Below the pieces are notes generated by a model. The model was not told where the DNA came from, ran no database searches, and saw nothing but the letters and a program-made list of their open reading frames with translations. 44,174 nt of DNA. Origin: Halobacteroidaceae bacterium. GTDB lineage: Bacteria; Bacillota; Halanaerobiia; B1SED10-174. The position numbers and the translations under genes were made by a program. The stretch covers positions 1 to 44,174 of the forward strand of contig PWFS01000100.1 of NCBI GenBank assembly GCA_003554145.1. The letters run 5' to 3'. This document shows positions 1-44,174 of this stretch, one piece after another (position 1 is the stretch's first letter; every line of letters begins with the position of its first letter).

Positions 1-178
1 CAACGCCAGCATTTTCAATCCTGGCCTCCACCTCAAATTTGGTTTCACCTTTTTCTACATAATGGTCTTCAACAGAAACAGAAAAAAATGGATCCCAAAA
101 CTGCGCACAGCCTGCTAGGGAAAGAATAACCGTCGTCAAGACAATTAAACCAAAAATTCTGAAACTTTTGCCTTCCAT
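1..178 (-). CDS. Putative lipoprotein, truncated by the window edge
   Basis: Reverse-strand reading MEGKSFRIFGLIVLTTVILSLAGCAQFWDPFFSVSVEDHYVEKGETKFEVEARIENAGV...; signal peptide with lipobox LAGC; no stop before the edge. Confidence 0.75.
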   Translation of the reverse strand, partial: MEGKSFRIFGLIVLTTVILSLAGCAQFWDPFFSVSVEDHYVEKGETKFEVEARIENAGV

Positions 179-462
179 TGTTCGGCCCTCCCTTTCGTGA
201 GAAGAAGTATCAAGGCACGGCCCTTGTATTATATCAGTTCAATAGGATTATTCCCCTTTCCTCCCTTAATTTTGTTAGCTTTTTGCTCAATCAAGTTTTG
301 TTTTCAAATTTAACCTTTGAAAAAAGCAGCCCTGGCCAGTTCTGAAATTAGCCTTGCTGCCCCACAAAATTCCCCGCATAACAAACTACTGCCAAATTAA
401 AACTATGTAGCCCCTTTCATGGTTTGGAAAAGTCTCCAGGGTGTTATGATTGTTTTATAGTC

Positions 463-488
463 TTTTGGGGTGGGGCCCCACCCCAAAA
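463..488. repeat. Perfect 26-bp palindrome TTTTGGGGTGGGGCCCCACCCCAAAA
   Basis: Direct reading; no spacer between the arms. Confidence 0.85.
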
Positions 489-522
489 AATCAAAAAATA
501 GGGGGTTTACAAATAATGGCAA

Positions 523-800
523 AAACTTATTAACTTGAAGAAAATGCTGGCAGAAAAAGAACCAGAGTTAGCGGTCCTTATAGAGTTTAGGGATAATTCA
601 AACCCCCAGTAGCCGACAGGGTAGCTATTGCTAACAGGTGGATTGACAGAGGCTATAATGCAGCAACAGTTTTCTTTTTTGCGATGTTTTATGAAGATTC
701 ATTTGTTAACTCCTTAATTGGGAAGATTTGGTCTGGTGGAAGCCAGTTTCAACTACCCTGGGAATCTTTTCGGGTTGAAAAAAGACCTGATTTGGGTTAA
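523..800 (+). pseudogene. Possible frameshifted or degraded small ORF of unknown function
   Basis: Frame 1 reads LKKMLAEKEPELAVLIEFRDNSN, then continues after a one-base shift at the C5 run (603-607) as PPVADRVAIANRWIDRGYNAATVFFFAMFYEDSFVNSLIGKIWSGGSQFQLPWESFRVEKRPDLG-stop(798-800). Confidence 0.35.
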
Positions 801-815
801 TATAAATAACAAGGT

Positions 816-892
816 GGGGCTATAGCTCAGTAGGATAGAGCGACAGATTCCTAATCTGTAGGCCGCAGGTTCGAATCCTGCTAGCCTCACCA
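816..892 (+). tRNA. tRNA-Arg(CCT), CCA encoded
   Basis: Cloverleaf: GGGGCTA/TAGCCTC acceptor, ACAGA-TTCCTAA-TCTGT anticodon arm, GCAGG-TTCGAAT-CCTGC T arm, terminal ACCA. Confidence 0.93.
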
Positions 893-923
893 CTAAGAAA
901 TATTTCCCATGAGAGATTTTAGA

Positions 924-947
924 AACCGCCTTTGTGGCGGTTTTTTT
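924..947 (+). terminator. Rho-independent terminator after tRNA-Arg
   Basis: aaccgcc-tttgt-ggcggtt followed by a T run. Confidence 0.8.
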
Positions 948-1271
948 GTTTTTGTGGTGTGCCCATATAAGCACGTAATATCTATCCGGTGAAACCTTGC
1001 TCGAGTCAGGTAACACTTGGCACAAAAATGTCGCCAAAAAGCCCATGTTTAAAAGATACTTGGCCTTTCAAGCAAAAAAACGGCTGTAACTATGATTTTC
1101 TATCTACTATATTCTCTATTCATTCTCCCACCGCTAATAAATTTCCAGAATAAATTAGTTTATTTTTGCGGGAAAACGTATTGAAAGCCAGTTCTATAAA
1201 AAACAGTTCCGAAAAAAACGGCACCAAGGAGCTTTACGCTCTTTGCTGCCGTTTCCCTACATTAAGGGCTT

Positions 1272-3092
1272 TTATTTCCCGACTGTCTTTTCCAGAAAAT
1301 CAAGGATCCGCCGGTAGACCTTTATTTCATTTTCTTTTTTGGAAAATCCGTGGCCTTCATCCTCCAAAATGAGGTATTCAACCTCCTCATTACCCGCCTT
1401 CTCGATAGCTTCAACCATTTGATCGGATTCTTTTTTAACCACCCGGGGATCGTTGGCCCCCTGAATTACGAGCATGGGTTTGCTCATATTTTCTGTATAG
1501 TTGATGGGTGAATCTTCCTCAAATTTTTCTTTGTTCTTTTCCGGATCTCCGACCAATTGTCTCATAAGCGGTTTCCAGAAATCCGGCACCGAATCTACAA
1601 AGGTAAACAGGTTGCTTACCCCAAAGATATCGATAACTGTTGTAAAATATTCGGGATGCCTGCCGTGCAGGAGGAGAGCCATATATCCACCATAGCTTCC
1701 GCCCATTAAAATTATTTCTCCCTTTTCCACATAGCCTTTTGCAATTAACCAATCCATTCCAGCAACACAGTCCAGCCTCGGACCATAACCCCAGTCCCCT
1801 TCAACCATCTTTTTAAATTTCGTTCCATAACCATCTGAACCCCGGAAATTGGGAGCAAAAATGCTATAACCTGAATTTAGGAGGAACTGAAAAAGGGGCC
1901 GGAAGGTTTTTCTTTCTATTGATTGCGGACCTCCGTGGGGCCAGAAAATTATTTTGCCATTACTATTTGCAGCATGGGCTCTAAAAAAGAGGGCCTCAAT
2001 CTCCAGGCCATCATAAGATTGATAGGTAACTGTTTCGGCATCCACAAGCTCTTTTTTACTAACTCCGGGAACATTTATATCGGTTAGTTGCTCCCATTCG
2101 TTGTTCTCCGGGGTTTTTCTGAAAATATTGCTCGGGGATACAGCCGAGTTGCCCTGAAGATACAAACCACCTTTTTCACTAACCTTTATCTTCTCAATGG
2201 TGGAAACGGGTATTGGAATTTCGGAAAGTTCTCCTGTGTTTACATCATAATAATAGAGCTTACTTTCCACTCCCGTATTTACACCCAGATAAAAACCCTT
2301 ATTTTTCTTATCATATTCGAGGGAAATAATATCTTCCCCCTCTAAAGCTTTTACTGCCTCGCATTTCCTTCCGGAGATATCGAAGCGGGCTAAATAGTGG
2401 AAATCCTCACCATAATTGGTGAGAAAATAAAGTTCATCATCGGAAATAAATTTGCAATCCACTACCGCATATTCTCCCGCCTCACCTTTTCGGGCATCAG
2501 GAATCAACTCAATTTCTTCATTATTCCCGGTACGAAGGAACCCCTTCTGATAGGTATTGCCATAAACCTCCTGAAAAGCTATGGACTTCTCCCCCGGGCT
2601 CACATCACGCAGAGTAGTAAGCCTGTCTTCTTTCTCGAGAACCACCTTTTCCTCTTCCTTCTCTAAGTCCCAGCAGTAGCTTTTTAAATACTGGGGATTA
2701 TCTTTGGTCGAAACGTAATAGAGTTTCTTCCCGTCTTCAGAAAGGGTTATCGGCATGTGTCGCTCCCCTTCTTTAACCCGTAGGGGTCTGACCTGCCCCC
2801 CCTGGGGGGGCATCGCATAAATCTGGCTTTTTTCATCTCCATCCCGGTCATGAGCTAAAATGACAAATTCACCGTTGGGATCATACATAATCCCGTGGTT
2901 GCTCTGATCAACAAAGGTCAGGGGATAGGGAAATGTCTGGGGTAAATCCATTCCCCAGAGATTGAATTTGCCGTTGATATTAGTGCTGAAAATCAGTTGC
3001 TTTTCTGCCGGGTCAACTTCAAAATTCTCAATCTTGATGGTCCGGAAAAAATTTTCAATATCCGGCCGGGAAAATTTAATCATCATATTCAC
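1272..3092 (-). CDS. S9 family peptidase (prolyl oligopeptidase / acylaminoacyl-peptidase type)
   Basis: N-terminal beta-propeller-like repeats; C-terminal alpha/beta hydrolase with FWPHGGPQ, FRGSDGYG, GGSYGGYM nucleophile and DEGHGF. Confidence 0.9.
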   Translation of the reverse strand: MNMMIKFSRPDIENFFRTIKIENFEVDPAEKQLIFSTNINGKFNLWGMDLPQTFPYPLTFVDQSNHGIMYDPNGEFVILAHDRDGDEKSQIYAMPPQGGQVRPLRVKEGERHMPITLSEDGKKLYYVSTKDNPQYLKSYCWDLEKEEEKVVLEKEDRLTTLRDVSPGEKSIAFQEVYGNTYQKGFLRTGNNEEIELIPDARKGEAGEYAVVDCKFISDDELYFLTNYGEDFHYLARFDISGRKCEAVKALEGEDIISLEYDKKNKGFYLGVNTGVESKLYYYDVNTGELSEIPIPVSTIEKIKVSEKGGLYLQGNSAVSPSNIFRKTPENNEWEQLTDINVPGVSKKELVDAETVTYQSYDGLEIEALFFRAHAANSNGKIIFWPHGGPQSIERKTFRPLFQFLLNSGYSIFAPNFRGSDGYGTKFKKMVEGDWGYGPRLDCVAGMDWLIAKGYVEKGEIILMGGSYGGYMALLLHGRHPEYFTTVIDIFGVSNLFTFVDSVPDFWKPLMRQLVGDPEKNKEKFEEDSPINYTENMSKPMLVIQGANDPRVVKKESDQMVEAIEKAGNEEVEYLILEDEGHGFSKKENEIKVYRRILDFLEKTVGK

Positions 3093-3430
3093 CTCGCAAT
3101 TTAATTTTGCAAAATATGGTACCGCTCCAATCTTTTATTTCTCTTTTTTCCTTCCATTCCCTTGTTAAATAGCAAATAATGGTTTCCTTGGCAGATCCCA
3201 CGCAGTTAATTAAAAATATATCCCTTACTCCCAGTGGAGGATTACTCAGGAATTATTAAAATCTGTTTCCCTTGCTGCCCAGTTTCTTTTAAATGAGTGA
3301 ACATCAAATCCCGCCTTTTAGCTTTCATTCACTGCAATTCTCTTCAGTATGGTCCCTAAGGAAATTTGGAAATAAAATATTAAAAATTAAATTGGTTTAA
3401 CCAATTGCCACCAGCAATTTATACGTAAAA

Positions 3431-3472
3431 CGAGTTGCCCGGGTCCAATACTTTTTTCACCCGGACAACTCG
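3431..3472 (-). terminator. Hairpin terminator downstream of the transglutaminase gene
   Basis: cgagttgcccgggt ... acccggacaactcg, about a 14-bp stem with one mismatch, followed by TTTT on the minus strand. Confidence 0.65.
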
Positions 3473-3477
3473 ATCAG

Positions 3478-4500
3478 TCAAGGTGCGATTTCAGGCGCTA
3501 CGTAAAAGACATCAACTGCTGACGTAAAGCTGTCAATCTGGAGAGGGGTATCCCTTTGGAATACCCTGAGATCGGGAGCACCGTCAGGAACCAGCATGAT
3601 CCCGCCTATCACTCTTTCATCCTCGGCGAGGAATACTCTCTGGTCGTACCCCGAGGCGAAATGAAAGAGATAGGGTCCCAAAAACAGGAAATAGCGATTT
3701 TTTCGATACCAGCCCACGGGACCGTCAGCTGACAGGACCTCAACAGAGCCGGGTCCCTGGGCTAAAGCCTCCCCAAGCTCTACCGCATTGAGCGGAACTC
3801 CATTGGCCCGGAAGACATAGCCCAGTTGGGGGTCAGCCACTACCCACTTCTCGTGATCGTCCAGCCAGACCTCGGCCACCACGTGACCTGCACCGGAACG
3901 CGCTGTAGCTGCTTGCCTGGTCTTCAGGCCCACCATTCGCGCCGGCATATCCAGGGCCTGAGCCGCACCCACCATTACCAGGCTGTACTCCACACACCGG
4001 AAACTGGCTCCATCCTCCGCTTCCTTAAGAATCACCAGGGGGTTTGATGATGAAGGCCTGTTGGTGCGCGAGTGGCTCCACCGACTGTTAACCCACCCGG
4101 CCAGGGCCGCCACCTGCTCAAACTCATCATCAATACCTCCAATCACATCATCCAGCTCGTACTCGACGCGTAACTGAGCTGGACCCGGATCGTCCGGACT
4201 ATGGTACAGCAACGGACTCGGTTCCCCGGCCGCTTCTACCCATTGAACGCGGGGGACCACCAGGTAGGGACCCGCGGTCAGAATGATGGCCAATGACAGG
4301 GCCACAACGATACCCAGTGATAACCAACCGCAAAGGTATCCCGTCAGCACCAGGATAACACCTATTGCGATGAAGGAGTACGTACTGCCTAAATAGCTGA
4401 TCCCAAACAGGAATAGCAGGGTGCAGGCCACAATCGCTACAACAGGAAGCCCGAATCGAACCCCCGGGTGTTTCTCCAGCCTTTCAATCAAATTTTTCAT
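3478..4500 (-). CDS. Membrane-anchored transglutaminase-like domain protein, catalytic triad apparently intact
   Basis: N-terminal TM helices; SFRCVEYSLVMVGAAQALDMPARMVG (Cys), GHVVAEVWL (His), WVVADPQLGYVF (Asp). Confidence 0.78.
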   Translation of the reverse strand: MKNLIERLEKHPGVRFGLPVVAIVACTLLFLFGISYLGSTYSFIAIGVILVLTGYLCGWLSLGIVVALSLAIILTAGPYLVVPRVQWVEAAGEPSPLLYHSPDDPGPAQLRVEYELDDVIGGIDDEFEQVAALAGWVNSRWSHSRTNRPSSSNPLVILKEAEDGASFRCVEYSLVMVGAAQALDMPARMVGLKTRQAATARSGAGHVVAEVWLDDHEKWVVADPQLGYVFRANGVPLNAVELGEALAQGPGSVEVLSADGPVGWYRKNRYFLFLGPYLFHFASGYDQRVFLAEDERVIGGIMLVPDGAPDLRVFQRDTPLQIDSFTSAVDVFYVAPEIAP

Positions 4501-4763
4501 CGAGCATGATCACCTCACAAAGTATAAGAATGTGCTTTTTATTTAAGATCAAATAATCTGTCCCTCTAACCTTCTGAACTATAACCAACTGTTTAAATCA
4601 ATTTAGTTTAACCCAAAGCAGCCCATTATTCAAGCCTAAAACAGTAAAGTGGCATTTTTTATTTAATTTTGTCCTTTTAGATTTCTCATTCAATGTTTAA
4701 GGCCTAAAATGATTATTTTTAAGATTATTTTGTTTCCTAACTGTTTTTGGATTTACTGACAAG

Positions 4764-4792
4764 TTTACATTAGCCTCTTTTTCTGCTATTCT
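4764..4792 (+). promoter_or_regulatory. Candidate sigma-A-type promoter for the two-component system
   Basis: TTTACA - 17 nt - TATTCT, 33 nt upstream of the response regulator ATG. Confidence 0.4.
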
Positions 4793-4825
4793 ATCTTTAA
4801 ATCAAGGTATGAGGGTGGTGATTTT

Positions 4826-5506
4826 ATGCCCAAGGTCTTAATCATCGATGATGATGAAAATATCTGTCAGATTCTAAAAGATTATTTTGAATACGAAGGT
4901 TTTGAAGCCATTACCGCCTTTGATGGAGAAGAAGGGCTGGAAAAAGTTCAGAATGAAGATCCTGACCTGATAATCCTCGACCTGATGCTACCCAAAATTG
5001 ACGGCTGGGAATTATGTCAACAGCTGCGGCCCGATAACGATATCCCGATAATTATCCTCAGCGCCAAGACCAAAAACACCGACCGCATTGTCGGCCTGGA
5101 GATAGGGGCGGATGATTATGTGGTCAAACCCTTCAGCCCCAAAGAAATTGTGGCCCGGGCCAAAGCGGTTCTGCGCCGCACCGAGCATCCCGACTCCCAG
5201 AAGGCCTCCTACAGCTATCCCGGTTTAGATTTAAACCTGGATAAAAGGGAAGCAATTGCGGATGGGGACAAAGTTGCCTTAACCCCCAAGGAATTTGACC
5301 TTTTGTGGTGTCTCGCTTCTTCTCCTCAACAGGTATTCAGCCGGGAAGATCTGCTGCAGAGAATCTGGGGCTATGATTTCCTGGGTGATACTCGAACGGT
5401 AGATACTCACATTAAATCTCTGCGTAATAAGCTCGGGCCTCCCTCCCGGGACTATATTCAGACCGTATGGGGGGTCGGGTATAAATTCGAGGTGAATAGC
5501 GATTAG
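4826..5506 (+). CDS. OmpR/PhoB-family response regulator
   Basis: Receiver IIDDDENICQIL, LDLMLP, KPFSPKE; winged helix TRTVDTHIKSLRNKLG...VWGVGYKF. Confidence 0.95.
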   Translation: MPKVLIIDDDENICQILKDYFEYEGFEAITAFDGEEGLEKVQNEDPDLIILDLMLPKIDGWELCQQLRPDNDIPIIILSAKTKNTDRIVGLEIGADDYVVKPFSPKEIVARAKAVLRRTEHPDSQKASYSYPGLDLNLDKREAIADGDKVALTPKEFDLLWCLASSPQQVFSREDLLQRIWGYDFLGDTRTVDTHIKSLRNKLGPPSRDYIQTVWGVGYKFEVNSD

Positions 5507-5528
5507 ACCCTATTCCCTTTTTTACAAA

Positions 5529-7277
5529 TTGCTTTTTCGTTTCCTTTTAATCAGCCTGATCATTATACTGGTCCTCGGTTTTGCTACCATTTACTTTTTT
5601 GAAGATTTTTACTTCGATAAAGCAGAATCCGACATGGTTCAAAATAGTCGGGTTATTACTCCTCATCTGGTTGAATCAATAGAAGATGAAAACTGGCAGG
5701 AGGTCAATCAATGGCTGCAGATAATTGCCCGCCAGAATGCCGGCCAGGCCTGGCTGATCGATCAGCAGGGATTTTTGATTTTGAATTATCCTCCCATATT
5801 CGGAGAAGAGGGCCATCATGTGCAGTTTGTCCACTCCGCCCGGTTGATGGATGGCGAAACCATTTCCCAGCGGGTAGGCTCCCCCTACTTTGAACGCCCC
5901 ATGCTTTTACTGGGACTACCTTTATTCAACGGCGGGGGAGGAACCGATGCAGCCCTTCTAATTTTCTCCCCTGTGGCCGGTATCAATTCCACCATCCGGC
6001 ATGTGGAAATGATGATGATTTACTCTTCAGTTCTGGCCATATTACTGGCCATGGGCCTGGCCTATCGCTGGTCCAGGGTCCTGTCCTTTCCCCTGCAGAA
6101 AATGCGGAATGTTGCTCTGGAAATGAGTAAAGGTAGTTTTGGCAAAACCATTGAACTTAAAAGCAATAATCAGGAAATTGACGACCTGGCCAGCAGTATG
6201 AATTTTATGTCTCAACAACTGCAAGAAACCATGGAAGACCTGGTCCAGGAGAAAAATAAGTTAAATTATATTCTCACAGGAATGGATGAAGGTGTTTTAA
6301 CAGTTAATGCTCAACAGGAAATTATTTTAATCAATAATTCCCTGAAAAACATGCTGCATATCAGGGGAGAAAAAACTGGAAAAGAACTGGAAGGAGTTAT
6401 AACCAACGAATCTATTCTTAAACCATTTCAGCAGAGCCTGGAACAGGGCCGCCCCTCTTATAATGAAATTACTCTGGAGGAAAATAATACCCAGAAAAGG
6501 ATTCTCATTCACTGCACTCCAATCTATGATCAAAAGGAGAACCTGTGGGGTGTGGTGGGAATATTCCAGGATATCAGCGAAAGGTGGCGTTTTGAGCAGC
6601 TCCAGAAGGACTTTGTTGCCAATGTTTCCCATGAATTAAAAACTCCCCTGTCTTCTATCCGGGGAGCAGCAGAAGTGCTGGCTGACGACGTTTTAGAAGC
6701 CCCCACCGATCGTCAGCGCTACCTGGAGATTATCTTAAATGAGGCCCAGGGATTAACCAATCTGGTGGATGGAGTTTTAGATCTGGCAGCATTTGATTCC
6801 CGCACCGAGGCCAAAAGCAAAGAAAAACTTGAAGTCGGGGAAACCCTGCAAAATGTATCCTTTATCTTTAAGAAAAGTGTTCGCCTGGAAAAAAATCAAC
6901 TCCAGATAATCAAACCCGAGAAACCACTCTTTATTAAGGCCAACCCCCTCAATATTAAACAGGTTTTGCTCAATCTTCTGGATAACGCTTATAAGTTCTC
7001 CCCCAACCCTTCTCCCATTGAAATGGGAGTAAAAGAAAAAAATGGGGAGGTTATGTTCTGGGTTAAAGATCAGGGTATCGGCATACCCTGTCAGGAAATT
7101 GAAAACATCTGGGAACGGTTTTACAAGGCAGATAAATCCCGTGACCGGCAGAAAGACGGCAGTGGACTGGGTCTGGCTATAGTCAAAGAAATAGTAGAAC
7201 AGCACGGGGGGCAGGTTTTCGTAGAAAGTTCTCCCGGGCAGGGTTCAACCTTCGGATTCTTGTTACCCAAAATCTAA
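5529..7277 (+). CDS. Membrane sensor histidine kinase (HAMP-PAS-HisKA-HATPase_c), TTG start
   Basis: Two TM segments; DFVANVSHELKTPLSSIRG H-box; NLLDNAYKFSP N-box; DQGIGIP, GSGLGLAIVKEIVEQHGG. Confidence 0.95.
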   Translation: MLFRFLLISLIIILVLGFATIYFFEDFYFDKAESDMVQNSRVITPHLVESIEDENWQEVNQWLQIIARQNAGQAWLIDQQGFLILNYPPIFGEEGHHVQFVHSARLMDGETISQRVGSPYFERPMLLLGLPLFNGGGGTDAALLIFSPVAGINSTIRHVEMMMIYSSVLAILLAMGLAYRWSRVLSFPLQKMRNVALEMSKGSFGKTIELKSNNQEIDDLASSMNFMSQQLQETMEDLVQEKNKLNYILTGMDEGVLTVNAQQEIILINNSLKNMLHIRGEKTGKELEGVITNESILKPFQQSLEQGRPSYNEITLEENNTQKRILIHCTPIYDQKENLWGVVGIFQDISERWRFEQLQKDFVANVSHELKTPLSSIRGAAEVLADDVLEAPTDRQRYLEIILNEAQGLTNLVDGVLDLAAFDSRTEAKSKEKLEVGETLQNVSFIFKKSVRLEKNQLQIIKPEKPLFIKANPLNIKQVLLNLLDNAYKFSPNPSPIEMGVKEKNGEVMFWVKDQGIGIPCQEIENIWERFYKADKSRDRQKDGSGLGLAIVKEIVEQHGGQVFVESSPGQGSTFGFLLPKI

Positions 7278-7438
7278 TTAAAAGCTGAATCCCGAAAAAC
7301 ATCCAATCACCCTTTTTTTTTGTGTTCCTGAATAAATGAAACCAATAATTCGCTTTTTTTTCATTCTTTTAACATAGTAATCTCACACTTACCCTTTATA
7401 GTAGGAACTGAACAGGGATCACAAAGGAGGGGAATAAA

Positions 7439-7633
7439 ATGTTTATCAAGAGATCACTGCTGCTGCTTCTGATTCTTGTTCTGGCTATCGGTTCAATTGG
7501 TTTAACCGGATGTGGCCCGCCACCTGAAGAAGACTTTGAAGATATAGAAGAAGATCCTTTCGTTGACCCTGAAGCAGAGAATGAAGAAGATCTGCAGCTT
7601 GATCCGGAAACTGAAGAAGACCCATTTGAATAA
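7439..7633 (+). CDS. Small, very acidic putative lipoprotein
   Basis: Signal peptide with lipobox LTGC, then about 39 residues with roughly half Asp/Glu and no Lys/Arg; RBS aaaggaggggaata just upstream. Confidence 0.7.
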   Translation: MFIKRSLLLLLILVLAIGSIGLTGCGPPPEEDFEDIEEDPFVDPEAENEEDLQLDPETEEDPFE

Positions 7634-7650
7634 AACTATAGAACCCAACA

Positions 7651-7675
7651 GAATGCCCCCCGACGGGGGCATTCT
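7651..7675 (+). terminator. Rho-independent terminator-like hairpin
   Basis: gaatgcccccc-gac-gggggcattc then ttta; follows the small lipoprotein stop. Confidence 0.65.
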
Positions 7676-7747
7676 TTATTAAAAAAAGAGGACTGTGCCC
7701 CGTGAGGTGGAATTAAATAAGAGATCCTGTTTGCAGGAGGTGCCCAC

Positions 7748-8695
7748 TTGAATCGAGAAAAAATCCCCCAGATGCTATTCTATTTTCTTATTATCCTTCT
7801 TTTTTCGGGATCTTTTTTCCTGCCATCTCTTATCCCGGGTCAAGCTACCTACCGGATAGTTGAAACCCATCACACTGAAGGTTTAATTGGAGAAGCCCTC
7901 TATTTTTTCCCGCCCCAGAATCCCTTTCAGGAAATTGAAGATCTTTTTATTGAAATTCCCCGCCGGACCTCCTTTGTTCCCCAAAGGTCACCTGCAACCC
8001 TGGAACTAATTGGGGCCAGCTATTTCCAGGTAAAATATCAGGCGACTGTTTTTGAGAGGCCCGCCTTTTTCCAGGAAGATAATTCTCCCAACTATTATCT
8101 GGGCCCCAGCCAGTCCATTGAAACCAACCATCCCCTCCTTATCTATACTGCTCGTCAGGTTACCTCGGAGGGCAGCAACTATCAACAAACCATAGCAGAA
8201 CTGCAGTCCTTCATCCACAACCAAATTCAGGTCCTGCCCCCGGAAAAAACCGCCCATTCGGCCCTGACCGCACTGCAAAGCCGAGAAGGAAGCCCGGCAG
8301 ATACCGCCTTTCTTTTTTCCGGACTGATCCGGACCAGGGGCATCCCCGCCCGGGCAGTCAGTGGTATTAAACTTCCGACTTTCCTGCCTCTTTTCAACAG
8401 GCAAACTGCAGGAGATAGCGCTGCGTGGGCTGAAATTCATACCCCTGAAAAAGGCTGGCAAAGATATTCAATTGCACCGATTTCGTTTATTTCTCCCCTG
8501 CAACTGCCTTTTTTAGAAACAGGAGGCATGGGCCTGGGCCCCGGGCGAACCTCTGTCGAAGCCACCCTGATCTGGCACAATACCCTGACCTGGCTCCTGA
8601 TTTACTGGGGTTTCCTGGTAGTGTTATCCATTGGGGGTTTCCTGCTGATTAAAAACAGGCGGTCATCATCATCTTTTCCCCCTGAAATAGAATAG
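7748..8695 (+). CDS. Transglutaminase-fold membrane protein, predicted non-catalytic
   Basis: REGSPADTAFLFSGLIRTRGIPARAVSG and AAWAEIHTPEKGWQRYSIAP resemble the transglutaminase core with Cys/His/Asp replaced; N-terminal and C-terminal TM segments. Confidence 0.6.
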   Translation: MNREKIPQMLFYFLIILLFSGSFFLPSLIPGQATYRIVETHHTEGLIGEALYFFPPQNPFQEIEDLFIEIPRRTSFVPQRSPATLELIGASYFQVKYQATVFERPAFFQEDNSPNYYLGPSQSIETNHPLLIYTARQVTSEGSNYQQTIAELQSFIHNQIQVLPPEKTAHSALTALQSREGSPADTAFLFSGLIRTRGIPARAVSGIKLPTFLPLFNRQTAGDSAAWAEIHTPEKGWQRYSIAPISFISPLQLPFLETGGMGLGPGRTSVEATLIWHNTLTWLLIYWGFLVVLSIGGFLLIKNRRSSSSFPPEIE

Positions 8696-9375
8696 GCCCG
8701 GAAAACATCTTCCACCATCAGGCCTGCTTTTTCCATTAGATCTACCATTTCTTTTTTTCCATAACCCTGTTCCACATGTCTTTCCTGATAACGCCGAAAC
8801 TTATTATCAACCTCCCGCAAAAAAAGGGTCAGTTCCACCTGCCAGCGATCCCGGTCCGGATCCACCCGATCCTCCCAGAAACAGCTGTAGTTACTGCCTT
8901 CAAACAGGTGCACTCCCGAACTTATTTTCCTTATCCGCAACCTGGTGTTAAAATCAAATATGAAAAGTCCTCCCGGTCGGAGGACTTTTCTGACCCGGAC
9001 CGCCATCTGCTCTACATCAGCAGGCTCCAGGAGATAATTTACACTGTCATACAGGGAAATAACCATATCCACGGGTTCGGGAAGAGAAAAACTGCGCATA
9101 TCACCCTGGATAAAGTGGGGGTTTTGCAGGTCCTTTTTTTTCCTTTCCGCCTGTTGGATCATATCCGGGGAAAGGTCAACTCCCCAAACCTTAAAACCCA
9201 GGCCGGCCAGACGGTGAGCCATATTACCGGTTCCACAGGCCAGATCCAGAATAGAACGGGGATAATAGGTGTAATGATCCATAAGGTCCTGAAGATAACT
9301 TACCCACCGGTCATAGTCCACAACGGCCATCAGTTCATCATAGATCTGGGCCAGAATGGTATACGGCTTACCCAT
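8602..9375 (-). CDS. Class I SAM-dependent methyltransferase
   Basis: ILDLACGTGNMAHRLAGLGFKVWGVDLSPDMI; LRPGGLFIFDFNT. Confidence 0.88.
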   Translation of the reverse strand: MGKPYTILAQIYDELMAVVDYDRWVSYLQDLMDHYTYYPRSILDLACGTGNMAHRLAGLGFKVWGVDLSPDMIQQAERKKKDLQNPHFIQGDMRSFSLPEPVDMVISLYDSVNYLLEPADVEQMAVRVRKVLRPGGLFIFDFNTRLRIRKISSGVHLFEGSNYSCFWEDRVDPDRDRWQVELTLFLREVDNKFRRYQERHVEQGYGKKEMVDLMEKAGLMVEDVFRAYSISGGKDDDDRLFLISRKPPMDNTTRKPQ

Positions 9376-9382
9376 AGGACAT

Positions 9383-9967
9383 CTACCCCTTAAGACTTTT
9401 TAGAAAGCTCCATACTTTTTCTCGCCCGGTGGCACTCTGGGCCGAAAAAACTACCAGTTGCTCTTTTTCCAGTCCCGGATCCAGTTCCTGCTTTATATCC
9501 TGTACATGCTTATTCCATTTGCCTTTTTTTATCTTATCCGCCTTGGTGGCCACCAGCAAAAAGGGGATTTCTGCAGCCCGCAACCAATTGAACATTTCCT
9601 GATCCTGCGCTGAGGGCTTATGCCGGATATCCAGGACCTGAATAATACCCTGGAGGTTTTCTGATTCCTGCAGGTACTCCTCGATCATGATCCCCCACCG
9701 ATTCCTCTCCCCCTTAGAAACACGGGCAAAACCATATCCGGGCAGATCTACCAGGACAATCTCATTGCGAATCAGATAAAAAAATATGTTCCGGGTTTTA
9801 CCGGGGGTCCCACTGATCCGGGCCAGTTGATGCCGCCCCGCCAGGCAATTTATCAGGGAGGACTTGCCCACATTTGACCTTCCGGCTAAAGCAACTTCGG
9901 GGCGAGGGCAAAAGGGGTAATCGGTTTTCCGAGCTGCACTCCCCAGTAAACGGGTGCTTTCCGCCAT
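9383..9967 (-). CDS. ysxC: Ribosome biogenesis GTP-binding protein YsxC/EngB
   Basis: PEVALAGRSNVGKSSLIN, GTPGKTRNIFFY, LVDLPGYGFA, ATKADK; directly downstream of lon. Confidence 0.95.
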   Translation of the reverse strand: MAESTRLLGSAARKTDYPFCPRPEVALAGRSNVGKSSLINCLAGRHQLARISGTPGKTRNIFFYLIRNEIVLVDLPGYGFARVSKGERNRWGIMIEEYLQESENLQGIIQVLDIRHKPSAQDQEMFNWLRAAEIPFLLVATKADKIKKGKWNKHVQDIKQELDPGLEKEQLVVFSAQSATGREKVWSFLKSLKG

Positions 9968-12330
9968 TATTCTTCCCTCTTTTCCAGCATAGTCAACACC
10001 TGATCCATGTGTTCCACCAGCTTAATTTCCATTTCCTGCCTGATATCAGCTGGGATTTCCTCCAGTTGGGGCTCATTCTCTCCCGGCAGGACAATTTTCC
10101 GGATACCGCTGCGATGGGCGGCCAGGACCTTGTTCTTAATTCCTCCCACACTTAAAACCCGGCCCCTTAGAGTTAATTCTCCACTTAAAGCCACATCTCC
10201 AGGGATAGCCTGTTCGGCCAGGGCCGAGATCAGGGCCAGGGCAATGGTAATTCCTGCAGAAGGACCATCCTTGGGAACGGCTCCCTGGGGAACGTGAATA
10301 TGCACATCCTTCTTATCATGGAAATCTCCCGGCAGGCCCAGATGTTTCTGCCGGGAGCGGGCATAGCTCATTGCGGCCTGGGCAGATTCTTTCATAACAT
10401 CTCCCAGTTTTCCAGTCAAAATCAGCTCTCCGCTGCCGGGGACAACTGCAACCTCAATATCCAGCAAATCTCCCCCGGTTTCCGTGTAGGCCATGCCCGT
10501 TGCAACTCCAACCCGGGATTGATCCCTTTCTTCTTCCCGACGGTAGAGGGGCGGCCCCAGATAATCCTTTAAATTTTCAGCGGTAATACAGGTTGTATTC
10601 ACATTTTTCTCCACTATAGCCCGGGCTGCTTTACGCATCAGGGCTGCCAGTTTCCTTTCCAGGGTCCGGACTCCTGCTTCGCGGGTATATTCCCGGATCA
10701 GGGCCCGCAGGGCAGCGTCATCAATGGAAAACCGGTTCTCCGAGAGGGCATGCTCCTGGAGCTGCCTGGGGATCAGGTGTCTGCGGGCAATTTCCAGCTT
10801 TTCCTCCATGGTATAACCCGGAAGATGAATTACTTCCATCCGATCCAGGAGCGCGGGGGGAATGGTATGCTCCACATTAGCAGTGGTAATAAACATCACC
10901 CGGGATAGATCAAAGGGCATTTCCAGGTAATGATCGCTAAACTCGTAATTCTGTTCGGGGTCCAGGACTTCCAGCAGAGCAGAAGAAGGATCTCCACGAA
11001 AATCGGTGCTCATTTTATCCACTTCATCCAGCAGAAACAGGGGGTTTTTAACCCCGGCGTTACGCATGGCATTTATTATCCGACCCGGTCGGGATCCCAC
11101 ATAAGTGCGGCGGTGACCACGAATTTCTGCTTCATCCCGAACTCCCCCCAGGGAAATTCGCAAAAACTCCTTCTCCAGAGCCCGGGCTACAGAGCGGGCC
11201 AGGGAGGTTTTTCCCACCCCCGGTGCTCCCACCAGGCAGATAATTGGGCTCTTTAAATCCGGTGAAAGCTGCCTTACAGCCAGGTATTCCAGGATTCTCT
11301 CCTTGACATCCTCCAGGGCATAATGGTCTTCCTCCAGGATTCGATCGGCAATTTCAATATCCAGGCGGTCAGTCCCCTCTTTTTGCCAGGGTAGCTCCAG
11401 GACACAGTCCAGATAATTCCGAACCACAACGGCTTCTGCACTCATGGCCGGCATGTTACCCAGCCTTTCCAGCTCTTTTTCCACTTTTTCCCTTACTTCT
11501 TCGGGTAAAAGAGCCTGCTCCATTTTCTCCCGGTATTCGGCCAGTTCTTCATCATCTTCTTCTTCGCTATCCAGCTCTTCTTTAATGGCTTTCAATTGCT
11601 CCCGTAGATAATATTCTTTTTGGGTTTTCTCCACCTGCTGTTTAATTCGGGATTCAATGCGGCGCTCGGCAGTCAGTATTTCCCGTTCTCTTTCCAGCAG
11701 GTTAAACAGCCGTTCCAGCCGCTCCCGGGCGGATACCGCTTCCAGAATGGATTGCTGCTCCTCAACCTTGAGATTAAGATGGGTGATCAGGATATCGGCC
11801 AGTCGGCCACCTTCTTCAATATTGGAAATGGTCATCATTACCTCGTGGGGAATTCGTTTACTGTTTTTGACAATATCCTCGAAGTAGTCGGTGACCAAAC
11901 GCATCAGAGCTTCCATGTCATCGCCTGTTTCTTCAATGTCTTCGATACGACTGACCTCGACCTCGAATAGTTCTTCCTGATCATCTATGGTTTCAATCCG
12001 GGCCCGCTGCAAACCCTCGATAATTATTTTTATGGAGCCATCGGGCAACTTAATCAGCTGTTTAATCTCGGCTACAGTTCCCGCCCTGAAAATATCGTCC
12101 GGTTCCGGCTCATCTACTCCTTCATTTTTCTGGGCAGCAAGCATAATCAGCTTGTTTTCCACCATGGATTTTTCCAGGGCAGCCATGGAACGGGGGCGCC
12201 CGACCATAAGGGGAATAACCATATTAGGAAAAACCACTACCCCGCGCAGGGGCAGCAGCGGCATTTTCTCCTTTTCTGACCCGCTCTGCAATTCCTCTTT
12301 AATTCCTTCATTTTCCGACAAAAACTCCAC
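9967..12330 (-). CDS. lon: ATP-dependent protease Lon
   Basis: LPLRGVVVFPNMVIPL N-domain; GAPGVGKTSLARSVARAL; KDGPSAGITIALALISAL Ser-Lys protease domain. Confidence 0.98.
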   Translation of the reverse strand: MEFLSENEGIKEELQSGSEKEKMPLLPLRGVVVFPNMVIPLMVGRPRSMAALEKSMVENKLIMLAAQKNEGVDEPEPDDIFRAGTVAEIKQLIKLPDGSIKIIIEGLQRARIETIDDQEELFEVEVSRIEDIEETGDDMEALMRLVTDYFEDIVKNSKRIPHEVMMTISNIEEGGRLADILITHLNLKVEEQQSILEAVSARERLERLFNLLEREREILTAERRIESRIKQQVEKTQKEYYLREQLKAIKEELDSEEEDDEELAEYREKMEQALLPEEVREKVEKELERLGNMPAMSAEAVVVRNYLDCVLELPWQKEGTDRLDIEIADRILEEDHYALEDVKERILEYLAVRQLSPDLKSPIICLVGAPGVGKTSLARSVARALEKEFLRISLGGVRDEAEIRGHRRTYVGSRPGRIINAMRNAGVKNPLFLLDEVDKMSTDFRGDPSSALLEVLDPEQNYEFSDHYLEMPFDLSRVMFITTANVEHTIPPALLDRMEVIHLPGYTMEEKLEIARRHLIPRQLQEHALSENRFSIDDAALRALIREYTREAGVRTLERKLAALMRKAARAIVEKNVNTTCITAENLKDYLGPPLYRREEERDQSRVGVATGMAYTETGGDLLDIEVAVVPGSGELILTGKLGDVMKESAQAAMSYARSRQKHLGLPGDFHDKKDVHIHVPQGAVPKDGPSAGITIALALISALAEQAIPGDVALSGELTLRGRVLSVGGIKNKVLAAHRSGIRKIVLPGENEPQLEEIPADIRQEMEIKLVEHMDQVLTMLEKREE

Positions 12331-12408
12331 CTCCTATTAAACTTACCCTTATGTAATTCTGCTGTTCCCCAATAAATCCTGCATATTATTTCCGGAGGAG
12401 GGTTCACC

Positions 12409-13221
12409 TTGATCCCGATCATGCTGATTTTTTTTCTCCTGATATCTTTTCCAGTTTCCGCTATTGATCCCAGCCAGTCGGTGGTTACAGTTCAGAGCCG
12501 CCAGGGGCAGGGAACTGGGTTTTTCATCAATTCCCGGGGTTTTTTACTCACCAATGAGCATGTCACCGGAGGACAGGCCCAGGTAGACATTCAAACTGCC
12601 ACCGGAGAATATTTTAAGGGGACTCTCTACTATTTTGATTCCCACCTGGATCTGGCCCTTTATCGCATTGATGCCATTAATACCCCGGCTCTACCCCTGG
12701 ACACCTCGGGGAAAATACCGGAGGGAGAAGAGGTTTACAGTATAGGTTCCCCCCTGGGGGTTGAGCAGTATGAAAACAGCGGAATTCTCCGGGACACCGT
12801 TACCCGGCAAAATCAGAGTTATCTGCGGGTAGCAATGAAATCGTTCCCCGGCATCAGCGGCAGTCCTCTTTTTACCGATGAAGGTCAGGTAATCGGAGTC
12901 AACACTCTCTCCAGCGGAGATTACACCCTGGCCCTTCCGATAGAGGAAGCGGTAGGATTTTTGAAAGCCCGGGGAGTTGAATTCATTGCCACCGATTTGC
13001 AGAAGTTAAGTCCTGCAGCAACTAAACCCCCCCGCCAGATAACCTGGGAAAGATTTGGGAGTTATCTCCTCCTCTGGAACTTCATCCTATTCCTCCTCCA
13101 TATCGGCCTGGGTATTTATAATTTTCGGGTTCGCCGGGGCCTTTTTCAACCCCATTATTCTGATGGAGATCCCGTAGAGGAAGAGGATCAGGAAGATGAT
13201 TCTTACACTCCCCCCCGCTAA
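12409..13221 (+). CDS. Secreted or membrane trypsin-like serine protease (S1 family, no PDZ visible), TTG start
   Basis: Signal peptide; GTGFFINSRGFLLTNEHV (His), HLDLALYRI (Asp), FPGISGSPLF (Ser); C-terminal TM helix. Confidence 0.85.
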   Translation: MIPIMLIFFLLISFPVSAIDPSQSVVTVQSRQGQGTGFFINSRGFLLTNEHVTGGQAQVDIQTATGEYFKGTLYYFDSHLDLALYRIDAINTPALPLDTSGKIPEGEEVYSIGSPLGVEQYENSGILRDTVTRQNQSYLRVAMKSFPGISGSPLFTDEGQVIGVNTLSSGDYTLALPIEEAVGFLKARGVEFIATDLQKLSPAATKPPRQITWERFGSYLLLWNFILFLLHIGLGIYNFRVRRGLFQPHYSDGDPVEEEDQEDDSYTPPR

Positions 13222-13238
13222 CCCCCTCCCCCGGACTC

Positions 13239-13276
13239 AAAAAGGCCCTGCCGGTTATGTCGGCCAGGGCCTTTTT
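13239..13276. terminator. Bidirectional terminator between the convergent protease gene and clpX
   Basis: aaaaaggccctgccg-gttatgt-cggccagggccttttt. Confidence 0.8.
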
Positions 13277-13281
13277 CCTTC

Positions 13282-14532
13282 CTATGCAGTTTCACTTTTC
13301 CTGCAGATTTTTTCAATCTGAGGTTGGGCGTTTTTGCTTATTACCTCGCCGGTAATCCGGACCCGCTGCACATCTTTCTGGGAGGGGATATCATACATGA
13401 TATCCAGGATGGCTTTCTCAACTATGCTCCGCAAACCCCGGGCCCCGATGTTTCTTTTAATCGCCAGTCTGGCAATTTCCTGTAGGGCTTCATCGGTAAA
13501 TTCCAGGGCTACATCGTCCAGTTCAAAAAACTTGATATATTGTTTGACCAGTGCATTACGGGGTTCGGTAAGGATGCGCACCAGGTCTTCCCGGGCCAGG
13601 GCTTCCAGGGTTACCACGACTGGAAGACGACCGATGAATTCGGGAATTAGCCCGTAATTGAGCAGATCCTGGGGTAAAACCTCCTCGAGAATTTCACCTA
13701 TACCCCGTTCCTGGGCTTTCCGAATGTCTGCACCAAAGCCCATAACCTTGCTGCCGGTGCGGTTCTTTATTATTTTCTCCAGGCCATCAAAAGCTCCACC
13801 ACAGATAAAAAGAATATTGGTGGTGTCCAGTTGGATAAATTCCTGATGGGGATGTTTGCGCCCTCCCTGGGGCGGGACTGAAGCCACTGTCCCCTCCAGG
13901 ATTTTCAGGAGGGCCTGCTGCACTCCTTCTCCTGATACATCCCGGGTAATGGAGGGATTTTCTGATTTACGGGCAATTTTATCTATTTCATCAATATAGA
14001 TAATCCCTTTTTCCGCTTTTTCCACATCATAATCCGCAGCCTGGATCAACTTCAAAAGAATGTTTTCCACATCCTCCCCCACATAACCCGCTTCAGTCAG
14101 GGAGGTGGCATCAGCCAGGGCAAAGGGGACATCCAGAATACGGGCCAGGGTCTGGGCCAGGAGAGTTTTTCCGCAGCCAGTGGGCCCGATCATCAGGATA
14201 TTACTTTTTTGCAACTCTACTTCGTCTACTTTCATTCCACTTTTGACCCGCTTGTAATGATTGTAGACGGCGACGGCCAGAGACTTTTTGGCCTGCTCCT
14301 GACCAATAACATACTGGTCCAGGATATTATTTATCTCCTGGGGTTTGGGTACCTTCTCCGTCCTGAAATCAAATTCATCTGCCAGTTCTTCTTCAATTAT
14401 TTCATTGCAGAGCTCAATGCACTCATCACAGATATAAACACCCGGTCCGGCCACCAGCTTTTTTACCTGATCCTGCATCTTGCCACAAAAAGAACATTTC
14501 AACTGTCCCTTATCGTCTCCGCGTTTGGGCAT
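13282..14532 (-). CDS. clpX: ATP-dependent Clp protease ATP-binding subunit ClpX
   Basis: Zinc finger CSFCGK...[33 protein letters not shown]. Confidence 0.98.
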
Positions 14533-14563
14533 TTAAAATCACCTCTTTAAAAAACTACCCTCT

Positions 14564-15157
14564 CTATCCTCTCTCGTCCTGCCGCCTGATTACCCGGTCA
14601 ATAATACCGTAATTCAGGGCCTCCTCCGAGGACATGAAAAAATCACGATCCACATCTTTATTGATTCTTTCCAGGGCTTGACCGGTATGATTGGATAGGA
14701 CCTCATTTAATTCTTCTCTCAGCCGTATAATCTCCCGGGCATGAATTTCAATATCTGCAGCCTGCCCCCGGGCTCCCCCGGTGGGCTGATGAATCATAAT
14801 CCGGGAAAAGGGCAGGGCATAACGCTTACCCCTGGTTCCCGCGGCTAAAAGCAGGGCTCCCATACTGGCAGCCATACCCACACACAAAGTTGATACATCG
14901 GGCTTAATATATTGCATGGTATCATATATGGCCAGGCCAGAATAAATTGACCCCCCAGGGCTGTTGATATAGAACATTATATCCTTATCCGGATCATCCG
15001 CTTCCAGAAAAAGCATCTGGGCAATTACCAGGTTGGCGGTAACATCATTGACCTCCTGCCCCAGAAAAACAATTCGATCCTTTAAAAGTCGGGAATAAAT
15101 ATCATAGGAACGTTCACCCCTGCTGGTCTGCTCAACAACAATGGGCACTAAAGCCAT
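14564..15157 (-). CDS. clpP: ATP-dependent Clp protease proteolytic subunit ClpP
   Basis: [61 protein letters not shown]. Confidence 0.98.
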
Positions 15158-15179
15158 TGGCCTATCACTCCTTTAATAC

Positions 15180-16541
15180 TTAATCTGCTTGCTCCTCCTG
15201 CTGTTCCTCCTGATTTTCATCGTTTTCTTCAGGCTGTTCCTCTTCTTTTCTTTTTATATTCTCTTCCCAGAGAAAATCGAGAACTTTTTTCCTGACAATT
15301 TCATTTTCCAGCATCCGATCATAACCCTGGGCTTTCATAATTATTTTAAATTGCTCGGGGTCATTGCCGCTTTCAGTGGCAATTTCCTCCATTCTCTTTT
15401 CCACTTCTTCTTCACTGGCAGTAAAACCTTCTTTTTCAGCAACGGCATCGATAATCAACCTGTTGCGCACCTGTTTTTCCGCATAGGGCCGGTTCTCTTC
15501 CATCCATTCTTCTTTGCTCGTCCCGTTCATCTGCAGATAATCCTCGAATTCCAATCCTTTTTCCTTTAAGTTGGCTGCTGTTTCCTGGAACATTTCCTCC
15601 ATTCGCTGTTCAATTAGCTTGTCCGGAATATCAACTTCAACCTGATTGGCAATGGCATCCATTACTTCGTTTTCAAACTTAAACCTGCTTTGCTCCTCCG
15701 CTTCTTTACGCATACTTTCCTCCAGCTTTTCTTTCAACTGCTCCAGGCTTTCATAATCGCCAAGGGTCTGAGCCAGTTCGTCATCCAGGGGAGGTAATTC
15801 GTGTTCTTTAATTTCCTTGACCATTACCTTGAAGGTAACTTCCTGTCCGGCCAGGGTTTCTTCCTGATAATCTTCGGGAAAGGTTACTTCTATTTCTTTT
15901 TCTTCTCCTACCCGGGCCCCAATAAGTTTTTCCTCGAAACCGGGAATGAAGGTGCCGGTTCCAATACCCAGGGTAATATCTTCACCCTGTCCTCCTTCAA
16001 AGGGTTCTCCCTCCAGGAAACCTTCAAAATCAATTACCACGAAATCGCCATCCTTAACTTCCTCCCGCTCCGAACTGACCAGGGTAGCCTGCTGTTCCTG
16101 AAATTTCCGGAGGGCCTGCTCAATATCTTCGGGGTCGATGGAAATTTCTTCCCGTTCTATATCCAGGCCGGTGTACTGACCCAGCTCCACTTCAGGATCC
16201 ACCTCCACCTTAACCTGCAGGCGGGCGGGCTCTCCCTTTTCAAAATGAATTTCTTCTACACTTGGTTTATCAATGGGCTCTAATCCCTGTTCCTGTATGG
16301 CTGCTCCCAGAACTTCCGGCAGCATTATTTCTATAGCATCCTGGTACAGAACTTCTTTACCCAGGCGCGCTTCCAGAACCTGGCGGGGTACCTTGCCCTT
16401 GCGGAAACCCGGCATTTTAACCTCCTGAACCACTTTGCGGTAGGCTTTATCCAGGGCTTCATCAACCTTTTCCTTATCCACTTCTATATCCAGGCGGATA
16501 TTATTGCCCTCCAGCTTTTCCATTTCTACTTTCATCCCCAA
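15180..16541 (-). CDS. tig: Trigger factor
   Basis: MPGFRKGKVPRQVLEARLGKEVLYQDA ribosome-binding signature; FKBP-like middle domain; position upstream of clpP-clpX. Confidence 0.97.
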   Translation of the reverse strand: MGMKVEMEKLEGNNIRLDIEVDKEKVDEALDKAYRKVVQEVKMPGFRKGKVPRQVLEARLGKEVLYQDAIEIMLPEVLGAAIQEQGLEPIDKPSVEEIHFEKGEPARLQVKVEVDPEVELGQYTGLDIEREEISIDPEDIEQALRKFQEQQATLVSSEREEVKDGDFVVIDFEGFLEGEPFEGGQGEDITLGIGTGTFIPGFEEKLIGARVGEEKEIEVTFPEDYQEETLAGQEVTFKVMVKEIKEHELPPLDDELAQTLGDYESLEQLKEKLEESMRKEAEEQSRFKFENEVMDAIANQVEVDIPDKLIEQRMEEMFQETAANLKEKGLEFEDYLQMNGTSKEEWMEENRPYAEKQVRNRLIIDAVAEKEGFTASEEEVEKRMEEIATESGNDPEQFKIIMKAQGYDRMLENEIVRKKVLDFLWEENIKRKEEEQPEENDENQEEQQEEQAD

Positions 16542-16657
16542 CCTCCTAATACTTTCATTTTTATATTATCATACAATTCCCCGCAGGGAAATACCTACGG
16601 GGATTGGAGTCTAACTGTATTTTAACAGAAAGCATTACTTATTGCAAGAATTAACCC

Positions 16658-17215
16658 TCAATCACCGGCCCGGTCAATAAAGGCGAACTCAGACCAGGGC
16701 TTACGGGGTGGCCTGTTTAATTCCCCTTCCAGGTCCTGTCCCTCCAGGTAATCTTCCGGTCGGGAGGCCTGCCGCCCAACAATAACCAGGGTAATCAGGC
16801 GCATATCCGGGTCAATACCCATGGCTTCCCGGGCCCGCTCTTCATTAAACCCGGCAATGGGGTGAGCCACCAGATCCATGGTTGTGGCCTGCAGCTGCAG
16901 AAAGGCAGTGGCCATCCCGGTATCAAAAAGATAATAGTCCCGACCCTTAATCCTACAGTCCAGTTCTTTTTTACTGTAAACACCGATTATCATTGAAGCA
17001 TTCTGGGCCCAGGCATTACCACGGGCCAGGGCTTTTTTAACCTCTTGCAATTCCTGAGAACCATAAACAAAAACATATCTCCAGGGTTGATTATTAAAAC
17101 ATGACGGTGCCATGGCGGCCGTTTCTGCCAGCTGCCGCACCATATCCTCTGTAATCTGAACCGGTTCCAGGGCCCGATAGGCCCGCCGTCGGGATACCAC
17201 TTCCTGAAATTTCAT
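16658..17215 (-). CDS. Nitroreductase family protein
   Basis: VVSRRRAYRALEPVQITEDMVRQLAETAAMAPSCFNNQPWRYVFV. Confidence 0.9.
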   Translation of the reverse strand: MKFQEVVSRRRAYRALEPVQITEDMVRQLAETAAMAPSCFNNQPWRYVFVYGSQELQEVKKALARGNAWAQNASMIIGVYSKKELDCRIKGRDYYLFDTGMATAFLQLQATTMDLVAHPIAGFNEERAREAMGIDPDMRLITLVIVGRQASRPEDYLEGQDLEGELNRPPRKPWSEFAFIDRAGD

Positions 17216-17314
17216 GACCGTTCACCCCCGGAAAAAGGATTTCTGATGTCTGCAGTTCCTCTTTTTTATCCTGCAGAAAATCAGGCTTTACTATTTTGTT
17301 CACCATTAAAACGG

Positions 17315-18532
17315 CTATTCCTGCCTGCCTTTGACTTCCCGGATGCCTGCAGCCCCCAGTAGAGTAAATTCCCTGATCAACTCTTCATAATGCCCCGGAA
17401 CCAGAAGGTGATGATTGCCCAGGGGGTTTTCCAGGAAATAGGAGGGGGATTTTTCCATTTTTACCCGGACCTGGGTCCGGCAGAGACCCGGTTCCTCCAG
17501 GCTCTTAATTATTTCTCCCTGGGTCACAAAAAATTCCCTGCCATCAGCCCCCAGTTTAAAAATTGTGACGGGCCCCGCAGGCAAATGGCCCCGCAGGGCA
17601 ATTCCCAGGCCGCTCTCAAAATGGGTGTGCACGGAATAATCGGTGGTCAGGGCCAGGGGAACAGTGCAGTGGGCCAGGACCACTTCATTGTTTTCCGGAT
17701 CCACCCGGGCCGGATTGGCCATGAAAGAAGGCTGTCCGGTCAGAACCCGTAAAATGGCCATAGAAATCAGAGCCGGGACATCCCCTTCGCATCCCCCCAC
17801 CAGGCCCTGATCATTGAGAATACTCAGGCCCAAACAACCCGTATTATTGCGGGAAGAAAGAAGATCAAAGCAGCGCAGGGTTAAACCCTGCAGCCTGTAC
17901 TTTTCTATTAGACCCCGTAGCCCCGCATATATCCGCAGGGCTCCCTCCCGATCTTCCCGGGAAAAACCTTCCAGGTTGATTTTTGTCTCAGGAATATCCC
18001 CTTCTTCAATATATTTTTCCAGTTCCTCCAGGTCAACATCAACCATTTCTATGCCCCAGGCACTGTATATTCGTTCTTTTTCCATATTGCTGCCAATTAA
18101 CCAGTCTGAAGGGGCGCCGACAATGCCCAGGCGCCAGCCGGATAATTCCTGTATAGCCTGGCTGGCCTTAGCTATTCGCTCCAGGCGTCGGGCTAAAGAT
18201 GGGGTTGATCCGTGCAGCACCTCTGCTTTAAGGCCCCTGCTCCGCAAAAAAGTTAATACTTCCAGGGCTGCCGACAGGGCATTAAAGTGCTCCCCCGCCA
18301 GGAGAAAATAGGGGGGATCCAGGTCCAGCAGAGCTTCCTTTATTATATTTTCTGTTCCCCCCGACTGGACCAGAACCAGGCTGGGTTCAGGATAATCTAT
18401 CCTGTCATCTTCAACCGGGATCAACTGCGGCCCCCCGGCTTTTTTTATGCCCTCCAAAAATTTCCTGGTTTCCCTTTCAATTTCTGCAGTGTTCTGGCCG
18501 GGAACAGCAAAAAACAGGGCTTTCAATTCCAT
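17315..18532 (-). CDS. L-fucose/L-arabinose isomerase-like family protein
   Basis: GCEGDVPALISMAILRVLTGQPSFMANPARVD...VVLAHCTVPL...HFESGLGIALRG resembles a fucose isomerase C-terminal domain; start moved to ATG 18532 (MELKALFF), preceded by aaaggagagaag. Confidence 0.65.
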   Translation of the reverse strand: MELKALFFAVPGQNTAEIERETRKFLEGIKKAGGPQLIPVEDDRIDYPEPSLVLVQSGGTENIIKEALLDLDPPYFLLAGEHFNALSAALEVLTFLRSRGLKAEVLHGSTPSLARRLERIAKASQAIQELSGWRLGIVGAPSDWLIGSNMEKERIYSAWGIEMVDVDLEELEKYIEEGDIPETKINLEGFSREDREGALRIYAGLRGLIEKYRLQGLTLRCFDLLSSRNNTGCLGLSILNDQGLVGGCEGDVPALISMAILRVLTGQPSFMANPARVDPENNEVVLAHCTVPLALTTDYSVHTHFESGLGIALRGHLPAGPVTIFKLGADGREFFVTQGEIIKSLEEPGLCRTQVRVKMEKSPSYFLENPLGNHHLLVPGHYEELIREFTLLGAAGIREVKGRQE

Positions 18533-18551
18533 TACGGCTTCTCTCCTTTTT

Positions 18552-19334
18552 TCAGGTTCCTCCTTTGCAGGGACCTGCTGTATTGCCTTCCTGTTTTCCA
18601 ATTGTAAAGCCGCACATTTTCATCTGCCTCAGGATTTCTTCTTCAGCCAGGAGCCACTGTCCCCATTTCCGGGAAATGTGCTCGGTCCAGCTGTAATTTT
18701 CCAGGGTATACTTTTCCTCCCGTTCACCCTCCAGCCTGATCATTGCTCCCAGCTGTTGATAGTAATTCTGCTCCAGGTAACCCTGATCCATTATCTCCGC
18801 TGCCCTTTGAACCTGTTCCGGGTTGAGCTCCGGATACCGGTCTTCAAACAGAACAAAATCCAGGGGATAACGGGGCCGGGGCGGGGGATCTTCTCGGGGA
18901 TAGCCCATCAGCAGCTGAACAATGGGAAATACCCGCAGGGGGAGCTCATAGTCCTGCCTGATTTTTTGGGCCTGATAGGGGGCCTGCCCCAGAAAACAGG
19001 TACCCAGTCCCAGAGATTCTGCTGCGGTCACCATCTGCCCTGCCGCCAGAATGGCATCCTGAATAGCAAAAAGCAGCAGGGCCAGATCACTACTGACCAC
19101 TTTCCAGCCCCGATAATCCATAATTTTCTCCAGCTTATGGATATCAGCACAGATGGTAAATAAAAGGGGGGCATCAAAGGGATGGGGGCCTTCCCGGGAC
19201 AGGAGAATGCTATAGAGCTGTGAAGCAAAGGGGGCCTGCTGTCCCGCCCGAACAATTTTTTCAATTAATTCCGGGGCTGGTTCCCTTTCTTCATAGCGCC
19301 GGATGGAGCGGCGCTGCATCAGTTTATCCAGCAC
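18552..19334 (-). CDS. Nitroreductase family protein
   Basis: MLDKLMQRRSIRRYEEREPAPELIEKIVRAGQQAPFASQLYSILL; AAESLGLGTCFLG. Confidence 0.85.
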   Translation of the reverse strand: MLDKLMQRRSIRRYEEREPAPELIEKIVRAGQQAPFASQLYSILLSREGPHPFDAPLLFTICADIHKLEKIMDYRGWKVVSSDLALLLFAIQDAILAAGQMVTAAESLGLGTCFLGQAPYQAQKIRQDYELPLRVFPIVQLLMGYPREDPPPRPRYPLDFVLFEDRYPELNPEQVQRAAEIMDQGYLEQNYYQQLGAMIRLEGEREEKYTLENYSWTEHISRKWGQWLLAEEEILRQMKMCGFTIGKQEGNTAGPCKGGT

Positions 19335-19485
19335 AGTATCACCTCTTTTAGGGGAAGAAAACTTTTCCTTCCCCCACTATAGTCCACCTATTACTTCCAG
19401 GCTGCCAATATTTTCCCGGCACGAGAAAGGTATAATTATTGGCTGTTCGCAATCCTTCAAAAAATTACTTCCTGAACTCCTCAAC

Positions 19486-20325
19486 CTACCATTCCATTTT
19501 GAAAAAATTACCTTCCCGTTCCTTGAGAGCAGTTTTTTCCTCCAGGGTTTTCATTTTTTCCCCATCAAAACCCTGGAATTCACTGCAGAAAGCGGCATTG
19601 GCTTCCAGCTCTTCCAGGCTGGAGGTGCCGACAATTATGGTGCTGACCGGCAGGCTCAGAACATATCCCAGGGCTTCCTCTGGAGTTTTCAGGCCGCCCT
19701 GACCCAGAATCCGCCCTACAGCCAGAACTTTCATTCCAATTATCCCCATATTTTTCTCCCGGGCCTGCTCCAGAACACCATCCTTAAAAGATGCCCGGTG
19801 GGGATCGGCAGCATTTAAGGCCATCAATACACAATCAAACTCAAAATTGTCAATGGCCCGGCGCAGAACAACTGGATCCTTGTGGCCGGTTACTCCTATA
19901 TTTTTGATTACCCCCTCTTCTCTGAGTTTTTGCAGGGCCATTAAAGCTCCGGCCGGACCCAGAATCTCATTTAGCTCAATGTTGCGCCGGATATTATGCA
20001 GTTGGTATAGATCCAGATAATCAGTCTGCAGTCGGTTCAGGCTTTCTTCAATTAAGCGCATGGTCCCCTCGTAACTTCGCTCATGGGTTTTGGAAGCCAG
20101 AAAGGCTTCACTGCGCCTTCGGGCCATTACCCGCCCCAGATTTTCTTCGCTGCCTCCCTCTCCATAAACTGGAGAGGTGTCAATATAGTTAATTCCCAGG
20201 TCCAGAGCCCGGTTCACTATTTCCTCAGCTTTTTCCGGGTTTTCTCTTTTTTCAACAGCGGCCTCCCCCCCGAGACCCAGAATACTCACCTTAAAACCCG
20301 TTTCTCCCAGCTTGCGATATTGCAT
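19486..20325 (-). CDS. Aldo/keto reductase
   Basis: MQYRKLGETGFKVSILGLGG; ALDLGINYIDTSPVYGEGGSEENLG; DYLDLYQLHN; GTSSLEELEAN. Confidence 0.95.
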   Translation of the reverse strand: MQYRKLGETGFKVSILGLGGEAAVEKRENPEKAEEIVNRALDLGINYIDTSPVYGEGGSEENLGRVMARRRSEAFLASKTHERSYEGTMRLIEESLNRLQTDYLDLYQLHNIRRNIELNEILGPAGALMALQKLREEGVIKNIGVTGHKDPVVLRRAIDNFEFDCVLMALNAADPHRASFKDGVLEQAREKNMGIIGMKVLAVGRILGQGGLKTPEEALGYVLSLPVSTIIVGTSSLEELEANAAFCSEFQGFDGEKMKTLEEKTALKEREGNFFKMEW

Positions 20326-20345
20326 GAAAATCCCTCCCCGTTTTT

Positions 20346-21071
20346 CTATTTTGCGGCCACCACAAGCATTTCAAAATCTTCTGGAGTCAGGGGGTTTTCC
20401 CGGGAAAAACTTTCCAAACGCCCCCCGAAAATATCAATTCTTTTAAAGCCCAAAGTTTTTAACCTCCAGGTAATTTCACTGGGCATATAAAAACGTTGAT
20501 TGCAATTTAACACCTTCTTCTCTCCCTGATCATCCCTGACCTCCAGCTCAAAACTTTCCCGCAGGGTTAAAAAATCAAAATCTCCCATTTCCTCCCGGTG
20601 ATAAAGAGCATAAAGAGCGTTAGGGGTGGTCAAAATAAATTTACCCTTCTCTTTTAAGGCCCGGGCAGCATTCTGTAAAATCTGAAAATCCATTTCATCC
20701 TTTTCCATGAGAGAAAAAGCACCCTCGCAGATGGTCAGCACTGCATCAAATTCATTCCGATAATCAATGCTGCGGGCATCTTCAATAATAAAATCTACGG
20801 CGAGGTCCTCCTGTTCTGCTTTTTCCCGGGCCCGGGCCAGCATTGAGGCGGACAGGTCAATTCCCACCAGGTTGCAATAGCCCCGCCGGGCCAGTTCCAA
20901 TAGATGCCGGCCGGTGCCACATCCAATGTCCAGGATCCGCTGCTCCCGGCTCCCATCCAGTTCTCTTTCTATAAAATCAACCTCGCCCGCGGTGCCCTGA
21001 ACATAGGGTTCTTTTTCATATTTTTTTCCGAAACTGATATATAGTTCTTCATACCATTTTTTATTCTCCAT
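20346..21071 (-). CDS. Class I SAM-dependent methyltransferase
   Basis: RILDIGCGTGRHLLELARRGYCNLVGIDLSASMLARAREKA. Confidence 0.9.
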   Translation of the reverse strand: MENKKWYEELYISFGKKYEKEPYVQGTAGEVDFIERELDGSREQRILDIGCGTGRHLLELARRGYCNLVGIDLSASMLARAREKAEQEDLAVDFIIEDARSIDYRNEFDAVLTICEGAFSLMEKDEMDFQILQNAARALKEKGKFILTTPNALYALYHREEMGDFDFLTLRESFELEVRDDQGEKKVLNCNQRFYMPSEITWRLKTLGFKRIDIFGGRLESFSRENPLTPEDFEMLVVAAK

Positions 21072-21624
21072 AACTTCCTCCTCCTTTCCTGATTAGCACT
21101 CCTACCCGCCGGGGATGATCCTGCACCAGCTTCTCACCGGGAACACCCCTGATCATGTTCCATATCAATAGATCTCCTCCCCCTGAAGAGATAAAAATTG
21201 CCCCCCACAGGGTTAATTCAATTATCCCGGTTATCAGGCCCAGGATCCAGGGGAAAAACCCCAGAATAACCACCGGGCCCAGTAAAACCAGGCGGTAACC
21301 CCTGGCCGTAATTGGCTGCTGACAGTGGCAGTAGGGGGTCATCCAGTTGAGAAAACCAAATTTAACTGCTCCCCAGCCCCCCGGGGCCAGCAGGGCAATA
21401 ATCAGGCCGTGCAGCCCTTCATGCAGAACAATTCCCAGGGCCAGGAGAAGGGGCAGGAGCAGAAGAGAAAGGGGAAAAAATCGGGCAAACAGACTCAAAG
21501 AGACAATCTGCCCCCACCACAGTAAAAAATGTAAAAGGAGCCCCACCCCCAGGAAAATTATAAAAAGCCGGATAGCCCAGAAACCCGCTTCTTCTATGGT
21601 AGTAGTTTTCTGGTAGCGTTCCAT
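21061..21624 (-). CDS. DUF3267-like membrane metalloprotease-like protein
   Basis: Four or so TM segments with VLHEGLHGLI (HExxH); WMTPYCHCQQPIT. Confidence 0.75.
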   Translation of the reverse strand: MERYQKTTTIEEAGFWAIRLFIIFLGVGLLLHFLLWWGQIVSLSLFARFFPLSLLLLPLLLALGIVLHEGLHGLIIALLAPGGWGAVKFGFLNWMTPYCHCQQPITARGYRLVLLGPVVILGFFPWILGLITGIIELTLWGAIFISSGGGDLLIWNMIRGVPGEKLVQDHPRRVGVLIRKGGGSYGE

Positions 21625-21729
21625 TTTTTTCCTCCCTGTAAGCGAGCAGACCCCCCCAAATTTTCCCCGACCCGGAAAAAAGTGGGGTTTCGTATCCGGC
21701 TTTACCGGACAAACTCCTCTATTAATATT

Positions 21730-22575
21730 TTACATATCTTTTTTCCTGCAAACAACAGCAATATTGTCCGAATCCGGGGAGTATTGTTTCCCGGTAATGT
21801 GGGCAAAAAATCCCACGGGGGAAAAGCCATTCTTCTCCAGGAGGCGTTCCAGGTCGGACCGGGAATATAGCAGGTCCCAGATGCGGTAAATTTTTACATC
21901 CTCCTCCTGAGCCCAGATCAGGTGCTGATCCAGGAAGGCTTGCTCCTGGGGGTAATAAAAGGTTTCGCTCAGGGCCAGGTAGGGCTTATTGCTCCAGAAA
22001 TCGTCCCGGTCCAGCTCCCAGGTTCGGCCTTCTGCTTCGGGACCACGGCTGGCAGGAATATTTACATCGAAAACAAAAACCCCCCCGGGCCGCAAAGCTC
22101 TCCCAATACCTGCCAGCACCAGGTCCCGATCGGTTGGAATCAGGGCACCCAGATCACAATAGATCAAAAGAACAGCATCAAAACACTCCCTGTACTCCAG
22201 GGACCGGTAATCCATTTCCCGATATTCTAACTGCAGTCCCTCTCCCGCAGCCTGCTGCCGCCCATACTCCAGGGATAGCGGGGATATATCCAGTCCCAGG
22301 ACCTGATAACCTGCTCGGGCCAGGGGCAGAGCATAAAGGCCGGGACCGCAACCCAGGTCCAGAATTCGGGCCGGGGGGGAAGGCAGTACCTCCTCCTGCA
22401 GCCACTGCAGAGAAGCATCAATGTTGTCCCGGGAGCGGCTGGCGGCTTCCCAATCCGGATCCAGGTGAGCCTCTAAAAGATGCTTAGAAATATGGGGATC
22501 GTTCCACATTTGATTGGTCCCCGGGCTGAACACCGGGGGCCGCCGGGTCATTTCCTCCAGGCGCATAATGTCCAT
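21730..22575 (-). CDS. Class I SAM-dependent methyltransferase
   Basis: RILDLGCGPGLYALPLARAGYQVLGLDISPLSLEYGRQQA; LRPGGVFVFDVN. Confidence 0.9.
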   Translation of the reverse strand: MDIMRLEEMTRRPPVFSPGTNQMWNDPHISKHLLEAHLDPDWEAASRSRDNIDASLQWLQEEVLPSPPARILDLGCGPGLYALPLARAGYQVLGLDISPLSLEYGRQQAAGEGLQLEYREMDYRSLEYRECFDAVLLIYCDLGALIPTDRDLVLAGIGRALRPGGVFVFDVNIPASRGPEAEGRTWELDRDDFWSNKPYLALSETFYYPQEQAFLDQHLIWAQEEDVKIYRIWDLLYSRSDLERLLEKNGFSPVGFFAHITGKQYSPDSDNIAVVCRKKDM

Positions 22576-22647
22576 TTATTATTCCTCCTTGCCTTTTTCT
22601 TTTCCTGCAATCACTCGTACCCCAGGATCAGGTTCCCGGAAAAAAAT

Positions 22648-23283
22648 TTAACCGGGCGAAATAATCCTCTTAAAAGCCCGGCCCAGCAGGCGAGAAAAAA
22701 CACTTCCTTCAGGAGGAACTGATTTCAGATCATCAGCTACCCGCAGAAAAAGGGGGATTTCAATATGATAAGCCAGCCATTCCTCGGTTCTGATAGTCGC
22801 AGCAGACCGGGCCTGGAAATAAATATGATCAAAGCGCCCCTCTAATTTCAACCGGTTGATCTCCGGAAAAGTTTCCTCCTCCATTATTTCTTCCTGGATT
22901 TTTTCCACTAACCGGATGGCTTTTTTTTCCCGCTTTTTGAAACCACAGGAAATCTCTACGTCATTATCCGTATTGTAGTGGCCGTGCCCGTGAATCTCTA
23001 TCAAAATTTCCGGACTGCTGCGAATTATGGCCTGTGAATAGTCTGTTTTCAAACTCTTATTGGGATCAATAAAATAATTGCCAGCACAGATAAAGGAGGC
23101 CTGTAATTCTCGGGCCAGGTTCCGGCCCAGAAAACCCGCATTCTCATCCCCTGGTCTCCGGGAGGGGGTGGGCATAAAGGGCTGCCCCCCGGGGGTATGG
23201 TGAGGCACTCCCACGGTTATCGAGGACCCTTCTTTTAATTCAACAAGTAAAAATCCCAGGTCTGAGCTGTGCATAATATCCAC
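22648..23283 (-). CDS. N-formylglutamate amidohydrolase-like / zinc hydrolase-like protein
   Basis: VPHHTPGG, RPGDENAGFLGRNLA, DPNKSLKTDYSQAI, ILIEIHGHGHYNTDNDVEISCG. Confidence 0.5.
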   Translation of the reverse strand: MDIMHSSDLGFLLVELKEGSSITVGVPHHTPGGQPFMPTPSRRPGDENAGFLGRNLARELQASFICAGNYFIDPNKSLKTDYSQAIIRSSPEILIEIHGHGHYNTDNDVEISCGFKKREKKAIRLVEKIQEEIMEEETFPEINRLKLEGRFDHIYFQARSAATIRTEEWLAYHIEIPLFLRVADDLKSVPPEGSVFSRLLGRAFKRIISPG

Positions 23284-23305
23284 CCGGATCCCCCCTCTCT
23301 ACCGG

Positions 23306-24304
23306 TTAAATCCCAATGGGACAATCATAAAAAATATGGGCTTCTGCTTCCAGGTACTGGCGGTTCATGGCCTCGGTCTCCAGGTAGGACATGAAGATCC
23401 GGGAGACAGGAACCGTCATTTTCAGAAGGTAAAAATTTCGATAGTTCTCCTCCTGATCCAGGCCGCAGAAGGAGCGGGCCACCTCCAGGCTAAAGGTACA
23501 GGAAAGAAAAGATCGTTCTATTTCCTTAAAATCCCCCTCGGTAGCCATACCCCGGTAGAGCGCCACTTCCTGCCGGTCCTGCAGTTGAAAAAAAGCCTGA
23601 ATAAAACCTGTCCTGTCCCGGAGATATTCTGCCCTGATTTCCCGGCAACCTTCTCCGGAAAAAATATCCGGCAGGCGAGGCACCTGGCCCCGAAAACGAG
23701 TCAGTCCCATTTCAGCAGCAACAATGGCCATTCCCTTTATCCATTCCCCCGAGGAGGGGTTAAGAACCATTATATCTGCAGTTTTTTCCTCGAGCCCTTC
23801 CAGGCCCTTTTCTGCCATATAGGCCTGCAGATCCCGGGCAAGAGCCGGTGAGCCTCTGCGGCTCTCCAGGTCCAACCTCTGCCCCCCGGCAATAAATTCG
23901 GAATTGCTCTCCAGCCAGCTCCGGGCCTTTTGGGCCCTGTTTTTTATTTCTTTAATTTCTTTTTCCCTGCGCTGGGGGTCGATATCGCGAATCAGGGGCC
24001 GGGAATAATCACTGATCCTTTTTTTCAGTTTTTCCAGGTCAGTGGAATCTAACCGTTGGGAATCAGGTTCAAATTGCATTCTTTGCACCCATTCGGCGGG
24101 GAGGTCCCAGTAGCGACCGGCATCCTCAAAACCGGTAATGTGCCAGCGGAACATGGCCCATTCTGGCCAGACCTGCCCCACATAACCCGGGGTTCGGCGG
24201 CCGTCCAGAAGACGCCCAGTGTTGCCGGCCATCAGAAATTCCAGCTTGCCGGGCACAAAGCAGGAATCGGGTTTGCGTTCCGAATCCGATTGATGAATAC
24301 CCAT
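23306..24304 (-). CDS. Putative ADP-ribosyltransferase-fold (R-S-E type) protein with an uncharacterised N-terminal domain
   Basis: C-terminal VALYRGM (R251), SFLSCTFSLEVARSF (S-T-S-like 268-272), YLEAEAHIF (ExE 319-321). Confidence 0.5.
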   Translation of the reverse strand: MGIHQSDSERKPDSCFVPGKLEFLMAGNTGRLLDGRRTPGYVGQVWPEWAMFRWHITGFEDAGRYWDLPAEWVQRMQFEPDSQRLDSTDLEKLKKRISDYSRPLIRDIDPQRREKEIKEIKNRAQKARSWLESNSEFIAGGQRLDLESRRGSPALARDLQAYMAEKGLEGLEEKTADIMVLNPSSGEWIKGMAIVAAEMGLTRFRGQVPRLPDIFSGEGCREIRAEYLRDRTGFIQAFFQLQDRQEVALYRGMATEGDFKEIERSFLSCTFSLEVARSFCGLDQEENYRNFYLLKMTVPVSRIFMSYLETEAMNRQYLEAEAHIFYDCPIGI

Positions 24305-24795
24305 CAGACCGCCCTCCCCTTTATCAGTTCCAGCACCTCCTGGATCCGGGAAATTTTCCAGTAATCCCCCTGCGGTTCCTTTTCTGCAGTCAACCAGGCG
24401 GCCTTCATTCCCAGGCGGCGAGCTGGAATAATATCTTTTTCCAGATTATCCCCAACCATCAGGCACTGCCCCGGGGGATAGCCTACTTTGCGGCAGATAT
24501 TGCGGAAAAAATCCAGGTGGGGTTTCTGACTTTTCAACTCCTGGCCGGTGAGAAAGAAATTAAAATAATGGGCGATTTGGCCCCGCTGGAGGGCCCGGCG
24601 CAGCATTTCTCCATTGGAGGAACGAGCACTGGAGGCCACGGCCAGGGTAAAATCCGGTTTCAGCTCCTTCAGGGTGGGGGCCACCCCGGGCAGAACCTCT
24701 ATTTCCGGCCACTCCAGCATGGGACCTTCATAATGGGGAAAATCCCGCATCAGGGTATCCCCCCAATCGAAAATAACTGCTTCGATTTTAATCAT
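24304..24795 (-). CDS. HAD superfamily hydrolase
   Basis: VIFDWGDTLMRDFP; AVASSARSSNGEM; CLMVGDNLEKDIIPARRLGMKAAWL. Confidence 0.9.
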   Translation of the reverse strand: MIKIEAVIFDWGDTLMRDFPHYEGPMLEWPEIEVLPGVAPTLKELKPDFTLAVASSARSSNGEMLRRALQRGQIAHYFNFFLTGQELKSQKPHLDFFRNICRKVGYPPGQCLMVGDNLEKDIIPARRLGMKAAWLTAEKEPQGDYWKISRIQEVLELIKGRAV

Positions 24796-24825
24796 CCTGC
24801 TCCCCTTTCCTTTCCTTTCCTTCGC

Positions 24826-25698
24826 TCAGTGGGCTCTGTACAGGCGCAATCTCTGAAATAGCCAGGGCGCAATCAGGGTAACCCAGAAACCCATAATAGT
24901 ATAACGGAGCCAGGTCATAACGGGGTAAATCAGTTCCTGATCCTCGGTAATCCCGGGAATATTAATAAACAGGGTTCGAGTGATTTCCCGCAGCCCGAAG
25001 AAAACCAGGAGACCCAGAACCACCTTGATAATATTCTGAGATATATTGGCCTTTTCTGACCAGCCCACCAGCTCTTTTTCCAGGCCATAACCCCAGAGGG
25101 TTCCCAGGAGAAATCCGGCAGTCATAGGGCCATCACCCTTGTTGTGGAGCAAAAACAGGAGAAAAATTGCCCCGCCACTGAGCAACAGGTAGCGGCTTAA
25201 TTCAACTCCCCGGGGCCGATGCTTCCAGGCCAGTTCATAAAGGGCCAGGGCTGTCAGGCCGATGGCAATTCCAAAAATGATATCGATGGGGAAATGAACC
25301 CCCAGGTAGATCCGGGAAAATGAAACCAGGGCCACCAGAATTCCGGCCCCGATATAGGCCCAGCTCTTATTTATATGCCGGGCCAGAAAACCCCAGAACC
25401 CCGTATTACCCTGGGCATGTCCGCTGGGAAAGGCAAATCCTTCCTGATCAATTAACCGCAGGTCCCAGGGGGGTCTCTCGGTAATAAAATTGTATTTGCA
25501 GGCAGAATTAAAATATGCAGAAAGGATAAAAATAATTGCAAAGCCAAAGGCAAATTTTTTGCTCATCAACCAGTACAGGAGGGGAATGGCCAGCATATAG
25601 AATTCCAGATCCCCCAGCATGGTTATCAACTGCCAGAACCTGTCCCAAAACGGTGTGGACCACTGCTGCACCCAGATAATGAAACTGGTATCAACCAT
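24826..25698 (-). CDS. PAP2 superfamily phosphatase
   Basis: KYNFITERPPW, FAFPSGHAQG, SRIYLGVHFPIDIIFG motifs; start moved to ATG 25698 (MVDTSFIIW). Confidence 0.9.
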   Translation of the reverse strand: MVDTSFIIWVQQWSTPFWDRFWQLITMLGDLEFYMLAIPLLYWLMSKKFAFGFAIIFILSAYFNSACKYNFITERPPWDLRLIDQEGFAFPSGHAQGNTGFWGFLARHINKSWAYIGAGILVALVSFSRIYLGVHFPIDIIFGIAIGLTALALYELAWKHRPRGVELSRYLLLSGGAIFLLFLLHNKGDGPMTAGFLLGTLWGYGLEKELVGWSEKANISQNIIKVVLGLLVFFGLREITRTLFINIPGITEDQELIYPVMTWLRYTIMGFWVTLIAPWLFQRLRLYRAH

Positions 25699-26398
25699 TA
25701 CTTTTCCCTCCCTCCAGTATTCGGGGAAGCTGTTTAATCTCATCAATTATGTAGTGGGGCTCCAGGGACCCCGGATCGCAGCTACTATCCTCCCGCAACC
25801 AGCAAACCTGCAGCCCCGCCTCCAGGCCGCCCCTGATATCCGATTCCAGGCTGTCTCCCACCATAAGTATCCGGGAGTGGGGGGGCTGGCCTGCCGCCTT
25901 TCGAGCCTGTTCAAAAATGGCCGGGCCTGGTTTGGCTACCCCCAATTCCTCCGATATAATCAGTTCCTGGAAAAATCCTCCCAGCCCCGCCCCTTCCACT
26001 CTGCGACGCTGAACCCTGGATAATCCATTGGTCAGTAGGATCAGGGGATAATGGGGTTGCAGCTTTTCCAGTACTTCCCGGGCCCCGGGGAGCAGGAAGG
26101 TAGCCTGGCTCAAATAATCCAGGTAGGTTGAACTCAAGTTAACCGGGTCTCCTTCTACCCCCATTTGGTTTAGAAATCGCCGGAAACGTTCGCTCTTCAA
26201 TTTTTCCGCAGAAATCCCTCCTGCTTCAAATTCTCTCCAGATCCTGGAATTAACCTCTCGATACAGTTCCAGGAGTTGAACCGGGTCTCCCTCCAGGCCG
26301 GCCTCCTGAAAAGTCCTGGCCAGGGCCCATTCCTCCCCCTGATCATAATCAAAAATAGTCCCATCCGCATCCAGAAAAATCGCTTCGTAATCAGTCAC
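25691..26398 (-). CDS. HAD superfamily hydrolase (YjjG/noncanonical nucleotidase-like)
   Basis: AIFLDADGTIFDYDQGEEWALARTF; LILLTNGLSRVQRRR; ILMVGDSLESDIRGG. Confidence 0.88.
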   Translation of the reverse strand: MTDYEAIFLDADGTIFDYDQGEEWALARTFQEAGLEGDPVQLLELYREVNSRIWREFEAGGISAEKLKSERFRRFLNQMGVEGDPVNLSSTYLDYLSQATFLLPGAREVLEKLQPHYPLILLTNGLSRVQRRRVEGAGLGGFFQELIISEELGVAKPGPAIFEQARKAAGQPPHSRILMVGDSLESDIRGGLEAGLQVCWLREDSSCDPGSLEPHYIIDEIKQLPRILEGGKSNG

Positions 26399-26423
26399 AA
26401 AAAAACCTCCCTGAATTCAGGGC

Positions 26424-26446
26424 AAAAAACCCCCTGCCGGGGGTCT
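26424..26446 (-). terminator. Rho-independent terminator after glnS
   Basis: Minus strand ACCCCCGGCAGGGGGT followed by TTTTT. Confidence 0.8.
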
Positions 26447-26450
26447 TTGC

Positions 26451-28127
26451 TCATTTTTTCTTCTGCATCCTGGCCCAGGTATCCCGCAGGGAAACAATAC
26501 GGTTAAAAACCAGTTTTTCACTCCCGGGATCCCGATTAAAATAGCCCTTGCGTAGAAACTGAAAACGGTCTCCCGGCTTACTCTCAGCCAGGGCCGGTTC
26601 GACCAGGCAGTCTGAAAGGATTTCCAGGGAGTTGGGATTTAAATGATCCAGGAAATCCCCTTCCTCTTCAGGATTTTCCCGCTCAAAAAGGTGATTATAG
26701 ATCCGGACCTCCGCTGGCCGGGCCTGGGCAGCGGAAACCCAGTGGGCCGTTCCCTTAACCTTGCGGCCATCCCTGGACCATCCGCCCCGGGTTTCTGGAT
26801 CATAGGTGCATCTCAGCTCCGTTATTTCCCCGGTGTTGGGGTCCTTTTTATAATCCACGCATTGGATATAGTAAGCACCCTTTAACCTGATTTCTCTTCC
26901 GGGAGCAAGGCGGAAAAACTTTTTGGGAGGATCTTCCCGGAAATCATCCTGCTCGATATAGAGTTCCCGGGAAAAAGGAATGGATCGATGACCCAGTTCT
27001 GGCTGTTCCGGGTTTATCTCAGTTTCCAGGTATTCTGTTTTTCCCTCGGGATAATTCTCAATTATCACCTTCAGAGGTTTAAGAACTGCCATCATCCGGG
27101 GTGCTCTCCAGTTTAAGTCCTGGCGAATACAGTGCTCCAGCTGGGCGATGGAGATCAGGCTGTTGGTTTTTGCCACACCGCTCCGATCGCAAAAATCCCA
27201 GATGGCCTCCGGGGTATAGCCCCGGCGCCGGAGCCCGCAGATAGTGGGCATGCGGGGATCATCCCAGCCGTCCACATAACCCCCTTCTACCAGCCGACGT
27301 AATTTTCTTTTACTCATAACCGTATGGCTGATATTCAGGCGGGCAAATTCTATCTGCTGGGGTGGTTCAGAAAAGTCCAGGTTTTCCAGGAACCAGTTGT
27401 AAAGAGGGCGGTTATCTTCAAACTCTAAACTACACAGGGAATGGGTAATACCTTCAAAAGCATCGGAAAGGGGGTGAGCATAGTCATACATGGGATAAAT
27501 AACCCATTTATCACCGGTCCGGAAGTGGGGGGCCTGCTGAATTCGGAAAATAACCGGGTCCCGCATATTCATATTGGGAGAACTCATGTCAATTTTTGCC
27601 CGCAGGACCCGGGCCCCGGTGGGAAACTCTCCGGCCCGCATCCGGGCAAATAGGTCCAGGTTTTCTTCAATAGAACGATTTCTATAGGGGCTTTCCTGCC
27701 CGGGCCGGGTAAGGGTTCCCCGGTACTCCCTTATTTCCTCCTGGCTCAGGTCACACACAAAAGCCTTATCTTTTTTGATTAACTGCACGGCGCACTGGTA
27801 CATCTGCTCAAAATAGTCAGAGGCAAAAAAGAGGCGATTCTCCCAGTCCGCCCCCAGCCATTTTATATCTTCCTTGATGCTTTCCACAAACTCTTCTTCT
27901 TCTTTGGTGGGGTCAGTGTCATCAAAACGCAGGTTAAATTTCCCGTCATTGGCCAGGGCCAGCCCGTAATTAATCAGAATGGCCTTGGCACTGCCAATAT
28001 GAATATATCCGTTGGGCTCCGGGGGAAAACGAGTATGCACTCGTCCCCCATATTTATTATCCTCACGGTCCTGATCAATAATTTTTTGAATAAAGTTTTC
28101 CTTCAGGGCAGAATAGTCCTTACTCAT
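26451..28127 (-). CDS. glnS: Glutaminyl-tRNA synthetase
   Basis: [62 protein letters not shown]. Confidence 0.97.
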
Positions 28128-28191
28128 CCAATCAGCCTCCTTGAAATATTACCCTAAACCTTTCGTTATTTACGGCCAGTTATCCTTCCTA

Positions 28192-29337
28192 TTACCGTAA
28201 AAACCAGAGTCCAAAACGCTGATAGAGATCAATTAAATACATCATAATGCGGCCCGGTGTCTCTATGGCATGCCCGGCACTATTTTTTTCCAGCCAGTAA
28301 TTGGTCAGATCCCGATAAAAGGGCATGCCCCGGTCGCTGTTGGTCAAAATTATTAAACCGGCTCCGTCTTCAGGGATGAGGGCCATATTGGCCTTCCAAC
28401 CCCGATTGGAGCCCCCATGCCCCAGCAGGTGCCTGCCGTCGGGGAGTATGGTTATCTGCCATCCCAGGCCGTACCCTCCGGCCTGTTCTGTAAACATTTC
28501 CCCTAATTCCGGGTCAACTGCTCCTTCAAAAACCGCGAGGGCATATTGTAAAAAGAGGGCCAGATCTGCCGCAGTTGAATAGAGACCCGCGGCAGCCCTT
28601 TCGGCAAAAAGATAATTGGGCAGCACCCCATTATATACTGAATAGGGTAGGGCCACCTGTCCCGCCATTTTTTCCTCCCAGTTAAAGGTGCTGTCCTTCA
28701 TTCCCAGGGGCTGCAGCACTTCTTCGGACATATAATCAGCAAAATCTCTTCCGGTTAAATCTTCCAGGGCCTGCTCCAGCACGGTATAGCCGCCGCCGGA
28801 ATATCTAAATTCCTGACCGGGGGTTGCCACAATTTCCACCGCCCTGCTGCCCGGCGCACTACCCTCCAGGGCCTCCACCAGGGAGGGCTTTTCTTTTGCC
28901 GAGGTATATCCCAGATAACCACCGGGGCCCAGTCCCGCACTATGGCTTAAAACCCGGCGCAGGGTTATTTCCCTCAGATCATGGGAACTATCCGGCAAAT
29001 TCCAGCTCTTTAAATAATCCTGGAGGGGATCATCCAGGTCCCAGGCTCCAGATTGGACCAGGCGCAGAGCTCCCACTGCGGCCACAGGCTTGGAAATTGA
29101 AGCCACCTGGAAAATTGTTTCCGGTGTGACCGGCATTCTTTTTTCCTGATCCTGATACCCCCAGCCCTCCAAAAGAGATATTTCCCCCTTTTCAATCAGG
29201 GCTACCGCCACTCCGGGAACCCTGTACTTCTCCATTAATTCCTCAGTCCTGGCCCGGAAGTTATCCGCCTGAACCCCCTGAGCCCCAAAAAATGACAGGG
29301 TTACTATCAGCAACATAATTATTAAAATCCGGGTCAT
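28192..29337 (-). CDS. Serine hydrolase (beta-lactamase / penicillin-binding class C family), secreted
   Basis: Signal peptide MTRILIIMLLIVTLSFFGAQGVQA; FQVASISKPVAAVGALRLV (SxxK); YSGGGYTVLEQ; ORF-track start at 29736 is over-extended; ATG 29337 chosen. Confidence 0.88.
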   Translation of the reverse strand: MTRILIIMLLIVTLSFFGAQGVQADNFRARTEELMEKYRVPGVAVALIEKGEISLLEGWGYQDQEKRMPVTPETIFQVASISKPVAAVGALRLVQSGAWDLDDPLQDYLKSWNLPDSSHDLREITLRRVLSHSAGLGPGGYLGYTSAKEKPSLVEALEGSAPGSRAVEIVATPGQEFRYSGGGYTVLEQALEDLTGRDFADYMSEEVLQPLGMKDSTFNWEEKMAGQVALPYSVYNGVLPNYLFAERAAAGLYSTAADLALFLQYALAVFEGAVDPELGEMFTEQAGGYGLGWQITILPDGRHLLGHGGSNRGWKANMALIPEDGAGLIILTNSDRGMPFYRDLTNYWLEKNSAGHAIETPGRIMMYLIDLYQRFGLWFLR

Positions 29338-29357
29338 CTCCAAACCCCTTTCCCATT

Positions 29358-29552
29358 TTAATTGAAAAAAATATAGAGCAGGGAAATCATAAGAATCAAA
29401 AGAAGAGCGAGGCCCCCCATCAGCATGGTGGGACTCATGAAAATAAAGCGGGGTGGATCCTCCTGTTCCTTTCCCCGAATTCTTTCTCCACAATTGGGGC
29501 ATTTGCGGCTCAGCCGCGAGATTATCATCCTGCAGTTCGAACAACGGTTCAC
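29358..29552 (-). CDS. Small zinc-ribbon membrane protein
   Basis: MNRCSNCRMIISRLSRKCPNCGERIRG plus a C-terminal TM helix. Confidence 0.75.
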   Translation of the reverse strand: MNRCSNCRMIISRLSRKCPNCGERIRGKEQEDPPRFIFMSPTMLMGGLALLLILMISLLYIFFN

Positions 29553-29643
29553 GGGGTTCCCTCCCTCCAGTACTGTAGGAAACCATATTAGTAATTACGT
29601 TAAAAAATTTGTTTTTCCTGTAATCTGCCACTACAGAAGAGAA

Positions 29644-29679
29644 AAAAACCGGGGACCAATGACCCTGACCCCGGTTTTT
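29644..29679. terminator. Terminator-like hairpin
   Basis: aaaaaccgggg ... ccccggttttt. Confidence 0.6.
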
Positions 29680-30047
29680 ACTATACAGGAAAAGGGGGTT
29701 ACAGTATAATAAAAAAAAGAATTGCATTACCCCCATTTATAAATGTAATGGGCTGCCTGCTTCAAAAAACATAGCCTGATAAACCGTTCTTATTTCTTCT
29801 CCCCAGGCTTTACCTGGGCCGGTACCTGCCTTAGAAACTTGCACAAAGTTTCCGGGTACCCTGGATATTTTGCGCATCAGAGGAATCAGCCTGATCATCC
29901 CTTTTCTTTTTCCTGGTGCAACCCCATATATCCAGTTATCACGGAACGATAACAATAAATTTTACAGAAAAACCCTGCCAGCTCATCACCCCACTAAAAA
30001 AAAGGGGGACTTCATGCCAGTTTAGATTAAAGGAGAGGATGATTTTT

Positions 30048-30788
30048 ATGGAATGGTTTGCTAGAGAAAATTTCTGGGAAGAAATGTACCCTTTTCTTTT
30101 TCCACCCGAAAGATTTCAGAGAGCCGGGGAAGAAGCGGAGTTGATTCTGGAACTGTCCGCAAAAAAAGAAGGTCGACTCCTGGATCTGGCCTGCGGCCCG
30201 GGCCGCCACTCGGTCGAATTTGCCCGGCGAGGTCTGAAAACCACTGGAGTGGATATAAGTCCCTATCTCCTGGAGCAAGCCCGCCAGTATGCCCGGGAAG
30301 AAGGGCTTACAGTAGAATGGGTTCAGGAGGATATGAGAAATTTTCGCCGGGAGGAATCCTTCGACCTCATCGTTAATCTCTTTACTTCATTCGGCTATTT
30401 TTCTGATCCTGGAGAAGACCTCCAGGTCCTGGAAAATATTTTTTCCAGCCTGAAGCCGGGAGGCTGTGCTATCCTGGACTTAAGCGGCAAAGAAATAATT
30501 GCCCGGAATTTCAATTCCACAGACAGTATTGAGTTAAAAGACGGCACTACCCTGATCGAACGGCGTAAAATTCTCCCCGGCTGGGAACAAATCCAGAACC
30601 GGTGGACCCTGCTTCAGGGGGAAAAGGCCACCCATTATGATTTCAGCCTGCGCCTTTATTCCGCCCGGGAATTAGAATCATTGCTGCAGAAGACTGGATT
30701 TTCCCGTATTGAAATTTTCGGGACCCTGCAGGGAGCCCCCTATGATGAAAAGGCCCGCCGCCTTATACTCCGGGCAGAAAAGGATTAA
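30048..30788 (+). CDS. Class I SAM-dependent methyltransferase
   Basis: RLLDLACGPGRHSVEFARRGLKTTGVDISPYLLEQARQYA; RBS aggagagg at 30031; start moved from 29916. Confidence 0.9.
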   Translation: MEWFARENFWEEMYPFLFPPERFQRAGEEAELILELSAKKEGRLLDLACGPGRHSVEFARRGLKTTGVDISPYLLEQARQYAREEGLTVEWVQEDMRNFRREESFDLIVNLFTSFGYFSDPGEDLQVLENIFSSLKPGGCAILDLSGKEIIARNFNSTDSIELKDGTTLIERRKILPGWEQIQNRWTLLQGEKATHYDFSLRLYSARELESLLQKTGFSRIEIFGTLQGAPYDEKARRLILRAEKD

Positions 30789-30830
30789 TTTCTCCGGGAA
30801 ACTTAACTTTCCATGGGAGGGTTTTATAAT

Positions 30831-30864
30831 AAAGAAAGGAGGCACTGGGCCTCCTCTTTCTTTA
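30831..30864. terminator. Bidirectional terminator between the methyltransferase and tRNA-His
   Basis: aaagaaaggaggc-actgg-gcctcctctttcttt, imperfect inverted repeat. Confidence 0.65.
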
Positions 30865-30867
30865 AAT

Positions 30868-30945
30868 TGGGGTGAGTGATGGGACTTGAACCCACGGCCT
30901 CAGGAGCCACAATCCTGCGCTCTAACCACCTGAGCTACACCCACC
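30868..30945 (-). tRNA. tRNA-His(GTG)
   Basis: GGTGGGTGTAGCTCAGGTGGTTAGAGCGCAGGATTGTGGCTCCTGAGGCCGTGGGTTCAAGTCCCATCACTCACCCCA on the minus strand. Confidence 0.95.
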
Positions 30946-30960
30946 ATTTTTGACTGGAAA

Positions 30961-31036
30961 TGGTGCGCCTGGGAGGATTTGAACCCCCGACCAATGGATT
31001 AGAAGTCCACTGCTCTGTCCCCTGAGCTACAGGCGC
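30961..31036 (-). tRNA. tRNA-Arg(TCT)
   Basis: GCGCCTGTAGCTCAGGGGACAGAGCAGTGGACTTCTAATCCATTGGTCGGGGGTTCAAATCCTCCCAGGCGCACCA on the minus strand. Confidence 0.95.
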
Positions 31037-31162
31037 AAAATCAGAGGGATAATCATTCCACTCTGCATTATTATTATAAGAGAAACGGGTTGCGAAAGCA
31101 AGGGCTATTTCCCTTTCATATCATGTAACAAGGGTTCCCGGGGAGGAACCCTTAAAAATAAA

Positions 31163-31239
31163 TGGAGCGGGAGATGGGATTCGAACCCACGACCCTCAGC
31201 TTGGAAGGCTGATGCTCTAGCCAACTGAGCTACTCCCGC
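31163..31239 (-). tRNA. tRNA-Gly(TCC)
   Basis: GCGGGAGTAGCTCAGTTGGCTAGAGCATCAGCCTTCCAAGCTGAGGGTCGTGGGTTCGAATCCCATCTCCCGCTCCA on the minus strand. Confidence 0.95.
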
Positions 31240-31245
31240 TTGAAC

Positions 31246-31322
31246 TGGTCGGAGCGAAAGGATTTGAACCTTCGACCTCCTGCTCCCAAAGCAGGCGCGC
31301 TGCCAGACTGCGCCACGCTCCG
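31246..31322 (-). tRNA. tRNA-Pro(TGG)
   Basis: CGGAGCGTGGCGCAGTCTGGCAGCGCGCCTGCTTTGGGAGCAGGAGGTCGAAGGTTCAAATCCTTTCGCTCCGACCA on the minus strand. Confidence 0.95.
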
Positions 31323-31372
31323 GTGTACATTCCGACCTTCAATTAAGAGTATAACCGAAATTGCATCCGGGG

Positions 31373-31975
31373 TCAAGATTTTTCCCGGGAAATTAATTCT
31401 CCCATAGCCTTAAAAGCCCGGAAACGATGGCTGATCCTGTTTTTTTCCTGGCCCAACTGGGCCGTAGTCTTTTTGTATTCGGGTAAAAAGAAAACCGGGT
31501 CATAACCAAACCCTTCATTGCCCATTGGCCGGGTGGCAATATAGCCCTCCAGACGACCTTCGGTTTTTAATTCTTTGCCCCCAGGGAAAATCAGGACGGC
31601 AACACAGACAAAAGCGGCTCTCCGACGGGGAAAAGGCACTCCCTTCAAAAGGGAAAGCAGTTTTTGATTGCGTTCGGCATCGCTGGCTTCAGGTCCGGCA
31701 AAGCGGGAGGAATATATGCCGGGGCCGCCCCCCAGATAATCGACTTCCAGGCCGGAATCATCGGCAAGGGCAGGTTTTGCCATTTTTTCGGCATAGAACC
31801 CCGCTTTAATGCGGGCATTTTCTGCAAAATCTTTTCCCGTTTCAGCCGGAGCCTTCAGGGGCGGAAACTGTTCCAGGGTCAGGAGCTTCAGACCATAGGG
31901 GCTGAGGATTTTTTTTATCTCTTTAATCTTTCCCGGATTGGAAGTAGCCAGAAGGATTTCCATCTGTTCACCCAT
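31373..31975 (-). CDS. rdgB: XTP/dITP diphosphatase (RdgB/HAM1 family)
   Basis: [56 protein letters not shown]; start chosen near the rph stop. Confidence 0.95.
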
Positions 31976-32726
31976 TATCCGGCCTGACAAATGCAGCCAG
32001 GTTCTCCAGGCTCTTTTTCTGCATATCAATTATTTCCTGAATTCCCAGCTGCCCCAGAAACATCATCTGTTCAAAATCATCCAGGGAAAAGGGATCACCT
32101 TCTGCAGTACCCTGAATTTCCACAATCTCTTCCTGATCAGTCATAACCAGGTTCAGGTCCACCTGGGCCCGGGAATCTTCAGCAAAAGAAAGATCCAATA
32201 ATTTTTCCCCATCCACAATGCCAACGCTGGTAGCGGCCAGATAGGATCTCAGGGGGGATTGTTTGATCAGGTTTTTTTCCACCATAAAATTGACCGCATC
32301 AACCAGGGCCACGAAAGCACCTGAAAGGGCAGCAGTTCTGGTCCCTCCATCGGCCTGAATTACATCACAGTCCACCCAGATGGTATTCTCCCCCAGCCCC
32401 TTGAGATCAACCACCGAGCGCAGGGCCCGCCCGATTAACCGCTGAATCTCCTGGGTGCGGCCCGAAGGCCTTCCTTTAGCAATTTCCCGGACCACACGCT
32501 GGTTGGTGGAACGGGGCAAAAGGGAATATTCGGCGGTAACCCAGCCCTGTCCCGCCCCCCGTAAAAAGGGAGGAACTTTATTTTCCACCGAAGCATTACA
32601 AAGAATCAAGGTCTCTCCGGCTTTAACCAGAACTGAGCCTTCAGCGTACTTGGTATAATTTCTGTTAAATTCTATCGGCCTTAATTCGTCATACTTCCTG
32701 CCATCAGGTCGTACTACCTGTTCCAA
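31968..32726 (-). CDS. rph: Ribonuclease PH
   Basis: [50 protein letters not shown]-like core; [18 protein letters not shown]. Confidence 0.97.
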
Positions 32727-32738
32727 ATGATTTCCCCC

Positions 32739-33638
32739 TTATTCAACTTCAAGTAATTCAAACTGACTTCTCTGTTCACCTACCATTCCCGCCAGCAGAT
32801 AACGGCGGGTCTGGGGGTCATGGAAAAAATCGGGGAGCAGCCGAAACCCCCGAATTTCCCCGGTCCGCCTTACGTGAACACGGGGTCCTGTACATAAAAA
32901 CCGGTTATCTCCCAGAGCTATCTTGCGGTCATCTAAATACGTTACCGGTAGATCCCGGGCAATATATTCTTCAACCCCGGACTGAATATCCTCAATGTTG
33001 AAATCCGGTAATTCATCAAAATGAAGGATAAAGCCGCTGCGCATATCACTATGTTTCGGAGGTTGCTCAAAACCCTGCTGATCAATAACCAGGGAGGTGA
33101 GATCCTCGGCAGTATGGGCCATTCGCCGGTAGCGGATGGATTTGAACACAATCCTTTTTATTTCTTCGGGGCGGGGTCCGAACAGATCAGGGCGGGTCAG
33201 AAGTACTTCTTCCCCGATACCGATCATTACCTGGGGGGTTAAGCCGATCTGATCGGCAATAAGGTCAAAATGTTCCACTATTACCCTGCGTTTGCTCTGC
33301 AGGGCTTTTCCAATAGCCTCAACCAGCTCCCAGGGTTGATGAAATGCACTTTCAAAGCGAATATCAACATGATAGGTATGGCTTACAAAACGATTTTGAG
33401 AATAATCATCCAGTAGAGGCAGAGGTCGAATATTTATCCCGGTATCATCGTTGGTCAGGGTCAAACCGGGAAACATTCCATTAATTAATACCGATTTTCC
33501 GGCCCCGGCATCTCCAACGAAACCGATTAAAAAATCATCGGGGGCCAGGTAGCGCTGGGCCAGATTATTCCCCAGTTCCATTAATCGCTTGCGGCCGCGG
33601 GGAGCAAAATATACTGAATGAGAAAAACTTTTGATCAT
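32739..33638 (-). CDS. P-loop ATPase-like protein with AlaRS second-additional-domain-like C-terminal motif
   Basis: GFVGDAGAGKSVLINGMFPGL (Walker A); C-terminal CTGPRVHVRRTGEIRGFRLL resembles the AlaRS-type CGGTHVxxTGEIGxFK motif. Confidence 0.65.
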   Translation of the reverse strand: MIKSFSHSVYFAPRGRKRLMELGNNLAQRYLAPDDFLIGFVGDAGAGKSVLINGMFPGLTLTNDDTGINIRPLPLLDDYSQNRFVSHTYHVDIRFESAFHQPWELVEAIGKALQSKRRVIVEHFDLIADQIGLTPQVMIGIGEEVLLTRPDLFGPRPEEIKRIVFKSIRYRRMAHTAEDLTSLVIDQQGFEQPPKHSDMRSGFILHFDELPDFNIEDIQSGVEEYIARDLPVTYLDDRKIALGDNRFLCTGPRVHVRRTGEIRGFRLLPDFFHDPQTRRYLLAGMVGEQRSQFELLEVE

Positions 33639-33662
33639 TACTGCTCCTCCTCTTCCTATATC

Positions 33663-34016
33663 TTAAACCAGGTCCCCCGTCCTGTCAAAATCAGGAGGCA
33701 TTTCAATTTGAACCCCCAGAAGTGGCGCATGCTGCTGAGCCCCGTAGACGTCAGTTTCCCCCAGGGAGCCTGCCCCCGCAGGTCTTTTAATTGTGGCTTT
33801 CACCGCCAGGGCCGGATCAAAGTAGACCAGGCTTAATACTTCCTCCTCCGGGACATGGTACAGGCGGGCAATGAGGGAGGCCTCAATGGCCTTCATCTTT
33901 TTAACCTGTTCATACGTCTTTTGATCCTTAAAAATCAAATCCAGAGTCAGCTCAAAGGGACCGGCATTTTTACTGCGTATTACCCGGCAGAGTTCGGTTA
34001 AAGGAATTTTCTTCAT
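33663..34016 (-). CDS. DUF4387-family protein
   Basis: IPLTELCRVIRSKNAGPFELTLDLIF; immediately downstream of the AtuA-like gene. Confidence 0.75.
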   Translation of the reverse strand: MKKIPLTELCRVIRSKNAGPFELTLDLIFKDQKTYEQVKKMKAIEASLIARLYHVPEEEVLSLVYFDPALAVKATIKRPAGAGSLGETDVYGAQQHAPLLGVQIEMPPDFDRTGDLV

Positions 34017-35392
34017 TAGAGAGCCCCCCCTTTAAATCCCCTGATAATTTCCACCGGGAAATACTCCCGGGGATTATCAACTGCCACCAGGTGATGAATA
34101 TTAAATTCATAAACCGCTCCTCCAGAAAAATCTGATGGAGAATAGGGGAAAGCCAGATTACCGGCAGTAGAAATCCGACCTTCATAACCAAAATGGAGCA
34201 TGGTAGAGCGGGCAAAACTGCACAGGGTATCCGCCCAGGCCTGACTAGGAGCTACGGCTTCAATTATCAGGCCCAGTTCATGCCCCTGAAAGGGAACGGA
34301 TTCCAGGTCTCCCATGACCCCATCCTGACCGTAAAGCCGGAACAGGATATGAAAATCAGCGGGATCAATTGTTCCCCGAAAATTATCGTGAACCTCCTCC
34401 CGGACTTCTCGGATTATGTTTTCCATTTCTCGAATCATGATTGGATCCCGGATTCCGGCCACGGAAATAGTCCGATAACCTGCCTTTTTGGCCCCCTCCA
34501 GTTTCAAATAATAATGGGGAGTAGGCTTAAAACGGGTACCCCGTACCTCTACCCGCCGCTCATTAACCGCCATGAATGTGGTTTTTTCTAAATCCAGTTC
34601 CCCTCCGGGACCGGGCAGGTGCAGGGGATCTTTTTTTTCATAAAGGGTATGGGCGGCAACCGAAGCAGGAGTGCAGCGCCGGCGGGGACTGAGGGGTTCC
34701 ACCTGAAAATAATCAGGCCCCAGAAATCCCAGCATGGCATCCCGGCCGCTCCCCGGTTCCGAGGCAATGGCCGCACATTCCAGAATTTTCCCCAGATGCA
34801 GGGCCAGGGCCGGATCATAACCCTTCCACAGGGGATAAGCAGCAAAAACTGAAGGATCATAGGCCCGACCAGCCAGAATGACCCCGGCCCCCTTTTCCAG
34901 GGCTTCAATAAAGGGTTCGCTCCCCATTTGAGCCACAATGCTGCTGGCTTTATTTATTTCTTCCTCATTCAGGGGCAGATCATCATTGCTCAAAAATTTT
35001 CCCTGATGGTACCAGTTCAGAACCTGCTTCCGGTTAATCTCGGCCTCTATTAAGGCCAGGTCAAACTGCAAACCTTCCTCCCGGGTTATCTCGGCCACAA
35101 TTTCCTGGCACCATTTCAGGTGAGAAGATCCACCTGCTCCCCCGGCAGATCCAATCATCAGGGGAATTTTCTTTTCCACTGCGGCCTGCAGCAAATAGCG
35201 CAGGTCCCTTTTTACCCCGCTGCGGTCGGTAAAAGATTTTCCCGCTCCCAGATAAAAGGGGCCGGGGTCCACTGAACCGGCATCAACAGCTATCAGGTCA
35301 GGTTCTGCGGCCAGACCCTGTTCCCAGGAGGCCTCGGGAAACCCGTAACCCAGGATGGCAGTAGGGGCCAGTATTTTTAATTCTTTATCCAC
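34016..35392 (-). CDS. AtuA-like / DUF1446-family protein
   Basis: KILAPTAILGYGFPEASWEQGL; DLIAVDAGSVDPGPFYLGAGKSF; MIGSAGGAGG; GRAYDPSVFAA. Confidence 0.75.
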   Translation of the reverse strand: MDKELKILAPTAILGYGFPEASWEQGLAAEPDLIAVDAGSVDPGPFYLGAGKSFTDRSGVKRDLRYLLQAAVEKKIPLMIGSAGGAGGSSHLKWCQEIVAEITREEGLQFDLALIEAEINRKQVLNWYHQGKFLSNDDLPLNEEEINKASSIVAQMGSEPFIEALEKGAGVILAGRAYDPSVFAAYPLWKGYDPALALHLGKILECAAIASEPGSGRDAMLGFLGPDYFQVEPLSPRRRCTPASVAAHTLYEKKDPLHLPGPGGELDLEKTTFMAVNERRVEVRGTRFKPTPHYYLKLEGAKKAGYRTISVAGIRDPIMIREMENIIREVREEVHDNFRGTIDPADFHILFRLYGQDGVMGDLESVPFQGHELGLIIEAVAPSQAWADTLCSFARSTMLHFGYEGRISTAGNLAFPYSPSDFSGGAVYEFNIHHLVAVDNPREYFPVEIIRGFKGGAL

Positions 35393-36632
35393 TTCCTTTA
35401 CCTCCTTTCAAGAGAGCCAGGGTCCGGTTCATTTCATTACGAACAATCATCAGCCCTTCATCCACACCCATTCCCGGCTTGGCCAGCATCTGCTGGGGCC
35501 GGGCGGCCAGGGCGGCATGGACACAGACCCGGGCCGAGCGGTCAGTTTCATTGCAGGTTCCCCCCTGATAGGCAGCGGCACCCTGCTCCCGGCAATAAAG
35601 AACTGCCTCCACGGTATTTTCAATGCCTCCCAGGTCGGGAGTTTTGATCTGGATCATATGGCCGGCCCCGGCCTGAACAAAGTCCCTGATGTCCTGCAGG
35701 GTATTACACCACTCATCCGCCACCAGTTCCAGGCTGCTGCCGCTGTCATCCAGGAGTCTCCGCAGGCGGGCCAGTTGTTCAATCTGCTCCCTTTTGCTGC
35801 CCGGATCCATGGGGCCCTCAATACGGACCTGCAGGGGAGCAGCAGCTTCTTCCACCTGGAGGAGATAGTCCCGCATGGCCTCGAGATTACCCGCAAAAGC
35901 AATTCCTATGGTTCCGTATACATCAAAATGAAGGACCGGCCGATAATTTTCTCCTCCTATTTTTTCAATGCGGCTTTTAATCCAGCGAATATATTCCAGC
36001 AGTTTTTCCCCCCGACTCCCCAGCTTTTTGCGAACATTGTTTATCAGGCCATGGGGAATGACTTCCACTTCCTTGATAATCATTTTATCCACGTTCATAT
36101 AGCGGTCATCACCGGTCTGGGCAAAAACCGGCACCCCTTCCCGGGGACGGGGCAGATCATATTCATCAACCAGAATTTCCACCATAAGTTTTCTCCGGGC
36201 CCGGGCCACTGCGTCCAGTAAAGCCTGGGACAGGCCGTACTGCAGGGCCAGATGTAGAGGCCGGCCTCCAATCTGCTGGGTGTTAATGGACCCGGCCAGT
36301 TCCCGGAAAGAATGAAGTTCCCGTCCAATCAATAAGTCGCGGAGGGGGCCCTCCACCAGGGGGCGAAAATCCCGCGCCAGAAACAATGGGTCCCGGCCCC
36401 CGGCCCCGGAATATTGAACTGCAGCACAATCTCCCCAGGCCACCTGTCCATCCTCCAGACGCAGAAGAATGGAAAGGGATTCCCCTTTATGCCGGATGGC
36501 TTTGAAGCCCGGAGTCCTGGTCGGACCCAGGTAGGCGAAACCATCCTCCTCGGCATCCTGCTTTATTGCCCCCTGATCATCAAAGTAAAAGCCGGTTAAA
36601 CCTGGCGCTGTAATAACATCCAGAATTTTCAT
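35385..36632 (-). CDS. mal: Methylaspartate ammonia-lyase
   Basis: MKILDVITAPGLTGFYFDDQGAIKQDAEEDGFAYLG; QYSGAGGRDPLF; LRIEGPMDPGSKREQIE-like region; QIKTPDLGGIENT; start moved to ATG 36632. Confidence 0.95.
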   Translation of the reverse strand: MKILDVITAPGLTGFYFDDQGAIKQDAEEDGFAYLGPTRTPGFKAIRHKGESLSILLRLEDGQVAWGDCAAVQYSGAGGRDPLFLARDFRPLVEGPLRDLLIGRELHSFRELAGSINTQQIGGRPLHLALQYGLSQALLDAVARARRKLMVEILVDEYDLPRPREGVPVFAQTGDDRYMNVDKMIIKEVEVIPHGLINNVRKKLGSRGEKLLEYIRWIKSRIEKIGGENYRPVLHFDVYGTIGIAFAGNLEAMRDYLLQVEEAAAPLQVRIEGPMDPGSKREQIEQLARLRRLLDDSGSSLELVADEWCNTLQDIRDFVQAGAGHMIQIKTPDLGGIENTVEAVLYCREQGAAAYQGGTCNETDRSARVCVHAALAARPQQMLAKPGMGVDEGLMIVRNEMNRTLALLKGGKGSG

Positions 36633-36645
36633 CTTCCTGCTCCTT

Positions 36646-38112
36646 TCACCGGGGGCGTCCCACCAGCATACCCTTGCCAATAGCGTAAATATCGTCTATG
36701 ACCATCTGGAAGCTGGGATCCCGGCCTTCCTTTCTGCCTCTTTCTTTAAGCATTTCCTGATGATGTTCAATAATTCCGCTGGGAAAGGGCAGGTTGCCCG
36801 CATCCAGGTAGCGCACTGCTCCCTCATTATCCCGGGCAGGCAGGGTCAACCCTTTATTAAAACGGGAGGGGGCAAAGGGAATATCCAGAACCCCGGCCTG
36901 AAATGATGCTACCACTCCCCGGGCCAGGTCCCCTTCTCCCAGGTCCAGGACCCTGTTTAAAATGCTCCGGACCTCTTCCCGGATCAACTCTTTTTCCAGG
37001 TCCAGTTTCCTGGATTGCTCAATCACCTGATCCCGCAGCATATTCACGACCTGTTTGGTTGTTCTTAAACCCTGGGCATTAGCCTCTCTGGTGGGAATAC
37101 CCATGGCTTCGTGGGGGGTTTTAACAATAATTTTGGTGGTTGCAGCCAGGGAAGGGGTTACCCCGCCCCAGGAAATAACGCCGAAGGCCTTGGACTCATC
37201 CTGGGGGAAACCTCCCATCCACTGATGGAAAACAGTGGTCAACAGCACCTCTTTATGGCCTGCTGCTTCCAGGTATTCCTCCCCCAGTTCGGCCAGGGTC
37301 TGCAGGGCGGCCAGGTCCTGGAACAGGTTGCCGCACTGCCCGTAACCGATGGTAATGGCCTGCACTCCCTGTTCTGCAGCCAGCAGGGCCTCAATTATTC
37401 CTACCGCATGAGAAATGGAAGGAGGCACCAGGGTTCCAGTCAGGGGCCCAAAGGGCTCTCGATTTATTATTACTCCCTGTTCGGCATAATAGCCGGTCAA
37501 ACGATCAACATACTGCCAGTAGTTGAGAGTATCCTCCAGGGATACTTTTTTAGCATAAGGAATATTATAGGAAATGCCGCCTCCTTCAAAATCAGTAAAA
37601 CCAGCAGCCAGGCAGATCTCTGCCAGGAGACGGGCATCAGGAGTTCCATGGCGGATCTGAACCGGACGGTCCAGGGCATTGACCACCCTGCGGCTTACTT
37701 CAACTCCGTGATTAACAGCAGGAAAGCCGTTCAGTAGAGAGCGGCCCTGATTTTTGCTCTCCATTATTCCCTGTTCAGCTTCCTGATAGCGATTCTGCCG
37801 GGTATAGCTGTCAATGGTAGTGGGCAGCAGATCAGCTTCCCCTTCATCCTGCAGATATTTTAGTAAGGCTATATGCTCATCCACCAGGGCTACTCCGGCC
37901 CGGGGTTGAATTAAGGTCCTTTTATCGGCCCGGGCCTTCCCCAGGACGGCAGCCATCCGCCTCTCTTCGGGCAGGTGCTGCTGGAATTTGATGGCCTCCT
38001 CCAGGTTTACCTCCTGGCCGGTAGGCCACTGTTTGAGGACCTCCCTGCGGTCCTCCTCCATTTGTTCCCAGTCTAACTTTTCTCCACTGATGGCTCCTCT
38101 GGCCAGCTCCAT
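36646..38112 (-). CDS. glmE: Methylaspartate mutase (glutamate mutase) catalytic E subunit
   Basis: [79 protein letters not shown]. Confidence 0.95.
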
Positions 38113-38115
38113 GAT

Positions 38116-39522
38116 CTAATCTGTTCCCCTTTCCAGTTTAATTAATGAATTTTCCATAAGCCGGAAGGCCGCTTCTGGATACCGTTGGGCCAGTAAGCCC
38201 GCAGCAAACATAATGTAATCCCGGTCCAGATAATAAGCGGGGTTTTCCGGTCGCAAAACACCTTCATCTCCCGTTCCCGCAGCTATACCATCTATAACAA
38301 CCTCTGGTGTCGGGCCCCGGGCCAGCACACCCCCACACCCGATTATACAGGGGACCCCGGTTAAGTCCTTGCCGTACTGGAATAAAACCGGTCCCTGGGG
38401 AGTAAAAACCCGTTCCATTTTACCACAGTGACGATCACCGCTGAGGGCCAGGGCGGCCCGGCCCAAAACTGCATCAATTTTCTGCTCCGACCCGGTTAAA
38501 GGCACAGATCCCGGGTTTTTCTCCAGCCGGCTTAGATAATTCTCCAGTTCCTGTTCCCAATCTCCTGCAGGAAAAATTTTTTCCAGGAGTTCCAGGAAGC
38601 AATCCTTGCTCCAGGTTTCCACAATATTCCGCGCATTATAGCGCAGGCCCAGATCCCCTTCTACGGTACGCTTGGCCCGCGGTTCGGGCAATCCCCGGGG
38701 GGTAACCCCATTTTGCCGGGGAGTTCCTTCTGCCAGGGAATGAATATCAGTTGTGGCTCCCCCGATATCCGCCACCATTATATCACCCCAGCCCTGATCT
38801 GCACCGCCGGGCCCCCGCTGCAGAAGATCAGCTGCCTCCATGACAGCTGCCGGCGTGGGCATTAAAACATTGTCAATGGCCGGCAGGTTTTCCAGGCCCC
38901 GGGCCCGGGTAATTCTTTCCAGGAAGACCTGCCGGATCAACTTCCGGCAGGGTTCAATATTAAGCACTTCCAGCTCGGGCATAACATTTTCCGTGGGGAA
39001 AACCTGAAATCCACCTTCTTCCAGCAGGGCCTGGGCCTGCCCCCGGGCCTTAATATTCCCGGCCAGCACCAGGGGACAGCTCCAATCCGATTCGGCAAGA
39101 AGCCGGCTGTTGGCCAGGAGGTGCTCCCTGTTGCCCCCATCAGTGCCTCCAGCCAGGAGGATGATATCCGGGGCCAGGGCCTCAATTTCTTGCACTTCCT
39201 CAGGAGAAAGCCTGTAGGAAAAGGTGGTCAGGACTCGGGCCCCGGCTCCCAGAGCAGCTCGCCGGGCAGCTTCCGCGGTAAGAGAAGGAACCAGTCCTAT
39301 GGCGATCAGCCGCAGTCCACCCGCCGCACTGGAGCATCCCAGGCGAATTCCAGCCTGTTCCCAGTTACCCAGCTCCTCCAGTGTTCTCTGCACCCCCAGG
39401 CTGACATCTTCCTGCACGGTGGTCTCCGCCTCGGAAGAAGCCAGCAGGATCCCCTGTTCCAGGTCAACCAGTCGGGCCTTGGTAAAAGTGCTCCCTATAT
39501 CGAATAAAAGGGCCTGTTCCAT
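38116..39522 (-). CDS. glmL: Methylaspartate mutase accessory protein GlmL/MutL
   Basis: LLFDIGSTFTKARLVDLEQG; ILLAGGTDGGN; MVADIGGATTDIHS; ASKHA-type motifs; position next to glmE. Confidence 0.93.
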   Translation of the reverse strand: MEQALLFDIGSTFTKARLVDLEQGILLASSEAETTVQEDVSLGVQRTLEELGNWEQAGIRLGCSSAAGGLRLIAIGLVPSLTAEAARRAALGAGARVLTTFSYRLSPEEVQEIEALAPDIILLAGGTDGGNREHLLANSRLLAESDWSCPLVLAGNIKARGQAQALLEEGGFQVFPTENVMPELEVLNIEPCRKLIRQVFLERITRARGLENLPAIDNVLMPTPAAVMEAADLLQRGPGGADQGWGDIMVADIGGATTDIHSLAEGTPRQNGVTPRGLPEPRAKRTVEGDLGLRYNARNIVETWSKDCFLELLEKIFPAGDWEQELENYLSRLEKNPGSVPLTGSEQKIDAVLGRAALALSGDRHCGKMERVFTPQGPVLFQYGKDLTGVPCIIGCGGVLARGPTPEVVIDGIAAGTGDEGVLRPENPAYYLDRDYIMFAAGLLAQRYPEAAFRLMENSLIKLERGTD

Positions 39523-39534
39523 GCTAAACCCACC

Positions 39535-40761
39535 TCAATTCCCGCAGTTAAGATCCCGCTGCAGATCTTTGATGGCTTCTTCAGGGGTGGTTCCCGGAGG
39601 ATAAACCCGGTCAAAACCCATGATCTTAAATTTTTCCCGGACCTCGGGCCAGCTCTGCTTGCCAATCACCAGATTGCCCCCAACGTACAAAAGGATATCC
39701 TCCAGCCCCATTTCCACGCATTTATCTTTCAGCCCCCGGCAGTCCATTTCTCCGTGTCCGTACAGGGAGGATACCAGGATAGCTTCAGCCCCGGTTTCTA
39801 TGGCAGCCTCTATAAATTCCTGCTGTGAGGCCATTACTCCGATATTGACCACCTTGAAACCAGCTTCTTCCAGGGCATACTCCAGAATTCGGTTGCCAAC
39901 AGCATGAACATCGGCCCCGATAACACCCAGGACCACTGTTCGGGGCCGGGCAAAAATATCTTCTTCCTCAAATTCTACTCCTTCCAGCCCCAGTTGAGGG
40001 GGGCCAATCTCTAAGAACTCATCGGAAAGGGATTGCAGATCACTGACCAGATATTGTCCCTGCCCCTCATTCTCAACTGGAGCCAGCTGATCCCTTTTTT
40101 CCAGTCCTTCTTTCAGTTCCAGGGCCACGGCCTCCCCGGGGAAAACAATGTTTACTTCCCCTCCCATAACCTCCTGTATGGTCTCACCCAGGTAGGGATA
40201 ATGGGTGCAGCCCAATATCAGCGTATCAACCCCAACCTCTTTCAATTCCTGCAGGTACTCCTCTGCTGCTTCCCGGACTCTATCCGAAGAAAATTCTCCG
40301 CTTTCAACCAGGGGCACAAAGCGGGGCGCCATAACTTCATAAACTTTAATTTCTTCATTCTGGGCCCTGATTGCTTCCCGGTAGGCCCCACTTTTTATGG
40401 TGCCTTCAGTGGCCACCACTCCGATCCGGCCGTTGCGGGTTTTCTCCACTGCTGCCCGGGCTCCAGTCCCCACCGGGCCGAGAATGGGAAGATCATAACT
40501 TTCCCCGAGAGCTTCTTTCCCAGCAATTGCTGCAGTATTGCAGGCTATTACCAGGGCCTTACAGTCCTTCTCTTCCACCAGGAAAGACCCAATCTCTTCC
40601 ACAAAACATCTGATCTGACTCAGGGGCCGGGGGCCGTATGGATTGTGGCGAGTATCACCATAATAGATAAAGTTTTCCCGGGGCATAATCCTAATTATTT
40701 CCCTGACAATGGTCAGTCCTCCCACCCCGGAATCAAAAATACCAACCGGTTTCATGGACAT
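39535..40761 (-). CDS. Glutamate racemase (MurI) fused to methylaspartate mutase S (cobalamin-binding) subunit
   Basis: aa 1-~265 Mur[24 protein letters not shown] (C74), LGCTHYPYL (C185). aa ~272-408 Glm[35 protein letters not shown]...[13 protein letters not shown]...[13 protein letters not shown] with DxHxxG. Confidence 0.93.
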
Positions 40762-40794
40762 TTAACTCAACTCCTCTTCTCCAGAGCATTATAA

Positions 40795-41265
40795 TCATAA
40801 AATTACCCGGAAAAACCAGATAATCATGGTTAGAACCGCAATTAACTTGAAAAGTGTCCCCCCCAGAAAGCCCAGAAGAGAGCCAATACCAACTCGCAGG
40901 GCCGCATCAATATCCCCCCGGGAGAAAAACTCCACAAGAAAAGCACCGGCCAGGGGACCGATGATTATTCCCAGGGGACCCAGTATGAAAAGACCTACCA
41001 AAAGGCCCAGGGCAGCACCCAGCAGGGCTGACCGGGAACCCCCGGCCCTTTTTACTCCCAGAAAACTGCTTAACCAGTCCACGGTAAAAACCACGATCAT
41101 TATGGTCAGCTGACCCAGAATATGAGCCCCATCAACAACTTCAAAGCCCTCGGCCCAGCCATAGATAAATACCCCCAGCCAGACCAGAAAGGGACCGGGC
41201 AGAAAAGGAAGAAGGGTCCCGGCCAGACCCACAAGGAAAAGTATTATGGTTATTATCAACATCAT
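40795..41265 (-). CDS. DUF456-family membrane protein
   Basis: GTLLPFLPGPFLVWLGVFIYG; GALLGLLVGLFILGPLGIIIGPLAGAFLVE-like glycine-rich TM segments. Confidence 0.8.
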   Translation of the reverse strand: MMLIITIILFLVGLAGTLLPFLPGPFLVWLGVFIYGWAEGFEVVDGAHILGQLTIMIVVFTVDWLSSFLGVKRAGGSRSALLGAALGLLVGLFILGPLGIIIGPLAGAFLVEFFSRGDIDAALRVGIGSLLGFLGGTLFKLIAVLTMIIWFFRVIL

Positions 41266-41795
41266 CTTTTTTTCAGGAGCTTGAGATAGCCACCCTTGGT
41301 GCTGCGGGTATCCATGACGGTAATAAAGGCTTTTTCATCGTGATTGGCCAGGATCTCCTGTAATTTCCCCCAGTCTTTACGAAATAAATGCACCAGCAGT
41401 ACCGTTTTGGATCCATCCCGTCCCCAGGCATCAAAAGCGGTTACACCAAAGCCTGTTTCCCGGAGCAGGGCAGCCAGGTCCTCCTGCTGCCCGCTGGAAG
41501 GAATAATCTGCACGGTCATAAAGCCCAGGGCCATTTTTTCTTCAATGAAACTCCCCAGAATGGTGCCCCCGGAAAATCCCAGGGAATAGGCAATTATGTT
41601 CAGCCAGTTGTCCAGGTTAGCAACAACATTACCCAGGGCGTAAATAAAAATGGTGATTTCAACAAAGGCAATTGCAGCAGCCAGCCAGCGGCGGCCTTTA
41701 AAAACATATATTATCCGGATGGTTCCCAGGGATACATCAATAATCCGCAGGGAAAAAATAAGCAAAGCACCCAGAATCAAAGAGTCCGTGAACAA
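41262..41795 (-). CDS. DUF2179/DUF5698 (UPF0316-like) membrane protein
   Basis: LRIIDVSLGTIRIIYVFKGRRWLAAAIAFVEITIFIYALGNV; LGSFIEEKMALG. Confidence 0.85.
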   Translation of the reverse strand: MFTDSLILGALLIFSLRIIDVSLGTIRIIYVFKGRRWLAAAIAFVEITIFIYALGNVVANLDNWLNIIAYSLGFSGGTILGSFIEEKMALGFMTVQIIPSSGQQEDLAALLRETGFGVTAFDAWGRDGSKTVLLVHLFRKDWGKLQEILANHDEKAFITVMDTRSTKGGYLKLLKKR

Positions 41796-44045
41796 TTATC
41801 TCCCTCCCCGGTTGGGATCAGAAAAATAGCTACTTAAACCCCGAAAAATTGCCTCAGCTATGCGCTGCTGCCATTCAGGATCATTCAGAATTCTTTCTTC
41901 CCGATGGTTGGATAAAAAGGCAACTTCCAGTAAAATGCCGGGCATTTTCAGGGGATGCAGCACTGCGTAGTTTTTCTGCTTAACCCCCCGGTCCAGAAGG
42001 CCCAGGGTTTCCACAACCTGACTCTGGACCATCTTCCCCAGAGTTCGGGTAGAATAATCAGCCTGATTGCGGACATAGGTTTCTGTCCCCTCGGGAATGT
42101 CCCGGGCCACAGAGTTGGCATGAATACTGATGAAAGCATCGGCCCTGGCCTGATTGGCAAAATCAGCCCGGGCCCTGAGGGCCACAAATTCATCCCGGTA
42201 GCGGGTCATCATGGGAATGGCTCCCGCATCATGGAGCATTTCCTCCAGTTTGAGGGAAATATCCAGGACCACATCTTTTTCCATTACTCCGCTGGGGCCA
42301 ATGGCCCCGGGATCCATTCCCCCATGTCCGGGATCAATAACAATTATCTGTCCCGCCAGGGGAGATCGGGGAAACTGCAGGGTAATTCTTTCGGAATGAT
42401 CCGGGGTTTTTACTTTATAATCAGAGCGATATTCCAGGTCAAATACAATCCGCACCACGTCAGGGTCATTGCTCAACTGGCTCACCCGGATACCCTTGAC
42501 CGGGGTTGAATTGAAGGTCCGCAGATTTTCAGTTCCCACCCGGGTATCCTCGATATCGACCACCACCCGGTCGGGCCTGGACAGAGTATGCACACTATAC
42601 TCAGCCGCATCACTGAGATCAATATGATAGCGATCAAATCCACTTCCCTCTTCTTTGTCCACTGCAATCAGGTGGGGATAATCATATTGGTACTCATCTC
42701 TCTCTGTTATGAGCTCCGGAAACCTATCGGCCAGTCTTTCCTCTATTGTCGCGGGATCTTCCAGCGACGGGTCCCGGGTGAAATTAATTACCTTGCGATA
42801 GGGTTCTCCCTCCCATTCTTCCACCGCAAAATCAGGAAAATCCTCGAGGTCCAGTACCAGTCGGACTTTTTCCGGTTCGTACTGTGAATAACGGACCTGC
42901 TTGATCCCCATATCTTCTATGGTAATTGATGAGCCGGATCCGGGCAACCATATTTTCCCCAGGTCAAAAACCAGACGCTTGGGATCTTCCAGGATAAAAC
43001 TTTCCAAGTCCACGGGCCGGCTGGTCGTAATAATGATTTTGCCGTCTTCATCCTCTCTGGCCCAGCTGATATCCTCTATGTAGCCGTCTCCCACCCAGTT
43101 CAACACCAGGCGATTTTTCTCCAGGGTTTGAAAATCAAATTCAACTTCCCCCGGAGTTGAAAACTGAAGCTCAATTTCCGGGTTAACCCCCTCCCGGGCG
43201 GAATATTCCACCCCGGGAGCCTGAAAACGCTCCCCGGTAATAGCATTATTTAGATAAAGAACGTGGTCCTGGGCCCCCTTGATCAGTTCATATTCCAGGG
43301 GAGGACCTTCATAAGCTATTCTCATCTGCCCCATTTCCCGGCGAAAATCAACCTCCAGAAGCCGGGCCGGAAACTGGAAGGTAAGGGAAAAATGTCTTCC
43401 CCGCTCCTCTTTCACCTCCAGTGGACGGGCCAGGTAATCGGAGATCATTTGATTATCAGCAAACTCTAACCCCGCGGGCAAGGTGTACTGGGCCAGGGCA
43501 TAATCTAACTGTACTCCCTGGGTTTCCAGAATAAAAAATCCTTCATTAGCCAGCTCATATTCAAACTCTTCTTCTGCTTCTACAGTCAATTTTTGCTGCT
43601 CACGATCCCAGTCTACCCTTTTAATTAGAACCGGCTGGGAGGAAATGTTCAGGGCATTATCCGCCTCATCAAAAACCACATCAAACTGCAGAATCTCCAG
43701 GAAATCTTTAATTGGAATCCAGAGCTGATTATCGACTATCCGGGGCGGTTCAATATCCAGGACCCGGTCTCCGGCCTGCATATTGGGATCATCAGCCCGT
43801 AGCCGAAAATCCAGCCCATCCAGGTTAAACCGCAGCAGCTTCAGGGTGCCAAACCATCGGAGCTCAATATCAAGCAGCTCCTCCAGGACACGGGCGGGAG
43901 CGAAAAAATGCCCCTCCCATTCGGCAGCATTATAGGCAAGGCTACCCTCTTCCCCAACCAGGGCAATATCTCCATCGCCTGCATTTACCGGCCCGGACAG
44001 GCCAAGCAGGAAAAGTAAAACTAAAACCTTAATCCCTGTCAGCAT
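41796..44045 (-). CDS. N-acetylmuramoyl-L-alanine amidase (Amidase_3) with AMIN-like and stalk domains
   Basis: IVIDPGHGGMDPGAIGPSGVMEKDVVLDIS; SIHANS; ILLEVAFLSNHREE; upstream repeats FDLGKIWLPG, VDIEDTR typical of AMIN; WIPIKDFLEIL stalk-like. Confidence 0.93.
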   Translation of the reverse strand: MLTGIKVLVLLFLLGLSGPVNAGDGDIALVGEEGSLAYNAAEWEGHFFAPARVLEELLDIELRWFGTLKLLRFNLDGLDFRLRADDPNMQAGDRVLDIEPPRIVDNQLWIPIKDFLEILQFDVVFDEADNALNISSQPVLIKRVDWDREQQKLTVEAEEEFEYELANEGFFILETQGVQLDYALAQYTLPAGLEFADNQMISDYLARPLEVKEERGRHFSLTFQFPARLLEVDFRREMGQMRIAYEGPPLEYELIKGAQDHVLYLNNAITGERFQAPGVEYSAREGVNPEIELQFSTPGEVEFDFQTLEKNRLVLNWVGDGYIEDISWAREDEDGKIIITTSRPVDLESFILEDPKRLVFDLGKIWLPGSGSSITIEDMGIKQVRYSQYEPEKVRLVLDLEDFPDFAVEEWEGEPYRKVINFTRDPSLEDPATIEERLADRFPELITERDEYQYDYPHLIAVDKEEGSGFDRYHIDLSDAAEYSVHTLSRPDRVVVDIEDTRVGTENLRTFNSTPVKGIRVSQLSNDPDVVRIVFDLEYRSDYKVKTPDHSERITLQFPRSPLAGQIIVIDPGHGGMDPGAIGPSGVMEKDVVLDISLKLEEMLHDAGAIPMMTRYRDEFVALRARADFANQARADAFISIHANSVARDIPEGTETYVRNQADYSTRTLGKMVQSQVVETLGLLDRGVKQKNYAVLHPLKMPGILLEVAFLSNHREERILNDPEWQQRIAEAIFRGLSSYFSDPNRGGR

Positions 44046-44174
44046 AGGTCCTCACCCACCCTTTCACCACAATTATTCTACTCCGAACAGGTTTTTCCTT
44101 TATGCTAACGCAAAAAACCTTCTATTTTCGGCAACTTTTTACCTTCTGGAAAAGCCAGGAATTGAAAACGGGGG

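What the first reader, a model, noticed from the sequence alone, without database searches (positions are those of the whole stretch)
23306..24304. Cryptic ADP-ribosyltransferase-fold protein coupled to a HAD hydrolase and an amidohydrolase-like gene
The last ~90 residues carry the ordered R-S-E hallmarks of ADP-ribosyltransferases: LYRG (R251), FLSCTFSLEVARSF (S-T-S-like), LEAEAHIF (ExE at 319-321). The N-terminal ~240 residues (KLEFLMAGNTGRLLDGRRTPGYVGQVWPEWAMFRWHITGFEDAGRYWDLP...) match no family I recognise. No signal peptide is evident, so it is probably cytoplasmic. It overlaps the HAD gene by 1 nt and precedes the N-formylglutamate-amidohydrolase-like gene by 22 nt. It could be an intracellular modifier, a toxin or a defence effector.
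Basis: partly seen in the sequence, partly recalled or inferred. Interest (0 to 1): 0.65.

Follow-up and report, generated by a model that had tools for sequence, protein, structure and literature searches.

The report
New rare bacterial ADP-ribosyltransferase family
The gene encodes a probably cytoplasmic enzyme of a rare, previously unnamed family that looks built to transfer ADP-ribose from NAD+ onto a target inside the cell; it moves around as a single gene, and the two neighbours proposed as partners accompany it only in one genus.

Summary
Confirmed in part. The ORF is real (minus strand, 24304..23306, 332 aa) and under purifying selection. Homologues cover its full length in Halanaerobiales, other Bacillota and a few outliers. 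No Pfam, NCBIfam, PHROG or PADLOC family matches.

The ART reading holds. R251 is invariant, S268-x-T270 is largely kept, and E319 and E321 are invariant. AlphaFold2 with 21 sequences (pLDDT 91) puts them in ART order: Arg on beta1, SxT on the next long strand, ExE on the last. Foldseek's best PDB hit is an ADP-ribosyltransferase (4y1w), but weakly (E 0.089). The best viral structural hit, phage SP-15 SP15_258, carries the same R/SxS/ExE, and an independent profile alignment pairs them (E 2.8e-5, best of 200 phage ORFs).

Corrections: the N-terminus is an SH3/KOW-like barrel plus helices, and the ART region starts near residue 150, not 240. The published cholera-toxin-group pattern is not met (R-to-S spacing too short), and the chain ends 5-11 residues after ExE in most homologues.

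The HAD/amidohydrolase coupling fails: that trio exists only in the window's genus. Elsewhere the gene stands alone, is patchy, sometimes broken and sometimes beside IS elements. Most likely an intracellular mono-ADP-ribosyltransferase used in conflict or stress; target unknown.

The parts
23306..24304 (-). ART-fold gene, 332 aa (P0001), ATG start 24304, stop 23306-23308
   Evidence: ORF; full-length homologues; dN/dS 0.07-0.11
24065..24259 (-). N-terminal SH3/KOW/Tudor-like barrel, about aa 16-80, with invariant E60, D61, W66, E71 and the near-invariant RLLDGRRTPG block
   Evidence: AF2 strands 29-32, 39-46, 51-56, 65-69; Foldseek hits to KIN17 and NusG SH3-like domains, E 0.3-1, probability up to 0.93; conservation
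23903..24046 (-). long helical linker, aa 87-134, the most variable region
   Evidence: AF2; column entropy
23570..23848 (-). helical lobe preceding the ART beta core, aa 153-245, containing the most conserved block LNPxSGEWIKG (aa 181-191)
   Evidence: AF2 helices 153-165, 169-181, 186-198, 221-241; entropy minimum at aa 181-200; alpha-lobe described for CT-group ARTs in PMC6628389
23309..23569 (-). ART beta core, aa 246-332
   Evidence: strands 246-255, 266-270, 290-299, 303-306, 321-325
23552..23554 (-). R251 (YRGM), region 1 Arg
   Evidence: 20/20 conserved, on first core strand
23495..23503 (-). S268-C269-T270, STS-like region 2
   Evidence: S 17/20, T/S 20/20, on strand 266-270
23342..23350 (-). 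E319-A320-E321, ExE region 3
   Evidence: both Glu 19/19, at start of strand 321-325
24304..24795 (-). HAD-family hydrolase upstream (1-nt overlap); neighbour in this genus only
   Evidence: Pfam HAD_2 E 1.5e-17; orthologue on a different contig from the ART in the sister genus
22648..23283 (-). downstream gene called amidohydrolase-like; no family match; genus-restricted
   Evidence: no Pfam or NCBIfam hit; 4 of 61 relatives, all window genus

Best explanation
It is a probably cytosolic, single-gene mono-ADP-ribosyltransferase of a new family. Shown (by prediction and conservation): an SH3/KOW-like barrel, a helical linker, then an ART-fold catalytic region with R251, S268-x-T270 and E319-x-E321. 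Inferred: R251 and the Ser/Thr strand hold NAD+, E321 drives nicotinamide release, and E319 in the ExE turn-turn loop favours an arginine-type acceptor. The barrel, as conserved as the catalytic part, recognises or docks on the target or holds the enzyme inactive until a signal. The gene spreads as an accessory unit without a fixed partner, and is probably used in conflict (phage defence or stress shut-down) or regulation. The target is unknown.
For: R/SxT/ExE conserved in about 20 diverged sequences down to 38% identity. AF2 pLDDT 91.4, pTM 0.90, with motif residues on strands in ART order. Best PDB fold hit of 350,542 chains is the ART 4y1w. Viral library: 4 hits below E 1e-3. The best, SP-15 SP15_258, has LFRGM / SFSYS / DEAEVVLL, and hhalign pairs those columns at E 2.8e-5, score 44 against 27 for the next of 200 phage ORFs. 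Pfam-verified phage ART GMA2_14 (PF03496 E 1.9e-13) is also in the fold list (rank 21). No fixed partner, patchy distribution, broken copies and IS neighbours.
Against: The PDB match to a known ART is weak (E 0.089, TM 0.23). Profile matches to verified ARTs are weak too (GMA2_14 E 0.06; T4 ModA 0.1; ModB 0.046). The strict CT-group pattern is not met, and only 5-11 residues follow ExE in most homologues. No NAD+ pocket was modelled. No antitoxin, phage, plasmid or consistent defence-island link was found.
Confidence: 0.6

Rival explanations
1. An ART-fold NADase or NAD+ phosphorylase: it consumes NAD+ without a macromolecular acceptor, as an abortive-infection-type effector.
For: ART-superfamily NADases are described among prokaryotic defence effectors (PMC9503650); NUDIX genes lie directly upstream in two lineages (L018; L024/L029) and nearby in a third (L021); patchy accessory distribution.
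Against: The intact ExE plus turn-turn segment with invariant E309, T310, Y317 is usual for transferases with an acceptor; no paired sensor gene; NUDIX is absent at the other loci.
Confidence: 0.2
2. A secreted or injected toxin related to the C2/C3/Vis-type enzymes.
For: Motif kind and best PDB hit.
Against: The N-terminus is a conserved folded barrel, not a leader; no secretion or binding-component gene seen next to any homologue; hosts are mostly free-living sediment or gut bacteria; strict CT-group pattern failed. Signal prediction was not run.
Confidence: 0.07
3. An ART-fold protein that binds but does not catalyse, for example a nucleotide sensor.
For: Short R-to-S spacing and truncated C-terminus; the helical block LNPxSGEWIKG is more conserved than the STS strand.
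Against: All catalytic residues are retained in intact copies.
Confidence: 0.1
4. A metabolic three-gene unit with the HAD and amidohydrolase-like proteins, as the finding proposes.
For: Order and overlap kept in four congeneric genomes.
Against: ART occurs without either neighbour in every other lineage; HAD and ART lie on different contigs in the sister genus; the third gene is genus-only.
Confidence: 0.03

Closest known systems
CT-group mono-ADP-ribosyltransferases (PF03496 type; Vis 4y1w as best PDB hit)
   Same: Helical lobe, then strand with YR, strand with S-x-T, turn-turn loop and ExE strand
   Different: No Pfam match; R-to-[YF] gap 14 residues instead of 27-60; SCT not ST[SQT]; chain ends right after ExE; extra SH3/KOW-like domain
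Bacillus phage SP-15 SP15_258 (unannotated)
   Same: LFRGM, SFS, EAE in the same order; profile E 2.8e-5; best viral fold hit
   Different: 469 aa, no matching N-terminal barrel in the profile alignment; chain continues past ExE
T4 ModA/ModB phage ARTs
   Same: Intracellular targets; similar YRG and SxT segments
   Different: No significant profile match; different architecture
2CompART (PF22546)
   Same: Only Pfam family to appear with an ART name, aa 287-319
   Different: E 0.1, 13.2 bits against cut-off 27, in one member only

Membership tests
ART superfamily (fold) | Ordered Arg, Ser/Thr and Glu residues on core strands, conserved in the family | tested here: met
ART superfamily (fold) | Structural match to solved ARTs | tested here: inconclusive
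   Top PDB hit is an ART but E 0.089; significant hits only to viral predictions, the best carrying ART motifs
ART superfamily (fold) | Split sheet of two three-stranded units, motif residues clustered | not testable with these tools
   Coordinates are not released to the session; only DSSP was seen
ART superfamily (fold) | NAD+-dependent activity | not testable with these tools
   needs biochemistry
CT-group ADPRT | [YFL]-R-X(27,60)-[YF]-X-S-T-[SQT]-X(32,78)-[QE]-X-E (PMC3000352) | tested here: not met
   0 of 21 members match
CT-group ADPRT | (Q/E)xE catalytic motif | tested here: met
   E319 and E321 19/19
PF03496 / PF22546 | Score above Pfam gathering cut-off | tested here: not met
Known anti-phage defence system (PADLOC) | Match to a PADLOC model | tested here: not met
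Toxin-antitoxin pair (DarTG-like) | Adjacent macrodomain or NADAR antitoxin | tested here: not met
   No conserved partner at homologous loci; the genome's macrodomain genes lie on other contigs

The most novel reading that the evidence does not exclude
The KOW/SH3-like barrel docks the enzyme on the transcription or translation machinery, so that a host-encoded ART modifies RNA polymerase, ribosome or a bound factor to shut down growth during phage attack, a bacterial counterpart of T4 ModA/ModB with a built-in targeting domain.
Probability: 0.1. Interest if true: 0.7.

Novelty: new variant of a known kind. Interest (0 to 1): 0.45.

Why it matters
It adds an unannotated, compact ART family with a new domain combination, short motif spacing and a shortened C-terminus. 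A host-encoded ART without a fixed partner raises a testable question of what keeps it safe and what it modifies. The motif pattern used to mine for ARTs would miss it.

Tried and rejected
Three-gene functional unit: rejected outside the genus. Phage or plasmid carriage: no hits in phages, plasmids or viral contigs. Known families: none. First AF2 model with 8 sequences left residues 250-296 unresolved; its PDB search found only SH3-like hits for the N-terminus. PF22546 members for a profile comparison: none found in 300 genomes or the controls. Empty-site test in a sister species: shared sequence ended at a contig edge, uninformative. Single-sequence PDB search: no hits. Motif pattern alone as proof: rejected, about 8% of shuffles match a loose version.

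Full report
Observation. The ORF lies on the minus strand, 24304 to 23306, 332 aa, ATG start. It overlaps the upstream HAD gene by one base and ends 22 bases before the next gene. The quoted motifs are at the quoted residues.

Homologues. Whole-genome and contig searches gave about 20 distinct homologues, nearly all matching full length at 38-68% identity. They come from Halanaerobiales, Clostridiaceae bacterium M8S5, Parablautia, gut Clostridia, and MAGs labelled Haloplasma, Tepidibacillus, Thermotogales and Eremiobacterota; MAG labels may be binning errors. The family is rare: 2 of 399 phylum genomes including the window's own and 1 of 299 in a Parablautia-centred family sample. It was absent from phages, plasmids and viral contigs. 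The gene tree mixes lineages, with weak deep branches.

Selection and motifs. dN/dS among close relatives is 0.07-0.11; several pairs are saturated in dS. R251, E319 and E321 are invariant where present, residue 270 is T or S throughout, and S268 is kept in 17 of 20. A loose motif pattern alone appears in about 8% of shuffles, so conservation and fold carry the argument.

Fold. With 8 sequences the catalytic end was unresolved. With 21, pLDDT is 91.4 and pTM 0.90. Residues 29-69 form a small barrel resembling SH3/KOW/Tudor domains (Foldseek E 0.3-1, probability up to 0.93). Helices 153-241 precede strands 246-255 (R251), 266-270 (S268, T270), a helix, strands 290-299 and 303-306, then 321-325 beginning with the ExE Glu. 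This matches the published ART layout of a helical lobe, (Y/F)R, the STS strand and the (Q/E)xE strand (PMC6628389; PMC3000352).

Matches to ARTs. The best PDB match is the Vis ART, 4y1w, but weak (E 0.089). The viral library gave four matches below 1e-3. I traced the best one to SP15_258 of Bacillus phage SP-15 by its length of 469 aa: it carries LFRGM, SFSYS and DEAEVVLL. An hhalign comparison, which uses no structure, pairs these with our R, SxT and ExE at E 2.8e-5. Among 200 phage ORFs it scores 44 and the runner-up 27. SP15_258 itself has no family match, so it corroborates rather than proves. GMA2_14, a Pfam-verified ART, is lower in the fold list (rank 21) and aligns weakly over the YR and SxT segments (E 0.06); T4 ModA and ModB align weakly at the SxT segment.

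Neighbourhood. HAD, ART and the downstream gene stay together only in the window's genus. Other homologues have unrelated neighbours. NUDIX genes are directly upstream in L018 and in L024/L029, and two genes away in L021, suggestive at most. L016 lies near DUF5131 and genes I read as TcmP-like and restriction-like. L019 lies about 260 bases after a multi-copy IS1182-like transposase. Broken copies exist in G052, G453 and as fragments in G043 and G226. This looks like an accessory, mobile, non-essential gene.

Erasers. The ADP-ribosylarginine-hydrolase family PF03747 is absent in 8 of 9 relatives with the ART but present in 37 of 52 without it (Fisher 0.001; 0.03 after collapsing the window's family). 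Related genomes are not independent, so this is only a lead. Macrodomain genes are present in 8 of 9 but also 32 of 52 (not significant).

Mechanism. Shown by prediction and conservation: domain layout and an intact ART residue set. Inferred: NAD+ binding by R251 and the SxT strand, catalysis by E321, an arginine-type acceptor because of ExE, targeting or autoinhibition by the barrel, and a role in conflict or stress. Target and trigger are unknown.

Novelty. An unannotated ART family with a new domain combination, short R-to-S spacing and an early end: a new variant of a known kind. It fails the strict CT-group pattern and all Pfam cut-offs, so I do not file it in those families.

Noticed in passing
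relatives G000-G060: The ADP-ribosylarginine-hydrolase family (PF03747) is missing in 8 of 9 genomes with this ART but present in 37 of 52 without it; Fisher 0.001, 0.03 after collapsing the window's family. Phylogeny not controlled.
   Followed up: partly
window 22648-23283 (-): The downstream gene, conserved within the genus with invariant His/Glu/Asn motifs, matches no Pfam, NCBIfam or PDB sequence; a genus-restricted putative hydrolase.
   Followed up: partly
L073:41139-42548 (Bacillus phage SP-15 SP15_258): An unannotated phage protein with clear ART motifs (LFRGM, SFSYS, DEAEVVLL) and no match in Pfam, PHROGs or NCBIfam at reportable significance.
   Followed up: partly
L018:5773-6300, L024:897-1337, L029:6039-6479, L021:9826-10452: NUDIX hydrolase genes beside or near ART homologues in three lineages (Pfam-tested in L018, L024, L021).
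   Followed up: partly
L040:1384-1839 and L016 (G226 contig C59): A truncated second copy of the N-terminal domain about 12 kb from the intact gene, next to what looks like an IS3-type transposase.
   Followed up: no
L021 and L027 (same MAG21): One genome carries two diverged full-length copies of the family on different contigs.
   Followed up: no
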